Assembly (NCBI GenBank): GCA_945878405.1 | Contig: CAMCTJ010000013.1 | Span: 1-54,704, forward strand | Length of the DNA: 54,704 nucleotides | From: Bdellovibrio sp. ZAP7 | GTDB taxonomy: Bacteria > Bdellovibrionota > FAC87 > UBA2466 | Reading direction: 5' to 3' | Position numbers and translations under genes: made by a program | Part shown: one piece after another, positions 1 through 54,704 of the stretch | Layout of the letters: the number at the start of each line of letters is the position of its first letter | Numbering within the stretch: position 1 is the stretch's first letter | Notes under the pieces: generated by a model | Databases searched by the model: none | What the model was told of the DNA's origin: nothing | What the model saw: the letters and a program-made list of their open reading frames with translations, nothing else

Positions 1-1455
1 TCCCCACCAACCCAGGACATAAACAGCATGGTAAGGTTCCACCGAATTGATGAAATAGGGATAAGTCAGATCATCTAATACCAGGTGTTTTTTTTCGATG
101 GGGTTTTGAATCCCGCACTGATCCGCCAAAGCCCCAGCCCGACCCTCGATAGCACGCTGATAGTTTGATTTGACCGAGTATTCTTGATGAGAGAGGGCGC
201 TCTGCCCTGTCCAATCATTTCTGAGACTGGACCAAAATCGATACCCCACTAAGCAAACGCTCATTGTAGCAAGAACCAAGGCCCCTTTTCCCAAGAATTG
301 AATTCCTTTTTTATCAATGGATGAAACTCCCACAACGGCAAGAAGAGGAATCACCAAAGCAGAATCGTAGAAACTTTTTCCACTCTGAAAAACCCCCATG
401 CCGGCGATTCCTACAAATATTCCCAATCCCATAAGGCCTAAGCGGGAAGGCCTGACCCATCTCCCGGAAAGGCAAACTCCCTTCAGTAGCCCCCACGCAC
501 TGGCAGATACCCACAAAAAAAAGAATATGACTATCAGTCCATTTAATATCTTGGCCCCAATCGAAAACCCGTAGTTGGTCGGTAACCATTCCTGGGGGTA
601 GACATCAACGATGAGAATACTCTTTAGATAGTCCACAACGTGGATACCGTTCTGAAACATCCTTCCAACCATTTCCTTGGGTGCTGCTAGGATGGAACTC
701 GGGGAAATCATCATCTTGCTAAAAGCAGATTTAATAAACTCGTTACTGCACTGAGTATGCTGGATAAAAAAGAAATAGCATTGTGCCGCACAGACAATCA
801 GGAAGAGCATCAGAAACATTCTGCTCTTCTTGCCCACCCTTAAACTCCACAGGCAAATACTTACAAATGGCAGAAAGAATAAAGCCTTTGCATGTTGAGA
901 AAAAAACAAAAGGCTCAGGGTCGCAAACGCAAAGAAAAGGATGAGTTTCCGGGCGGTGGTCTTTGGGTCACAGAAAGTTAGCCCAGCAAATGAGAGAAGA
1001 CAGAGAACAAGGACTTGTTCCGGGCGATTCATAGTGAGCAGAAAGGGCAGCACCCCCAGAAATCCTATCGCCCCAGTTCCAGCGAACGTTTCCTGGGCGT
1101 CCAGTTGGCGAAGCCTCGATACTCCTCTGGTGTAGAACCACAACAGAATCCCCACCCCCAAGAAGAACAGGACTCCGAGCTGCCTCATAAGAAAAATCGA
1201 TTCCGAATGTCCGTAGAGAAGCGATTCAACACTTCTGATGGGTGTAAATAAGTAAGGACCTTTCGCGGGCCCGACTTCAGTACACTGGGGATAAAGGGAA
1301 ATAGCAGTCCCCCCATCCAATGCGATCCGAGAAGTAATCCACTTCCAAGCGACTTCATCTGTGAAGACCGGGGACAACAAGGAAAGATAAGTCGAAGGGC
1401 CGAGAAGAAACAATAACCACCAAAATAGCCACCGGTTACTTCCACTTGAGGTCAT
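1..1455 (-). CDS. Polytopic membrane protein, GT-C glycosyltransferase-like (partial, runs off left edge)
   Basis: An ATG at 1455 opens a frame that stays free of stops to base 1, so about 485 residues are present and the C-terminus lies outside the window. The protein is rich in hydrophobic segments. Its first predicted membrane helix (about residues 7-24) is followed by a loop with an acidic FTDEVAWKW motif, the position where GT-C glycosyltransferases (PMT/ArnT/GT39 type) carry their catalytic acidic residues. The start overlaps the stop of the upstream gene as ATGA (1452-1455), which indicates translational coupling. It is the third gene of an operon with a WecE-like transaminase and another GT-C-like protein. 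A role in transferring a lipid-linked sugar to a surface glycan or protein is inferred from fold and context only; donor and acceptor are unknown. Confidence 0.7.
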   Translation of the reverse strand, partial: MTSSGSNRWLFWWLLFLLGPSTYLSLLSPVFTDEVAWKWITSRIALDGGTAISLYPQCTEVGPAKGPYLFTPIRSVESLLYGHSESIFLMRQLGVLFFLGVGILLWFYTRGVSRLRQLDAQETFAGTGAIGFLGVLPFLLTMNRPEQVLVLCLLSFAGLTFCDPKTTARKLILFFAFATLSLLFFSQHAKALFFLPFVSICLWSLRVGKKSRMFLMLFLIVCAAQCYFFFIQHTQCSNEFIKSAFSKMMISPSSILAAPKEMVGRMFQNGIHVVDYLKSILIVDVYPQEWLPTNYGFSIGAKILNGLIVIFFFLWVSASAWGLLKGVCLSGRWVRPSRLGLMGLGIFVGIAGMGVFQSGKSFYDSALVIPLLAVVGVSSIDKKGIQFLGKGALVLATMSVCLVGYRFWSSLRNDWTGQSALSHQEYSVKSNYQRAIEGRAGALADQCGIQNPIEKKHLVLDDLTYPYFINSVEPYHAVYVLGWWG

Positions 1456-3203
1456 AACGTCCTGGAAATCTCTTGCTCTTTTTCAGAGGCATCCACTGAC
1501 CGATGAATATTCTCAAAAACAACATCCCCATCAGTGAATTCCACACGCAAATCCGAATCTTTTATACTTCCTTTTCCAAGAGCAATATAGTCCGACAACA
1601 CTTTCTGGAGCTCCGCAAAGCTTGCTGAATTTTTATTGAGTCCAAAGTGAAGGTCATAAACAGCTGCGTGAATGGTTCCCGCATAAGCAAATCCATCTTT
1701 TTTCATTTTCCGCAACAAATGGGCATATTCTTTGGGTGTTTTCAGCGGTCCCTGAGGTAATCGCTGGGAATCTTTGGAAAGGTTTATCCACTGATTTTCA
1801 ACGGCTAACACCGCCATATCTAGCTTCTTGCTTGAGATGTAGTCCGCCACTTTCTCTTCCCTTTTTTTAACACTAAACATTTTTGCGATATAAGGTTCCG
1901 TTAAGCCATTAATGTCGATGAACTTACAATCAAAGAAATAGGGAATCGAACCGGCGTCTCCGAACATGAGACTAATGTCTTTTGGTTTCCCAATGTTTTT
2001 TTGAAGGTATCTACTGAGGGCAACATAGGGGTCCCGATTCATTTGATCAATGCTCTCTCGATATAACGCGAGTGGGTTCATTCGATATCTTTGCTGGCCT
2101 CCCGAAAACAAAGCAAAAACAGAAATAGCTAAGACAGCATATTCCACAACCCTTTTCCTCGGCAGAACGAGCGTAAACAATAGGGAAACGATTAGATAAA
2201 GGCTAATAGTTCCCATCGTTAGGTAGCGCTGGGAATATCCTTGGATAGGCTCCACTTTGAGGATGAACAACATGAGCGCCCCCAGCATCAAAAGAAATCC
2301 AACACAGGCTCTTTTCAAAACGCTATTTTCTCTGATGTCTTTTGGACTGAGTATCAGACAAGCCATCCCCAACCAGTACACCGGATGAAAGATAAACGCG
2401 TATTCCTTCAGATAGCTTTTTAAATAATTTGGATTCAACGGTTGGCCAGACATTTTTCGATAGTAACCCGTAGGAACTAAATCTCCGAAGATCAGATACT
2501 TCACGGCTAAAAGCCCCGCCAGGATCGAAAAGAAAATCACACCTGATCGTATTCCCTCTTTCTTTGAGGAAAGCGAAAGGTACCCCACTAAAACCCAAGG
2601 AGCGCCCAGAACTAAGTTCTCAGGCCGAACCAAAAGACTTAATCCAAAGAGAAAAAGAACTGTATCAAATGCATTTCTTTTTCCTGATTTAAATAACAGA
2701 ATGGAATTGTAAATAAGGCTTAGAAATATCGGAACGTTGACTATGGTTTCGAGCCCCCACCCCATCAGCCCGGTCAGATTCGAATCCAAATAAGTACACA
2801 ACAAAAAAATGATTCCCGCCAAATAGGACGCCTGTGCTTTTTTTGGAAACAGTGCCACGAATATTCTACAGGATAGAAATGCCGCTATCAGGATTGAAAC
2901 AATATTGATTAACAGCGCAGCTAATGGCAGAGGAACATGAAGCAATTCAAAGGGCACGAGGAGAATCATGTAGAGAACGCTGGTAAAGCCCTCACTGGGA
3001 ATCCCTCTGGGATCATAGGCAAAGAAGTTTCCAAGAGCGAAATTTTTTGCATAGGTGTAATAGACAAAGGCGTCGTCGTTTATGGTCGTAGTCAAATAAA
3101 GAAAGGGCCAGAGACTCAGGAAAAATATAGCCGATAACTTCAAGACGTTTCTCAAAGGACTCTCCCCGAGTTTATTCAAGCTGCCAAAGCTTCTGGTTGC
3201 CAT
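1452..3203 (-). CDS. GT-C membrane glycosyltransferase, AftB-like
   Basis: 583 residues. About ten hydrophobic segments fill residues 20-375 and a soluble, probably periplasmic domain fills residues 380-583. The first periplasmic loop carries NDDAFVYYTYAKNFALGN followed by a SEGFTS element. This DDA...YAxN...G...EGxTS pattern is shared by GT-C enzymes of the mycobacterial arabinofuranosyltransferase AftB group and related bacterial proteins, which use polyprenyl-phosphate sugars as donors and act outside the inner membrane. The Asp pair is the likely catalytic site. The gene starts 28 bases inside the upstream wecE-like gene and ends as ATGA with the downstream GT-C-like gene. The assignment to AftB-like GT-C is by motif; arabinose specificity is inferred from the polyprenyl-phospho-arabinose genes at 46-49 kb and is untested. 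Confidence 0.72.
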   Translation of the reverse strand: MATRSFGSLNKLGESPLRNVLKLSAIFFLSLWPFLYLTTTINDDAFVYYTYAKNFALGNFFAYDPRGIPSEGFTSVLYMILLVPFELLHVPLPLAALLINIVSILIAAFLSCRIFVALFPKKAQASYLAGIIFLLCTYLDSNLTGLMGWGLETIVNVPIFLSLIYNSILLFKSGKRNAFDTVLFLFGLSLLVRPENLVLGAPWVLVGYLSLSSKKEGIRSGVIFFSILAGLLAVKYLIFGDLVPTGYYRKMSGQPLNPNYLKSYLKEYAFIFHPVYWLGMACLILSPKDIRENSVLKRACVGFLLMLGALMLFILKVEPIQGYSQRYLTMGTISLYLIVSLLFTLVLPRKRVVEYAVLAISVFALFSGGQQRYRMNPLALYRESIDQMNRDPYVALSRYLQKNIGKPKDISLMFGDAGSIPYFFDCKFIDINGLTEPYIAKMFSVKKREEKVADYISSKKLDMAVLAVENQWINLSKDSQRLPQGPLKTPKEYAHLLRKMKKDGFAYAGTIHAAVYDLHFGLNKNSASFAELQKVLSDYIALGKGSIKDSDLRVEFTDGDVVFENIHRSVDASEKEQEISRTL

Positions 3204-4357
3204 TTGGTGGAAGAACGGACCTGAAAGGACATGACAGCATCAATTACCCGCCACTGTTCTTCTTCAGTCATTGAATTATATAAGGGGAGTCGAACCAGTT
3301 GATCACTTAATTTTTCAGAGATCGGACATTGTCCTGTGGCTCCCCCGAGTTTCAATCCCATGGGGGAACTATTGAGGGCTTGGTAATGAAAAACCGCATG
3401 GATGCCCAGCCCTTTCAGGTGCGCAATGAATCGAGTTCTTTCCTCCAGGCTTGGCATTATCAAATAAAAGAGATGATAGCTCTGCTCGACATGTGCGGGG
3501 ACAACAGGGATGCGAACCCCTTGTTCTCTTGCCCAACCACTTAAATTTTGTTGGTATCCCTCCCAGATCTCTTTGCGCTTGGATTGAATTGATTGCCATC
3601 TCTCCAGCTGGGCCCACAAATAAGCTGCCAGAATATCGGAGGGTAGAAAACTAGACCCTAAATCTACCCAACCATACTTATCCACTTCTCCCCTAAAAAA
3701 TTGACTGCGATTGGTTCCCTTTTCACGAATGACTTCTGCTCGATTAACCATTTCCGTCTTGTTTATGAGAAGGGCCCCGCCCTCTCCACAATTGATATTT
3801 TTTGTTTCGTGAAAGCTCAAAGTTCCCATGTCCCCCAAACTTCCTAGGTTTCTTCCCTTATATTTACCAAAAATTCCCTGAGCGTTATCCTCAACTACAT
3901 ACAACCCATGCTTCTTGGCTATCTTAAGGATAGGATCCATTTCACAAGCGATACCCGCATAATGTACGGGAACAATGACTTTGGTTTTTGGCGTCACTAA
4001 ACGTTCAATTTTCGACTCATCCAAATTTAAGGTATCAGTTCGAACATCACAAAAAATGGGATTGGCTCCGCGCAAAACAAATGCGTTTACCGTCGAAGTA
4101 AACGTATAGGAAGGAACGATAACCTCGTCACCTTCTTGAATATCACACAGAATAGCTGCCATCTCCAAAGCATGAGTGCATGAAGTCGTTAAGAGAGCTT
4201 TTTTGATTCCTAGCTTTTCTTCAAAAAAAGCGTGGCACTGTTTGGTGTAGTACCCGTCTCCCGACGCGTGGCATCTTTTGATGGCGTCTTCGATGTATTT
4301 AGTTTCTTTGCCGGTTAATGATGGGCGATTAAAAGGGATGTTATTTTGAATGGACAT
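3176..4357 (-). CDS. wecE: dTDP-4-amino-4,6-dideoxygalactose transaminase (WecE/RffA-like)
   Basis: 393-residue DegT/DnrJ/EryC1/StrS aminotransferase. The PLP lysine lies in SFHETKNINCGEGG, and the segments VPVHYAGIACEMDPI, REKGTNRSQFFRG and GSSFLPSDILAAYLWAQLE are nearly diagnostic of WecE/RffA rather than other sugar transaminases. The enzyme converts dTDP-4-keto-6-deoxyglucose to dTDP-Fuc4N with glutamate, in the cytoplasm. I chose the ATG at 4357 because AGGAGG lies five bases upstream; the open frame extends 24 codons further without family similarity. It is the first gene of an operon with two GT-C-like membrane proteins. A separate hexapeptide acyltransferase at 5692-6546 could supply the N-acetylation that WecD does elsewhere. 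Confidence 0.9.
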   Translation of the reverse strand: MSIQNNIPFNRPSLTGKETKYIEDAIKRCHASGDGYYTKQCHAFFEEKLGIKKALLTTSCTHALEMAAILCDIQEGDEVIVPSYTFTSTVNAFVLRGANPIFCDVRTDTLNLDESKIERLVTPKTKVIVPVHYAGIACEMDPILKIAKKHGLYVVEDNAQGIFGKYKGRNLGSLGDMGTLSFHETKNINCGEGGALLINKTEMVNRAEVIREKGTNRSQFFRGEVDKYGWVDLGSSFLPSDILAAYLWAQLERWQSIQSKRKEIWEGYQQNLSGWAREQGVRIPVVPAHVEQSYHLFYLIMPSLEERTRFIAHLKGLGIHAVFHYQALNSSPMGLKLGGATGQCPISEKLSDQLVRLPLYNSMTEEEQWRVIDAVMSFQVRSSTKWQPEALAA

Positions 4358-4460
4358 AAGGCCCTCCTGGCCAAAAATATCAATCAATTTACCTTTTCGA
4401 CAGATTTGCAATTGGCCTTGAGACGGCAATGACGCGACCCATCCGCCCTGCTAGTACCCT

Positions 4461-4489
4461 TTGAGTGGTTTGTTTTTATGAGATAAAAT
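4461..4489 (+). promoter_or_regulatory. Sigma-70 promoter, predicted leaderless start
   Basis: TTGAGT, 17 bases, TAAAAT. The -10 box ends 7 bases before the ATG at 4497, and no Shine-Dalgarno sequence is present, so transcription should start at or next to the start codon. Confidence 0.55.
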
Positions 4490-4496
4490 CTGATTT

Positions 4497-5702
4497 ATGC
4501 TAAACCATCCGATTCTTCCCCGTACTCGTTTCCGACCTCATCATATTTTGGTGGGTGTCCTTACTGCTTTGTTATTTGTTCTCGCAGCTAAACAAGATGT
4601 CTTTCGGGATCATTTTCAACACGCCAACTTTGCAGAGCTCCTAGCACACAAAGTTGAGAGTCCTCCGCACTTTGTATATCACCTGCTCGTTATTCTCGTT
4701 AACACCGTAACCTCTTTTTCCTTTTTAAACTCTGGATTTGTGGTCATTGGATTGTCGGTGTTTTTTACCTTCTTGTTCCTAATGGAGTACCTACAACTAT
4801 CTGCACCTACCACTTATCGCGCCCCTCTGGCGGTGCTTTGCCTAGCACTTTTTTTTCTGCATCCCATTCCCCTTTTGTATTGGCGCGACAAACATTTGTA
4901 TTACGGGTACATGGCGCCCAATATTTTTCATAACCCAACCGTGATTCTGCTGAAACCTTTGGCTCTCCTTCATTTCATGATGTTTACTCACTTGATCAAA
5001 GAGTCTTCTTACAAATTGAAAAATGTTATCTTGTTAGGACTCCTGACCGGCGTCAGCATTCTTGCAAAACCCAGCTATATGATGACTCTGCTTCCTGCGG
5101 CCGTCCTGATTTGGCTTTTTTCACTGATAAGAAATAAGAGATTCTCAAATGAAGCGACTAAGTTAATTATTCTGGGCCTAGTTTTGCCCACCGTAGCACT
5201 CATCGGATGGCAATTCTTTCGCACCTTTGGACCTCAGGGGGCCGATGTAACCAGATGGAATAAGGGGAAACTTGTTTTTTCCCCTCTGGAACTATTTAGT
5301 TATTACTCAAGCACCATTAGTTTCATTCCGAAGGTTTTAGGTTCTCTAGCTTTTCCCCTCAGTATCGTTTTTTTTCATCTGAAAACCGCAAAGCGGAGTT
5401 TCGACTTTCAATTAGCCGTGGTTAATATGCTGGTAGCCGCTGTTTTTAATTACTGTCTCGTTGATAAAGGCGGTTGTTTTTTGTGTGGCGACTTCGGATG
5501 GTCGAGCCAAATAGCTCTGTTTCTCTTAAACTGTGTTAGTTTAAAAATATTTTTTCAGAGCATCGATTTTTCAACAGATGGATTTACAGATACCCGAGCT
5601 AAACTGGCCATTGCTATTCCGATGGCTCTTTTCACGTTGCACGTGATCTCAGGCGTTTTCTGGTATTCATCCAATTTATTTCCAGCCCACTTTACCCCTT
5701 AA
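4497..5702 (+). CDS. Polytopic membrane protein of unknown function
   Basis: 401 residues with roughly nine or ten hydrophobic segments and no soluble domain. A loop near residues 135-155 reads YYGYMAPNIFHNPTVILLKP, a pattern seen in uncharacterised membrane proteins near polysaccharide loci. I cannot assign an enzyme. It lies divergently from the wecE operon and converges with the hexapeptide acyltransferase, whose stop it overlaps by 11 bases. Its position among glycosyltransferases suggests a GT-C-like or glycan-transport role, but this is context only. Confidence 0.75.
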   Translation: MLNHPILPRTRFRPHHILVGVLTALLFVLAAKQDVFRDHFQHANFAELLAHKVESPPHFVYHLLVILVNTVTSFSFLNSGFVVIGLSVFFTFLFLMEYLQLSAPTTYRAPLAVLCLALFFLHPIPLLYWRDKHLYYGYMAPNIFHNPTVILLKPLALLHFMMFTHLIKESSYKLKNVILLGLLTGVSILAKPSYMMTLLPAAVLIWLFSLIRNKRFSNEATKLIILGLVLPTVALIGWQFFRTFGPQGADVTRWNKGKLVFSPLELFSYYSSTISFIPKVLGSLAFPLSIVFFHLKTAKRSFDFQLAVVNMLVAAVFNYCLVDKGGCFLCGDFGWSSQIALFLLNCVSLKIFFQSIDFSTDGFTDTRAKLAIAIPMALFTLHVISGVFWYSSNLFPAHFTP

Positions 5703-6546
5703 TCCTTTTAGGGGTTAGCCAGGCTGGAGAATCCTTCGGCGTGAACTTCACTAGGGGAACCTTAGCCTTGAGAAAAGCTACTTCAGCCTCGCTATAGTTT
5801 TGACTATAAGTACGATTGGACACATTAAAAAAAGTCACTCCCGACTCAAGCTTTGCAGGATATTCTAAACAAGCTCGGAGACTCCCCTTGTGTTCTGGAT
5901 ATTTTTCGAAGAACTCATTAAGAATTTTTTGGAGCACTTCTTCTTTCTTTCCAGAACTTCGCTCCTCAAATTGGTTTCCCATTTTTTCAGTTACATCTTG
6001 AGCGGGAACTCCTGCATAGATGTGATTGGGTAACATGTTCTTGGTAATGACAGAACCTACCAATGCCATACTTCTTTCTCCCACCTCTACCGGAGAAAGG
6101 ATACAGTGTCCTACCAGCCAAACATCTTTTCCGATGTACATGTATCTGTTTGAATAGAAGCGACACCCTTCAACCAAATCACCAAACTGCATATGAGTCC
6201 AAACTTGGCTGTGAGCCCCAATACCGACATTATCATCGATATCCAATCCGCCCATTGAGTCTAAAATGACATTGCCTCCAAACCAACAATTTCTCCCTAT
6301 TCTGGCGGGCATCTCTCCATGTACAAATGCCCCTGCATTTAATTTTGAATAATCTCCCAGCTCGAAATGGGGAGTTAAAATAACACTTCCCCGTCCAATA
6401 AAAGAGAAATCTCCTAACCTAACTTTGTCGGCGGTACCGTGTTTTCCTCGGATAATAACATCTTTTTCAACCACCACTCCTTTACCGAGGATGATTTCTT
6501 TAGCATCGATTTTTCCTTCGATCCGATTATCCAAATGCTTGCTCAT
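5692..6546 (-). CDS. Left-handed beta-helix (hexapeptide repeat) acyltransferase
   Basis: 284 residues. Residues 15-195 show the [LIV]-G-x4 hexapeptide periodicity of left-handed beta-helix acyltransferases, ending in NHIYAGVPAQDV, a typical last turn of sugar O- or N-acetyltransferases. Residues 200-284 form an extra C-terminal region that I do not recognise. The start overlaps the end of the upstream GT2 gene by 20 bases, so the two are co-translated. The probable role is acetylation of a nucleotide or lipid-linked sugar in the neighbouring glycan pathway; a WecD-like function for the WecE product is possible but unproven. Confidence 0.82.
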   Translation of the reverse strand: MSKHLDNRIEGKIDAKEIILGKGVVVEKDVIIRGKHGTADKVRLGDFSFIGRGSVILTPHFELGDYSKLNAGAFVHGEMPARIGRNCWFGGNVILDSMGGLDIDDNVGIGAHSQVWTHMQFGDLVEGCRFYSNRYMYIGKDVWLVGHCILSPVEVGERSMALVGSVITKNMLPNHIYAGVPAQDVTEKMGNQFEERSSGKKEEVLQKILNEFFEKYPEHKGSLRACLEYPAKLESGVTFFNVSNRTYSQNYSEAEVAFLKAKVPLVKFTPKDSPAWLTPKRIKG

Positions 6547-7513
6547 TTACCATTCCTAATTTTTTTTGAGTGGTCTCAGAAATAATGAAGGTGGGCCTAT
6601 CCATCACACGAAAATGCATTCGGCCAATATACTCACCAATAATTCCCAGTGAGAAAAGTTGCGCTCCCGAAAACAAAGTAACAATTGAGGCCAAGAAGGG
6701 AAATCCGGGAACGCTTCCGCCATTAACTATAAAGCGCCCGATAACCCAAGCAAGAACCAAGAATCCGAACCCGAGAAAACCTAATCCCACGATTGAAGCC
6801 ATTCGAAGAGGGATGATGCTGTAGCCTGTTAGCATAGTAATGCTATGGAGGAGAAGCTTACTCAATTTGTAGTTTGAGGAACCCACCCTGCGAGACTCGT
6901 GTCTCACGGGTACATGACCAAATGAGGTTGTGCCCCACCCTAAAACAGCGTCTATCGAAAGGTAACCTCCCCCAAAGCTTTCGAATGTTTTTTTCATTTT
7001 CGAGCTAAAAATTCGATAGCTACTGGCGTATCGCGCCGCTGAGGCGCCCGCCACAGAGCTTAAAGCTAATCTTGTTCCGAAAGAAGCCCACCTTCTAAAC
7101 AGGGAATCTTGACGAACTTGTGCGACTCCATACACAACGTCATATCCCTCAGCAATTTTTGAAAGCAGAATGGGAATTTCTTCCGGGGGATTTTGAAGGT
7201 CATCGTCTAGAGTAATGATGAACTCATGTTGGGATGCCTTAATTCCTGCTAAAAGCGCATTATGTTGACCAAAATTTCTTGAAAGATGGATTCCAAAAAC
7301 ATGATTATTTTCTCGAGATAGTTGTTTGATGACTTCCCAACTATTATCCGGGCTACCATCATTCACCAAAATTATTTCATATTGAGAAGCCAGAGCACTT
7401 AACGTACTCCCTAATCTTCTCACCAGTTCACCAAGGGTTTTTTCAGAACGAAAACAAGGAACAACAACAGAGATACTGCAGTTCTTGGATAAAGAAGAAG
7501 AAATGATTTTCAT
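6527..7513 (-). CDS. Polyprenyl-phosphate glycosyltransferase, GT2 family (GtrB/ArnC/DPM1-like)
   Basis: 328 residues. The N-terminal GT-A domain (residues 13-230) has VVVPCFRSEKTL, ILVNDGSPDNSW and the DDDLQNPPEE metal-binding and lipid-phosphate motif typical of enzymes that load a sugar onto undecaprenyl or dolichyl phosphate. Two membrane helices follow at about 233-260 and 268-290, as in GtrB. It would act at the cytoplasmic face of the inner membrane and supply donor for GT-C transferases such as those at 1-3.2 kb. It is translationally coupled to the hexapeptide acyltransferase downstream. Confidence 0.88.
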   Translation of the reverse strand: MKIISSSLSKNCSISVVVPCFRSEKTLGELVRRLGSTLSALASQYEIILVNDGSPDNSWEVIKQLSRENNHVFGIHLSRNFGQHNALLAGIKASQHEFIITLDDDLQNPPEEIPILLSKIAEGYDVVYGVAQVRQDSLFRRWASFGTRLALSSVAGASAARYASSYRIFSSKMKKTFESFGGGYLSIDAVLGWGTTSFGHVPVRHESRRVGSSNYKLSKLLLHSITMLTGYSIIPLRMASIVGLGFLGFGFLVLAWVIGRFIVNGGSVPGFPFLASIVTLFSGAQLFSLGIIGEYIGRMHFRVMDRPTFIISETTQKKLGMVNEQAFG

Positions 7514-7539
7514 GGATTTGCTTTGAGGGGAATAAATTA

Positions 7540-7548
7540 ATTATAGCA
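7540..7548 (-). promoter_or_regulatory. Extended -10 promoter before the GT2 gene
   Basis: Read on the minus strand the sequence is TGCTATAAT, a consensus extended -10 element, 26 bases before the GT2 start. The -35 region is poor, which is normal for extended -10 promoters. Confidence 0.5.
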
Positions 7549-7592
7549 AGCCCACAACCAAACACCGAAAAAACATTCGACACGCAGAGCCG

Positions 7593-8357
7593 TTAATTTG
7601 TTGAGCTGACGGCTCTTTTACCGTCTTTCAGCCAACGCTCAACAAGATCCTCAAAATCTTTTGGAGGTCTAGCACCAGAAACAAAAACTCCGTTCACTAG
7701 GAAAGCAGGGGTTCCCCGAACACCCATCTGCCGACCTTCTTCCATGTCCTTCTCAATTTGTTTACTCACTCGGTCGCTTTCCATGTCTTTTTTCATACGC
7801 GCTACATCAGCACCCACTTTTGCCGCAGCTTTTTCAAGATAGGCTTCTTTCTCCTGGTTAAGTGCTGCTTGATTACGAAATAGCTCCTCTTGATATTTGA
7901 GGGCTTTGTCTTTGCTCTGTAAAGCAATCGCTTCATAAGCTTTTGCAGCAGGCATCGCCATAGCATGAAACTTCAACGGAAAATGCTTAAATAAGTACTT
8001 CACTTGATTTGGATATTTTTTTCTTACCTCATCAATACTTTGCTCTCCTCGCGAGCAAAAAGGGCATTGGAAATCTGAATAGGCAACAATCGTAATCGGA
8101 GCCTGCATTTTTCCTCTAATAGGTCTCTTGGTATCTATTTCCGGTTTTTTCGGATTGCGGAACTGCTCTTCAAGACTAGCAACATCCATGGGTCTTGCCT
8201 GATCCTGGGAATTCATAATTCCCACAAATTTCCCACGGTGACGCTTCATCACATCAACCAGAATATCTGGATTCTGCATCAAAGTTGATCGTAGTTGTTC
8301 TTTAGTGTTGCAACCAACAAGTGCTAAAAGAACAAAAACAAAAACAAAGAATTTCAT
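7593..8357 (-). CDS. DsbA/DsbG-like thiol:disulfide lipoprotein
   Basis: 254 residues from the ATG at 8357, chosen because GGAGG lies seven bases upstream and a lipoprotein signal (lipobox LVGC, Cys16) follows directly. The mature part contains a thioredoxin-fold domain of the thioredoxin_4/DsbA type: active site C98-P-F-C101 in YSDFQCPFC, a helical insertion, and the cis-Pro loop VRGTPAF. Residues 20-75 form an extra N-terminal segment of the kind seen in DsbC/ScoA-like proteins. It should work in the periplasm, lipid-anchored, as an oxidase or isomerase. It is the last gene after a histidine kinase (38-base gap) and a small membrane protein. Confidence 0.88.
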   Translation of the reverse strand: MKFFVFVFVLLALVGCNTKEQLRSTLMQNPDILVDVMKRHRGKFVGIMNSQDQARPMDVASLEEQFRNPKKPEIDTKRPIRGKMQAPITIVAYSDFQCPFCSRGEQSIDEVRKKYPNQVKYLFKHFPLKFHAMAMPAAKAYEAIALQSKDKALKYQEELFRNQAALNQEKEAYLEKAAAKVGADVARMKKDMESDRVSKQIEKDMEEGRQMGVRGTPAFLVNGVFVSGARPPKDFEDLVERWLKDGKRAVSSTN

Positions 8358-8395
8358 CGATTCGCCTCCGGTACGGATTTTTAATTGTATCAAAT

Positions 8396-9658
8396 CTAGA
8401 ACGATAAAACGACTTTTGTTCCGCCCTGCACCACCGCATTAATCCGGATGGTTCCCTTGCAGGAAGTCATAATTTGATGCGCATGACTGAGCCCTAATCC
8501 TTGACCCGTTGGCTTTCCGTAAGTGAGTCCCCATTGCCCAATTTTAGAAATCAGCTCTTTGGGAAATCCTCTTCCAGTATCTTGAACCCAAATCTCAAGA
8601 TGTGAAGCAGTCGTGTGCGCCCCCACCTCAATGGTTCCTCGCCCTTCATCCAAGGCCTCAACAGCATTATTGATCAAATTAGAGAGGATTCTCTTCAATT
8701 CTTCGGGATCAAAAGGTGCGGGCGTGTTTTCTAACAAGGCAGTAGTATCTTCATTCCAAACTAAATTATTAAATTCCTGATACTCCACTTTCTTCTCTGC
8801 GATCATCTCGCGAATTAACCCTTTCACATCTCGAGGAGCAGAAGTTCCCTCTTTCGCTTTTAATTCAGTCAAACTATCAGCTATGGCGGATATCCGTTCA
8901 ACTGCGGAGCGAATCACTTGTCGACTGGAACTGGGTAGCAAATCAAAATCCTTTGAAGCAAAGAGAAGTGCGGTCAGTGGCGATTTGATATCGTGAGCCA
9001 CTTGATGGTTTCTCATCACCACTGCAGTAGCCACGGCTTCTTTGGTTCTCAGTTCGTTTAACTGATTGAGCTTTCTTCGAAGTAAATCTAATTCTTCGAT
9101 TGGCAAGTGCAGCTGATTAGAAAAGTTTTTAAATAGCGGAGTGAAAAGATCTTTTTCTAGACGAGTTCCCACTCGATGTAGGAGGAGCATTCCCAAAAAA
9201 CAAACCATTATAGAAAAACCAAGAGTGTAATAAATAAGACTCTCTTGAGGCAAAATAGGCACTTGCAGTATGAACTCAAACTGTTGTTTCTCTTTTATTG
9301 GAATTCTCAACGTTCGATAGCCCAGTCGGTTTTCGACAGCACACGGACTTGGTTCGGGATTTTTAAGGGCATAGACAACCCCTCTTTCACAAACAAAAGC
9401 GCGAGACGCTCTTAACTCTCGAACAGCGATGTCTAAACCGGTTTGAAGGAGGGGGGTGCTCCCTTGCATAAGAGCCAGTCCAGAAAGCTCAGCCAACCGG
9501 TTAGCCACGCCTTCTTGAGTTTCTAACTGATGTTTGCCAATGATTCCGAGCAAAAGTATCTCAACAGCTACGATAGCTAAGATGGAGACCAGGAGGGGCA
9601 ATCGGGCATTTCGATAAAACCATTGTCGTAGCGTTATGCTCTTCCCTTTTCCCTCCAT
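8396..9658 (-). CDS. Membrane-bound sensor histidine kinase (orphan)
   Basis: 420 residues. Membrane helices at about 20-40 and 141-161 enclose a roughly 100-residue periplasmic sensor domain with three cysteines but no recognised fold. A juxtamembrane helix leads to the HisKA dimerisation domain with H222 in AHDIKSPL, then the HATPase_c domain with the N box NLINNAVEAL, G1 box QDTGRGF and G2 box GQGLGLS. No response regulator gene lies next to it, so its partner must be elsewhere. Co-transcription with a periplasmic thiol lipoprotein and a small membrane protein suggests sensing of envelope conditions; this is inference. Confidence 0.9.
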   Translation of the reverse strand: MEGKGKSITLRQWFYRNARLPLLVSILAIVAVEILLLGIIGKHQLETQEGVANRLAELSGLALMQGSTPLLQTGLDIAVRELRASRAFVCERGVVYALKNPEPSPCAVENRLGYRTLRIPIKEKQQFEFILQVPILPQESLIYYTLGFSIMVCFLGMLLLHRVGTRLEKDLFTPLFKNFSNQLHLPIEELDLLRRKLNQLNELRTKEAVATAVVMRNHQVAHDIKSPLTALLFASKDFDLLPSSSRQVIRSAVERISAIADSLTELKAKEGTSAPRDVKGLIREMIAEKKVEYQEFNNLVWNEDTTALLENTPAPFDPEELKRILSNLINNAVEALDEGRGTIEVGAHTTASHLEIWVQDTGRGFPKELISKIGQWGLTYGKPTGQGLGLSHAHQIMTSCKGTIRINAVVQGGTKVVLSF

Positions 9659-9664
9659 AAGAGC

Positions 9665-10072
9665 TTAGCTCCATCGACCAGAGGAATCTTTTTCTAAATC
9701 GATGGCTTTTTGAACACGAATTCGACCGTCTTCCCTTTTTAACGAAAGGGAGAGCAAGCTATTAACCAAACTCACAATAAGCGAAGCCAAAAAGGCAGCT
9801 CCAAAGCTTTCCACTTCCACCCCAGAAACTGTTTGAGCACTCATCCAAAACACGAGTCCATTAATAACAAACAGGAACAACCCAAAAGTTACTAAGGTAA
9901 ATGGAAAGGTAACCAAAATGAGAATGGGTTTGAGAACAACATTTAACAACCCCAAGACCAAAGCAAGCGCGAGCGCAGTTCCCAAAGACTCCACTTTAAT
10001 CCCAGATATCAAGTGAGGGATAGCGAGCACCGTTAACGACAGAACAACCCATTTAATAAGAAGCTTATTCAT
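9665..10072 (-). CDS. Phage holin family / YvlD-type small membrane protein
   Basis: 135 residues from the ATG at 10072, preceded by AGAGGG. Four hydrophobic segments and the central NVVLKPILILVTFPF motif match the PF04020 family (phage_holin_4_2, YvlD-like), a group of chromosomal membrane proteins despite the name. A short charged tail follows residue 115. The gene lies six bases before the histidine kinase start, so the three genes 10072-7593 form one operon. No phage genes are nearby; an envelope-stress role is likely but not shown. Confidence 0.85.
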   Translation of the reverse strand: MNKLLIKWVVLSLTVLAIPHLISGIKVESLGTALALALVLGLLNVVLKPILILVTFPFTLVTFGLFLFVINGLVFWMSAQTVSGVEVESFGAAFLASLIVSLVNSLLSLSLKREDGRIRVQKAIDLEKDSSGRWS

Positions 10073-10171
10073 AATGCCCTCTACATAAGATAAAGCACTG
10101 GTAATAAGCAATTCATTTCGATAAGCTACCCTTCCAGTAAATAACAACTTTACTTAGGTTCTGTAACCACT

Positions 10172-10180
10172 TGTTATCAT
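10172..10180 (+). promoter_or_regulatory. Extended -10 promoter before the HAD gene
   Basis: TGTTATCAT, an extended -10 element, ends 6 bases before the ATG at 10187. There is no Shine-Dalgarno sequence, so a leaderless mRNA is expected. Confidence 0.45.
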
Positions 10181-10186
10181 AGACTT

Positions 10187-11020
10187 ATGAGCACCACCCC
10201 TCCAGGGACATTTTTTTCAAGAAAAGAGTGGCAAGAGTCCACCCACTTTCATCCTCTTTCTGAAGGAGAGGTTCTGAATATGGTGGCTGAAACCATTGGT
10301 CGTTTCAAAAGCTCTTTAAGACCCGTCATTTTGCTGGACTTGGATTCAACCCTTTATGAAGTCGGGCCCCGTACCTTAAGAATTATTCAGGAATGGCTTC
10401 CCACCTATTCAAACAAACTTCCCTTGGACCTAAAAATAGCGCTCGAAAACCTGGTCCCTGGGCAAGTGGGCTATTCTTTAAAGGACACTTTCGCCAATTT
10501 GGGATTCCCGGTGGCTACTCGAGAACTAGAAACCATTAGTGCCGATCTCAAAACTTTTTGGTGGGACCGATTCTTTTCTTCTGATTATTTGCCCCATGAT
10601 CGCCCTTATCCCGGAGCAGTCGAATACGCCAATCACCTCTACGATTTGGGTGCAGAACTGTGCTACTTAACGGGGCGCTCGGAGTTAAGGATGCGAAAAG
10701 GAACAGAAACCAATCTTCTACGCGATGGGTTTCCCTTTCAAATCGAAGGAACCCAACTTTTGATGAGGCAACAGGATGACTGGTCCGATGAACGGCACAA
10801 ATCTCATCAAGTTGCTAAACTGGCCCAAAAGGGATTTCCTATAGCTTCATTTGAAAATGAACCCGTAAACTTGGTCACCCTGTCAAAACTCATTCCCCAC
10901 GCGGCTCATATTTTCGTAGATACCGTTTGCAGTGACCACGGTGCTGAGCCAGGTAAAAACCTATACGCCATTAAGGGCTTTTCATCGTTTCAACCTCCCT
11001 CGATTACCAAGATCCAATAA
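10187..11020 (+). CDS. HAD-superfamily hydrolase
   Basis: 277 residues. Motif I is LLDLDSTLYE (nucleophile Asp in DLDST), motif II is CYLTGRSELR (Thr in LTGR), and a late Asp in IFVDTV is a candidate for motif IV. The TGRSE and RKGTETNL context resembles HAD phosphatases of the acid-phosphatase or 5'-nucleotidase type. The substrate is unknown. It stands upstream of ispH with its own promoter; the 56-base gap carries a separate ispH promoter, so the two are probably not a strict operon. Confidence 0.8.
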   Translation: MSTTPPGTFFSRKEWQESTHFHPLSEGEVLNMVAETIGRFKSSLRPVILLDLDSTLYEVGPRTLRIIQEWLPTYSNKLPLDLKIALENLVPGQVGYSLKDTFANLGFPVATRELETISADLKTFWWDRFFSSDYLPHDRPYPGAVEYANHLYDLGAELCYLTGRSELRMRKGTETNLLRDGFPFQIEGTQLLMRQQDDWSDERHKSHQVAKLAQKGFPIASFENEPVNLVTLSKLIPHAAHIFVDTVCSDHGAEPGKNLYAIKGFSSFQPPSITKIQ

Positions 11021-11038
11021 ACGGCTAAACCCCTTATC

Positions 11039-11067
11039 TTGACGGACCTTTTAGGGCTCATTACGCT
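11039..11067 (+). promoter_or_regulatory. Sigma-70 promoter of ispH, predicted leaderless start
   Basis: TTGACG, 17 bases, TACGCT. The -10 box ends 9 bases before the ATG at 11077, and the gap has no Shine-Dalgarno sequence. Confidence 0.5.
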
Positions 11068-11076
11068 TATTGCCTT

Positions 11077-12045
11077 ATGGACGAAACTCAAAATCCCGCT
11101 AAAAGAGCAAAAACCTTCCAGGGCTCAGAAGGGGTTGAAATTGTTATTGCCCCCAATGCGGGCGCTTGTTTCGGCGTTGTTCGCGCAATCAAGCTAGGCC
11201 ATCAAGCTGCAAAAAGATCAAAAGAGGAAGCCGTGCAAGCTTTTGGTCCCTTAGTTCATAACCCTAAATCGATCCAAGAACTTGAAAGTGCTGGCGTCGA
11301 AATAGTGAATGACCCGGACGAAATTCGCGATGGAACGGTCATTCTCCGATCCCACGGAGTAAAACAAGAAATCGAAGCAGAATTTAAAAGAAGGGGCATT
11401 AAAGTAGTTGATGCGACTTGCCCCTTAGTTAAGAAACCTCAAAGAATTGCATCCAGTTTAGGTCAAAAAGGGTACTTTTTAGTTTTGGTTGGCAATTCAG
11501 ATCACCCCGAGGTTAAAGGAGTCCTAAGTTATTTTGGTCGGGCTGACTATTTGGTGACCTACACGGCAAAAGATTTAGAGCGCATTCCCACTAACTCAAA
11601 AGTTGGGATCCTGGCCCAGACTACTATCGAATTTAAAGTTTTAGATGAGATCCACAAAGCAGCGCAGGCTCGCTTTCGGGAAGTTGTTTTATACAACACC
11701 ATTTGTGATGCAACCTCTGTTCGGCAAGACGAAGCTAGTATCCTGGCCCAAAAAGCTGACGTGATGGTGGTGGTGGGCGGAAGAAATTCGAGCAATACAA
11801 CAAAACTTGTAAAAATCTGCAAAAGCTATCAGCCCGATACCTATTTGATTGAAGACAAGCAAGAAATCATTCCCAGCTGGTTTACCGGAAAGAAGAAAAT
11901 CGGCATCACCGGAGGAGCTTCAACACCACAGGAATATGTGGATGAAGTGGGTACCTACATCGCTAGACTAATTGAGTCAGGCTTTGACATGGTGATTCCC
12001 GAGCCTGATTCCACTTTGATAGAAGAAGCTTACGGCACCGATTAA
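11077..12045 (+). CDS. ispH: 4-hydroxy-3-methylbut-2-enyl diphosphate reductase
   Basis: 322 residues, the usual size. It makes IPP and DMAPP from HMBPP in the last step of the MEP isoprenoid pathway, using a [4Fe-4S] cluster. The three cluster cysteines are C31 (GACFG), C115 (DATCPLV) and C210 (NTICDAT). The substrate-binding His (H61 in LVHNP, H93 in RSHG) and the catalytic Glu E145 in HPEV are present, as is the SSNT motif. A 20-residue charged N-terminal extension precedes the conserved core, which makes a later start possible, but no good alternative start is visible. Its product feeds undecaprenyl-phosphate, used by the glycan and peptidoglycan genes of this window. Confidence 0.96.
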   Translation: MDETQNPAKRAKTFQGSEGVEIVIAPNAGACFGVVRAIKLGHQAAKRSKEEAVQAFGPLVHNPKSIQELESAGVEIVNDPDEIRDGTVILRSHGVKQEIEAEFKRRGIKVVDATCPLVKKPQRIASSLGQKGYFLVLVGNSDHPEVKGVLSYFGRADYLVTYTAKDLERIPTNSKVGILAQTTIEFKVLDEIHKAAQARFREVVLYNTICDATSVRQDEASILAQKADVMVVVGGRNSSNTTKLVKICKSYQPDTYLIEDKQEIIPSWFTGKKKIGITGGASTPQEYVDEVGTYIARLIESGFDMVIPEPDSTLIEEAYGTD

Positions 12046-12082
12046 ATTCCCCCTTCATAAAGTCAGGTCATCCGACGATAGA

Positions 12083-12742
12083 ATGAGTATGAAAACTATC
12101 ATTCTTTTATCAGTCATTTGGGGCCTTAATCTTTTTTCTGATCGTGCTTTTTCTAACGATCAAGTCAGCATGGTGTCCGCAGAATTCACCAAGACAAAAA
12201 GTGAATTTCAGATGACCTATAATCAGGTTAAGAAATCTCTCAGAGATATTGAAAACGAAAAGGCGAAAGCGATTCGCGAATCAAAAGCTCAGGCCTTCAA
12301 AGACCAAGAGGGAATCAAAGCTTTTGAAACCTACGATGTCTTAATTTCTTCTCGATATGTTGATAAAGATGGGAGATACCTCAGCTCGCTGGAAGTCTCG
12401 TCAAAAGATCACGAAAATCTAAATGAACTTTTTCAATCTTACCTTCGAACCAATCCCTTGGTTGGGCGGCTCAGCGCGGGCCATGCTCGTCGATATATTT
12501 CCTGGGCGATTGACCGATTAAAAGAACTAAATAAATACAATTCAGACCCTAGCGAAAAAAATAATCCAGACTTGGAAATTCTAGCAAGACTCACAGTTGA
12601 AAATGAAAATCGACTTCATACGGTAACAGACTTAGCTCAGCGTTTGGGAGTTAAACTAGAAGAGGCTTCAGCTTTAGCGGAAATGGGTAAAGACCCAGCG
12701 CAGCCAGTTGACCGAATGCCCGCCTCTGTCAGAACCCGTTAA
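12083..12742 (+). CDS. Secreted coiled-coil-rich hypothetical protein
   Basis: 219 residues. A signal peptide occupies about residues 1-24 (cleavage near AFS-ND); a second ATG six bases later (12089) gives an equally good signal peptide. The mature protein is charged and mainly helical, with Lys/Glu-rich stretches at 30-80 that look like a coiled coil. I recognise no domain. It lies 37 bases after ispH on the same strand and may be read through from it. Confidence 0.65.
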   Translation: MSMKTIILLSVIWGLNLFSDRAFSNDQVSMVSAEFTKTKSEFQMTYNQVKKSLRDIENEKAKAIRESKAQAFKDQEGIKAFETYDVLISSRYVDKDGRYLSSLEVSSKDHENLNELFQSYLRTNPLVGRLSAGHARRYISWAIDRLKELNKYNSDPSEKNNPDLEILARLTVENENRLHTVTDLAQRLGVKLEEASALAEMGKDPAQPVDRMPASVRTR

Positions 12743-12863
12743 ACCAGTACTCTGATGGAATACGATCGATCGACTGCCTAGAAGTGTCACTCTGTCCCTT
12801 CTCTGGCCTCAGGGGTTTTGGCCCTCTCCTTGAATTCATTTGGAGCTTGAGGAAGTTCTCCAG

Positions 12864-13187
12864 ATGCGTTTTTGGATTCTCACATTTTGCCTTCTGATGA
12901 CGAGCCAGTGTTTTTCGCTGTCTTCATCCAATCATTCTTGTCGCATTCAGATCCGAATTGAAAAAATAAATGGCGAGAACCAGCACATTGATTTTTCCTC
13001 TCCCCTAAAAACTAGAGAAGCTTGTCAAACCCTTGCCCAAATTCATCGGAAAAATTTCGATTCCACAAAAATTAAGACCAAACGAGTGACTTACTTTTGG
13101 AAAAAAGTAACAAAGACAGTCCCGATGCTGGCGCACGCCCCTGCAAAAAAACCAAAAAAATCCAAGAGAAGAAGCAAAAAGCTCTAG
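12864..13187 (+). CDS. Small secreted basic protein, hypothetical
   Basis: 107 residues from the ATG at 12864, which has GAGGAAG eight bases upstream and starts a signal peptide (hydrophobic ILTFCLLMTS). The mature part holds two cysteines and ends in a Lys/Arg-rich tail (KKPKKSKRRSKK). The last four bases overlap the convergent peptidase gene. No family is recognised. A periplasmic or surface cation-rich protein is the most that can be said. Confidence 0.5.
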   Translation: MRFWILTFCLLMTSQCFSLSSSNHSCRIQIRIEKINGENQHIDFSSPLKTREACQTLAQIHRKNFDSTKIKTKRVTYFWKKVTKTVPMLAHAPAKKPKKSKRRSKKL

Positions 13188-14332
13188 GAAAACACCAACA
13201 GGTCTTTTCCCTCTTCAAGATAAGACAAAAGTTGTTTTCGCCTTTCACTCCAGGGATCTTCCCAGGGCAAATCATCTTTCAGAAGCTCCTCACAAAGAAC
13301 CAACATCCCCTTAATATCCGAAAGGCTGACAAATTCTGGAGCGGGACCTTCCGGACCTCGGCAATCAGGGCCCCCCTCAAAGCCTTGATTGTGATAGTTA
13401 CCCAAGGGGATAGAAATCCCAACCGCAGGCACTTGATTTACGACAGCGACCGTTGCTTCGCAGGTTCCTCCATCCATTACTCGCTTCTGAAACTTTTTGG
13501 GCAGCTTTTTCTGTGCAATTTGGCTTAAAACCTCAATCGCTGGACCACTAAACACCCCTGCTCTATCTCCCAAACGGACAACCGGCCCTTTTCCGACCAG
13601 TGCTCCTGGGAGAGTACGAGAAGTTTCCAAACTGACAACCACTAGGGGCCTCTTAGCCGTTTTCAACCAACCCAATTCAAAATGTGCAATACAGCCTACA
13701 AACCCCACTTCTTCAGCCCGAGTTAATATGCCAATAAATTTTCGGGATTGCAGCTTGGCAGCTTTCTTCGCAGTTTCAATGGCAACAAAACAACCCACGA
13801 GATCATCAGCGGCTTTTGTGTAAACAATTCCGGATTTCTCCCAGACAGCCTTTCGAAATCCAAAACCTCCAAACAGTGTAGGTGCTTTGTGCTCTGAACA
13901 GTTTTCCTTAATTTTTACCGTGCCCTTTGAAAGGTGAGTTTTCTTTTTATCGAGGGTGGCTGAACTTAATATTCCGTCGTAGACCTGACCTGCCGGGTTA
14001 CTGATCCACACCCGGCTTCCCACCAAGTGTTTTCTCGGAGAACCACCAAACCACTTCACCTCAAGCGTCTGTTTATTTTTCCACTTCACCCCATGAAATC
14101 CCGGGTGGTCCATATGAGCAATAAAGACCCTCACTGGTTCCTTCTCGTTTTGACCTAACAAGATTCGATACTCTTGCTCGCTAGCCACTCCCATAATGAT
14201 ATTTCCCGTGGAATCCTGGAAAAAGGGAACCTGAATCCGATTTAATTCATTTTTGATCCATTGAATAACGAGCCCCTCGCGGTAGGGGGCTGTGGGCTGT
14301 TCTAGGAGACTTAATAATGATTTCTTATTCAT
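13184..14332 (-). CDS. M42-like metallo-aminopeptidase (FrvX/glutamyl aminopeptidase type)
   Basis: 382 residues. The two-metal site of the M42/M20 fold is recognisable: H73-M-D75 in AHMDHPGF, the bridging Asp in KAADDLVGC, the catalytic Glu pair in TRAEEVGFVG, a Glu in SLETS, and a terminal His in PLGNYHNQ. The inserted beta domain (residues about 90-165) is as expected for M42. It would remove N-terminal amino acids from peptides in the cytoplasm. It converges with the small basic protein and diverges from coaE. Confidence 0.82.
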   Translation of the reverse strand: MNKKSLLSLLEQPTAPYREGLVIQWIKNELNRIQVPFFQDSTGNIIMGVASEQEYRILLGQNEKEPVRVFIAHMDHPGFHGVKWKNKQTLEVKWFGGSPRKHLVGSRVWISNPAGQVYDGILSSATLDKKKTHLSKGTVKIKENCSEHKAPTLFGGFGFRKAVWEKSGIVYTKAADDLVGCFVAIETAKKAAKLQSRKFIGILTRAEEVGFVGCIAHFELGWLKTAKRPLVVVSLETSRTLPGALVGKGPVVRLGDRAGVFSGPAIEVLSQIAQKKLPKKFQKRVMDGGTCEATVAVVNQVPAVGISIPLGNYHNQGFEGGPDCRGPEGPAPEFVSLSDIKGMLVLCEELLKDDLPWEDPWSERRKQLLSYLEEGKDLLVFS

Positions 14333-14340
14333 AGAGCCCT

Positions 14341-14346
14341 AATATA
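14341..14346 (-). promoter_or_regulatory. -10 box before the M42-like peptidase gene
   Basis: Minus-strand TATATT lies 8 bases before the ATG at 14332. I see no good -35 hexamer. It faces the coaE promoter across the same 67-base gap. Confidence 0.35.
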
Positions 14347-14364
14347 CCTGAACGCACGCAGGTT

Positions 14365-14393
14365 TTGTACAAAGCTCAATTGCGGGGTATCTT
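14365..14393 (+). promoter_or_regulatory. Sigma-70 promoter of coaE
   Basis: TTGTAC, 17 bases, TATCTT. The -10 box ends 6 bases before the ATG at 14400. TAGGAG directly abuts that ATG, too close to act as a ribosome binding site for it. Confidence 0.5.
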
Positions 14394-14399
14394 TAGGAG

Positions 14400-15011
14400 A
14401 TGGGAAAAATCATAAAGATGGGGCTCACTGGCGGTATCGCTTCGGGAAAATCAGAAGTTGGCCGCATCCTTTTGACCAAGGGAATCCCCGTGATTGATAT
14501 GGACAAGATCGGGAAAGTTCTTTTGGACTCAGACTCAGCTATTCAAAGTGAAATTCTTGCTGCTTTTGGCGCAGAGGCTGCGACCGATCATAAAATAGAC
14601 CGAAATAAACTCCGTGGCCTTATTTTTTCAAATCTTGCGAATCGCAGAAAGCTAGAGAGCATCATGCATCCACGCATTAGAAAGGAATTTGAAAGACGCG
14701 CTCAAGAAGAAGAGGCAAAAGGCAACAAACTCATCATATGCGAAGCAGCACTTCTCATCGAATCGGGTTATCGGAATTCTCTCGACAAGTTGACCGTAGT
14801 CCTCGCCCCGGAAACCAATCGGATGACACGACTTCTCGCTCGTGAATCAGTGGCACCCGAAATGGCTCAGCAAATGTTTCAAGCTCAAGTTACTGATCGA
14901 GAGCGTCTCGCTTTGGCAGATTATGTCATTGAGAACAACTCTGATTTAGGCGTTTTGGCCAACAAAGTAGAGGCCCTCTTACGGCAATGGAAAAGTGAAG
15001 GCCTGATTTAG
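14400..15011 (+). CDS. coaE: Dephospho-CoA kinase
   Basis: 203 residues, the normal size. It phosphorylates the ribose 3'-OH of dephospho-CoA in the last step of CoA synthesis. The P-loop is GGIASGKS (residues 11-18), followed by the substrate-lid elements typical of CoaE: DMDKIGK, the HPRIR motif and ICEAALLIESGY. The first ATG is placed 6 bases behind a promoter -10 box; an internal ATG at 14418 (M7) is an alternative start. It converges with folD, with a single base between the stops. Confidence 0.95.
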   Translation: MGKIIKMGLTGGIASGKSEVGRILLTKGIPVIDMDKIGKVLLDSDSAIQSEILAAFGAEAATDHKIDRNKLRGLIFSNLANRRKLESIMHPRIRKEFERRAQEEEAKGNKLIICEAALLIESGYRNSLDKLTVVLAPETNRMTRLLARESVAPEMAQQMFQAQVTDRERLALADYVIENNSDLGVLANKVEALLRQWKSEGLI

Positions 15012-15012
15012 T

Positions 15013-15858
15013 TTACTGTCCTTTTTTTACTTGGAGCGAAGCAGCTAAAACAAGATTTTTCATGAGCATTGCAATGGTCATCGGCCCTACGCCCCCCGGA
15101 ACAGGGCTGATGGCTTGGCATTTCTGTTCTATTTTCTCATAATCAACGTCCCCACAAAGCCCGTCTCCATTTCGATGAATCCCAACGTCTATTACGACTG
15201 CTCCGTCTGAAATCAACTCAGGACCCACCCACTTTGCTTTGCCAATTGCCGCGACGATAATTTCCGCTGACTTGGTAAAAGAGCTAATATCTTTAGTTTT
15301 GGAATGGCAGACGGTTACCGTTGCGTTCGCATTCATCAAAAGCTGCGCCATTGGCTTACCCACAATTTCACTTCTTCCCAGCACAACAACTCTTCGCCCC
15401 TCAACTGAAATAGAATAAAATTTGAGCATTTCCATCACTCCCATGGGAGTACAGGGAACTAAACGAGGTTTTCCTAACATCAAACGCCCGGCATTCTCAG
15501 CAGTTAAACCATCGACGTCTTTCAAGGGATCCAAGATTTCAAACAACCTGCTTTTTCGAATATGAGAAGGCAAAGGGAGTTGGATTAATATTCCGTGAGT
15601 TCCTTTATCCTGATTGAGTTCCTTCACTTTTTCCAAAAGGATCTCTTCAGAAACAGAATCCGGAAACTTTATGGTTTCACTTTGTAAACCCAAAGCCTGG
15701 CATTTTTTGGCTTTAGACCGAACGTAGGTCTCTGAGGCGGGATCATTTCCCACCAAGATAACAGCAAGTTTTGGGACTACGGGAAGAAGGGATACTTCTA
15801 GTAACAATTGCGAATAAACATTCTCCGCAACTTTTTTACCGTCGAGAATTAAAGTCAT
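15013..15858 (-). CDS. folD: Bifunctional methylenetetrahydrofolate dehydrogenase / methenyl-THF cyclohydrolase
   Basis: 281 residues from the ATG at 15858. The catalytic Lys lies in ETYVRSKAKKCQALG, the cyclohydrolase region is GILIQLPLPSHI, and NADP binding is by VVLGRSEIVGKPMAQLL. The GVGPMTIAMLMKN C-terminal signature is present. It interconverts 5,10-methylene-THF and 10-formyl-THF. The start overlaps the stop of the upstream Alg13-like gene as ATGA (15855-15858). The open frame continues 22 codons upstream, but only the coupled ATG gives the family N-terminus. Confidence 0.95.
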   Translation of the reverse strand: MTLILDGKKVAENVYSQLLLEVSLLPVVPKLAVILVGNDPASETYVRSKAKKCQALGLQSETIKFPDSVSEEILLEKVKELNQDKGTHGILIQLPLPSHIRKSRLFEILDPLKDVDGLTAENAGRLMLGKPRLVPCTPMGVMEMLKFYSISVEGRRVVVLGRSEIVGKPMAQLLMNANATVTVCHSKTKDISSFTKSAEIIVAAIGKAKWVGPELISDGAVVIDVGIHRNGDGLCGDVDYEKIEQKCQAISPVPGGVGPMTIAMLMKNLVLAASLQVKKGQ

Positions 15859-16295
15859 AAGCTGGGACTCAAAAATCTGCCCAGTTTTGGAAATTGAGGA
15901 AACTGCAACTGGGTTTTTCGACACTCTTGAATTGCATTTTCGATGTTGTTTACATCCATACAGAGAATACCCATGCCCAGCTCAGCCCATTTAACCGCAA
16001 GCTCCACTTGCGAATCATTTGCTTCCCCATACCGGACCTGTTTGGGAACTATGATGGTTGGTTTTCGAAATTGATAGAGCTGGGATAGCATCCCAGTTCC
16101 CCCATGAGAAATAACCATTTCGGCTTCTTGAATTAAACGCTGAATCTCTGCAGGGGGCGCTGTTCTCACGAATGGAAAGGATGGCTCCGTGTAGCTCATT
16201 CCAATCTGTCCAAAAAAATCGAAGCGACTACTGATTTTTTCACAAGCTTGAATGAGCGGATCAAAATGCCCAGTAGAGACCAAAATGAGAATCAT
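15855..16295 (-). CDS. Alg13-like glycosyltransferase subunit (GT28 C-terminal domain; PssE/EpsF type)
   Basis: 146 residues. It consists only of a GT28-type C-terminal, nucleotide-sugar-binding domain with the HGGTGMLSQ motif and the VPKQVRYGEANDSQVE segment typical of Alg13/MurG. I use the ATG at 16295, which gives an ATGA overlap with the upstream gene and has AAGGA eight bases upstream; the ATG nine bases earlier is less well placed. It should bind the membrane-associated Alg14-like partner encoded immediately upstream to form one active glycosyltransferase. The sugar is probably a UDP-hexose or UDP-HexNAc. Confidence 0.85.
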   Translation of the reverse strand: MILILVSTGHFDPLIQACEKISSRFDFFGQIGMSYTEPSFPFVRTAPPAEIQRLIQEAEMVISHGGTGMLSQLYQFRKPTIIVPKQVRYGEANDSQVELAVKWAELGMGILCMDVNNIENAIQECRKTQLQFPQFPKLGRFLSPSL

Positions 16296-16777
16296 AAAAC
16301 CCATCCTTCATAGCGAGCCTTGGGTCCATAAACCTGAAGCAGTTCGGGCCACTGGACCAAGAGCTCGGAGCAAATGGGATACAATAATTTACCTGTAACG
16401 CTTTTGGTGGTGACTTGGTTCATACATTCTACATGGATGACTTTGGCTCCTAAAATGCGTGCAAAATAGCAAAAGCAAACAACATTGCTGGCCCCCACAG
16501 AAATCACCGACCGAGGACGCAATCTCCACGCAAGTCGAGCAGAAACCCACAAATGCCTTAAAGCTCCTAGGGGATTAAACACTCTTGTTTTTCCAAACCA
16601 CCGAAAGAGGTAGGGCACTTCAAAAACCTGGGCATAAGATTTTTTCAAACTATCGATATCAGGACCGTGAGTAGTCACGATAGCTGAGGGTCTTTCAGCC
16701 ATCTGTTCCAGGAGCTTTAAAGCGTTGTGCAAATGCCCGCCACGATCAGTTACAACAACAAAAGGTTTGGTTACCAT
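16292..16777 (-). CDS. Alg14-like glycosyltransferase membrane subunit (PssD/EpsE type)
   Basis: 161 residues. The N-terminal VVTDRGGHL motif corresponds to the GGH acceptor-binding loop of Alg14/MurG, and SVGASNVVCFCYFARILGAKVIHVE matches the Alg14 core (quoted in part: GASNVV, KVIHVE). It recruits the Alg13-like subunit to the inner membrane. The pair is encoded in the order Alg14-Alg13 with an ATGA overlap and runs on into folD. An extended -10 element (TGCTAAAAT on the minus strand) lies six bases before the start codon. Confidence 0.84.
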   Translation of the reverse strand: MVTKPFVVVTDRGGHLHNALKLLEQMAERPSAIVTTHGPDIDSLKKSYAQVFEVPYLFRWFGKTRVFNPLGALRHLWVSARLAWRLRPRSVISVGASNVVCFCYFARILGAKVIHVECMNQVTTKSVTGKLLYPICSELLVQWPELLQVYGPKARYEGWVL

Positions 16778-16783
16778 TTTATT

Positions 16784-16792
16784 ATTTTAGCA
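16784..16792 (-). promoter_or_regulatory. Extended -10 promoter of the Alg14/Alg13-folD operon
   Basis: Minus-strand TGCTAAAAT, six bases before the ATG at 16777. No Shine-Dalgarno sequence lies between it and the start codon, so a leaderless transcript is expected. Confidence 0.45.
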
Positions 16793-16809
16793 GACTGCTG
16801 TTTGTTACG

Positions 16810-17259
16810 TTAGAGGGGACGCTCAAAATTCAAATAGGGGTTTTGTCTGAATCCATGACCTTTAAAAAAGGATTGGGCTGCCTTGTTATAGGTTTCTGTT
16901 TGGGCCCACAGCGTCTTAGCCCCCAGAGTCCGCGCCAGCTGCATGATTTCTTCCATGACTTTCCCGCCGATTCCTTTTTTGCGGTAGCGGTCCTCCACAT
17001 ACAGCTCATCGATGTAAATCGTGAGACCGCCTTTTTCAACGCTGTGATACCGAGTGAGAATCACATAACCCACTCGTTCCTCTCCCATATTAATGAAATA
17101 GGGAGTCGCCAGTGATTCATTTCGAAGAAGGCTTTTAACCCCTTCTTCAATATTGATCACGGCTTCAAAATCTTCATCATGTTTGTAAAGGGCTTCGATG
17201 TACTCACGTAGAGTGTCCATCTCTGAGGAATAGACCCGAGTTAACTTAATTGGTTGCAC
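16810..17259 (-). CDS. GNAT family N-acetyltransferase
   Basis: 149 residues. The acetyl-CoA pyrophosphate-binding loop is in RYRKKGIGGKVMEEI (Q/RxxGxG/A pattern), preceded by the beta4 strand IYIDELYVEDRY and followed by WAQTETYNKAAQSFFKGHGF, all standard GNAT features. It starts with GTG: AAGGAG lies six bases upstream and overlaps the lon stop codon region, which fixes the start. Co-transcribed with lon (10-base gap). The acceptor is unknown. Confidence 0.88.
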   Translation of the reverse strand: MQPIKLTRVYSSEMDTLREYIEALYKHDEDFEAVINIEEGVKSLLRNESLATPYFINMGEERVGYVILTRYHSVEKGGLTIYIDELYVEDRYRKKGIGGKVMEEIMQLARTLGAKTLWAQTETYNKAAQSFFKGHGFRQNPYLNFERPL

Positions 17260-17269
17260 CTGCAGCTCC

Positions 17270-19774
17270 TTATTTAAAAACGGTATTTAAACATTCATCC
17301 ATGGAGCTGACAAATTTTAACTTAATTCCTCTCCACACTTCACGATCGATCTCTTTCAAATCTCTTTCATTCGCCTTTGGCAAAATAACCGTCTTCATCC
17401 CTAAACGTTTAGCAGCCAAAAGCTTTTCTTTGATTCCCCCAATGGGCAACACTCTTCCAGTGAGAGATAGTTCTCCCGTCATTGCCAATCCTTTGGGAAA
17501 GGGCTTTCCCCTGAGCAAAGAATAAAGACTGCAGGCAATCGTGATCCCAGCCGATGGGCCATCTTTTGGAGTGGCTCCTTGCGGTACATGAACGTGGATC
17601 TGATTTTTTTCAAAATAATCTGAGGGCAACTGTAAATCAGAAGCACGGTGACGAATCTCTGTGAACGCTATATTCGCCGACTCCTGCATGACCTCCCCTA
17701 GAGAACCGGTCAAAGTGAAACCGCCCTTACCAGCTACTGCCCTACTTTCTATGTAAAGAACCTCTCCTCCAAAGGAAGTCCAAGCAAGCCCCGTGGCGAC
17801 TCCACAGATTCCAGATTGAATATTCACTTCTGCTTGGTACGGAGGCACTCCTAACATTTTTTCAACGGAAGCGGGCGAATCTAATCGGACGGGACGCCGA
17901 TTTCCACTCGCCATTCGAAATGCAACTTTGCGAAAAAGTTTTGCAAATTGTTTTTCAAGATTTCTCACTCCGGACTCACGGGCGTAACGGTTGATAATTT
18001 CGTAAATAGCTCTGTCCGACAGCTCCAATCCTTTTTCAGGGACCCCACTCTTCTCCCTCTGTTTCGGGATGAGGTGTTTCTTTGCTATGTGGAATTTTTC
18101 TTTGTCGGTGTACCCCGACAACGGGATTACTTCCATGCGATCTAACAGAGCAGAGGGAATCGTATCTAATGTATTCGCAGTGGTAATGAAAAACACCTGA
18201 GAACAGTCCACAGGTAGATCGACATAGTGATCGAGAAAATCCTTGTTTTGCTCAGGATCCAAAACTTCCAAAAGAGCTGAGGCGGGGTCGCCCGCGTGAC
18301 TGAAACTTCCTATTTTGTCGATTTCATCAATCAGGAATACGGGATTTTCTGTTCCTGTTCGCTTTAGGCCTTGAATGATTTTTCCAGGCATTGCCCCAAC
18401 GTAGGTTCGCCGATGCCCTTTAATTTCGGCCTCATCTCGCATTCCACCTACACTAAAGCGAAAGAACTTTCGTCCCAAAACCTCTGCAATCGATTTACCC
18501 AAACTCGTCTTGCCGGTTCCCGGAGGTCCCACAAGGCAAATAATAGAGCCTTCTGAATTACCTTTTAGTTTTCTCACGGCCAAAAACTCAAGAATGCGAT
18601 CTTTTACATCTTTCAAACCATAATGATCACGGTTCAGAATCTTTCGGCCTTTTTCTAACTCAACTTTTTCAGGAGAGAGATCTCCCCAAGGCAGAGAAGT
18701 AACCCAATCTAAGTAATTTACCGCTACGGAGTATTCCGAAGAGGCTTCATTTAATGAAGCTAGTTTTTCAAATTCTTCATCTATTCGAGTTTTTACCTCA
18801 GCTTTTAAGTGCTTTCCTTTCAGGCGCTCTCGAAACTTTTGCTCCAACCCACCCTTTTCACCCTCTTTTCCCAACTCTTTCTGAATCGCCTTAAGTTGTT
18901 CTTGGAGGTAAAACTCTCTCTGTGCCGTGGATACTTTTTGATTGATCTCGTCTGAAATTTGTTTTTGGACGTTCTGCACGTCTTGTTCTTTTTTGAGAAT
19001 TTGCAGCAATCGATGTAGCCGTTGTTTCACATCTCCGTGAGATAAAAACTCTTGATAATCTTTTACATCACGTACAAATACTGAAGCGATAAAATCGGCA
19101 AGCTTACCCGGCCCATCAATGTTAACCAGCGCAACTTTCACTTCTTCAGAGATAAGCGGGTTGTCTTTCGCCAAGACCTTAAACTGGGTTAAAGCACTTC
19201 TTAGCAAAGCTTCCAGTTCCGTATCCCTCTGCATTCTCTCTGGAATGTACTCAACTTTAGCAACAAAAAGTGGTTCCTCAGATACCAAACCCTTAATTTC
19301 AAACCTTTGAAGTCCGGATAACAGAACGCTGACTTGGTTGTCTGGGAGATTAATTTTTTTGAGAACTTTGGCTAACACCCCATAAGAGTGGAACGGAGTC
19401 TTTCTTTTTGCTTTGGCTTTGGAAACCTCCCCAGCTTCTCCCATGGTCCCTTCCACGGGAACCCCCGTGACCGAAGTGCTGGGCCCAGTTCCCACTGGTT
19501 TTTCGCTGTGGGGCTCTTGAATGAGAACAACTCCCACAAAATCTTGTCCAGTACTCGCCTTTTCAATGGTTTGAGTGAGCTTTCCTTCAGGCAAAATAAC
19601 GGGGATCACCATCCCTGGAAATAAAGTGGCCTGAGAAATAGGCAGGAGTGGCAGAACAGTCGGAAAGGTTTGCTCAATAGGAACAATCTCCACTCCCTCC
19701 GACTGAGATTTTTTAGGTGCCTTCGTTAGTTTGTCGCGCACCGGTTCTCGTGATTTTTCTTCGTCCTGATACAT
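17270..19774 (-). CDS. lon: ATP-dependent protease Lon
   Basis: 834 residues, about 50 longer than E. coli Lon. Order: N-terminal substrate-binding domain (about 40-260), coiled-coil region, AAA+ module with Walker A GPPGTGKTSLGK and Walker B FLIDEIDK, then the serine-lysine protease domain with S741 in PKDGPSAG and K782 in GGIKEK. The extra length comes from a polar N-terminal extension (about 1-38) and a roughly 40-residue Gly/Ser/Thr/Lys-rich insertion in the N domain (about 108-148). It degrades misfolded and regulatory proteins in the cytoplasm. It is transcribed from its own promoter, with the GNAT gene behind it. Confidence 0.97.
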   Translation of the reverse strand: MYQDEEKSREPVRDKLTKAPKKSQSEGVEIVPIEQTFPTVLPLLPISQATLFPGMVIPVILPEGKLTQTIEKASTGQDFVGVVLIQEPHSEKPVGTGPSTSVTGVPVEGTMGEAGEVSKAKAKRKTPFHSYGVLAKVLKKINLPDNQVSVLLSGLQRFEIKGLVSEEPLFVAKVEYIPERMQRDTELEALLRSALTQFKVLAKDNPLISEEVKVALVNIDGPGKLADFIASVFVRDVKDYQEFLSHGDVKQRLHRLLQILKKEQDVQNVQKQISDEINQKVSTAQREFYLQEQLKAIQKELGKEGEKGGLEQKFRERLKGKHLKAEVKTRIDEEFEKLASLNEASSEYSVAVNYLDWVTSLPWGDLSPEKVELEKGRKILNRDHYGLKDVKDRILEFLAVRKLKGNSEGSIICLVGPPGTGKTSLGKSIAEVLGRKFFRFSVGGMRDEAEIKGHRRTYVGAMPGKIIQGLKRTGTENPVFLIDEIDKIGSFSHAGDPASALLEVLDPEQNKDFLDHYVDLPVDCSQVFFITTANTLDTIPSALLDRMEVIPLSGYTDKEKFHIAKKHLIPKQREKSGVPEKGLELSDRAIYEIINRYARESGVRNLEKQFAKLFRKVAFRMASGNRRPVRLDSPASVEKMLGVPPYQAEVNIQSGICGVATGLAWTSFGGEVLYIESRAVAGKGGFTLTGSLGEVMQESANIAFTEIRHRASDLQLPSDYFEKNQIHVHVPQGATPKDGPSAGITIACSLYSLLRGKPFPKGLAMTGELSLTGRVLPIGGIKEKLLAAKRLGMKTVILPKANERDLKEIDREVWRGIKLKFVSSMDECLNTVFK

Positions 19775-19785
19775 ACTGAATCCCT

Positions 19786-19813
19786 ATACTAGGTTCTCTT
19801 TGCTCTGAGTCAA
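19786..19813 (-). promoter_or_regulatory. Sigma-70 promoter of lon
   Basis: Minus strand TTGACT, 16 bases, TAGTAT. The -10 box ends 11 bases before the lon ATG, so the leader would be only a few bases long. I see no heat-shock-type (sigma-32) element here. Confidence 0.55.
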
Positions 19814-19837
19814 CCTTAGGACAGAGATTTATTTGCC

Positions 19838-19867
19838 AAAAAAAATCCCAAGCCGAACGGCTTGGGA
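19838..19867 (-). terminator. Intrinsic terminator after the small periplasmic protein gene
   Basis: A 10-bp perfect stem (tcccaagccg / cggcttggga, 19846-19855 and 19858-19867) with a 2-base apparent loop is followed on the minus strand by eight T residues. It ends the transcript of the 71-residue protein. Confidence 0.92.
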
Positions 19868-19898
19868 CGTTAAATCTAACTCTTTGATTTAAAAGGCT

Positions 19899-20114
19899 TT
19901 ATTTGGCTGCTTTTTCAGGGCGATCTTTTAAGCAAGCATCCACTTTTTTTGAAAGCTCGCTCTTATCAGCACTATCTTTTTCGGCTCTTTCAGCACCTTT
20001 TTTCTCAGTGCTCTCTATTTTCTTATCAGAAGCAGCATGCTCGTCCTTTTTGTCTTCAGCAAATGCAGGACTTAAAACAGCTACAGCAACTAAAACCAAC
20101 AAAAACTTTTTCAT
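19899..20114 (-). CDS. Small exported Lys/Glu-rich protein
   Basis: 71 residues: a signal peptide (1-19, cleavage AFA-ED) and a 52-residue mature part made almost only of Lys, Glu, Asp, Ala and Ser, with one Cys near the C-terminus. GGAGAGAGATC gives a good ribosome binding site, and a strong terminator follows, so the gene is a real monocistronic unit. The mature part is predicted to be disordered or helical. No family is recognised; a small periplasmic stress or metal-related protein is possible. Confidence 0.75.
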   Translation of the reverse strand: MKKFLLVLVAVAVLSPAFAEDKKDEHAASDKKIESTEKKGAERAEKDSADKSELSKKVDACLKDRPEKAAK

Positions 20115-20350
20115 GATCTCTCTCCTCTATCGTGAGTCCTTAAAGGACCACACTTCATCACTAGCGAGAGTTTGCAAGGGGTATACCAGTTCTGTTTTCA
20201 CTCTTGAATCCAATAAGAATACGAACAAAAGCGCCTGTGATTTTTTCGGACTTTGCTAATGGGTCTTCTATGTCATCGGTTTTATTAGGCCCTTTAACTG
20301 GCTATTTTTCTGGCACCCCACTGCCAATTAGCGGCCCCCACTTCCCCCCT
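20115..20350. other. Intergenic region between small exported protein and ahpC
   Basis: Most of this gap shows no gene. The proximal part on the minus side holds the leader of the small exported protein. The bases from 20351 on hold the ahpC promoter. I see no RNA gene, repeat or conserved operator in the rest. Confidence 0.5.
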
Positions 20351-20379
20351 TTGACAGTCCCCGGAGAGACCCGTAACAT
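20351..20379 (+). promoter_or_regulatory. Sigma-70 promoter of ahpC
   Basis: TTGACA, 17 bases, TAACAT: near-consensus, 30 bases before the ahpC start. AAAGGAAA forms the ribosome binding site. I cannot make out an OxyR or PerR box. Confidence 0.75.
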
Positions 20380-20409
20380 TTATTTCCGATTTTTCTTGAA
20401 AGGAAAACT

Positions 20410-21009
20410 ATGGAAATCACAAAAACAGTTGAAAGCTTAGTTCAAAAACCGGCTCCTGATTTCAAAGCAGAAGCCTTAATGGGAGAAGACTTTAAAACTC
20501 TGTCTCTCTCCGACTTCAAAGGAAAATGGGTTTGTTTGTTCTTTTACCCATTAGACTTTACTTTCGTTTGCCCTACGGAAATCACAGCCTTTAACGACGC
20601 TCACCGCTCCTTTAAGGAAGCAAACTGTGAAGTTATCGGATGTTCTGTGGACAGCAAATTCTCCCACTTAGCTTGGTCCAAAACTCCGAGAAAAGATGGT
20701 GGACTTGGAAAACTAACGATCCCTCTTCTTGCCGATATCACTAAAAAGATTGCGCGAGATTACGGAGTTCTCGTAAACGAAGCCGTGGCCCTTCGAGGAT
20801 TGTTCATTATTAATCCCAAAGGAACCGTTCAATACAGCGTAGTTCACGACTTGGGAATTGGTCGAAACGTTGAGGAAACTCTTCGAGTTTTGAAAGCTCT
20901 TCAAGAGGTGGAGAAAACCGGAGAAGTTTGTCCTGCCAACTGGACACCTGGAAAATCAACCATGAAACCAGATCCAGAAAAATCAAAAGAGTATTTCCAA
21001 AAGGCTTAA
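20410..21009 (+). CDS. ahpC: 2-Cys peroxiredoxin (AhpC/Prx1 type)
   Basis: 199 residues. The peroxidatic Cys is C54 in FTFVCPTE and the resolving Cys is C174 in GEVCPANW; both are typical of Prx1/AhpC enzymes. It reduces H2O2 and organic peroxides in the cytoplasm. There is no ahpF next to it, so thioredoxin or another reductant must recycle it. The C-terminal tail after the resolving Cys (about 25 residues, ending KEYFQKA) is of the kind that makes Prx1 sensitive to over-oxidation. A strong promoter and a terminator bracket it as a single-gene unit. Confidence 0.95.
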
Positions 21010-21028
21010 CCGCCAACGGGCACTTTGG

Positions 21029-21056
21029 GGCGCCTTCCTCGGGAGGCGCCTTTTTT
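21029..21056 (+). terminator. Intrinsic terminator of ahpC
   Basis: Stem ggcgcctt.cc / gg.aggcgcc (21029-21050) followed by six T. The T run touches the stop codon of the convergent gene at 21055. Confidence 0.9.
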
Positions 21057-21786
21057 ATTTCTTCCAGCGATTGCCGCCTTTTTCTAAATTTCGGACATAT
21101 TCCATGAAGTTTTCTCGGCTATCCAGATTGCCTTGATTGTGGCGATTTCGATTATGACCACCGCCGTGTCTTCCCCCATGGTGAGAATGTCTGGGTTGCT
21201 GAGATCCGCCCTGCTGGGCATGTTTGTGTCCGCCGCCTTTTCCTGATTCAAATCTTTTTTCCGCGGCAGACGCCAAAAGTTCTTTAGCTAACTGATCGAG
21301 TGAAATTTTTTCCATCCGAGAAAGCAAATCTAACTTTCGGAAAACGGAATGGGATAATTTAAGAGTTAACTCCTCAGGATAAGTTTTCGAGAAGATTGGT
21401 TCTGGAACTCCGCCTTGATGGCGATGATCTTCCAAATAATCTTCCAATTTTATTTTAAGTTCTTTAAGCACTTCATCTCGGGTAAGGCCCTTAGTTTTAC
21501 ATTCGGAAACTTCAGCCACTTCTCCCACAAAAAGCCGTAGGTTCTTGTCATACCGAACCATAAAAGTGTAATCGTCCCCTTCTTTGAACGGGGCTACCGG
21601 CTTTGCCTGCACTTCAGGGGAAACCACATTTTCTACATGGCCTTCGCCGCTCTCTCTATTTTCGTTTTCCATCTCTGGTGCTGGAGTGGGTTCGGGCATT
21701 TTTTCTTTTGCTGTTTTTGCTGATTGCTTGGCAGTAGAAGACTTGGGGGTTTTCTTTTTTGTTGTTGGGGTTTTCTCCGGGACCAT
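21055..21786 (-). CDS. Orphan HicB-like / ribbon-helix-helix protein with His-rich tail
   Basis: 243 residues. Residues 1-66 are a Lys/Thr/Ser/Pro/Glu-rich disordered region. Residues 71-125 resemble the HicB partially degraded RNase-H fold (DYTFMVRYDKN...VAEVSECKTKGLTRDEVLKEL, quoted in part). Residues 138-180 resemble a ribbon-helix-helix DNA-binding segment (ELTLKLSHSVFRKLDLLS). Residues 182-220 are Gly/His/Asn/Gln-rich with about ten His. HicB-type antitoxins normally stand beside a HicA toxin; no HicA is present on either side. AAGGAAG supports the start. A DNA-binding regulator, perhaps metal-responsive, is plausible; function unknown. Confidence 0.65.
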   Translation of the reverse strand: MVPEKTPTTKKKTPKSSTAKQSAKTAKEKMPEPTPAPEMENENRESGEGHVENVVSPEVQAKPVAPFKEGDDYTFMVRYDKNLRLFVGEVAEVSECKTKGLTRDEVLKELKIKLEDYLEDHRHQGGVPEPIFSKTYPEELTLKLSHSVFRKLDLLSRMEKISLDQLAKELLASAAEKRFESGKGGGHKHAQQGGSQQPRHSHHGGRHGGGHNRNRHNQGNLDSRENFMEYVRNLEKGGNRWKK

Positions 21787-22023
21787 CCGTAACTTCCTTT
21801 GTTGTTCGTAAATAACTAAATTTTTTTGATAAAGAGCTTAAATAGCCAGAAAGGTTAAGCGCGAGTTATAAAAGGGTTTGGCTCAGAGCACAAGTCCAAA
21901 AGGGCGTATTTTCTCACGCGCTTTATGTTTGAGCTCGAAACGTCTAGGACCTTGTAAAATTTAGTCAAATATTTCAATTATTTGGATTGGCTACATCTTG
22001 TCGGATGTTTTTAGTCTTACTTC

Positions 22024-22052
22024 TTGACTTTGAGGGCCAAAATCCACATAAT
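22024..22052 (+). promoter_or_regulatory. Sigma-70 promoter of the isc operon
   Basis: TTGACT, 17 bases, CATAAT. The expected start is near 22059, giving a leader of about 65 bases that contains the 14-bp dyad at 22071-22110. Confidence 0.75.
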
Positions 22053-22070
22053 CAAAAAAGACACAATAAG

Positions 22071-22110
22071 ACTAAATTGGTCTAGCTAGACTGGCTTAGA
22101 CCGATTTAGT
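22071..22110 (+). promoter_or_regulatory. Large inverted repeat before iscR, candidate IscR operator
   Basis: Two 14-base arms (22071-22084 and 22097-22110) are inverted repeats with 13 of 14 matches, separated by 12 bases that include part of the palindrome CTAGCTAG (22082-22089). It sits downstream of the predicted start site, 13 bases before the iscR ATG. Autorepression by IscR is the family rule, so an operator is likely; an RNA hairpin controlling translation is the alternative. Confidence 0.6.
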
Positions 22111-22123
22111 TTAAGTATCAGAT

Positions 22124-22561
22124 ATGATTAAGGTTAATAAAAAAATTGAGTACGGCGTTTTGGCGCTTCTTTATTTAAACAGTAAAGAAGATAAGGCAGC
22201 CAGCGTAAGAGAGATGGCCTCCAATTGTGGCGTGCCCGAAGCCTTGCTTTCTAAAGTCATGCAAACCATTAAAAATGTAGGCTACGTCAGCGCTGTTTAT
22301 GGAAATCACGGCGGGTACAAACTCACAAAAACGCTCGAAGAAATTAATCTGCTTGGAATTACGTTGGCCTTAGATGGCCCTATTCAAGTAGCTGATTGTT
22401 TAAAACCCGGAAATGAAACCTGCCCTGCTAAACAATCATGCACTATTGTTGATCCGATGAATGTTTTGAATCAAAAAATCATTGAGCTCTTTCAAACTAC
22501 CTCGTTACAGCAGTTGTCTGCTCAGAAAGAGTTATCAGTGAAAGAGGTGACCCTGTCATGA
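22124..22561 (+). CDS. iscR: Rrf2-family Fe-S regulator IscR
   Basis: 145 residues. The winged helix (about 1-70) is followed by the cluster-binding loop with three Cys: CLKPGNETC and CPAKQSC, spacing C-x7-C-x5-C against x5-6 spacing in the enterobacterial protein. As holo-protein it should repress the isc operon it heads. The N-terminus differs from E. coli IscR ([15 protein letters not shown]) and is closer to generic Rrf2 proteins, so the regulated sites may differ. It overlaps iscS by ATGA (22558-22561). No Shine-Dalgarno sequence is visible before its start. Confidence 0.88.
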
Positions 22562-23772
22562 AACTCCCCGTTTATCTCGATAATAATTCAACAACGCCTA
22601 TCGACCTCAGAGTCGTTGAAGCGATGATGCCCTATTTGACCGAAAAATTTGGCAATGCTGCTAGCCGTTCTCATGCCTACGGTTGGGAGGGTGAAGAAGC
22701 TGTTGAAAAAGCACGTACTCAAATCGGTCAACTCATCGGAGCAAATTCAAAAGAGATCGTTTTTACTAGCGGAGCTACTGAAAGTATCAATATCGCGATT
22801 AAAGGTGCTTACGAGATGTATGGGGAAAAAGGCAACCATATCATCACCTGTGTAACGGAACATAAAGCGACTCTGGATTCAGCAAAATACATTGAGAAAC
22901 ACGGAGCGAAAGTTACTTATCTTCCTGTCAACTCAATGGGGCAAATCAATTTAGACGATTTAAAAAATGCAATCACGCCTCAAACCATTCTTGTTTCGCT
23001 CATGCATGCAAACAATGAAATGGGAACCATTCATCCAATTGCAGAAATTGGAAAAATAACAAAAGAAAAAGGAATCCTGCTTCACGTCGATGCTGCACAA
23101 ACAGCTGGAAAAATTCCTGTTAATGTAGAGCAGATGGGAATTGATATTTTATCGATTTCTGGACACAAAATGTATGGCCCCAAAGGCATTGGAGCCCTTT
23201 ACGTTCGACGCTCGAACCCTCGAGTGAGACTGGCTCCCGTGGTTCACGGAGGGGGACATGAACGCGGATTACGTTCTGGAACCTTGAATGTCCCTGCGAT
23301 TGTGGGGCTCGGTAAAGCAGCTGAGCTAGCTCTGCAAGAAATGGAGAGTGAAGCCAAACGAGTCGCAGACCTAAGAGACCGTTTGCATAAAGGCATCACA
23401 ACAGAGTTGGATGAGGTTTATTTAAATGGACATCCCACTCATCGACTCCCCAATAATCTGAATTTGAGTTTCGCTTATGTTGAAGGGGAAGCACTCATGA
23501 TGGGCTTTAAGGAGCTGGCAGTTTCTTCTGGCTCTGCTTGCACTTCGGCTTCTCTAGAACCCTCTTATGTTTTAAAGGCAATGGGAGTGGGAGAAGAGCT
23601 TGCTCATACCTCAATCCGTTTTGGATTGGGACGATTCACAACCCCCGAAGAAGTAGATTTTGCAATTGATAAAGTAGTCGGCACGGTAAAGCGACTCAGA
23701 GAAATGTCTCCTCTTTATGAAATGGCTAAAGAAGGCATTGATCTTAAGTCAGTTCAGTGGAACCCCCACTAA
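22558..23772 (+). CDS. iscS: Cysteine desulfurase IscS
   Basis: 404 residues, same size as E. coli IscS. PLP-binding K204 lies in [11 protein letters not shown]103 in TEHKATLD is the catalytic His, and the persulfide Cys is C328 in SSGSACTS, at the E. coli position. It takes sulfur from L-cysteine and hands it to IscU and other acceptors. The gene is translationally coupled to iscR and 14 bases before iscU. Confidence 0.97.
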
Positions 23773-23786
23773 GAAAGGAAAAGCTT

Positions 23787-24182
23787 ATGGCTTACGGACC
23801 AAAAGTAATTGATCACTTCAACAATCCAAGAAACGTTGGTTCTTTGGATAAAAATGACCCCACTGTTGGTACAGGTGTCGTTGGCGCCCCCGAATGCGGT
23901 GACGTGATGAAGCTTCAGTTAAAAATAAACGATGACAATGTCGTTGAAGAGGCAAAGTTTAAAACTTTCGGCTGTGGTAGCGCAATTGCCAGCTCATCTT
24001 TAGCCACCGAGTGGGTAAAAGGAAAAACAGTAGACGAAGTTTTGAAAATTAAAAACACTGATATTGTGAACGAGCTTTCACTTCCCCCAGTGAAAATTCA
24101 CTGCTCCGTTTTGGCTGAAGATGCTATCAGGGCGGCTATCGCTGACTACAAGAAAAAGCAAGGTAGTGGAGCAGGAACATAA
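23787..24182 (+). CDS. iscU: Fe-S cluster scaffold IscU
   Basis: 131 residues from the ATG at 23787, preceded by AAAGGAAAAG. Ligands C37 (PECGD, with the stabilising D39), C63 (FGCGSAIASS) and C106 (IHCSVLAED) stand at E. coli positions. The HscA-recognition motif LPPVK (99-103) is intact. [2Fe-2S] clusters are built here with sulfur from IscS and released by HscA/HscB. Confidence 0.97.
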   Translation: MAYGPKVIDHFNNPRNVGSLDKNDPTVGTGVVGAPECGDVMKLQLKINDDNVVEEAKFKTFGCGSAIASSSLATEWVKGKTVDEVLKIKNTDIVNELSLPPVKIHCSVLAEDAIRAAIADYKKKQGSGAGT

Positions 24183-24184
24183 TC

Positions 24185-24508
24185 ATGATTCAATTAACCG
24201 AAAATGCAGTGAAGCAAATAAAGCGTTTTCGTGAAGACGAAAACATGCCTGAGGGCGGCTTACGGATAGCTGTCGTTGGGGGTGGCTGCAGCGGTCTTTC
24301 CTACAAGCTTGAGTTTCAAAAAGAGCCGGTGGCAAACGATAAGGTTTTTGAACAAGCCGGCGTAAAGATTTTCGTAGATCCCAAAAGCTTTCTTTACGTT
24401 AAGGGACTCACCCTTGATTACAGCGGTGGATTGAATGGAACTGGATTTACGTTCTCTAATCCCAATGCTTCAAAAAGTTGTGGTTGTGGCACCTCATTCT
24501 CTGTCTAA
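24185..24508 (+). CDS. iscA: A-type Fe-S carrier IscA
   Basis: 107 residues. The three conserved cysteines are C35 (GGGCSGL), C99 and C101 (SCGCG), exactly as in E. coli IscA. It carries clusters or iron from the scaffold to targets. It follows iscU by two bases; its 3' end overlaps the start of hscB. Confidence 0.95.
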   Translation: MIQLTENAVKQIKRFREDENMPEGGLRIAVVGGGCSGLSYKLEFQKEPVANDKVFEQAGVKIFVDPKSFLYVKGLTLDYSGGLNGTGFTFSNPNASKSCGCGTSFSV

Positions 24509-25112
24509 AAGCTGCGTTTATTGCCACCAAGGAAACAACCAAGGTGTGATTGTTTGTGAGGCCTGTAAGAAGCTCCAACCTTTCCCTACCTACCCCCCAG
24601 ACTTTTTTGAACTCTTTGGATTTCCTGTCTCTCTTGAAATTGAAGAATCCTCCTTAAGGCGGTCTTTCTATCGGCTTTCCCAACAAACTCACCCCGATGC
24701 TCATTCCCAAACCGACGAACTAAATCAATTGCAGGCAGCCAAGTGGAGTACCCTCATCAATAAAGCCTTTCAGACTTTAAAAGCCTTATCCACGCGCTTG
24801 GAATATATTTTAGAATCGAACAAGCCCCTTTCCCTTCCCCCTTCTCGCCCCCCAATGGATATTGCAGAAAGTTATTTCGATCTCCAAGAAACTTTGTCAG
24901 AAGGCCCCAATGAAAAGGCCCTTGAAGACTTTCTGACAAAACTTGAAGAGCAACAGATTTTGTTAGAGACCGAATGGAAACAGCTAGCCTCCGATTGGAA
25001 GCAGTCTTCTTCCAAACAAGAACTCTTTCCCAGATTAAAAACTTTTTTAGATACAAAAAAATATTTAAGTTCACTCAAAGCTGATTTGAGCAAAAGAAGA
25101 GGTGTTTCATGA
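24465..25112 (+). CDS. hscB: Co-chaperone HscB with N-terminal tetracysteine domain
   Basis: 215 residues from the ATG at 24465; a GTG within the iscA overlap is also possible. The N-terminus carries C17-x2-C20-x10-C31-x2-C34 (SCVYC and [10 protein letters not shown]), a zinc-type site not found in E. coli HscB but resembling that of eukaryotic HSC20. The J domain follows (about 48-115) with the Hsp70-stimulating HPD in [11 protein letters not shown], then the C-terminal three-helix IscU-binding domain. It overlaps iscA by 44 bases and hscA by ATGA. The start is the main uncertainty; the J domain call is firm. Confidence 0.88.
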
Positions 25113-26911
25113 TTGTCGGGATTGATCTCGGAACCACTAATAGTTTGATTGGAATGATTGAAAAAGGTCGTCCCAGACTATTTAAATCAGAACAAGATAA
25201 AACGCTCGTCCCGTCCGTAGTTTACTTCCCTGAACATTCAGCCCCAGTCGTAGGTGATCAAGCGCAGTCTAAAAAAGCGGTCGAGCCTGAAAAAGTTGTA
25301 TTCAGTGCAAAACGTTTCATAGGCAAGGGAGCAAAAGACATTCAAGACTGGCAAAGACTCGTTCCCTTTGATTTTTCTCCAAGCACGGATCAAATGGTCC
25401 GTTTTAAAGTAGGAACCAAGTCGTATACTCCCATTGAAATTGGATCTTTTGTTTTAAAACATCTGAAATCAATTGCTGAAAAAGAGTTGGGAACTGCAGT
25501 GACCAAAGCGGTCATTACGGTGCCCGCATACTTTAACGATGCTCAACGACAGGCCACTAAATTTGCAAGTGAGCTCGCAGGACTCGAAGTAGCGAGAATC
25601 GTCAATGAACCCACTGCTGCTTGTTTGGCTTACGGTCTAGATAAAAAGGCGCAGGGAAATATTGCCGTTTTTGATTTGGGAGGCGGAACCTTTGACATCT
25701 CTATTTTGAGAGTGACAGGCGGAGTTTTTGAAGTGTTAGCAACCAATGGGAACACTTCTTTGGGTGGAGACAATTTTGATGAGGCCCTCGTTCAAGCACT
25801 TGCTGAAGAAATCCAGCAACAAACGGGCAACGACCCCATGGCAGATACTATCGGGCGTGCAAAACTAAGACTCGAATGTGAAAAAGCAAAAAAGGCACTT
25901 TCTCAGGAAGTAGAATTCAGCTTTTCTTTTAAAAGTGGAGATCATTCCTTCTCAAAAATTCTTACACGCTCTTATTTCAATCAGGTGATTGAGCCTATTC
26001 TCCAAAAAGCACTCGAACCCTGTCTCAGCTGCCTCGAGGATGCAGGAATGCCACCGACCGCATTAACCGATGTGATTCTGGTGGGAGGAAGCACTCGCGT
26101 TCCCAGAGTAAAAGAGTTTGTGCGAGAAACTTTCAAGCGTGAGCCGATTTGTACTCTGGATCCCGACGAAGTAGTTGCGATTGGAGCTTCAGTACAAGCT
26201 AATATCTTATCAGGGCAAACTTCCGGAATGCTTCTTCTCGATGTCATTCCACTCTCGTTGGGAATTGAGACGATGGGAGGTGTGGTGAGTAAAATCATCC
26301 ACCGAAATTCAACTATTCCCACTTCTGCAACAGAACACTATTCGACTTATATCGATGGACAAGTTTCAGTGGATATTCATGTGCTTCAAGGAGAGAGAGA
26401 GCTTGCTCAGGACAATCGGAGCCTAGCACGTTTTCAACTCAAAATTCCCCCTCTGCCGGCGGGAGTACCCAAAATCGAGGTTGAGTTTATTGTGGACGCC
26501 AATGGCATTTTAAATGTACGCGCAATGGAATTAAGAACGGGCCAAGTGGCTATGGTTACAGTCAATCCAAGCTACGGATTATCAGATGCCGAAGTAGAAA
26601 CGATGCTGATGGCCTCTTTTGAGAATGCCGAAACAGATTTTGAAAAACGATTTTTAATAGAAGCTCAAATCGAAGCCGACAGCCTCGTTCGAGCGACTCA
26701 AAAATCGCTGGCCCAGGGCGCTCAGTTGCTTAACACGGAGCAAAAGGAAGAAATTGAAAGAGCGATTCGACGCGTAGAACGTTCTTTAACCACCAAGAGC
26801 CGAGAGGAAATTAAGAAGAGCTGTGAACACTTAAGCACTGTTACTGAGAAATTTGCCCAAGATCTACTGAATCACGCTCTAAACAACGCTCTCTCAGACA
26901 AGGAGATTTAG
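25109..26911 (+). CDS. hscA: Hsp70-type chaperone HscA
   Basis: 600 residues. The ATPase domain has the phosphate-1 motif [10 protein letters not shown], phosphate-2 [12 protein letters not shown], and adenosine motif [10 protein letters not shown]; the substrate-binding domain and helical lid follow from about 370. The short C-terminus without an acidic EEVD-like tail and its place behind hscB fit HscA rather than DnaK. With HscB it drives cluster release from IscU by binding its LPPVK motif. Confidence 0.96.
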
Positions 26912-26912
26912 A

Positions 26913-27107
26913 ATGAAATGGACCGATATTGACGAAATTGCCATCAAGCTTTGGGAAAAACATCCTGAGGTAAATCCAATTTCCGTGCGATTTACGGATT
27001 TACACCGCTGGGTGACAGAGCTCGCAGGTTTTGATGACAATCCAAAGAATTCAAATGAAAAAATTCTCGAAGCTATTCAGATGCGGTGGTTAGACGAATA
27101 CGAGTAA
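26913..27107 (+). CDS. iscX: IscX (YfhJ) iron-binding adaptor
   Basis: 64 residues, all acidic and short. MKWTDIDEIAIKLWEKHPEVNP, DLHRWVTELAGFDDNP and the final MRWLDEYE match IscX (quoted in parts). It binds iron and IscS and tunes desulfurase activity. It follows hscA by one base with GGAG as ribosome binding site inside the hscA end. The gene for ferredoxin that lies between hscA and iscX in many proteobacteria is missing. Confidence 0.94.
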   Translation: MKWTDIDEIAIKLWEKHPEVNPISVRFTDLHRWVTELAGFDDNPKNSNEKILEAIQMRWLDEYE

Positions 27108-27260
27108 GAGTCCTTAACAAAAATTAAGAATATCTAATACCTAACTCACCTCCCAGGGCAGCCCGTGCTAAACTTATTATAGTTTGCTTACCGCCGTTCG
27201 CGCGGGTCTTTAAATAAACAACAAAAAGTAGTTTTAGCGTCGCCACCAAGGAGGCCTTCT

Positions 27261-28985
27261 ATGACCGGACTGGGCAGGATGTTGGTTGCCATTGCGTTAG
27301 TAACTGCAGGACACGTTTCTTTTGCCGCAAGAGTCGAGTTTTCTGGCTCTCAAAATAAAGCGGTATTGGAATCGCGTATCGTTCCTTCTCGAACCTCATC
27401 AGTTTCAACTGTCAGTTTGGATCTTACGATCCCGGCAATTGAAATAAATAAAGATGCGGCAGGGTTTGATTCACTCCAAGTTTCCTCCCTAAGACCCTCT
27501 CCCTTCATTGGGAGCCCTGAGGTTTTGGGAACAGGCTCTCTCTTGGTTGTTCCTCAAGGATATCAGCCCGAGTTGGAAATACTCCAAGTCGAAGAACGGC
27601 AACTGGAAGGCGTCCGAGTCCGACCTGCTCAACATGAGTGGCGATGTGGCGGTCCTAAAGGCAGCTTCGCTTTCAATGCTGCTCTTTATGGGTCAGATTC
27701 CGTCTATCCTCAGCAATGGGCTAGTTTGCAAGAAGTAGGCAATTTGGCTGGTGTTCGATTAGTACGAGTTGCCTTGAATCCACTTCGAATGGATATGGCT
27801 AACCAAAGACTTCTTGTTGCAACCCGAATGCAACTTAACGTGCATTTCAAACAAGTAAGCCGAGCGGTCGTTCCTCACTCCGTTTCCAAATCAGTGCTCG
27901 AAACTTTGCAAGCAAGCACTGTGAACGGAAAATCTTTGAATCAGCTGATTCGAAGCAACGGCCGTGCAGACCGAATGGTCATTCTCACTGCTGATTTTCT
28001 CAAAGAAACCCTGAAGCCTTACATTGCTTGGAAAACTAGCCGTGGAATGCAAGTAGATGTGGTTACTTTGACTGAAGCTGGTGGCGATAAAAATGCCCTT
28101 CAAGATTATATTAAAACGGCTTATGAACAAGCCACTGTAAAGCCCACTTATCTGTTGTTTGTAGGAAATAAAGAAACTCTTCCTGCTTTCAAGGAGTCGA
28201 CAGCTTCTGGCTCTGCAGCTTCCGATTATCGAATGGCCCTACTTACTGGAGATGATGCGATTCCAGATGTGTTCTACGGCCGATTCCTAGCAGATACAGA
28301 AGCTGAATTAGCCACCCAGATTCAAAGAACCATTGAATATGAAAAAGCTCCTGGCTCTCAGCCCTGGTACCGACAAGGCATGACTATCGCCAGCGATGAA
28401 GGGTCTGGGCCCAGCGATCAGGAATATGCTGAGCAAATCCAAGAAGCACTCAAAGCTGGTTCTTATCAAGCAGTGGATGGCTTCTATCAAGGAGAAATGA
28501 CAGCCACTTCCAAGAATATTCTGGGAGCTTTAAAAGAAGGCCGAAGTTGGATTGCTTATTTCGGACACGGAAGTGGAACTTCTTGGGGCTCTGTGAATGA
28601 CAAGTTCTCAGTTTCAACCGTAGCTGAAGTCGATAACACGGGTAAATTGCCTGTGTTGATTGACGTTGCTTGCCAGAACGCTAGCTGGATGAACATCTCC
28701 AAATGTTTTGGTAAAGCCTGGATGACTGAAACTGGAGAAACGGGTCCCCAAGGCACTGTTGCTTACTACGGTGGTTCGGTAAATATCAGCTGGCATCCAC
28801 CCGCCATTATGAGCGTTGGGATCGCAAAGCGCCGTTTCGAAAATTCAGTGCGAACCATCGGCTCTTCAGTCTTGGCTGGCCAACTCTACTTGTTGGAACA
28901 AATGGGCGAAAGCTCACAGGTTACCGACAACATGAAATGGTACAACCTATTTGGTGATCCTTCTTTGGTTGTAAGAACCAACTAA
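27261..28985 (+). CDS. Secreted gingipain-family (C25) cysteine peptidase
   Basis: 574 residues. Signal peptide 1-22 (SFA-AR); residues 40-200 resemble the C25 propeptide; residues 235-574 are the caspase-like catalytic domain with H436 (YFGHGSGTSWG) and C471 (IDVACQNASW). The C-terminus ends at YNLFGDPSLVVRTN, immediately after the catalytic domain, so no Ig-like domain and no type IX secretion tail is present; export would be by Sec to the periplasm or beyond by another route. AAGGAGG six bases before the ATG gives a strong ribosome binding site, and a terminator follows. It cleaves proteins, but the cut specificity cannot be read from sequence alone. Confidence 0.87.
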   Translation: MTGLGRMLVAIALVTAGHVSFAARVEFSGSQNKAVLESRIVPSRTSSVSTVSLDLTIPAIEINKDAAGFDSLQVSSLRPSPFIGSPEVLGTGSLLVVPQGYQPELEILQVEERQLEGVRVRPAQHEWRCGGPKGSFAFNAALYGSDSVYPQQWASLQEVGNLAGVRLVRVALNPLRMDMANQRLLVATRMQLNVHFKQVSRAVVPHSVSKSVLETLQASTVNGKSLNQLIRSNGRADRMVILTADFLKETLKPYIAWKTSRGMQVDVVTLTEAGGDKNALQDYIKTAYEQATVKPTYLLFVGNKETLPAFKESTASGSAASDYRMALLTGDDAIPDVFYGRFLADTEAELATQIQRTIEYEKAPGSQPWYRQGMTIASDEGSGPSDQEYAEQIQEALKAGSYQAVDGFYQGEMTATSKNILGALKEGRSWIAYFGHGSGTSWGSVNDKFSVSTVAEVDNTGKLPVLIDVACQNASWMNISKCFGKAWMTETGETGPQGTVAYYGGSVNISWHPPAIMSVGIAKRRFENSVRTIGSSVLAGQLYLLEQMGESSQVTDNMKWYNLFGDPSLVVRTN

Positions 28986-29010
28986 GTTCACAAAATAGTC
29001 TGGTTATGAA

Positions 29011-29040
29011 GAGGCCTTCCCACCGGAAGGCCTCTTTTTT
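29011..29040 (+). terminator. Intrinsic terminator of the C25 peptidase gene
   Basis: A 10-bp perfect stem (gaggccttcc / ggaaggcctc), 4-base loop, then six T and further AT. The tail abuts the stop of the convergent gene. Confidence 0.92.
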
Positions 29041-29833
29041 ATTTTGCTAGATTTTGCTTTGAAGTAATTGCTCGAGGAATTGGGAGCTTTACTTGATAGA
29101 TGGATGAACATTCTTTTCCCGTTACCCAAAGTGACTTTCCATCAAACGCTATTCCATCAACAATGGGACACTCTTCCTTTTGCGGGAGTTCCCAAAAGCT
29201 TTGAACTTTACCCGTCTGAAGATCCACAGAAAAAATTGTTCCCCGATGCGTGCTAAAACTTGAAGTCCAAAGGCGCTTGCCATCCCAAGCTAAATCTTCC
29301 AAATCAACCGCATCCGTTACCAATGTTTTTGTCCACTTACGGTTTTCGGGATCATAGAAGTAAAGTTTATTGCTAAAGTTGCCCGTCATTACTAGCTCTC
29401 GACCTACTTTTTCAATTCCCCAACTGCAGTCTTCAGGAACCTCTTCAATTTTTTCGAAAGTGAGTTGGTTGTTTCTGAGTTTTCCTTGGTACAGACCTTT
29501 GCTCTTGAAAGACAAATTCCATAACTTTCCAGAAACCCACTTAATACTCTCACTGTATTCTGTAGCAGGGGCATAGGATTCAACCACGCTGCCATCCTTG
29601 GGATTAATTTTTACAATTCGATTGGGAAGGGCGTTCCAGAGAAATCCTTCGTGAAAATCAAGTCCCTCTGAATACCCGCTGTGTGGAATTTTGTTAATAA
29701 CTTCAAGCGTTTGGGACTGTCCCCATGAAGTGGCCCCGAGGATTAAAGGGCAAATCATCACCAACGCCCTCTTGCGGCACCCCTGCCGGACTGAATTTGT
29801 CACAGTTTGAATAATTGCGGCTACGTTGCGCAT
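29039..29833 (-). CDS. Exported beta-propeller protein (glutamine cyclotransferase-like / SMP-30-like)
   Basis: 264 residues from the ATG at 29833. A long basic N-region and a hydrophobic segment ending GATSWGQ act as export signal. The mature protein has about five YxxG/LWxTS-type blades (FLWNALPNRIVKINPKDG, RLWTSSFSTHRGTIFSVD, SLWVTGKECSSIYQVKLP) that fit a five- to seven-bladed propeller of the glutaminyl cyclotransferase or SMP-30 group. The usual catalytic residues cannot be confirmed. A binding or structural role is equally possible. Divergent to it runs a candidate sigma-54 transcript. Confidence 0.6.
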   Translation of the reverse strand: MRNVAAIIQTVTNSVRQGCRKRALVMICPLILGATSWGQSQTLEVINKIPHSGYSEGLDFHEGFLWNALPNRIVKINPKDGSVVESYAPATEYSESIKWVSGKLWNLSFKSKGLYQGKLRNNQLTFEKIEEVPEDCSWGIEKVGRELVMTGNFSNKLYFYDPENRKWTKTLVTDAVDLEDLAWDGKRLWTSSFSTHRGTIFSVDLQTGKVQSFWELPQKEECPIVDGIAFDGKSLWVTGKECSSIYQVKLPIPRAITSKQNLAK

Positions 29834-29852
29834 ATCAACACCTTTGTTTCCG

Positions 29853-29868
29853 TGGCACACCCCTTGCT
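29853..29868 (+). promoter_or_regulatory. Sigma-54 (RpoN) promoter for an intergenic RNA
   Basis: TGGCACACCCCTTGCT: consensus TGGCAC-N5-TTGCW with exactly 10 bases between the -24 GG (29854-29855) and -12 GC (29866-29867). It points right, into a gap with no plus-strand gene. Confidence 0.72.
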
Positions 29869-29878
29869 CTTCTTATCG

Positions 29879-30112
29879 TACAAATCGGTTCGTTAGTTGA
29901 ACTGTGAGGCCAGAGGAAAAAGGAAGTACGTTAGCGATTTTAATCATCTTATCACAGACCCTTTATACAGGGTCACATAAACAGAGCCTTTTCGGCGGTC
30001 CCAACCCTGGTACCCTATTACCCTGAACGAAAAGCTTTCCTAACCGTCGTCGTTCGCTCTGGGATAGGGGAAAACGATTCCTCTTAATCGTTTTCCCCTA
30101 TCCAATTATTTT
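29879..30112 (+). ncRNA. Candidate sigma-54-dependent small RNA
   Basis: The RNA would start about 12 bases after the sigma-54 -12 element and end after a perfect 18-bp hairpin, giving roughly 235 nt. No open reading frame on this strand is convincing. Internal structure includes a 6-bp hairpin (gaccct/agggtc, 29957-29974) and a long-range stem gaacga/tcgttc (30025-30030 with 30050-30055). Between them lie three ACCCT boxes at 8-base intervals (30004, 30012, 30020), C-rich single-stranded candidates for pairing with purine-rich ribosome binding sites. It matches no RNA family that I know. The call rests on promoter, structure and terminator; expression is not shown. Confidence 0.5.
30062..30112 (+). 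terminator. Perfect 18-bp hairpin, terminator-like
   Basis: Arms 30062-30079 and 30086-30103 are fully complementary around a 6-base loop (cctctt). On the plus strand a T-rich stretch (aattatttt) follows; on the minus strand no T run follows. It fits termination of the plus-strand RNA best, though it also sits two bases behind the stop codon of the minus-strand gene. Confidence 0.7.
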
Positions 30113-30918
30113 CTGCTATTCCCAATCACGATTAAGAAAATAAGCGCCAAGATAAAAATAAAGATAAGGATCTTAACGATAAGCCACCAATCAAATTTCT
30201 TGGACTTTTGTCTTTGATCAAGCTCATTTTCAGCTTCTACTAAACTTCGTTTTTTCCCCTCACCCAGCCGGGTGCCTTCTCCCTCGTTTTTTGCTTTGTC
30301 CTGCGGGTTCTTTTTTCCACCACTAACGGACTCTTCTCTACCCGAAGCGCTTTCACCTTCAATGGCTCCTCCACCGCCTCTGCGTGTTCCTCCACCACCT
30401 CCCTCTTCACCGTTTTCACCCCGCATTTTTCCTCCAGGAGTTTTGGGCGGCCCCGAAAAAAAATCTTCTCCACCTGCCATGCTTCCCGATCCTGCGGTAC
30501 CCGCTCCTGCGTATCGGCCCGCACCCCCGGCTCCCTCGCCGGTCTGAATATTTCCAGTTTGAATCCCTGATCCAGCCCCACTTTCACCCACTCCCACCTG
30601 ACCGGTTTGTATCTGCCCCCCGGTCTTAATGTCTCCAGTTTGAATCTCGCCCCCGGTTTCTATGCTCTGTCCCGTCCCGACTTCTCCTGTTTGAATATCC
30701 GGCAGAGGTTCTTTACTAAACCACTCAGCTGGAACTGGAGGCTTTCTTCGTCCCTTCGGGGTTTGGGCAATGATCGCAACGAATTTACTTCGCTCATTTT
30801 TGAAGGTTTGAATCAAAGGATCGCCAAATTTATCAATGATAATAGGAACAGCAACCGCAGCAACCAGTGCAATAAACATCAAATACTCAACAATTGCACT
30901 GCCCCGGCGATTAAGCAT
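30106..30918 (-). CDS. Pilin-like N-terminus with IQTG repeats and C-terminal membrane anchor
   Basis: 270 residues. Residues 1-30 (RRGSAIVEYLMFIALVAAVAVP) resemble the processing and assembly segment of Flp/TadE-type pilins: a short basic leader, G before the cut, Glu at +5 of the hydrophobic helix. Residues 75-127 hold seven copies of IxTG (five IQTG, one IETG, one IKTG). Residues 128-230 are Gly/Ser/Glu/Lys-rich and probably disordered. A C-terminal hydrophobic helix spans about 244-266. No pilus assembly genes are adjacent. The start is 22 bases beyond mpl, so the two are probably one operon. Function unknown; a surface or envelope-spanning protein is likely. Confidence 0.65.
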   Translation of the reverse strand: MLNRRGSAIVEYLMFIALVAAVAVPIIIDKFGDPLIQTFKNERSKFVAIIAQTPKGRRKPPVPAEWFSKEPLPDIQTGEVGTGQSIETGGEIQTGDIKTGGQIQTGQVGVGESGAGSGIQTGNIQTGEGAGGAGRYAGAGTAGSGSMAGGEDFFSGPPKTPGGKMRGENGEEGGGGGTRRGGGGAIEGESASGREESVSGGKKNPQDKAKNEGEGTRLGEGKKRSLVEAENELDQRQKSKKFDWWLIVKILIFIFILALIFLIVIGNSRK

Positions 30919-30940
30919 GTCGGTCTCTATGGCAAACGGG

Positions 30941-32341
30941 TTATGGGATGAGATTTAAAATCTTACTCTGTATTTTATCAAATTCCCCATTAGACATCAC
31001 TACCACAATGTCTTCGGGGCGAAGGTCACTTTTTAAACAGTCTAAAATAGCAGTTGTACTTGAAAATTCGTGTGCTTTCTTACCTCTAAGTGTCAACTGA
31101 CTAGACAAATCCCCGGTAGACAGTCTTTCTTTCTCACCCAAATCTTGAGCCTTGAAAGGCGCCGACAATAAAATCAGATCGGCTTGATCAAAACACTCCG
31201 TATATTCTTTTTGGTGTACGTTTCGGCGAGCGGTTGCTGATCGAGGTTCGAATAACGCCACAATTCTTCTCTTTGGAAATCGGTGCTTCACAGCGCTTAG
31301 AGTTGCTTTCACCTCGGTGGGATGATGGGCAAAATCATCAATCAGTAAGAAAGGTTCTTTCTTTAAGATCTCTTGTCTTCGCTTTACCCCTCGAAATCGA
31401 GGAACAATCGGCCTGATGGATTCGATGGAAATCCCTAAGTTAGAAGCAACACAGATACCAGATAACAGATTCATCAAGTTATGGACTCCAAACATTTCAG
31501 TTCGAAACTCTCCGAGATTTCTTCCCTTGTAGGTAACTTCAAATTGAAATCCTTGAGGGCTTTCTTGGATGTTTGCAAGCCTCCACATGGCTCCGTCACT
31601 CGATCCAAATGTCTGTACCGGGCAAAGAGCTTTTTGGGCGACTTCCATTGCATTGAGGTCGTGGTAGTTCACTACGAGAACACCATCACCGGGAAGAAGG
31701 CTTGCCAACTTTTCAAAGTTCTCTTTCACATGAGCGAGATCTCGATAAATATCGGCGTGGTCAAACTCGACATTCGAGATAATACACGCAGTCGGATTGT
31801 AGTGGAGAAACTTAGGTCCTTTATCAAAAAAAGCCGAGTCGTACTCATCTCCCTCGCCTACAAAAACTTCTCCCTCAGAAATAAAACTGCCAGTGGGCAA
31901 ATCAACTGGAACTCCGCCGATTAAATAGCTGGGATCTTTTTTGAGTTCTTGAAACAAAAAGCTTATCCAAGAAGTCGTTGTCGTCTTGCCATGAGTTCCC
32001 GCACAAACGATTGATAATTTATCCTTGATAACAAACCTGCGAACGGCCTCTGGAAATGAGCAAAAGGGAACTCCCGATTGAATCCAAGCCTGTGCTTCTG
32101 GGTTCTCTTTTCGAATGACATTCCCGATGACAACTCGATCTGGCTGGATCTTCTGAATATGCTCGCCTGAGTACCCCTCGAATAATCGAATGTTTGCATT
32201 ACTCAATGCCGATTTCATGGGCTCATACAGTTTTCCATCTGATCCGCTCACATCAAACCCTGCTTTTGAAAGAGCGATGGCAAGACTACCCATTCCAACC
32301 CCACCTACTCCAACAAAGTGAACCTTTTGTTTTTCACTCAT
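30941..32341 (-). CDS. mpl: UDP-N-acetylmuramate:L-Ala-gamma-D-Glu-meso-DAP ligase
   Basis: 466 residues from the ATG at 32341, which forms ATGA with the upstream gene. The N-terminal Rossmann motif is FVGVGGVGMGSLA, the ATP-binding P-loop GTHGKTTTTS (115-124), and the central NVEFDHADIY and C-terminal DDFAHHPTEVKAT follow Mur-ligase order. The KPDRVVIGN-like segment (QPDRVVIGNVIRKENPE) and RFRGVKRRQE distinguish Mpl from MurC. It reattaches recycled murein tripeptide to UDP-MurNAc in the cytoplasm. Its neighbours, a penicillin-binding-type hydrolase and BamB, make this an envelope maintenance operon. Confidence 0.92.
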   Translation of the reverse strand: MSEKQKVHFVGVGGVGMGSLAIALSKAGFDVSGSDGKLYEPMKSALSNANIRLFEGYSGEHIQKIQPDRVVIGNVIRKENPEAQAWIQSGVPFCSFPEAVRRFVIKDKLSIVCAGTHGKTTTTSWISFLFQELKKDPSYLIGGVPVDLPTGSFISEGEVFVGEGDEYDSAFFDKGPKFLHYNPTACIISNVEFDHADIYRDLAHVKENFEKLASLLPGDGVLVVNYHDLNAMEVAQKALCPVQTFGSSDGAMWRLANIQESPQGFQFEVTYKGRNLGEFRTEMFGVHNLMNLLSGICVASNLGISIESIRPIVPRFRGVKRRQEILKKEPFLLIDDFAHHPTEVKATLSAVKHRFPKRRIVALFEPRSATARRNVHQKEYTECFDQADLILLSAPFKAQDLGEKERLSTGDLSSQLTLRGKKAHEFSSTTAILDCLKSDLRPEDIVVVMSNGEFDKIQSKILNLIP

Positions 32342-33396
32342 TTTTCGATCTCTTTCCAATAACGAGCCACTTCATCATGAAGTACCGGTCTCAATCGACG
32401 AATGCGCTCATCCAAACGACTTGGATGCACTCGATTTGTTAAAAAGATACAAAAACCCTGAACCTCGGGGTCGATCCAAATAGAGGTCCCAGTAAATCCG
32501 AGATGGCCAAAGCTCTTTGAAGAAAACAAAGAACCGGCTGAGGACCCTTCAAAGGAACGGGTATCCCAACCGTATGCCCAAGAGCTTTGGGAGACCCTAT
32601 TTGCCCGAGAAGTAAATAACTGTGCGGTCTTTTGGTTGAGCCATTGGGAATTTCCTAAGACAGCGCTCAACCATTCTCGACAAAGCGGCTGGATTCCTTC
32701 GGCAGAACCAAAAAGACCAGCGTGAGGAGCAATCCCCTTAAGAGCGGCAGCATTTTCATCGAACGCTTCACCGTGCAGGCAACGTCCGATGTCTTTTCTC
32801 CATTCGGTAGCCACAGACTGTTCACGAGGAACTGGCCCAAAGCTCACACTTTTAAGTTTCAGTGGCTTAACCACTTCCGTTTCAAAACTTTTTGTTAAAG
32901 GCTCGTGGGTTAGATTTTCTACTGCTGTTCCCAGTAACAAAAATCCAATATCACTGTACCGAGTTGCTTTTCCCGGGGGATTCTCAATAAAAATGGCTGG
33001 GTTTCTTAAGAGAGCTTCCCTCCAGGAAGTAGACTCATAAAGAGGGTACCAATCTTTAAGTCCTGCAGAATGATTCAACAACTCGTTCAATCGCAACGAA
33101 CCGTAAGGAGTTTTTTGCCATTCGGGAGCGACTTCTCCTAATTCCTGTTCAAGGGCAAATACCCCTTTTTCAAAAAGTCTTGCTAAAATACTCACGGTAC
33201 AAAGAGGCTTCGTAAGACTCGCAAGATCAAACAAAGTAGTGTTATCAACCGATTGGTTAGGTGCCCAGTAAGTGGTAACCCCTCCAGCGAGAGATAAGTT
33301 TACCTTCGGGGATTCGATGACACATTGATAGGCTGAAAAAATAAATTCCTGTCGCGCCTGCTCAAGAATGATTTTTATCGTATTTTGATTTGCCAA
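32338..33396 (-). CDS. Class C beta-lactamase-like serine hydrolase
   Basis: 352 residues. The SxxK motif is S60-L-T-K63 (FDLASLTKPL), the Tyr motif is Y147-S-D, and HLGFTG stands at the position of the KTG/HxG triad. LRLNELLNHSAGL is typical of the family of AmpC, DD-peptidases and esterases. No signal peptide is visible, so it should be cytoplasmic, unlike most DD-peptidases. It appears to start with TTG at 33396 inside the end of bamB; this start is weakly supported. ATGA coupling to mpl suggests work on muropeptides or their amino acids in recycling, but esterase activity cannot be excluded. Confidence 0.8.
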   Translation of the reverse strand: MANQNTIKIILEQARQEFIFSAYQCVIESPKVNLSLAGGVTTYWAPNQSVDNTTLFDLASLTKPLCTVSILARLFEKGVFALEQELGEVAPEWQKTPYGSLRLNELLNHSAGLKDWYPLYESTSWREALLRNPAIFIENPPGKATRYSDIGFLLLGTAVENLTHEPLTKSFETEVVKPLKLKSVSFGPVPREQSVATEWRKDIGRCLHGEAFDENAAALKGIAPHAGLFGSAEGIQPLCREWLSAVLGNSQWLNQKTAQLFTSRANRVSQSSWAYGWDTRSFEGSSAGSLFSSKSFGHLGFTGTSIWIDPEVQGFCIFLTNRVHPSRLDERIRRLRPVLHDEVARYWKEIEK

Positions 33397-34528
33397 GGTC
33401 TCGTATCACAGCTGTGGGACTCGAAACAGTTTCAGGCCCCTTTTTTTCTAAAAAATCAAAAATTCGAAAAGCAGTCAGATTATTGTAATTTGAAAAACAA
33501 TAAAACCAACCATCAGCTGCCCCCGTCGCGGGAGTTAAAGTACCGGCTCCCAAATATTCTTTCATGAGGGTCTTCCCTGTTTTCATGTCCAAAATAAAAA
33601 CGGGATCTGACGACGTGGTAACAACCAAGAAGTCCCCTACTTGAGTGGGTGCTAAAGCAACTCCCTCAAACCGTTCCGATTTCCAGATGACCGCACTTGA
33701 ACGGCGATCCAAAGCATAGACATAACCATCTAAGCCTCCTAAATAGACCCGATTCTCAACTACAAGAGGACTTGAGTAGGCTCCAGCAGGAAATGTCCAT
33801 TGAATACTTCCCGAAAACAAATCCAGACTATAAGCCTTCCCATCAAAAGAGGCCGCAATCACCCCTCCATCATCCACAACGGGAGTGGTATCTACATCAT
33901 AAAATCTCTCACGCGTTTTTAATCGCTTCACCCAATTTTCTTTTCCATCTTTCAACCTTAAAGCGGCTAAATTTCCGTCGGAGAAACCGGTAACAACCTG
34001 ATCGCCATAGATAGTTGGAGCAGCCGTTCCCCTGACCGTCATCTTCTCGTCCCCGCGATGAGAGTAGTGCCAAATTTCAGAACCCTTAGATTCACTTAAG
34101 GCATACACTTCATCGTTGCTGGTCATTGCAACTACTTTGTCACGGTAAATAGCTGGCGGAGATAACCATTCGGATTGAATTTTAAAGCGCCAACTCTCGG
34201 ACCCATCTCGAGAATTTAAAGCGTAGAGATTTCCTTTGAGGTCTCCGACAAATAATTTTGAACGCCCATAGGAAAGAGCGCCGTCAACGCCTCCTTCAAC
34301 TTTTGTTTTCCACAAAACGTATCCAAAAACTCGATGATAGGCAGTTACGTTGCCGGCAATATCTGCCGTAAAGAGAAGATCTCCCACAACGACCGGTTGT
34401 GTTCTTTGCTGAGGAGTCTCCAGGCTAATTTTTATGCCAGGAGTAACATTCCACTCTGTTATAACGGTAGTTTGTCCCAAAACAGGAACCGAGAGACCGA
34501 TTAGAAATAAAGCGAAAAGAAATCTCAT
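33362..34528 (-). CDS. bamB: BamB-like outer-membrane assembly beta-propeller
   Basis: 388 residues. Signal peptide 1-18 (PVLG-Q) without lipobox Cys, whereas E. coli BamB is a lipoprotein. The mature part shows seven or eight PQQ-like blade repeats with the pattern V..G.vYv.s.dg.lyALd...G...W (for example KLFVGDLKGNLYALNSRDG, NRVYLGGLDGYVYALDRRS). The match is to the BamB/YfgL group, strengthened by the TPR gene upstream, which is the yfgM-bamB order of gammaproteobacteria. It should help BamA insert outer-membrane proteins. Overlaps yfgM-like gene by ATGA. Confidence 0.85.
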   Translation of the reverse strand: MRFLFALFLIGLSVPVLGQTTVITEWNVTPGIKISLETPQQRTQPVVVGDLLFTADIAGNVTAYHRVFGYVLWKTKVEGGVDGALSYGRSKLFVGDLKGNLYALNSRDGSESWRFKIQSEWLSPPAIYRDKVVAMTSNDEVYALSESKGSEIWHYSHRGDEKMTVRGTAAPTIYGDQVVTGFSDGNLAALRLKDGKENWVKRLKTRERFYDVDTTPVVDDGGVIAASFDGKAYSLDLFSGSIQWTFPAGAYSSPLVVENRVYLGGLDGYVYALDRRSSAVIWKSERFEGVALAPTQVGDFLVVTTSSDPVFILDMKTGKTLMKEYLGAGTLTPATGAADGWFYCFSNYNNLTAFRIFDFLEKKGPETVSSPTAVIRDLGKSKYDKNHS

Positions 34529-35247
34529 TTAGATTTTCCGGCACTCAGCAAGGGGCTCTTCAGCTTTCGCCAATTAATCTTAGCTGCTTTTCCGTACTCA
34601 CTGGATGCAAACTCAGTAAAAATCTTTTCATAGGTTTGTACCGCTTTATCTTTTTCTCCTTGAGCCTCTTGCACTCTTCCCATGCCAAGGAGAGCTAAAG
34701 CTTTTGCGGCTCCGTTAAGTGAATAGGCTTTTTCATAGTCGGCATAACTGTCAGACCATTTTTCCAGGAGCTCTTCAGCGTTTCCTTTATTAATCAAAAG
34801 CAACTGCTTTTCCACGGGCAGCAAATGCCGAAACTCAATTGCGTTTCCATACCATTCGGCAGCCAAACTAGCCTCGGCTTGGACTTTCGCTTTATCTTTT
34901 CCCCATTCTTTTTTTGAATTCTCAAAGTGATGATCAGCGACTTCCACTGCACCTAACATAGCCGCTCTACTTTGTTTCCAAGACCCATGATGTTGTTTCA
35001 GCTTGTCCCATTTGGCATCGCCCTCTGCTTTGTTGGCCAGGTAATATTCAGACCAAGCTTTTTCCTCGCGATTTTGTTCCCAAACATCGTATCCATAAAA
35101 TCCAACCGCGATTAACACTCCGACAACCAAAATGGGAATAAGACCCACTCGGCTTCTCGAAACTCGACCCAATAACTGGGTTCCTTTCGAGACAAAGGCA
35201 TCTGGACTTTTTAATGTTTTTCGATCGATGGTTGGTGGCTTAGTCAT
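34525..35247 (-). CDS. YfgM-like membrane-anchored TPR protein
   Basis: 240 residues. A single N-terminal membrane helix (about 33-52, LIPILVVGVLIAVGFYGYDV) follows a short basic cytoplasmic part; the remainder is helical TPR-like repeats (about 60-230), including YADYEKAYSLNGAAKALALLG. Size, topology and place before bamB match YfgM, an ancillary protein of the SecYEG translocon that hands substrates to periplasmic chaperones. The plus-strand flank at 35248-35342 is empty apart from the next promoter. Confidence 0.78.
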   Translation of the reverse strand: MTKPPTIDRKTLKSPDAFVSKGTQLLGRVSRSRVGLIPILVVGVLIAVGFYGYDVWEQNREEKAWSEYYLANKAEGDAKWDKLKQHHGSWKQSRAAMLGAVEVADHHFENSKKEWGKDKAKVQAEASLAAEWYGNAIEFRHLLPVEKQLLLINKGNAEELLEKWSDSYADYEKAYSLNGAAKALALLGMGRVQEAQGEKDKAVQTYEKIFTEFASSEYGKAAKINWRKLKSPLLSAGKSK

Positions 35248-35342
35248 AGGGAGACGCTAACAAAAAACCTTGGAATGTCAAAGATTAACGATGATTCTGA
35301 CTCGCTGTAGACAGACAGTATTCGCTGTCAATTTCTTGGGAA

Positions 35343-35371
35343 TCGACGGTTTTTTTTAAAACTATTATAAT
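35343..35371 (+). promoter_or_regulatory. Sigma-70 promoter of the outer-membrane barrel gene
   Basis: TCGACG, 17 bases, TATAAT. The -10 is consensus and the -35 has four matches. A leader of about 30 bases with AAGGA follows. Confidence 0.6.
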
Positions 35372-35408
35372 GAAGGAGCCTCACTGCAATACGAACAAGG
35401 ACTAACAA

Positions 35409-36140
35409 ATGAAAACTGCCACCTTGGCACATCGCTTCACCGTTGTGACCGCTCTTTTGTTTTCGGGCTTTCTCTCAGTTGTTTCCCCCACTTCAGCTTT
35501 TGCAGAAAGTCAGGGTTCTGATTACAAGGGAATTTCCGATCCCTTTGGTGATCCGACTGCTTATGAGTTTGCCGAAGACGAAAAGGCAGACAAAGAATTT
35601 TTCCATTTAGGCCGTTTTCTGATGCTGGGGATCGATTTTGGATTGGGAAGTTACACCGGTGGCTTAGGAGAAACCAATGATCCTGCTTTTTATACTGGCG
35701 CTCACCTCATTTACTTTTTTGACAAATCTCTCGCCTTCGAAGGCCGGGGTGGTTACGTAAAACATCAAAATATTTCAGCAGCTACCGCTCAAGAAAACGT
35801 CCTGATTCCGATAAATTTTGGTTTTCGTTTCTATCCGGATGTCAAAAATGCACCAAAACCCATCGCTCTCGCAAATCCTTATCTAGCACTCGGTGGGGGC
35901 CTTTACATTCGCCAGACTTCAACCAACTCTGCTCTAGGAGACACGTCCACGAATAATATGGGGGGCTATTTTGGCGGAGGACTGCAGTTCCAGATTTACC
36001 GTCGCCATATTTATTTGGGCACTGATTTCCGTTATCACTTAGTTTATTTTGACTCAGAAAGTTCAGGTTCCTCAACGACTCCAGATCAAAATAGTGGCAA
36101 TTACTTCACCACAGTTTTTTCTCTCACCTATAATTTTTAA
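35409..36140 (+). CDS. Outer-membrane beta-barrel protein
   Basis: 243 residues. Signal peptide about 1-32 (AFA-ES). From residue 70 alternating hydrophobic/aromatic strands separated by turns run to the C-terminal strand TTVFSLTYNF, ending in Phe, the Bam recognition signature. The size and strand count suggest an eight-stranded barrel of the OmpW/OmpA-like or acyloxyacyl-type group. The ligand is unknown. It converges with uppP six bases downstream. Confidence 0.78.
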   Translation: MKTATLAHRFTVVTALLFSGFLSVVSPTSAFAESQGSDYKGISDPFGDPTAYEFAEDEKADKEFFHLGRFLMLGIDFGLGSYTGGLGETNDPAFYTGAHLIYFFDKSLAFEGRGGYVKHQNISAATAQENVLIPINFGFRFYPDVKNAPKPIALANPYLALGGGLYIRQTSTNSALGDTSTNNMGGYFGGGLQFQIYRRHIYLGTDFRYHLVYFDSESSGSSTTPDQNSGNYFTTVFSLTYNF

Positions 36141-36146
36141 GGGTGA

Positions 36147-36965
36147 TTAAATTCCAAAAAAGAGGCTCATACCGACTATCATCGCGGCAACTAAAAGTCG
36201 GTACCACGCAAACACTTTCAATGACGACCGCCTGAGGAATTGAAGCATAAAGTGAATGCTCAGAATGCCTACGACAAAAGATGAGATGAGGCCACAGATA
36301 AGATAGGCCGTTCCCACTTCCCCGCCCAAGTGGCCAATCACTTTTCTCCCCTCTAACGCCAGAGCTCCAAACACTATCGGCAAGCTCATGAGAAATGAGA
36401 ACCGAGCAGCTGCAGGTCGAGTAAATCCCAATCGGCGAGCCATTGCCATGGTACTACCCGAGCGAGACACGCCAGGAATTAAAGCGAATGCTTGCGCCAG
36501 CCCAATTAAAAAAGCTTCTCCCGTTGTCATCTCTTCTAATGACCGGGTGGCTGGATACTGCCAATCGACCCAGAAAATGAGAAATCCTACTCCCGCTAAA
36601 AAGAAAGCGACTAAGAGGGGACTTCGAAGATGGGCTTCAATGTAATCTCCGAAAGCTAAACCCGCCACGACCGCTGGAATCGTGCCGACTACGATCCACC
36701 AAAATAGTAATCGGTCGATTTCAAACCCAACTCTTCTTTCCCACAGACTGGAAAGACCACCAATGAACACCCTCCAAAGATCTCCAAAAAAGTAAATAAT
36801 AAGAGCAAGGGCGGTCCCCAGATGTAAAAACACATCAAATGCAAGACCCGGATCCTTCCATCCAAAGAGCCAGGGAATAAGAATCAGATGGCCTGAGCTA
36901 CTAATGGGCAAGAACTCAGATAGCCCCTGGACAGCTCCCAAGACAATCGCTTCCCAAAGACTCAT
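36147..36965 (-). CDS. uppP: Undecaprenyl-diphosphate phosphatase (BacA type)
   Basis: 272 residues with about eight membrane helices. The two catalytic motifs are present: GLSEFLPISSSGHLIL (residues 14-29; E and S/H) and PGVSRSGSTM (about 164-173; R). It recycles undecaprenyl diphosphate to the monophosphate used by peptidoglycan and O-antigen-type pathways. It is the last gene of the minus-strand operon with S58 peptidase, ATP-grasp protein and ureohydrolase, and overlaps the S58 gene by ATGA. Confidence 0.96.
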   Translation of the reverse strand: MSLWEAIVLGAVQGLSEFLPISSSGHLILIPWLFGWKDPGLAFDVFLHLGTALALIIYFFGDLWRVFIGGLSSLWERRVGFEIDRLLFWWIVVGTIPAVVAGLAFGDYIEAHLRSPLLVAFFLAGVGFLIFWVDWQYPATRSLEEMTTGEAFLIGLAQAFALIPGVSRSGSTMAMARRLGFTRPAAARFSFLMSLPIVFGALALEGRKVIGHLGGEVGTAYLICGLISSFVVGILSIHFMLQFLRRSSLKVFAWYRLLVAAMIVGMSLFFGI

Positions 36966-38122
36966 TTTAATCCCCCCTTAATGGCTACCTTAAGTTTGGA
37001 ATAGCTTTCCATTAACTCCTTAACCGATTTGATGTTTAAAGAGGGAACCCGATTCCCATTTACTCCCTCCATCTCAACTGCCATCGTGAGGGAATTTAAA
37101 ATGGATTCCTCGGTCGCTTCGATCACTGCTTTGTAAGCACCATCTAAAAAAGTATCAAGAATCATACTCATTTGAATGAGTGGCCGTTGAGAGTTTCTTG
37201 GAACTGAGTTAGTCGTAGAAAACCCGATAATGATCTCTCCACTGGAATGTGCTCCATAACTGCCCACTCGACCAATTCCTAGCGCTGCACGCTTGCAGAG
37301 GCGATTAATTTGATTCGCTACCAAGGGCATGTCAGTAGCGAGAACCGTGATGATAGAGCCATAATTATTCACTCGCCTGGAATACCCACCCAAGCTTTTG
37401 GCAAAAATTTCTCCCAATGGATACCCATCAATACGTAAATGTTCCATCACGCCAAAATTACTTAAAACCAACACACCAATCGTGTATTGATGTTCCCCCA
37501 CTTTTACAATCCTACTGGAAGTACCGATCCCCGCTTTAAAATCACAACAGATCATCCCCGTTCCTGCCCCCACTGCTCCTTCTAAAGGGAGTCCTTCAGA
37601 AGCAGAATCCAGAGCACTAAATACCTGATTGGGCTTTATGTGAAGCCCGACGGCATCATTGAGAAAGCTATCGTCGCACTCGCCGACCACTGGAATAATC
37701 ACTTCAACGTTATTTTGAATGGAGGGGTGCTTGTCAGCCATCCATTTGACCACACAATCGGAAACACGCCCCACAGAAAGTGTATTGGTTAACGCAATGG
37801 GAGTTTCAATCAAACCCCACTCCATGACTTGAGTCATGCCAGAGACTTCCCCAGCACCATTTAAAACGAACCCGCCAGCAACTACTTTTTGATTGTAAGG
37901 ATCCTCATTCGGCTGAATGATGGTTACTCCGGTTCTCACTGGGCCATTTCCGGGCTTCCGACGTCCCGACCCCTCTATCAAAGTTGAGTGCCCGACCCGA
38001 ACCCCTTTTACATCGGTAATAGAGTTCAAAGGACCGGTGGGGTACTCTCCAATAGAGATTCCCAACTCTCTTGCCCGTTTCCTTGCTTTGCCCTCTTCTG
38101 AGTATTTTTCGAACAAGTTCAT
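36962..38122 (-). CDS. P1/S58 family aminopeptidase (DmpA/BapA-like)
   Basis: 386 residues from the ATG at 38122; an in-frame GTG at 38152 would add ten residues but has no ribosome binding site. N-terminal LNSITDVKGVRVGHST and PVRTGVTIIQP mark the DmpA fold. The autoproteolytic site is the Gly-Ser pair in NNYGSIITVLATDMPL, giving alpha and beta subunits with Ser256 as nucleophile; AHSSGEIIIGFST follows. Members release N-terminal D-, L- or beta-amino acids from peptides and amides. Lying five bases behind a double ATP-grasp ligase and coupled to uppP, it may process the ligase product. Confidence 0.88.
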   Translation of the reverse strand: MNLFEKYSEEGKARKRARELGISIGEYPTGPLNSITDVKGVRVGHSTLIEGSGRRKPGNGPVRTGVTIIQPNEDPYNQKVVAGGFVLNGAGEVSGMTQVMEWGLIETPIALTNTLSVGRVSDCVVKWMADKHPSIQNNVEVIIPVVGECDDSFLNDAVGLHIKPNQVFSALDSASEGLPLEGAVGAGTGMICCDFKAGIGTSSRIVKVGEHQYTIGVLVLSNFGVMEHLRIDGYPLGEIFAKSLGGYSRRVNNYGSIITVLATDMPLVANQINRLCKRAALGIGRVGSYGAHSSGEIIIGFSTTNSVPRNSQRPLIQMSMILDTFLDGAYKAVIEATEESILNSLTMAVEMEGVNGNRVPSLNIKSVKELMESYSKLKVAIKGGLK

Positions 38123-38127
38123 CGTGC

Positions 38128-40164
38128 TTACCAAGTCCTTCCGCTTCTCCACCTCTGTATGGCCGGAGTGAGAATTCGTTTAATTAAACTTTCGTAGCTC
38201 ATCCCACACCGCTCAGCCATCACTACTAAATCACTAAACCCTGGTGAGAGTCCCGGCAGTGGATTAATTTCAATGAAATAAATACCGCCTTTGCTATCGA
38301 TTCGAAAATCAATTCGAGCCACATCTCGACAGCCAAGAAGCTTAAAGACCTTTTTTGCAAAAGCAGACACTTTTCTGTCCATGTCGCGCCCTAATTGAAC
38401 GGGACACTGCAATTCAAAGATCGGATTTTGAAAGGGATTGCTCTGTTTAGCTTTAAATGTATAAACAGGAAATTTGCCAGCCGCCTCTTTGAATTTAAAT
38501 TGCATGGGTCCCAAGACTTTCAGGGTCCCCGTTCCTAAAACTCCGATCGTAAACTCTTCTCCTTCAATATATTCCTCACAAAGAACAGGAGATTTAAATT
38601 GTTGCCACAACATCTGATTTACTTGATGCAGCTCCTCTGGCGAATGAACCACCGAATTATCTCCGATTCCCTTCGAAGTACCCTCTTGGTTTGGTTTCGC
38701 AATCACGGGGAAACGAAGTCCAGGTTCTACTGGTTTTGTTCCCCCCTGGTAAAGGCGATACAAAGGAGTGAGAATCCCATCTTGGCTCAATATTTTCTTT
38801 GTGAGCGCCTTGTCGAGCGTCACTGCTAAGCAGGTTGCGTCGCTTCCCGTGTGTTCAATGTCCAATAGGTCGCAAATCGCCGGCACTTGAGCTTCTCGTG
38901 CTCTTTTTTTAGAGCCTTCTGCAATATTAAAAACGACGTCAATTTTGTGCTCTCTTAAGTTTTCTGCCAGAGTTTTTGTAGCTTCAATCGGAATCACTTT
39001 AAGTCCAAACTTCTGAATCGTATTGCAGAGACCATCTACGGTAGCTTGAGAATCAAACTCCGCCTCTTCTTCATACCCAGTGTCACCCGGGCTTTTTCTT
39101 TTCAGATTGTAAACAACGCCCACATTGGCAAAACGGGTAGTCCGCATACGCCTCGGAGTTTTCGGAGATTTTCCACCTAGTTTTAGTCGCGCAGTAGCGG
39201 CTTCTAAAATTTTTAGAATGGTTTGATCATAATTAAGCCCAAGCAATTCAGTAGCAGCGAATATCCCCGCCCCGGGTTGCAGGCTCGGCAAAGCATTGAT
39301 TTCCAAAAAATATGCTTCACCATCTGGAGTAACTCGAAAATCGGCTCGCGCAAAATCGACAACTCCCAAAGCCGGTACAATCTTTTTCATCATTGAGAGA
39401 ATCTGGGATCGCACTAAGGCATCTAGTTGAGCCGGACATCTTACGGCCACTTTTTCATCGAGTTCGTTTTTTAACGAATAGTCGTAAATCGTGCTGTCAT
39501 TGGCTCTGGGATCATTGAAAACATATTCCAGCGGCTCTAACACTCCACCATCTCCTAAACCAGCCACGTAGGGAACCGTAATATCTTTTCCGGGAATAAA
39601 TCGCTCTACAAGAATTCCTTGAGGAAATGTTTTTAAAAGCTCAGTTCCGTAGGACAAGAGCCCTTCAGCATCTTTGCAGAACGACCTCTCCGTAATTCCC
39701 TTACTAGAACCTTCATAGTTGGGTTTTACAAATGCAGGATAAACAGTTTCAGCGGCAACTAGATTCAACTCTTCTGGTGAAGTAACAAAGTAGCCTTCTG
39801 CAACGGGCACTTTCCGACTGGCAACCATTTGTTTGGTTAAAAATTTATCCAGAGTTAAAAAGCATCCATAAGGACCTGAACCCACATAGGGCAACTGAAG
39901 CTGTTCAAATACCGTCGGGCCCAGACTTTCTCGACCAATCCCAAAATACCCTTCTGCCGTATTGAAGATGATATCGGGCCGTTCAGTTGATAAACGTCCC
40001 ATCCACGAGGAAGCGGATTGCTGAAGATTCATTTCCACATCAATGACATCATGCCCACCGCTCGCAAGCGCTTTGTGAATAGCAGTAATCGTTTCTGGAG
40101 TATCGAACTCGGCTTGTTCTAAAGATTCATCTGTTTTGCGATTGAAAACAAAGGCGATTTTCAA
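38128..40164 (-). CDS. Tandem D-Ala-D-Ala-ligase-like double ATP-grasp protein
   Basis: 678 residues, twice the length of a Ddl. It is an internal duplication. The N half (1-330) has FNTAEGYFGIGRES, FVKPNYEGSSKGI (145-157) and DFARADF...YFLEINALPSLQPG (270-298). The C half (345-678) has FNIAEGSKKRAREA, VIAKPNQEGTSKGIG (487-501) and DVARIDF...YFIEINPLPGLSPG (614-642). Both halves keep the Lys, Glu, Asp and Asn residues needed for ATP and magnesium, so both could be active. It begins with TTG, with AAAGGAA eight bases upstream. Enzymes of this fold join a carboxylate to an amine; substrates are unknown. The partner genes (ureohydrolase, S58 peptidase) point to an amine- or peptide-linked product, not simply cell-wall D-Ala-D-Ala. 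Confidence 0.85.
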   Translation of the reverse strand: MKIAFVFNRKTDESLEQAEFDTPETITAIHKALASGGHDVIDVEMNLQQSASSWMGRLSTERPDIIFNTAEGYFGIGRESLGPTVFEQLQLPYVGSGPYGCFLTLDKFLTKQMVASRKVPVAEGYFVTSPEELNLVAAETVYPAFVKPNYEGSSKGITERSFCKDAEGLLSYGTELLKTFPQGILVERFIPGKDITVPYVAGLGDGGVLEPLEYVFNDPRANDSTIYDYSLKNELDEKVAVRCPAQLDALVRSQILSMMKKIVPALGVVDFARADFRVTPDGEAYFLEINALPSLQPGAGIFAATELLGLNYDQTILKILEAATARLKLGGKSPKTPRRMRTTRFANVGVVYNLKRKSPGDTGYEEEAEFDSQATVDGLCNTIQKFGLKVIPIEATKTLAENLREHKIDVVFNIAEGSKKRAREAQVPAICDLLDIEHTGSDATCLAVTLDKALTKKILSQDGILTPLYRLYQGGTKPVEPGLRFPVIAKPNQEGTSKGIGDNSVVHSPEELHQVNQMLWQQFKSPVLCEEYIEGEEFTIGVLGTGTLKVLGPMQFKFKEAAGKFPVYTFKAKQSNPFQNPIFELQCPVQLGRDMDRKVSAFAKKVFKLLGCRDVARIDFRIDSKGGIYFIEINPLPGLSPGFSDLVVMAERCGMSYESLIKRILTPAIQRWRSGRTW

Positions 40165-40180
40165 GAAAAGAGTTCCTTTC

Positions 40181-41260
40181 TTATGGGGTCCGGATCAGTT
40201 CGTGGAGATATTGAGCCCCCAACCGGCAGGTCGGCTCTTCTTTAAAATCTCTCACCCCAGACAACGGTGGTGCGACCTCAACAATATCTCCCCCAAAAAC
40301 TTGGAAGTTTTTCTTTACTTCCGAAATCAAATTTTTAACAAAACTAGACCTTAATCCCTGGGGCTCCGGTGTCCCCGTAGCACTAGCCTCGGAACTATCT
40401 GTGCCATCGATATCATTAGAAATATAAATGTGTTTCACACCCTTGTCAGAAAAATGTTGGCAGACTTGAGCGATAATCTCTGATTCTCGACCGAGTACTT
40501 CGGGAGCCCAGAATTGAAGAACGGGATGAAGCTCTGCCCATTGGGCCTTTGTTTTTGAAGAAGACCGAATTCCCACTTGAACTAAATGGTAGGGCTTTAA
40601 AAAGCGTAGCGCCTGATAAGCCCAAGTTGCAAAACAGTAATCAACCCCTAAACGACGGGTCATTAAATCTGTATGCGCATCAAAATGAAGGACTCCAAAT
40701 TCTTGCTGGAATCGCTGGTGGCAATAAACCATAGCCGGCCACGAAACACTGTGATCCCCCCCCATCAAATAAATCCGAGCTTGAGGATTCAATTCGAGGA
40801 TGGCCTTCAAAGCAGCTTCCGCAATCGACAAGGGGCTTACCGGAAGCCGCTCCGATTGTCCCGGATAGAGTTCTTTTTGAGTGGCCTCGCGTTGTTGCTC
40901 GCTCAGCATTTCATCGTGGAGAAAATGAGGGACACAAATAACATCTCCAAGATCTAAAACGCTTTTAGGAAAAGCACCAAACTGACTGAGATAAGCTTCT
41001 CTAATTCCAATCGGACCAAAATTAGCGCCTTTCATGACTCCAGCCCCTGTATCTGAGGGAATCCCTAGCAGAACCGACTCAACGCGCCGAATTTTTTGGA
41101 ATTGTTCTTCCCAAGCTTGTTGAATTTGCTTGGGGTCTACGGTCCCATATAAAGCCTGCTGGAGGCGTTGAGCATATCCTCCGCCTGTCGATGGAGTATA
41201 AATCCCTTGTCCAGGAACCCTGAGAAAAAGTCTTAACTTATCTAAAGCTGTCAAAGCCAT
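40181..41260 (-). CDS. Ureohydrolase (arginase/agmatinase/formimidoylglutamase family)
   Basis: 359 residues. The binuclear manganese site is intact: H170 in GGDHS, D194-A-H196-x-D198 in HFDAHTDL, D283 and D285 in SNDIDGTD. These enzymes hydrolyse a guanidino or formimidoyl group to release urea or formamide. The N-terminal 60 residues and the long 100-140 loop are unlike textbook arginase, so the substrate is open; agmatine, arginine or a guanidino acid are candidates. It heads the operon with a -10 box eight bases before its ATG. Confidence 0.86.
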   Translation of the reverse strand: MALTALDKLRLFLRVPGQGIYTPSTGGGYAQRLQQALYGTVDPKQIQQAWEEQFQKIRRVESVLLGIPSDTGAGVMKGANFGPIGIREAYLSQFGAFPKSVLDLGDVICVPHFLHDEMLSEQQREATQKELYPGQSERLPVSPLSIAEAALKAILELNPQARIYLMGGDHSVSWPAMVYCHQRFQQEFGVLHFDAHTDLMTRRLGVDYCFATWAYQALRFLKPYHLVQVGIRSSSKTKAQWAELHPVLQFWAPEVLGRESEIIAQVCQHFSDKGVKHIYISNDIDGTDSSEASATGTPEPQGLRSSFVKNLISEVKKNFQVFGGDIVEVAPPLSGVRDFKEEPTCRLGAQYLHELIRTP

Positions 41261-41268
41261 AGGTAAAA

Positions 41269-41274
41269 ATTATA
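41269..41274 (-). promoter_or_regulatory. -10 box of the ureohydrolase operon, predicted leaderless start
   Basis: Minus-strand TATAAT (consensus), 8 bases before the ATG at 41260, with no Shine-Dalgarno sequence. A candidate -35 (TCGCAA) stands 17 bases upstream. The palindrome CCAGCTGG lies in the spacer. Confidence 0.5.
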
Positions 41275-41341
41275 GGCGGACCAGCTGGTTTTTGCGACGA
41301 TTATGTATTGCAAAGCACAAAACTATGCTAGTTTTTCGCGC

Positions 41342-42337
41342 ATGAAACTTCTTACTTTTTTATTCAGTTTGCTTTTCGTTTCGCTAACTTTGAATGCCGC
41401 TCCAACGCCGCTTTCTGAATTAGAGAAGCAACTCAAAGAAGAAGGTTTAAAAGGGTGGGTTCACGGAGCCACCGAACCACTAAATCTCTATGTTTTTACT
41501 CACCGCGAACCTGGCGACTTCTTTTCTCATCGAGAATTTCCATTAATACCGGGAAATGAAGTAGTTTCGAGAACGCTTCAAAGCTTGAAACGTCATGACC
41601 AGGTAATCCTCAAAGGTAATTTTTTAGCTAATCAAGCGCCCATTAATCACATTTGGGTTTCTCACATCGACTTGATCAACGCTTACGAATCTCCCACCCC
41701 AGCCCCTGAGCCCTACCCCTACAAAGCAGATCTTCCTGAAGACTTGTTCTCTCATAAGGAAATTTTCGCCAAGGTCCATGCGGTAGTGAACGACGGCAAA
41801 GTGCTTGTTATTGAATATAAAGATGCCGTTGTGCCGGTGATTGTTGGAAATCCAGCCATGGCCAAGGGTCTGTACCGCAATGATAAAGTTCGATTAAAAA
41901 TCGAGGTAAGAGATTTCCCCTCAAAACCCACGCATATTTCTTTAGATCTTCAAGCCAAAGACCCGGTTCTTGTAACCGATCGGATGGTGGATTGGCATGG
42001 CAAGACTGGAGCCGTTGAAGGTCCTCTAGTTCTTTTTCCTAAAAGCCCACAAGTAAGCTTTAACGTGTTTGCAATCCAAGTGGCTGACGAAATGGGAATT
42101 TTACGTGAATTCACCCTTGTTAATTTTGAAGACTCCAATGTTTTTGAGCAAATCCGAGAAAAACTGCAAAAACTATGGGATTCAGAAACCAAAGGAATTG
42201 AAAACGGTCGCAACAAACTGATTAACCGTAACATTCAAATCAAGGCGACTGGAGTCTTCAATGTTGTCGATCCAGGACAAGCCAATCCACAGGTTTTGTT
42301 GACGGGGCCGGAATCTATTAAATTGATCACAAATTGA
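41342..42337 (+). CDS. Exported protein of unknown function
   Basis: 331 residues from the ATG at 41342, which starts a clean signal peptide (1-19, LNA-AP). The open frame extends 13 codons upstream without signal character. The mature protein looks beta-rich with no membrane helix and shows two similar modules: WVHGATEPLNLYVFTHREPGDFF (about 38-60, quoted in part) and FNVFAIQVADEMGILREF (about 240-260). It has no Cys pairs. No family is recognised. It diverges from the ureohydrolase operon. Confidence 0.65.
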   Translation: MKLLTFLFSLLFVSLTLNAAPTPLSELEKQLKEEGLKGWVHGATEPLNLYVFTHREPGDFFSHREFPLIPGNEVVSRTLQSLKRHDQVILKGNFLANQAPINHIWVSHIDLINAYESPTPAPEPYPYKADLPEDLFSHKEIFAKVHAVVNDGKVLVIEYKDAVVPVIVGNPAMAKGLYRNDKVRLKIEVRDFPSKPTHISLDLQAKDPVLVTDRMVDWHGKTGAVEGPLVLFPKSPQVSFNVFAIQVADEMGILREFTLVNFEDSNVFEQIREKLQKLWDSETKGIENGRNKLINRNIQIKATGVFNVVDPGQANPQVLLTGPESIKLITN

Positions 42338-42349
42338 GAAAATAAGCGC

Positions 42350-42378
42350 TTGAGTCTGACGTCAGCTTCCTTTATTTA
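42350..42378 (+). promoter_or_regulatory. Promoter of potABCD with palindromic spacer
   Basis: TTGAGT, 17 bases, TATTTA (weak -10), ending 6 bases before the potA ATG. The spacer holds the perfect palindrome TGACGTCA (42357-42364), a possible operator. No Shine-Dalgarno sequence is seen. Confidence 0.45.
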
Positions 42379-42384
42379 TTCGCT

Positions 42385-43467
42385 ATGCTCCTACATTTGG
42401 AGGCCGTTACAAAATCGTTTGAAGGGTTTCAGCTTCATCCGCTTACTTTGTCCGTTGAACGTGGTGAGTTTTTCTCACTCCTAGGGCCGAGTGGTTGCGG
42501 AAAGACAACCGTTCTTCGTTTGATTGGTGGCTTTGAAACCCCTACTTCTGGCCGAGTTATTTTGAATGATCAAGATATTACTCGTCTGCCTCCTCATAAA
42601 CGAAACGTTCACACCGTATTTCAGCGCTACGCCTTATTTCCCCACCTCACCGTGGCTGAAAATGTAGCTTTTCCCCTTCATCTAAAGAAACTTCCCTCGG
42701 CTGAGATTTCCGAGCGGGTAAAGGAGAGCCTGAAACTAGTAGAAATTGAGGATCTCCAGGACAGAAGAACTCATCAAATCAGCGGGGGGCAAGCTCAAAG
42801 AACTGCTTTGGCTCGAGCCTTGGTCGCAAAACCAGAACTGGTCCTTTTAGATGAACCTCTTTCAGCTCTGGATCCGGAGCTTCGGATGAAGATGAGAGAA
42901 GAGCTCAAAACGATTTGCAAAAAAGTCGGGATCACTTTTTTATTGGTCACCCACGATCAAGAAGAAGCCCTTCAGTTATCCGATAGAATTGCCGTTTTTA
43001 AATCTGGCCAATGCCTTCAAGTGGGAACTCCCAAGACTATTTATGAAGACCCAAGCGATACTTTCGTGGCTCGGTTTATTGGGGCGGTGAATGAGATCCC
43101 GGGAGATATTCAAGGGGAAGCCTCCCCTGAAACGGGCGAGATCGTCCTATCTTCACCTTTGGGGATGTTCAAACTGAAAAAAAATGGCCACTCCCTCCCT
43201 AAACAAGTTTCCGTAATCCTACGTCCAGAAAAAATGCGGCTTCTGAGAAGTAAATCAACAACACAGGAAAACTTAATGGAGGGGGAAATTCAGGATCTGA
43301 TTTACCTAGGTTCACGCACTGAATATGCCGTTAAGATTGGTCCGTCGACATTTAAAGTGTTTGAGCAAGAACTCGAAAGATTGAAAAAACGAAGGCTTAA
43401 CGTTGGCGATCGTGTCTTTTTGGCATGGCGGGGCGACGATGCGATAGTTTTGCCTCAATCCACATGA
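42385..43467 (+). CDS. potA: Spermidine/putrescine ABC transporter ATP-binding protein
   Basis: 360 residues. Walker A GPSGCGKTTV, Q-loop FQRYALFPHL, ABC signature SGGQAQRTALARAL and Walker B LVLLDEPLSALD, then H-loop VTHD. The C-terminal TOBE_2 domain (about 275-355) completes the PotA architecture. It powers polyamine uptake with PotB and PotC. The stop overlaps the potB start as ATGA. Confidence 0.94.
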   Translation: MLLHLEAVTKSFEGFQLHPLTLSVERGEFFSLLGPSGCGKTTVLRLIGGFETPTSGRVILNDQDITRLPPHKRNVHTVFQRYALFPHLTVAENVAFPLHLKKLPSAEISERVKESLKLVEIEDLQDRRTHQISGGQAQRTALARALVAKPELVLLDEPLSALDPELRMKMREELKTICKKVGITFLLVTHDQEEALQLSDRIAVFKSGQCLQVGTPKTIYEDPSDTFVARFIGAVNEIPGDIQGEASPETGEIVLSSPLGMFKLKKNGHSLPKQVSVILRPEKMRLLRSKSTTQENLMEGEIQDLIYLGSRTEYAVKIGPSTFKVFEQELERLKKRRLNVGDRVFLAWRGDDAIVLPQST

Positions 43468-44327
43468 AAAACACCCCTGTCATTCCTTCAAGCGCCTGGA
43501 TTTTTTTAATCTGGCTTATTTTGATGACCTTACTTCCTTTTTCTCTCATTTTGGGAATGAGCTTCTTGCAGAGAACGGACCTGGGAAACATTGTTTTTGC
43601 GTTTAGCTTAAAAAACTATCAACAACTTCTCGACTGGATTTACTTTAAAGTACTTTTAAAAACACTTTGGTTGGCTTTTGGGGCCACCCTTTCCTGTTTG
43701 ATGATCGGTTTTCCAGTAGCCTATTTTCTGGCGAGAGTTCAGGGACCTCTCAAAAGCATCGGCTTGATTTTACTTTTCATTCCGTTTTGGACCAATTTCA
43801 TTTTACGAATTTATGGAATTGTATCTTTATTTGGGTCCAATGGGCTCTTTAACCAGATTTTAGCCACTTTAGGAGCCCCCGAAGTATCGATTCTCTATAC
43901 TCGTTTAGGGGTCTACATAGGCTTGGTTTACAATTATTTGCCCTTTCTGGTTGTTCCGATTTATTCCTCATTAGAAAAGCTGGACCCATTTTTACGAGAA
44001 GCTGCTTCGGATTTAGGCGCCACCCGTTTTCAGACTTTTAGGAAAGTAATCCTACCCAATATTAAGGAAGGGGTTTTTATTGGAAGTCTCTTTGTTTTTA
44101 TCCCGATGTTAGGGGAATACGTTATTCCGGACCTTCTTGGAGGAGCTAAAGAAGCTTTCTTGGGAAAGGTGATGGTCGAACAATTCTTTATCTTGCAGGA
44201 TTGGCCCTTGGGATCGGCTATCGCAACCGTTCTCTCAGTTCTTCTTTTAGGTGCCCTTTGGCTTCAAAATCGATGGACATCAAAAAATCAACAGCCCCAA
44301 TCACAGGAGTTGAGCCATGCGATTTAA
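43464..44327 (+). CDS. potB: Polyamine ABC transporter permease PotB
   Basis: 287 residues from the ATG at 43464. Six membrane helices and the EAA loop (REAASDLGATRFQTFRKVILPNI) typical of type I permeases (quoted to show the EAA-x3-G-A signature: EAASDLGA). The ATGA overlap with potA fixes the start. It overlaps potC by 11 bases. Confidence 0.92.
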   Translation: MKNTPVIPSSAWIFLIWLILMTLLPFSLILGMSFLQRTDLGNIVFAFSLKNYQQLLDWIYFKVLLKTLWLAFGATLSCLMIGFPVAYFLARVQGPLKSIGLILLFIPFWTNFILRIYGIVSLFGSNGLFNQILATLGAPEVSILYTRLGVYIGLVYNYLPFLVVPIYSSLEKLDPFLREAASDLGATRFQTFRKVILPNIKEGVFIGSLFVFIPMLGEYVIPDLLGGAKEAFLGKVMVEQFFILQDWPLGSAIATVLSVLLLGALWLQNRWTSKNQQPQSQELSHAI

Positions 44328-45102
44328 AAATCCTTTAGTTACTTTCCTGTTTTGGATGGCAATTACCCTGCTTTATTTGCCGCTCCTTTATTTGATTTTT
44401 CAGGCGTTTCTAGAAAATCCAAATGATTGGAGAAGCGGATTTACCTTGAAATGGCTAATCAAACTCTTTGATAGCCCAGCCCTTTGGGGGCCGCTATTGA
44501 ATAGCGTGGAGATAGGCGTGCTCTCTGCAACTCTGGCCGTTTCATTAGGAACACTTGGCGCTGTTGGGTTAAGCCGGATTTCAGGCCTTCTTCCCCCTGT
44601 CATTCAAACCCTGATTATTTTACCGATCCTAGTCCCTGAGGTAATTACGGGACTTTCTCTTCTTTTATTCTTCTTACTTTGCCGCTTTGATTTGGGGTTC
44701 CTAACAGTTGTGGTAGCGCATGCGAGTTTCAGCGCTAGTTTTGTGTACTTTATCATGGTGGAACAATTGCGAAAGCTCGACCCCCAAATGAGTGAAGCAG
44801 CCATGGACTTAGGGGCCAAGCCAACAGAAGTGTTTTGGAAAGTGACCCTTCCGAACATCATTCCCGGTGTCATGGGGGCATGGTTACTGGCCTTTACCCT
44901 TTCATTTGATGACTTTTTGATCTCTTTCTTCACAAGTGGTGCGGGCCTTACCACTTTGCCTTTGAAGATTTATTCTTTAATGAGAATTGGTGTTTCCCCA
45001 GAATTAAATGGCCTTTCTTTCATTATGATTTGTATCTCAACCTTTTTAGTGCTTATGTTGGTATCTAAGGAACAAAGTAGAAAATGGGTACTCAGAGGAT
45101 AG
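44317..45102 (+). CDS. potC: Polyamine ABC transporter permease PotC
   Basis: 261 residues with six membrane helices. The EAA loop is EAAMDLGAKPTEVFWKV, and SFDDFLISFF near residue 205 is a typical PotC segment. It pairs with PotB in the inner membrane. It overlaps potD by 19 bases. Confidence 0.92.
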   Translation: MRFKNPLVTFLFWMAITLLYLPLLYLIFQAFLENPNDWRSGFTLKWLIKLFDSPALWGPLLNSVEIGVLSATLAVSLGTLGAVGLSRISGLLPPVIQTLIILPILVPEVITGLSLLLFFLLCRFDLGFLTVVVAHASFSASFVYFIMVEQLRKLDPQMSEAAMDLGAKPTEVFWKVTLPNIIPGVMGAWLLAFTLSFDDFLISFFTSGAGLTTLPLKIYSLMRIGVSPELNGLSFIMICISTFLVLMLVSKEQSRKWVLRG

Positions 45103-46133
45103 TCTCTCTCTTTTTAGCTCTTGTCTGCATTATCGGTGGAATTATTTTCCTCCGAAGCAAGGTTTCTCAAACAAATACACTGCGGGTTTGTACTTGGAGC
45201 AATTATTTTCCTGACAAATCGCTTGAAGAGTTCACTGCCAAAACGGGAATCAGGGTAGAGCTTACTTATATTTCTAGTAATGAAGAGCTTTTTGCAAAAC
45301 TAAAAGCAGGAGCAACTGGTTTCGATATTATTCAACCCTCAGATTACATTACTAGGCGCCTGATTGCGCTTTCTATGCTGGCTCCGTTAGAACCGCGCCT
45401 TCTTACCAATCTCCACCATATCGATCCGTATTTTTTTAAGCTTTCTTACGATCCAAACTTAAAATATTCGGTCCCTTTTACTTTTGGTACTACCGGTATC
45501 GCAGTAAACACATCAAAAGTGCCGGTGGATACTCAAGATATTTCCTGGTCTTTTTTATTTGATTCAAAAGATCCTAAACATACAAGCCTCCTAGATGACA
45601 TGCGGGAGGTCTTTGCCGCGGTTCTTTTTTTGAAGGGGATTTCCCCTAACACACGAGATTTAGCTTCCTTAGAAGATTCAAAAGGAACTATTTCCCAAGC
45701 GAAGAATCGGGTGTTGATGTTTACTTCCGAACCCAAGGCCCTTCTTTTAAAAGGAGAGCTGTCGATTTCTCACATGTATTCGGTGGATGCGATACAGGCA
45801 GCTCGTGAAAACCCAAATATCAAGTTTTTTATCCCTCGCGAGGGCGGGATTATTTGGACGGATAACTTTGCCATTCCGGCTACAAGCACTCGAATTGAGG
45901 AAGCCCATCAGTTTATAAACTTTTTTCTGGAACCAGAGCAAAACTTGAAAATTGTTGAGGAGAACTGGCTTGCAACACCTAACAAGACTGCGAAGGCAAT
46001 GCTTCCCGAGTCCATTCAGAAGAATCCCCAGCTGTATCCACCAGCCGAAGTGGTTAAGACCCTTTCCTTCTTGGAAGAATTGGGAGAGACGCTACCACGA
46101 ATCAGCCGGATGTGGACCGAGTTAAAAAGCTAA
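45084..46133 (+). CDS. potD: Polyamine-binding periplasmic protein PotD
   Basis: 349 residues. The binding-protein fold begins at RVCTWSNYFPDKSLEEF, with FDIIQPSDYITRRL and the later WTDNFAIPA typical of PotD/PotF; the W, D and E residues lining the polyamine site appear to be kept. The N-terminus (residues 5-23) is hydrophobic but has neither a standard cleavage site nor a convincing lipobox (LALVC), so the protein may stay anchored by this helix. It is the last gene of potABCD. Confidence 0.9.
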   Translation: MGTQRIVSLFLALVCIIGGIIFLRSKVSQTNTLRVCTWSNYFPDKSLEEFTAKTGIRVELTYISSNEELFAKLKAGATGFDIIQPSDYITRRLIALSMLAPLEPRLLTNLHHIDPYFFKLSYDPNLKYSVPFTFGTTGIAVNTSKVPVDTQDISWSFLFDSKDPKHTSLLDDMREVFAAVLFLKGISPNTRDLASLEDSKGTISQAKNRVLMFTSEPKALLLKGELSISHMYSVDAIQAARENPNIKFFIPREGGIIWTDNFAIPATSTRIEEAHQFINFFLEPEQNLKIVEENWLATPNKTAKAMLPESIQKNPQLYPPAEVVKTLSFLEELGETLPRISRMWTELKS

Positions 46134-46158
46134 GTGCTCCCTACAATTTTAGCTTTTT
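46124..46158. terminator. Bidirectional terminator-like hairpin between potD and dprE2
   Basis: The 10-base arms aaaaagctaa (46124-46133) and ttagcttttt (46149-46158) are perfect inverted repeats; they overlap both stop codons. T runs exist in both directions, but the stem is AT-rich. Confidence 0.5.
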
Positions 46159-46878
46159 GAATATTCTCTCCGGAATCGATTTGATGATGGCCATAATACC
46201 CCACCAAAAGAAGGGGAGATAAACGACATCCTTTTTTCGTTCTATCGCCTTTAGAATTCCTCTAGCAATTTGATCCGGTTTAGCAAAAAGAATGTTTTTC
46301 TTAAAAGCGGCTGTCATCGGAGTGTCTACAAACCCGGGCTTAATAGTGAGTACCCTCACTCCTGATGGGTACATTCGATTTCTGAGCCCCTGTAAAAAAA
46401 GATTCAGAGCCCCCTTAGCCGAACCGTAAATGTAATTGCTTTGACGGCCTCTGTCCCCAGCAACAGAACTAATGACTGCAATGGTTCCAGCTTTTTCTTT
46501 TTCCATTTCATTACTAATAAGCGTCAAAAGAGAAGCACAGCTCAGAAAATTGGTACGGATCTCCTGCTCGGCCAGTGAAAAATCCTGTTCACAGGCTTTT
46601 TGATCCCCCAACGTTCCATGGGCAATGAGGACCAGATCAAGTCCCTGAAGGCAATTGAGAGCCTTCTCTAACAAGCCTGCGTGACGAGAAAAATCATTAA
46701 GATCTGTGCTGATCGTTCCCGCAATCTTTGCGCCCCGTACTTCTAAATCCCGACGAACGGAATCTAGTTTTTCCGGGCTTCTTCCCACTAAAAAAAGATG
46801 ATCTCCTCGATGTGCGCACAATTTAGCTGTTTCAATCGCAATTGCTGAAGTCGCACCCACGATCAGTGTTTTAGCCAT
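46141..46878 (-). CDS. dprE2: Decaprenylphosphoryl-2-keto-ribose reductase, DprE2-like
   Basis: 245-residue short-chain dehydrogenase. NAD(P) binding is by GATSAIAIETAKL; the catalytic Ser is in SSVAGDRGRQSNY and the Tyr-x3-Lys is YGSAKGAL. SSVAGDRGRxSNYxYGSAK is close to the DprE2 signature (mycobacterial Rv3791). It reduces the 2-keto intermediate made by DprE1 to polyprenyl-phospho-D-arabinofuranose. The ATG at 46878 overlaps dprE1 by 8 bases; the open frame runs 41 codons further into dprE1 without SDR similarity. The pairing with DprE1 and UbiA makes the assignment firm. Confidence 0.9.
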   Translation of the reverse strand: MAKTLIVGATSAIAIETAKLCAHRGDHLFLVGRSPEKLDSVRRDLEVRGAKIAGTISTDLNDFSRHAGLLEKALNCLQGLDLVLIAHGTLGDQKACEQDFSLAEQEIRTNFLSCASLLTLISNEMEKEKAGTIAVISSVAGDRGRQSNYIYGSAKGALNLFLQGLRNRMYPSGVRVLTIKPGFVDTPMTAAFKKNILFAKPDQIARGILKAIERKKDVVYLPFFWWGIMAIIKSIPERIFKKLKL

Positions 46879-48202
46879 TGGTGCCCTGCCCTTCTGCGAC
46901 TCTCCGCCAGAAACTCGAAGAGAATTTCGGATCGATCCATTTCTCAAATTCTTTCCAGCGGGGATAAAAGCTTTGAAAATCTTGCGCCAGCATCGTTGCA
47001 TCCTTTGCGGGATAAAGCGCCCCTTGGCTTGTTCTCACGATTTTATCTAGCTCTTCAAAGAGCCGCCTCGTTTTACTCCCTTGATTGGGAAAATCTAAAG
47101 CTAACGTGACTCCCTCCCTCGGAAAAGACAGCCAGCCCGGTGATGGGATATTCCCAAACGTCTTTAGGACAGCTAAAAAGGAGGCCATCCCTGACTTAGC
47201 TACAAGTCGTAAGATTTCTTTTATGGGTTCTCGATCATTTTTATACGGAACAACCAGTTGATACTGAAAGAATCCTCGTTTCCCATACAGTTTGTTCCAT
47301 TGAAGAACAGCATCTAGAGGATAGAAAAAGGGGCGGTAATGAACGGTGTTTCTTTTTTCTTGAGTCAGTTGCCGGTGATAATAGAGAACGTTAAAAGCAC
47401 GAACGGTGAATGGATTCAAAAGCCAGTTCGGAGCATTACACGGAATACTAAATGTCTTGGGTTTCGAAGACCGATCATCTTTTTGAGAGGAATGATTTCC
47501 TCGCATGAAATGGCCGCGGCCCAAGTGTTTTCCTTGTGCCAAGGTGTCTATCCAAGATACCGAATGCTCATAATCTTTTTCTGAATCTTCTGAGATCTTA
47601 AAAAAGTCATCTACATGAGAGAACCGTACAGTTTCTTGATCAATCCAGGGTCCGGAGATCGGCTTCATTTGAATTTCAGCCCATAAAATAAGCCCCGTGA
47701 GACCCAAGCCACCAATCGTTGCGCCAAAGAGTTCAGAGTTCTCCTGAGGAGAACAGATCCAACGGTTTCCGTCACTCCGCAAAACCTCCATAGCTCGAAC
47801 GTAACGACCAAAGGTCCCGGCAACATGATGGTTCTTGCCATGAACATCATTGGCAATGGCGCCCCCTAAAGTGACAAATTGTGTTCCAGGACTCACCGGA
47901 ATGAACCACCCCTTGGGGACTGTTAGCTCGAGAATTTCATCTAACCGAACACCGGCTTCACACCGTAAGAGGCCTTTTGATTCATCAAGAAAAATAAAGC
48001 GATTCATGCCTCGAGTTTGGAGAAGGATTCCGCCTTCATTTAAGCAAGAGTCTCCATAGCTTCTTCCCTCTCCATACGGAAGAAAGGACTCGTTTTCTTG
48101 TGTTCGTGGAAATTTTTCAGGTTGCCAAAAAAGAGGAATGATTGTCTGGGAAACTTTTATAGTGCGTCCCCAGGACTCCACATGTGGTGTTTGTTTTTGC
48201 AT
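46871..48202 (-). CDS. dprE1: Decaprenylphosphoryl-beta-D-ribose 2'-oxidase, DprE1-like
   Basis: 443 residues. FAD-binding PCMH domain: PYGEGRSYGDS, PGTQFVTLGGAIANDVHGKNHH (quoted in parts) and GLGLTGLI; the substrate domain has SFLAVLKTFG, FPREGVTLALDFP and YPAKDATM, in which K400 corresponds to the catalytic Lys418 of M. tuberculosis DprE1. The residue at the place of the mycobacterial Cys387 is Ala368. With DprE2 it epimerises polyprenyl-phospho-ribose to the arabinose form. It starts in a TAATG overlap with the prenyltransferase gene. Confidence 0.93.
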   Translation of the reverse strand: MQKQTPHVESWGRTIKVSQTIIPLFWQPEKFPRTQENESFLPYGEGRSYGDSCLNEGGILLQTRGMNRFIFLDESKGLLRCEAGVRLDEILELTVPKGWFIPVSPGTQFVTLGGAIANDVHGKNHHVAGTFGRYVRAMEVLRSDGNRWICSPQENSELFGATIGGLGLTGLILWAEIQMKPISGPWIDQETVRFSHVDDFFKISEDSEKDYEHSVSWIDTLAQGKHLGRGHFMRGNHSSQKDDRSSKPKTFSIPCNAPNWLLNPFTVRAFNVLYYHRQLTQEKRNTVHYRPFFYPLDAVLQWNKLYGKRGFFQYQLVVPYKNDREPIKEILRLVAKSGMASFLAVLKTFGNIPSPGWLSFPREGVTLALDFPNQGSKTRRLFEELDKIVRTSQGALYPAKDATMLAQDFQSFYPRWKEFEKWIDPKFSSSFWRRVAEGQGTNG

Positions 48203-49089
48203 TAGGTGGCCAAATAGAGGACTGTAATTGTTAGAAAAAGCACGAGATAACTCACTTTATCTTTGAGCGCAAAGACAATGGGATCATCATGAAGTTGTCC
48301 CCGATTGCTAATGATCCAGATACGACTAACCCAATAGAGAATCAGCGGGCAAGTAAACCAAAGAGTCTCGGCGTAACGGTAAAACTGGGTTACTTCGGAA
48401 CTCGTTACGTAAAGGGCAAAAACGAGAACAGATAAATAACCGCTCGCAGCTCCTAAATTACTGAGCGCTTCTTCATCGATAGATTGATACCCACGACCAG
48501 GGATGACTTCTCCTTTTTTTTGGGGATGCACTTTGAGTTCTGACACTCGTTTTGCAAGTGCTAGGCTTAAGAAAATAAAAAGAGAAAAGGCCAAAAGCCA
48601 TTTGGAAACAGGAATGCCTGTAGCTGCAGAACCCGCAAAAATTCGGATGGTATAGAGTGAGGCTAGAAAAATAACATCCCAAAGAAGAAGTCGTTTGACC
48701 CAGAGGCTATAAAGAAAAGTGAGCGTAAAATAAATTGCGAGGACAAAAACAAAGTCCCGTCCCACTAAAATAGCCAGTCCAACTCCCAATGAAATCAGGA
48801 GCGGAACTAAGCCAATTCCCAACGATAAGGGAACAGCGTTTGAAGCAAAGGGCCGATTCTTTTTCCTAGGATGTAATCGGTCCGACTTAACATCAAGAAG
48901 ATCATTGATGATGTAAACGGAAGAAGCCACTAAGCTAAATGCCAAAAAGGCCATACCACTTTTCTGTAAGATCACTTTATCAGCTAGGCGGTGAGCCGTC
49001 AGAAGAGGAACGAAAAGAAGAACGTTCTTCACCCATTGATGAAGTCGCAACACTTGGGGAAGTTGGAACAGCCAGAGCTGTTGATTCAT
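48202..49089 (-). CDS. ubiA: Decaprenyl-phosphate phosphoribosyltransferase (UbiA family, Rv3806c-like)
   Basis: 295 residues with about nine membrane helices. The first Asp motif is NDLLDVKSDRLHPRKKNRP (N62-D63-x2-D66-x3-D70) and the second region is SLYTIRIFAGSAATG; the HPxKxxRP end of the first motif is typical of the phosphoribosyl transferases and not of ubiquinone UbiA. It transfers 5-phosphoribose from PRPP to polyprenyl phosphate. It heads the operon that continues with dprE1 and dprE2. The phosphatase needed between them (Rv3807c type) is not in this window. Confidence 0.88.
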   Translation of the reverse strand: MNQQLWLFQLPQVLRLHQWVKNVLLFVPLLTAHRLADKVILQKSGMAFLAFSLVASSVYIINDLLDVKSDRLHPRKKNRPFASNAVPLSLGIGLVPLLISLGVGLAILVGRDFVFVLAIYFTLTFLYSLWVKRLLLWDVIFLASLYTIRIFAGSAATGIPVSKWLLAFSLFIFLSLALAKRVSELKVHPQKKGEVIPGRGYQSIDEEALSNLGAASGYLSVLVFALYVTSSEVTQFYRYAETLWFTCPLILYWVSRIWIISNRGQLHDDPIVFALKDKVSYLVLFLTITVLYLAT

Positions 49090-49296
49090 GGTGTTTTGTC
49101 CTAAGAGTTAATTTTAATCCTTGGAATCGTTAAACAAAAGAAAAGTAAGGCCTGATAGACTTTTAAACACCTGTTGAAAATCTAGCGGGTACTTTTCTTC
49201 ATTATTTCAATAACTTAACCAGATCTGAGCTCACTTAACGAATCCCTCGGCATGTAGTTTTATCACATGTTTTCAATAGCTTAGATGCTGTGAAGG
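49090..49296. other. Intergenic region, divergent between ubiA and a small exported protein gene
   Basis: AT-rich, no gene seen. The right end is bounded by a sigma-54 promoter and so probably holds an activator site; a short inverted repeat (catgt/acatg, 49251-49269) is the only dyad that I see. I could not pick a promoter for ubiA. Confidence 0.4.
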
Positions 49297-49312
49297 TGGC
49301 ACTTTCCTTGCT
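49297..49312 (+). promoter_or_regulatory. Sigma-54 (RpoN) promoter
   Basis: TGGCACTTTCCTTGCT: consensus TGGCAC-N5-TTGCW, 10 bases between GG (49298-49299) and GC (49310-49311). It drives the gene at 49351, about 27 bases downstream of the expected start. Confidence 0.78.
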
Positions 49313-49350
49313 TCTTTTTCTAGTATAGCGCTTCATTTCAAGGGGATCTT

Positions 49351-49650
49351 ATGAAACTCTTTCAAAACTCACTGGTCATCTTAAGTCTTATCTTACTGCC
49401 TTCCCTTAGCTTTGCGTGCAGCTTCTGCTCCAGTAAGCCAAAAGGCTTATCTTCTGATGGACCAGTCCAAGATCCTGGGGCCAAAACCCTATCAGCATCG
49501 GCCGGCGGCGGCGTAGTCGCTCCGGGCCAAAATGTGAATTCTCGGGGGGCTACTAGTCCCTTTACCTACGATTTAAAAAACTACAAACCAGATGGGCAGC
49601 GCTCCAATAATGAGAAATGGAGCAGCGGTGATTTTTTTGATAATCGCTGA
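49351..49650 (+). CDS. Small exported protein with N-terminal CSFC motif
   Basis: 99 residues. Signal peptide 1-21 (SFA-CS) followed at once by CSFCSSKPKG: the first Cys could be a lipidated +1 residue (lipobox LSFAC is imperfect) or form a CxxC pair. The rest is Gly/Ser/Asn-rich and probably disordered. AAGGGG is the ribosome binding site. It is controlled by a sigma-54 promoter, which is unusual for a small exported protein, and a thioredoxin-like gene follows after 100 bases. No family is recognised. Confidence 0.65.
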   Translation: MKLFQNSLVILSLILLPSLSFACSFCSSKPKGLSSDGPVQDPGAKTLSASAGGGVVAPGQNVNSRGATSPFTYDLKNYKPDGQRSNNEKWSSGDFFDNR

Positions 49651-49749
49651 CCCCTAACACTTGTTAATCTTTTTGATTTTCCTTTTCGGCACTCCAGACT
49701 GTTCTCCTTCACACTAAGACTATACCCCAAAAAATTTCTGGAGGCCCTG

Positions 49750-50244
49750 ATGACATCCCTACTGAAACGGATTTCATTTCTTTGTCTATTTCTCAGCTCT
49801 CTTGGTTTCTCTCTACAACCCTTCCAACTCCCTTGGATGAATGCGCAATCAGAAGGCCCTGGTTCTTACAATAGCCAGGAATATCAAGATGCGGTTTGGG
49901 TGATTGAAACTTATTTCTTGGGCTGCCCTTACTGCAATGACAACGCTCCAAAAGTGAACGCTCTTCAGAATTACTTTAAAAATGATGAGCGTGTACAAAT
50001 TCTTGATGTCGGGATCGATAAAAATGATAGGGATTATGCCGAATGGATTCGACGGCACCAACCTAATCATCCAGTGCTGAAAGACAGTGCACGTCAGTTA
50101 GCAAGACAATTAGGCACTTCAGTCTATCCCTCAACTTATGTCTTGGATAAACATTTAAACGTCGTTTTTAAAAACTCGGGAGTTTGGAGCTCCAAGAGTG
50201 AGGCCCAGATTAAAGACGCTGTGGAGAAAGCGCTCGAAAAGTAA
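49750..50244 (+). CDS. Exported thioredoxin-like protein (CPYC)
   Basis: 164 residues. Signal peptide about 1-22. Thioredoxin fold with the active site GCPYC (ETYFLGCPYCNDN) and cis-Pro in VYPSTYVLDKH. CPYC is the glutaredoxin-type dipeptide but the fold and size are TlpA/thioredoxin-like. It should act in the periplasm as reductant or oxidant; the CSFC protein upstream is a possible partner. GGAGG seven bases before the ATG confirms the start. It converges with the HNH-like gene, three bases between them. Confidence 0.82.
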   Translation: MTSLLKRISFLCLFLSSLGFSLQPFQLPWMNAQSEGPGSYNSQEYQDAVWVIETYFLGCPYCNDNAPKVNALQNYFKNDERVQILDVGIDKNDRDYAEWIRRHQPNHPVLKDSARQLARQLGTSVYPSTYVLDKHLNVVFKNSGVWSSKSEAQIKDAVEKALEK

Positions 50245-50247
50245 CAC

Positions 50248-50721
50248 TTACTTTAATTTGATAAAGCTCTTCCAGCTTTTGACTCTTTCAATCGCTTCGG
50301 CTTGAGAAAGCTCGCCTTTAACAACCTGAGTATGGATTCTTCCTTCAAGTTCACACTTCGCACGAGCTACTGGAACCGGTAGTGGCCAGAGGTTAGCGGG
50401 CTCATTACTTCCACCAATGGAAAGCGGAATGTAGTGGTCGATTTCAAAGTCGTGGTAGTTATCAAAAATTCCAAATTCGTGAGCCACTTGCCGTTTGGTT
50501 TCAATGCTTACGTTTCTTTTACAGTGGGGAATTTTTTCTTGATATCGAAATCCATCAAAGTCGCGATCGGCGGTGTCGCACAAATCGCCGGTCATACTGG
50601 CTTCAGCTGAAAGCCAATCGAAATCAGCTCCGCTCATCGCCCAACCGGCAGATGCTTGTAACAAACATCCCGCAGTTAAAAAGGTTAAACCAATCTTCCG
50701 AACGTTTAGCCTGCCCTTCAA
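50248..50721 (-). CDS. Secreted HNH-type endonuclease-like protein
   Basis: 157 residues. Export signal 1-28 (GWA-MS). The core EIDHYIPLSIGGSNEPANLW (91-111 region, quoted in part) has H96 and N110 of an HNH/beta-beta-alpha-metal nuclease; DH-x4-GG-x4-NLWP is the common form. Three Cys (48, 67, 123) in the mature part may form a disulfide or metal site. It begins with TTG, with AGGGGG four bases upstream. Secreted nucleases can digest prey or environmental DNA; that role is inferred. Confidence 0.72.
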   Translation of the reverse strand: MKGRLNVRKIGLTFLTAGCLLQASAGWAMSGADFDWLSAEASMTGDLCDTADRDFDGFRYQEKIPHCKRNVSIETKRQVAHEFGIFDNYHDFEIDHYIPLSIGGSNEPANLWPLPVPVARAKCELEGRIHTQVVKGELSQAEAIERVKSWKSFIKLK

Positions 50722-50887
50722 AGAGCCCCCTTTGTGGATTTTTGTGCCCCCGTACTACCCCAGATCCCGAGACAATTGCAACCAAATATCTGAAAAGCCT
50801 AGGCTAGAGCTTAAAAAGGGATATATTTCCATTAGCTTATTCAAACTATTTAAAAGTAGGTTTCTGTCAGTTAACCTTATTAACCGT

Positions 50888-52087
50888 ATGAAAATCCCGT
50901 TTCAAAACACTGAAATAGCCTTTCGCTCAAAAAGCACTTTCGAACTGACTCAGGCCTATTTCTTATTCAAACTCGTTGGCTCCCCCTCCATGGTTCGTTT
51001 AGGTTCCGGACTTCTCAACACTTTATTAAAAACTCCCGTCCCTTTTGAACCATTTCTTCGAGGCTCCCTTTTTCGTCACTTTTGCGGGGGAGAACACGCA
51101 AAAGATTGTTCTGACCTCGTAAGACGCTTAGCTCTGTACAATGTGGGAACCATTTTGGATTACTCCATTGAAGGCGCTCAAAAGGAATCCACGTTCGATG
51201 CAACCGAGAAAGAACTCCTAAGCACCCTTACCCTTGCATCCCAAAGCTCCTCTATTCCTTTTTCAGTATTTAAAATTACCGGGCTGGCACGGTTTGAGCT
51301 GCTTCAAAAATTGCATGCAAAAATTCAACTCACGAATGCTGAAACTCAAGAGTGGGATCGTGCTAAAAGAAGAGTCCGAAGAATCATTGAGAAAGCCTCT
51401 GAGCTGAAAGTAAAAGTACTCATTGATGCGGAGGAATCCTGGATTCAAGATCCCCTCGACTCTTTAGTTGAATCTCTGATGAGAGAATTTAATAAAAACG
51501 ATGTGATCGTCTTTCACACCCTTCAAATGTACCGATTGGACAGACTAGATTACCTAAAGACGCTGCTGGAAGATTCCACATCCAAACACTATCGCCTGGG
51601 TATCAAACTGGTTCGTGGTGCTTATATGGAGAAAGAACGCAAGCGAGCCCAAGAACTGAGTTACCCTTCTCCCATTCAACCGGATAAAGCTGCCACTGAT
51701 CAAGCGTACGATGCAGCCCTCAGGCTCCTGATCGAGAATATCGAGCGAGTAGCAGTTTTTGCGGGTACTCACAATGAAGAATCTACTCAACTTTTAGTCG
51801 ATTTGGTTTTAAGTGCAGGGCTTTCTCCGAATGATCCTCGAGTTTATTTCTCACAGCTTCTAGGGATGAGTGACAACCTCACTTTCAACTTAGCGGAAAA
51901 GGGATTTAATGCAGCTAAGTACGTTCCTTATGGCCCGGTAAGAGAACTGACTCCGTATCTCATTCGAAGGGCTCAAGAGAACAGCGCTATTTCCGGACAG
52001 ACACTGCGGGAATTAGATTTAATTACCAAGGAATTAAAACGACGACGGTCTTTAAAATCGGCTGAAGGACACTCCCCAGCACAATAA
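50888..52087 (+). CDS. putA: Proline dehydrogenase
   Basis: 399 residues from the ATG at 50888. The beta/alpha barrel of PRODH is identified by LVRGAYMEKERKRA, FAGTHNEES and the C-terminal YVPYGPVRELTPYLIRRAQEN (quoted in parts), which bind FAD and proline. It is the PRODH domain alone, without the P5C dehydrogenase of long PutA proteins, so a separate dehydrogenase is expected elsewhere. It oxidises proline to pyrroline-5-carboxylate and feeds electrons to the quinone pool. The last 65 bases overlap the convergent chrA gene. An open frame upstream to 50573 is antisense to the HNH gene and not part of it. Confidence 0.87.
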   Translation: MKIPFQNTEIAFRSKSTFELTQAYFLFKLVGSPSMVRLGSGLLNTLLKTPVPFEPFLRGSLFRHFCGGEHAKDCSDLVRRLALYNVGTILDYSIEGAQKESTFDATEKELLSTLTLASQSSSIPFSVFKITGLARFELLQKLHAKIQLTNAETQEWDRAKRRVRRIIEKASELKVKVLIDAEESWIQDPLDSLVESLMREFNKNDVIVFHTLQMYRLDRLDYLKTLLEDSTSKHYRLGIKLVRGAYMEKERKRAQELSYPSPIQPDKAATDQAYDAALRLLIENIERVAVFAGTHNEESTQLLVDLVLSAGLSPNDPRVYFSQLLGMSDNLTFNLAEKGFNAAKYVPYGPVRELTPYLIRRAQENSAISGQTLRELDLITKELKRRRSLKSAEGHSPAQ

Positions 52088-53123
52088 TGACCCACGCAGG
52101 GAGAGCAAAGACCACTTGCAGAAGCAGCAACAAGATAAAGCTCCATACGATTGTGGGGGTAACTAAAGCAGAAGATAAGAGTCCGAAAGCTGCAGTCGCT
52201 AAGCAACCAATCACCGAAGGCACCGCTCCCATTTGAAAATCAGAGAGCCAAGATTTTTTTTCTATTTGTTTTCTCACCAAAGGCAAAATCCCCAATATAG
52301 TGATGGCTCCGGGAAGGTAAATGCCGAAGGCAGCGACCAGACTCCCAATGCCTCCAAAGACTTTGTACCCAATGAAAGCGGCAAGGGTCGTCACGGGCCC
52401 AGGGGTTACTTGAGCAAACGCTAAAGCATCTAAAAATTCAGGTTTGGTCAGCCACTGATAGGAAGTAACCACTTCTCGCTCTATCACCGGAATAATAGCC
52501 AAGCCCGTTCCGAAAACAAAAGCGCCAGCTTTAAAGTGAACCCAAAACAACGACCACAGAACGGTAGGAGCTGAGATCTTCAAGCGAAAAATCGGCCATT
52601 TCTGAACGAGCATCACACTGATCACTCCCCCCAACAAAATAATCACGGGCTCCCATCGGGGAAACAGGAGCATGAGGCATGCCCCCAGAGTGGCATACAC
52701 CCAAGCTGAGACTTTTCTTCTGTAAGGAGAAAAAAGAGAACCAACACTTTGAAGAATAATAACCAAAGCACCTACGCGCATTCCCTCGAGGATCCAAGTA
52801 GAAGACTGAATGCTATGGAAAGTTTCGTAAAATTTTGCAAAGAGGAATAGCAGAGTTGCTGCAGGGAAAATAAACGAAACCCCGGCTACTATTCCTCCTA
52901 AGATACCTCGCAGCTCATATCCCACCCAAAGGGCCATTTGGTAAGCAAGAGGTCCCGGAAGCAATTTACAGATTACAAAACTTTGCTCAAATCGCTCTCT
53001 GGGGATCCATTTTCTTCTCACCACGCATTCCTGCTCCATCATGGCTACTAAAGCCATGGGACCGCCAAAACCAAGGCCTCCCAACTTAAGAAATAGCAGA
53101 GTGAGTTCTGACAAAGTCACCAT
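52023..53123 (-). CDS. chrA: Chromate transporter ChrA family protein
   Basis: 366 residues, the long two-domain form. Each half begins with the family motif: FLKLGGLGFGGPMALVAMM at the N-terminus and HFKAGAFVFGTGLAIIPVI near residue 197. LLPGPLAY and VTPGPVTT are the paired PGP motifs. About ten membrane helices. The family exports chromate, but many members have no tested substrate. The 3' end overlaps the PRODH gene by 65 bases on the other strand. Confidence 0.92.
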   Translation of the reverse strand: MVTLSELTLLFLKLGGLGFGGPMALVAMMEQECVVRRKWIPRERFEQSFVICKLLPGPLAYQMALWVGYELRGILGGIVAGVSFIFPAATLLFLFAKFYETFHSIQSSTWILEGMRVGALVIILQSVGSLFSPYRRKVSAWVYATLGACLMLLFPRWEPVIILLGGVISVMLVQKWPIFRLKISAPTVLWSLFWVHFKAGAFVFGTGLAIIPVIEREVVTSYQWLTKPEFLDALAFAQVTPGPVTTLAAFIGYKVFGGIGSLVAAFGIYLPGAITILGILPLVRKQIEKKSWLSDFQMGAVPSVIGCLATAAFGLLSSALVTPTIVWSFILLLLLQVVFALPAWVIIVLGSVLQPILKTVVVLIPW

Positions 53124-53168
53124 GAGATTACTTTATCATGGAAATTTAACGAAGAAGTGCGGGAAGAC

Positions 53169-53978
53169 TTAAAATGAAACGCCTACTTCCGCTCGGAAGA
53201 AGGGAAGAACATTTGCGAAGTCTAAGTATTGAGGAGTTGTTTGGTTAGAAATATACTGAGCCCCTAAATTTAGTCGGTAGTGAAACTGCTCAGATAAGTA
53301 GCCTTTCCATCCCACAAGACCCGCCACTGCGAGTGAAGTGATTTCTTCGCCCACTGCTCCATAGGACACGTTTGAGTTGTATGCACCCAAGAGCAGCTCG
53401 AAGTTTAATCCCAAAGAAGGCTGCGGCGTATAGTACGTCACACTCGCAAGCCCCCCGTAAGTCTTATTGCGTGAATTATTCGATTGGGAATCTCCGTAGA
53501 TTCCTAATACCCCCAAAGTTACTGAAGGGCTCACAGCAAACTCTAAATGAACGCTGGGAAAAAAGTAATTCAGCCCAAAGGTCATCCCAGCAGCAAGGCC
53601 TGTTCGAGCAGGCATTTGCCCTGTCAAATTATCGTAGTAGGCGGCAACCATTCTATCTTGGCCAACAGAACGATTCTCAGTGAGCACAGTGACGACTTCT
53701 CCCAGCTGAAACTCCAGCCCACCTTTTGTGACCTCTACTAAAACTTTTTGTTTATCTACGGAAACGATTTTTCCGCATTTCAAATCAAGGATTTGTTTGG
53801 TTTGAGTTCTGCCCTGAAGACACACTCGAGTGTCAGAAGCCACTCCGCGGTAGTTCGGGACAATCAGCTCTACCCTTTTGGCCGTAAAATCAACCACCAT
53901 AACCTTCCCGCTGACATTTAAAATATCGACGGCGTAGGCGCTAACGGCTGCAGTTAGAAGTAGGAACAAGTGTTTCAT
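53169..53978 (-). CDS. Outer-membrane beta-barrel protein with N-terminal periplasmic domain
   Basis: 269 residues from the ATG at 53978, which has AAGGAA six bases upstream. Signal peptide 1-16 (AYA-VD). Residues 20-105 form a small beta-rich domain; residues 115-269 show barrel strands such as GLASVTYYTPQPSLGLNFELLLG (quoted in part: GLNFELLLG) and end in the strand FFRAEVGVSF with terminal Phe. No family is recognised. Confidence 0.72.
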   Translation of the reverse strand: MKHLFLLLTAAVSAYAVDILNVSGKVMVVDFTAKRVELIVPNYRGVASDTRVCLQGRTQTKQILDLKCGKIVSVDKQKVLVEVTKGGLEFQLGEVVTVLTENRSVGQDRMVAAYYDNLTGQMPARTGLAAGMTFGLNYFFPSVHLEFAVSPSVTLGVLGIYGDSQSNNSRNKTYGGLASVTYYTPQPSLGLNFELLLGAYNSNVSYGAVGEEITSLAVAGLVGWKGYLSEQFHYRLNLGAQYISNQTTPQYLDFANVLPFFRAEVGVSF

Positions 53979-54123
53979 GTGTGTTTCCTTGATACTCGCT
54001 TCGGTCAATTGTGAAAATTTCTTAACTTTATTGCGTCATTTGTGAAGAAAACTCCACTGCTCTATTTGTTGCTCAGTGCCGAAAAAGAACCCAGTAGAGA
54101 CTTTGGTCTCTTGGAGGTTATTT

Positions 54124-54704
54124 ATGCGAACTTTACAGTTCATGAGTTTTCTGGGCGTGTCCGCTTTAATTGTTGGTTGCGGAATTTCATCTACTCCGAC
54201 CAAGAGCTTAACCGGGACAGCTAGTAACGCAGTCGCCGCTGCGCAGAGAGAAGCGCTGGGGTTGGGGGATATTTCAATTTATGATGCGAGCGCATTGCCC
54301 AGTCTAACGGCGCCGAGTTTCTCAGGTTCACTGATTGGCCAAGTATCCACAGCCACTCAAAACTCAATCACATCGATGCCCAATTTAGTTAGCGTCGGCA
54401 CTATTACCACGGGAACGTGGCATGGAACTGCTATTTCAGATTCATATCTGGCAACAATCTCAACAGCTGGAAAGGTGTCCAATTCTGCAACTTCTGCGAG
54501 CTCAGCTAATACTTCAAGTGCCATCGTTGCCAGGGACGCCGCTGGAAATTTCAGTGCAGGAACGATTACGGCAAATATCAGTGGGAATGTTACGGGTAGT
54601 GCTGGTTCTTTCACTGGATCTCTAGGAGGTGATGTAACGGGCCCCCAGGGAACTACTGTAGTTAGCACTGTTGGAACTGTATCAGCTGCAAACGTTGCCT
54701 CTGG
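54124..54704 (+). CDS. Fibre-like repeat lipoprotein (partial, runs off right edge)
   Basis: ATG at 54124 with GGAGG six bases upstream; the frame is open to the last base (193 full codons). Lipobox LIVGC with Cys19. The mature part is Ser/Thr/Ala/Gly/Asn-rich: GTITTGTWHGTAISDSYLA (quoted in part), SANTSSAIVARDAAGNFSAG, TITANISGNVTGSAGSF and GGDVTGPQGTTVVSTVG. These patterns are typical of long beta-helical tail-fibre or adhesin-like proteins that are numerous in predatory Bdellovibrionota. The full protein is probably much longer. It is likely surface-exposed; its target is unknown. Confidence 0.75.
   Translation, partial: MRTLQFMSFLGVSALIVGCGISSTPTKSLTGTASNAVAAAQREALGLGDISIYDASALPSLTAPSFSGSLIGQVSTATQNSITSMPNLVSVGTITTGTWHGTAISDSYLATISTAGKVSNSATSASSANTSSAIVARDAAGNFSAGTITANISGNVTGSAGSFTGSLGGDVTGPQGTTVVSTVGTVSAANVAS

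Follow-up and report, generated by a model that had tools for sequence, protein, structure and literature searches.

A tandem Ddl-like ATP-grasp ligase paired with an S58 aminopeptidase in Bdellovibrio-like bacteria

An ATP-grasp ligase composed of two Ddl-like units (LIG) and a self-cleaving aminopeptidase of the DmpA/BapA type (S58) constitute an old, conserved, and uncharacterized pair in Bdellovibrio-like bacteria. The pair was located in a 54,704-nucleotide stretch of DNA from Bdellovibrio sp. ZAP7 (contig CAMCTJ010000013.1), here called the window, where it is part of a cluster of four genes arranged in the order UREO, LIG, S58, and UppP, all on the minus strand between positions 36147 and 41260 (Table 1). 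The gene calls confirmed the tight packing described in the original prediction, with intergenic gaps of 16, 5, and -4 bases. Pfam and NCBIfam searches with the four genes returned Arginase, two stretches of Dala_Dala_lig_C, Peptidase_S58, and BacA/UppP, respectively, and UppP scored 230.1 bits against TIGR00753, exceeding the cut-off of 217.5. The TTG start codon of LIG aligns with the ATG of its homologues, and a GTG at position 38152 is a possible alternative start for S58. One gene (41303-42337) is situated between the cluster and potABCD. Promoter and terminator scans gave matches at chance level, and the Rfam search of the window returned zero family matches.

Table 1. Positions of the features discussed in the text (window coordinates unless a locus is named)
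Feature	Position	Strand	Details
UREO, ureohydrolase-family enzyme	41260-40181	-	359 aa; PF00491 5.2e-47
LIG, tandem D-Ala-D-Ala-ligase-like ATP-grasp ligase	40164-38128	-	678 aa, TTG start; PF07478 twice
LIG N-half, aa 1-330	39175..40164	-	alignment, tree
LIG C-half, aa 346-674	38143..39129	-	alignment, tree
S58, DmpA/BapA-type self-cleaving aminopeptidase	38122-36962	-	386 aa from ATG; PF03576 5.5e-110
S58 predicted autocleavage bond Gly255-Ser256 (YG/SIITVLATD)	37355..37360	-	Ser256 is the nucleophile; alignment
UppP, undecaprenyl-diphosphate phosphatase	36965-36147	-	272 aa; PF02673 1.8e-79; TIGR00753
potABCD-type polyamine ABC transporter	42385-46133	+	ORFs; diverges from cluster
S58, second-type Ddl-like ligase, and GNAT, three-gene set	L106:7202-9954; L107:7336-10068		two f9 genomes

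Distribution of the LIG-S58 pair

LIG was found in all 15 genomes of the window's class and in 36 of the 291 genomes of the phylum, which record titles identify as Bdellovibrionota; the named relatives carrying it are Bdellovibrionales and 'Deltaproteobacteria' metagenome assemblies. A high-scoring S58 (>300 bits) is present in 34 of the 36 genomes with LIG versus 5 of the 255 without it (291 genomes, P = 1e-36, shared ancestry ignored), and this difference persists if the window's class is excluded (19/21 versus 5/255, P = 8e-23, again ignoring shared ancestry). One of the five genomes counted as having S58 without LIG (G116) carries an end fragment of LIG beside S58 at a contig edge. At nearly all loci examined, LIG is immediately followed by S58 in the same orientation, and the two genes often overlap by a few bases; this adjacency extends over at least seven families (f1, f2, f7, f8, f9, f17, and f25), in which the other neighbors are unrelated. 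Pairwise divergences of LIG and S58 are correlated as well (Spearman 0.82 over 20 loci). The original prediction proposed a neighborhood search for the trio of UREO, LIG, and S58: the LIG-S58 part proved to be conserved, whereas the trio is not conserved outside one family.

A few genomes deviate from this arrangement. LIG and S58 are on separate contigs in G019, and no S58 was found in G198, which possesses LIG. In two f9 genomes, G128 and G119, LIG has no adjacent S58 (for G119, this is where the contig with LIG stops); S58 is located elsewhere and is followed by a different, single-unit Ddl-like ATP-grasp gene, 24 to 25% identical to LIG, and by a GNAT acetyltransferase gene (Table 1). These sets imply that the association of S58 with an ATP-grasp enzyme arose or re-formed more than once.

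Beyond the phylum, no S58 was found in a Bacillota genome encoding a single-unit LIG relative, and the viral contigs searched contained zero LIG relatives. Plasmid-borne relatives of LIG (rhizobia, Thioflavicoccus, and Peptoclostridium) are single-unit proteins of approximately 24 to 31% identity with no adjoining S58 in four annotated records, and plasmid-borne S58 homologues (39 to 43% identity) showed no adjoining ATP-grasp gene in four records. On the Thioflavicoccus plasmid (L078:4734-10215), the single-unit relative occurs together with SbnA, an ornithine cyclodeaminase homologue, a diaminobutyrate transaminase, and a KamA-type radical SAM protein, a set possibly serving a diaminopropionate-containing peptide. 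On a plasmid of Pseudorhizobium flavum (L160:934-7458), an S58 gene lies between a divergent polyamine-type ABC transporter and a convergent glutamine synthetase gene, the latter adjoining an aminotransferase gene; this is a further case of S58 beside an amide ligase. The original prediction knew of no characterized pathway with the four-gene set, and the LIG-S58 association likewise appears to be undescribed: the literature searched, with most subscription journals outside it, yielded no published account of the pair, which is weak evidence of novelty.

Catalytic sites and origin of the two enzymes

LIG is a head-to-tail duplication with a PF07478 domain in each half, assigned by NCBIfam to the Ddl subfamily. 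For residue comparison, 24 full tandem proteins were aligned with DdlB of E. coli, whose numbering is used here. Residues K97, K144, E148, K215, R255, D257, E270, and N272, which in DdlB bind ATP/Mg or stabilize the acyl phosphate, are conserved without exception in the 24 N-halves and the 24 C-halves. The original prediction of a duplicated ligase with both active sites apparently intact is thus borne out, with no loss of catalytic residues on alignment in either half.

The acceptor pockets present a different picture. Of the D-Ala-binding set E15, S150, Y216, and S281, Y216 is missing from all 48 halves, being replaced by N or Q in the N-halves and mostly by Q or L in the C-halves; E15 is unconserved, in a region where the alignment is loose, and position 150 is occupied by S or T. 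H63 is replaced by E and M259 by R in all halves. Specifically, the N-halves have S in place of G276 and mostly A in place of S281, whereas the C-halves retain both G276 and S281 but carry D in place of L282. In the window's LIG, the N-half features N, S, and A at positions 216, 276, and 281, and the C-half has Q at 216, D at 282, and the retained S281. With the ATP/Mg residues kept and the acceptor pockets differing, both halves look enzymatically active and different in substrate site, and by the residues tested neither resembles a typical D-Ala-D-Ala ligase. A separate Ddl-type gene encoding 361 residues is present in the genome (C11:54314-55090).

The AlphaFold model of LIG has a pLDDT of 87.9 and is good for each unit, whereas a pTM of 0.53 renders the arrangement of the halves relative to one another unreliable. 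The best PDB matches of this model in Foldseek, each covering one unit, are all Ddl proteins (DdlA and DdlB) with DdlB on top; consistently, an ATP-grasp fold with the Ddl C-terminal domain is indicated for both halves. Carbamoyl-phosphate synthetase (CarB) was considered as an identity for LIG and rejected, since the best families are all Ddl and the alignments with carbamoyl-phosphate synthetases show approximately 10% identity and rmsd values above 20.

Maximum-likelihood analysis placed the 20 N-halves in a single clade with a support of 100/100 and the C-halves in two supported groups that match two subgroups of the N-halves. Consequently, the duplication is older than the spread of the tandem gene within the phylum. 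A single-unit ligase of family f17 is placed among the C-halves, which suggests that the N-half was lost there, and in G072 (L066) a stand-alone C-half-like ligase adjoins S58. In G013, LIG (C91:2662-4688; L027, L029) is split into two overlapping frames near residue 205, owing to a frameshift or an assembly error. Overall, LIG clearly exemplifies the duplication of a Ddl-type enzyme with retention of both catalytic sites, and its two acceptor pockets differ.

S58 proteins are self-cleaving at a Gly-Ser bond, and the N-terminal residues on which they act include D- and β-amino acids. The protein encoded in the window covers positions 1 to 306 of the 307 in the PF03576 profile (368 bits), its relatives in the PDB include 2drh (2.5e-88) and 1b65 (1e-69), and Gly255-Ser256 is invariant in the 19 S58 proteins aligned. 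Autocleavage at the Gly-Ser bond was demonstrated for a DmpA-type enzyme (PMC9570944). Such enzymes can also make carnosine from an activated ester (PMC9570944), and the β-aminopeptidases share a fold grouping with ornithine acyltransferases (PMC9140057), so that S58 could work by aminolysis and extend a product begun by LIG rather than hydrolyze it. There is a slim chance of this, as the known synthetic activity requires tens of millimolar of an activated ester, and with a partner driven by ATP there is no need for a transferase.

UREO, UppP, and other neighbors

UREO shares with agmatinase, arginase, and other ureohydrolases all six metal ligands (H170, D194, H196, D198, D283, and D285, as aligned with E. 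coli SpeB and orthologues). It differs from agmatinase and arginase in its N-terminal extension, in the spread of its subfamily over the phylum, and in its agmatinase score (TIGR01230), which at 100.8 bits falls below the cut-off of 174.3, so that an assignment as agmatinase was rejected. The subfamily (E < 1e-50) occurs in 104 of the 291 genomes, mostly without LIG, and outside the window's class it is not associated with LIG (6/21 genomes with LIG versus 86/255 others, P = 0.81). Three f1 genomes with fragmented assemblies (G003, G005, and G006) have kept LIG, and searches of them yielded no UREO orthologue. The surroundings of UREO vary as well, comprising lysA and lysC (aspartokinase) in f4 (L140:3761-7591, L142) and a 2-hydroxyacid dehydrogenase gene and aat in f9; lysA, lysC, and aat were named by sequence, with no profile.

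In the sister family f2 (L120), UppP comes immediately after UREO, with LIG-S58 placed on a different contig; the window's cluster is therefore the LIG-S58 pair nested within a UREO-UppP pair. According to the simplest history, based on one f2 genome, LIG-S58 came between the members of the latter pair in the f1 ancestor, or the two pairs separated in f2. The four genes were not co-inherited beyond one family. UREO and UppP are neighbors outside the core of the module, and the four genes as one ancient pathway are not supported.

In family f1, potABCD diverges from the cluster wherever contigs reach that far, and it was not seen at the other LIG loci. Searches of the window's genome for the biosynthetic arginine decarboxylase domain (PF17810) and for spermidine synthase (PF01564) found neither, which weakens a local route to agmatine or spermidine and is still compatible with uptake; with its complete potABCD-type transporter, the genome possibly depends on imported polyamines. 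A pathway along the lines of the original prediction would have UREO supply an amine or amino acid for ligation to a carboxylate by LIG, with S58 and UppP acting at later steps and potABCD taking up the polyamine. The tight packing in the same orientation in most of f1 speaks for such a pathway, yet the reading appears very improbable: UREO is widespread without LIG and not associated with it outside the class, has lineage-dependent surroundings, and was not found in the three fragmented f1 assemblies, and a supply of LIG by UREO is not supported; UppP goes with UREO in f2; and potABCD is a neighbor in one family. Of the proposed synthesis and turnover of a small amide, the double ligase coupled to S58 and their conserved association hold, whereas the four-gene pathway does not.

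UppP also bears on a role in the cell wall, in which LIG would make a D-amino-acid dipeptide as a second Ddl-like activity and S58 would be its D-aminopeptidase, in parallel to VanA/VanX and serving peptidoglycan together with UppP. The nearest known folds and families of LIG are Ddl and VanA, the PDB labels relatives of S58 as D-aminopeptidase, and S58 adjoins UppP in most of f1. We nevertheless regard this role as unlikely, given the loss of Y216 and other acceptor-pocket positions, the Arg at M259 in 48 of 48 halves, the separate Ddl in the genome, and the restriction of the UppP adjacency to f1.

Two genomes from different families (G033 and G061; L052:11267-12571 and L053:5779-7038) carry a carboxypeptidase gene of the MATCAP family (PF08014) directly adjacent to LIG-S58, and MATCAP is mildly enriched in genomes with LIG (22/36 versus 72/255). 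LIG might accordingly add amino acids to the end or a side chain of a peptide or protein, to be trimmed by S58, comparable to tubulin-tyrosine ligase and its carboxypeptidase. This seems quite unlikely: no MATCAP was found in the window's own genus, MATCAP is enriched only weakly if the class is excluded (P = 0.03), and Ddl-type enzymes use free small molecules.

Proposed function and comparison with known systems

Co-inherited and adjacent, and with no evident signal sequence at either N terminus, LIG and S58 are best read as partners that make and then break or trim a product. On balance, we think it somewhat probable that they form a functional two-gene module of this kind for a small peptide or amide. 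ATP-grasp ligases of this class form an acyl phosphate and couple it to an amine. Each half of LIG would bind ATP and Mg and phosphorylate a carboxylate, and the amine would then attack the acyl phosphate; one polypeptide could thereby link small amino-acid-like substrates, probably other than D-Ala plus D-Ala, through one or two amide bonds. The S58 proenzyme, probably cytosolic, would cleave itself at Gly255-Ser256, and the mature enzyme would remove the N-terminal residue of the LIG product in degradation or maturation. UREO and UppP would merely flank the module in f1, with potABCD as a further neighbor. The ligase and peptidase chemistry proposed originally is reasonable in this light, although the reactions of the pair are predicted from sequence. 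A more specific version is doubtful: the pair as the core of an undescribed, lineage-typical pathway, in which the ligase would use its two sites consecutively to assemble a peptide or amide of three components and the dedicated S58 would release the building blocks, for example, from a store or solute.

S58 aminopeptidases are studied biocatalysts whose natural substrates, to our knowledge, are mostly unknown; a co-inherited, dedicated ligase offers a direct route to one of them via the product of LIG. Full-length homology and the Gly-Ser autocleavage site link S58 to DmpA, BapA, and PH0078, from which it differs by its tie to a dedicated ATP-grasp ligase, absent from the literature searched. 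LIG resembles the Ddl/VanA family in fold, ATP-grasp architecture, and all ATP/Mg catalytic residues tested, but two units are fused, the acceptor pocket is changed differently in each half, the genome keeps a separate Ddl, and within this phylum LIG seldom occurs without S58 as its partner. With CarB it shares a tandem ATP-grasp duplication with two active sites in one chain, whereas its units are Ddl-like. As a pair, LIG-S58 is similar to CphA/CphB of cyanophycin metabolism, VanA/VanX, and TTL/MATCAP, in each of which an ATP-dependent ligase has a counterpart that hydrolyzes its product, and is distinguished from all three by the different fold of its hydrolase.
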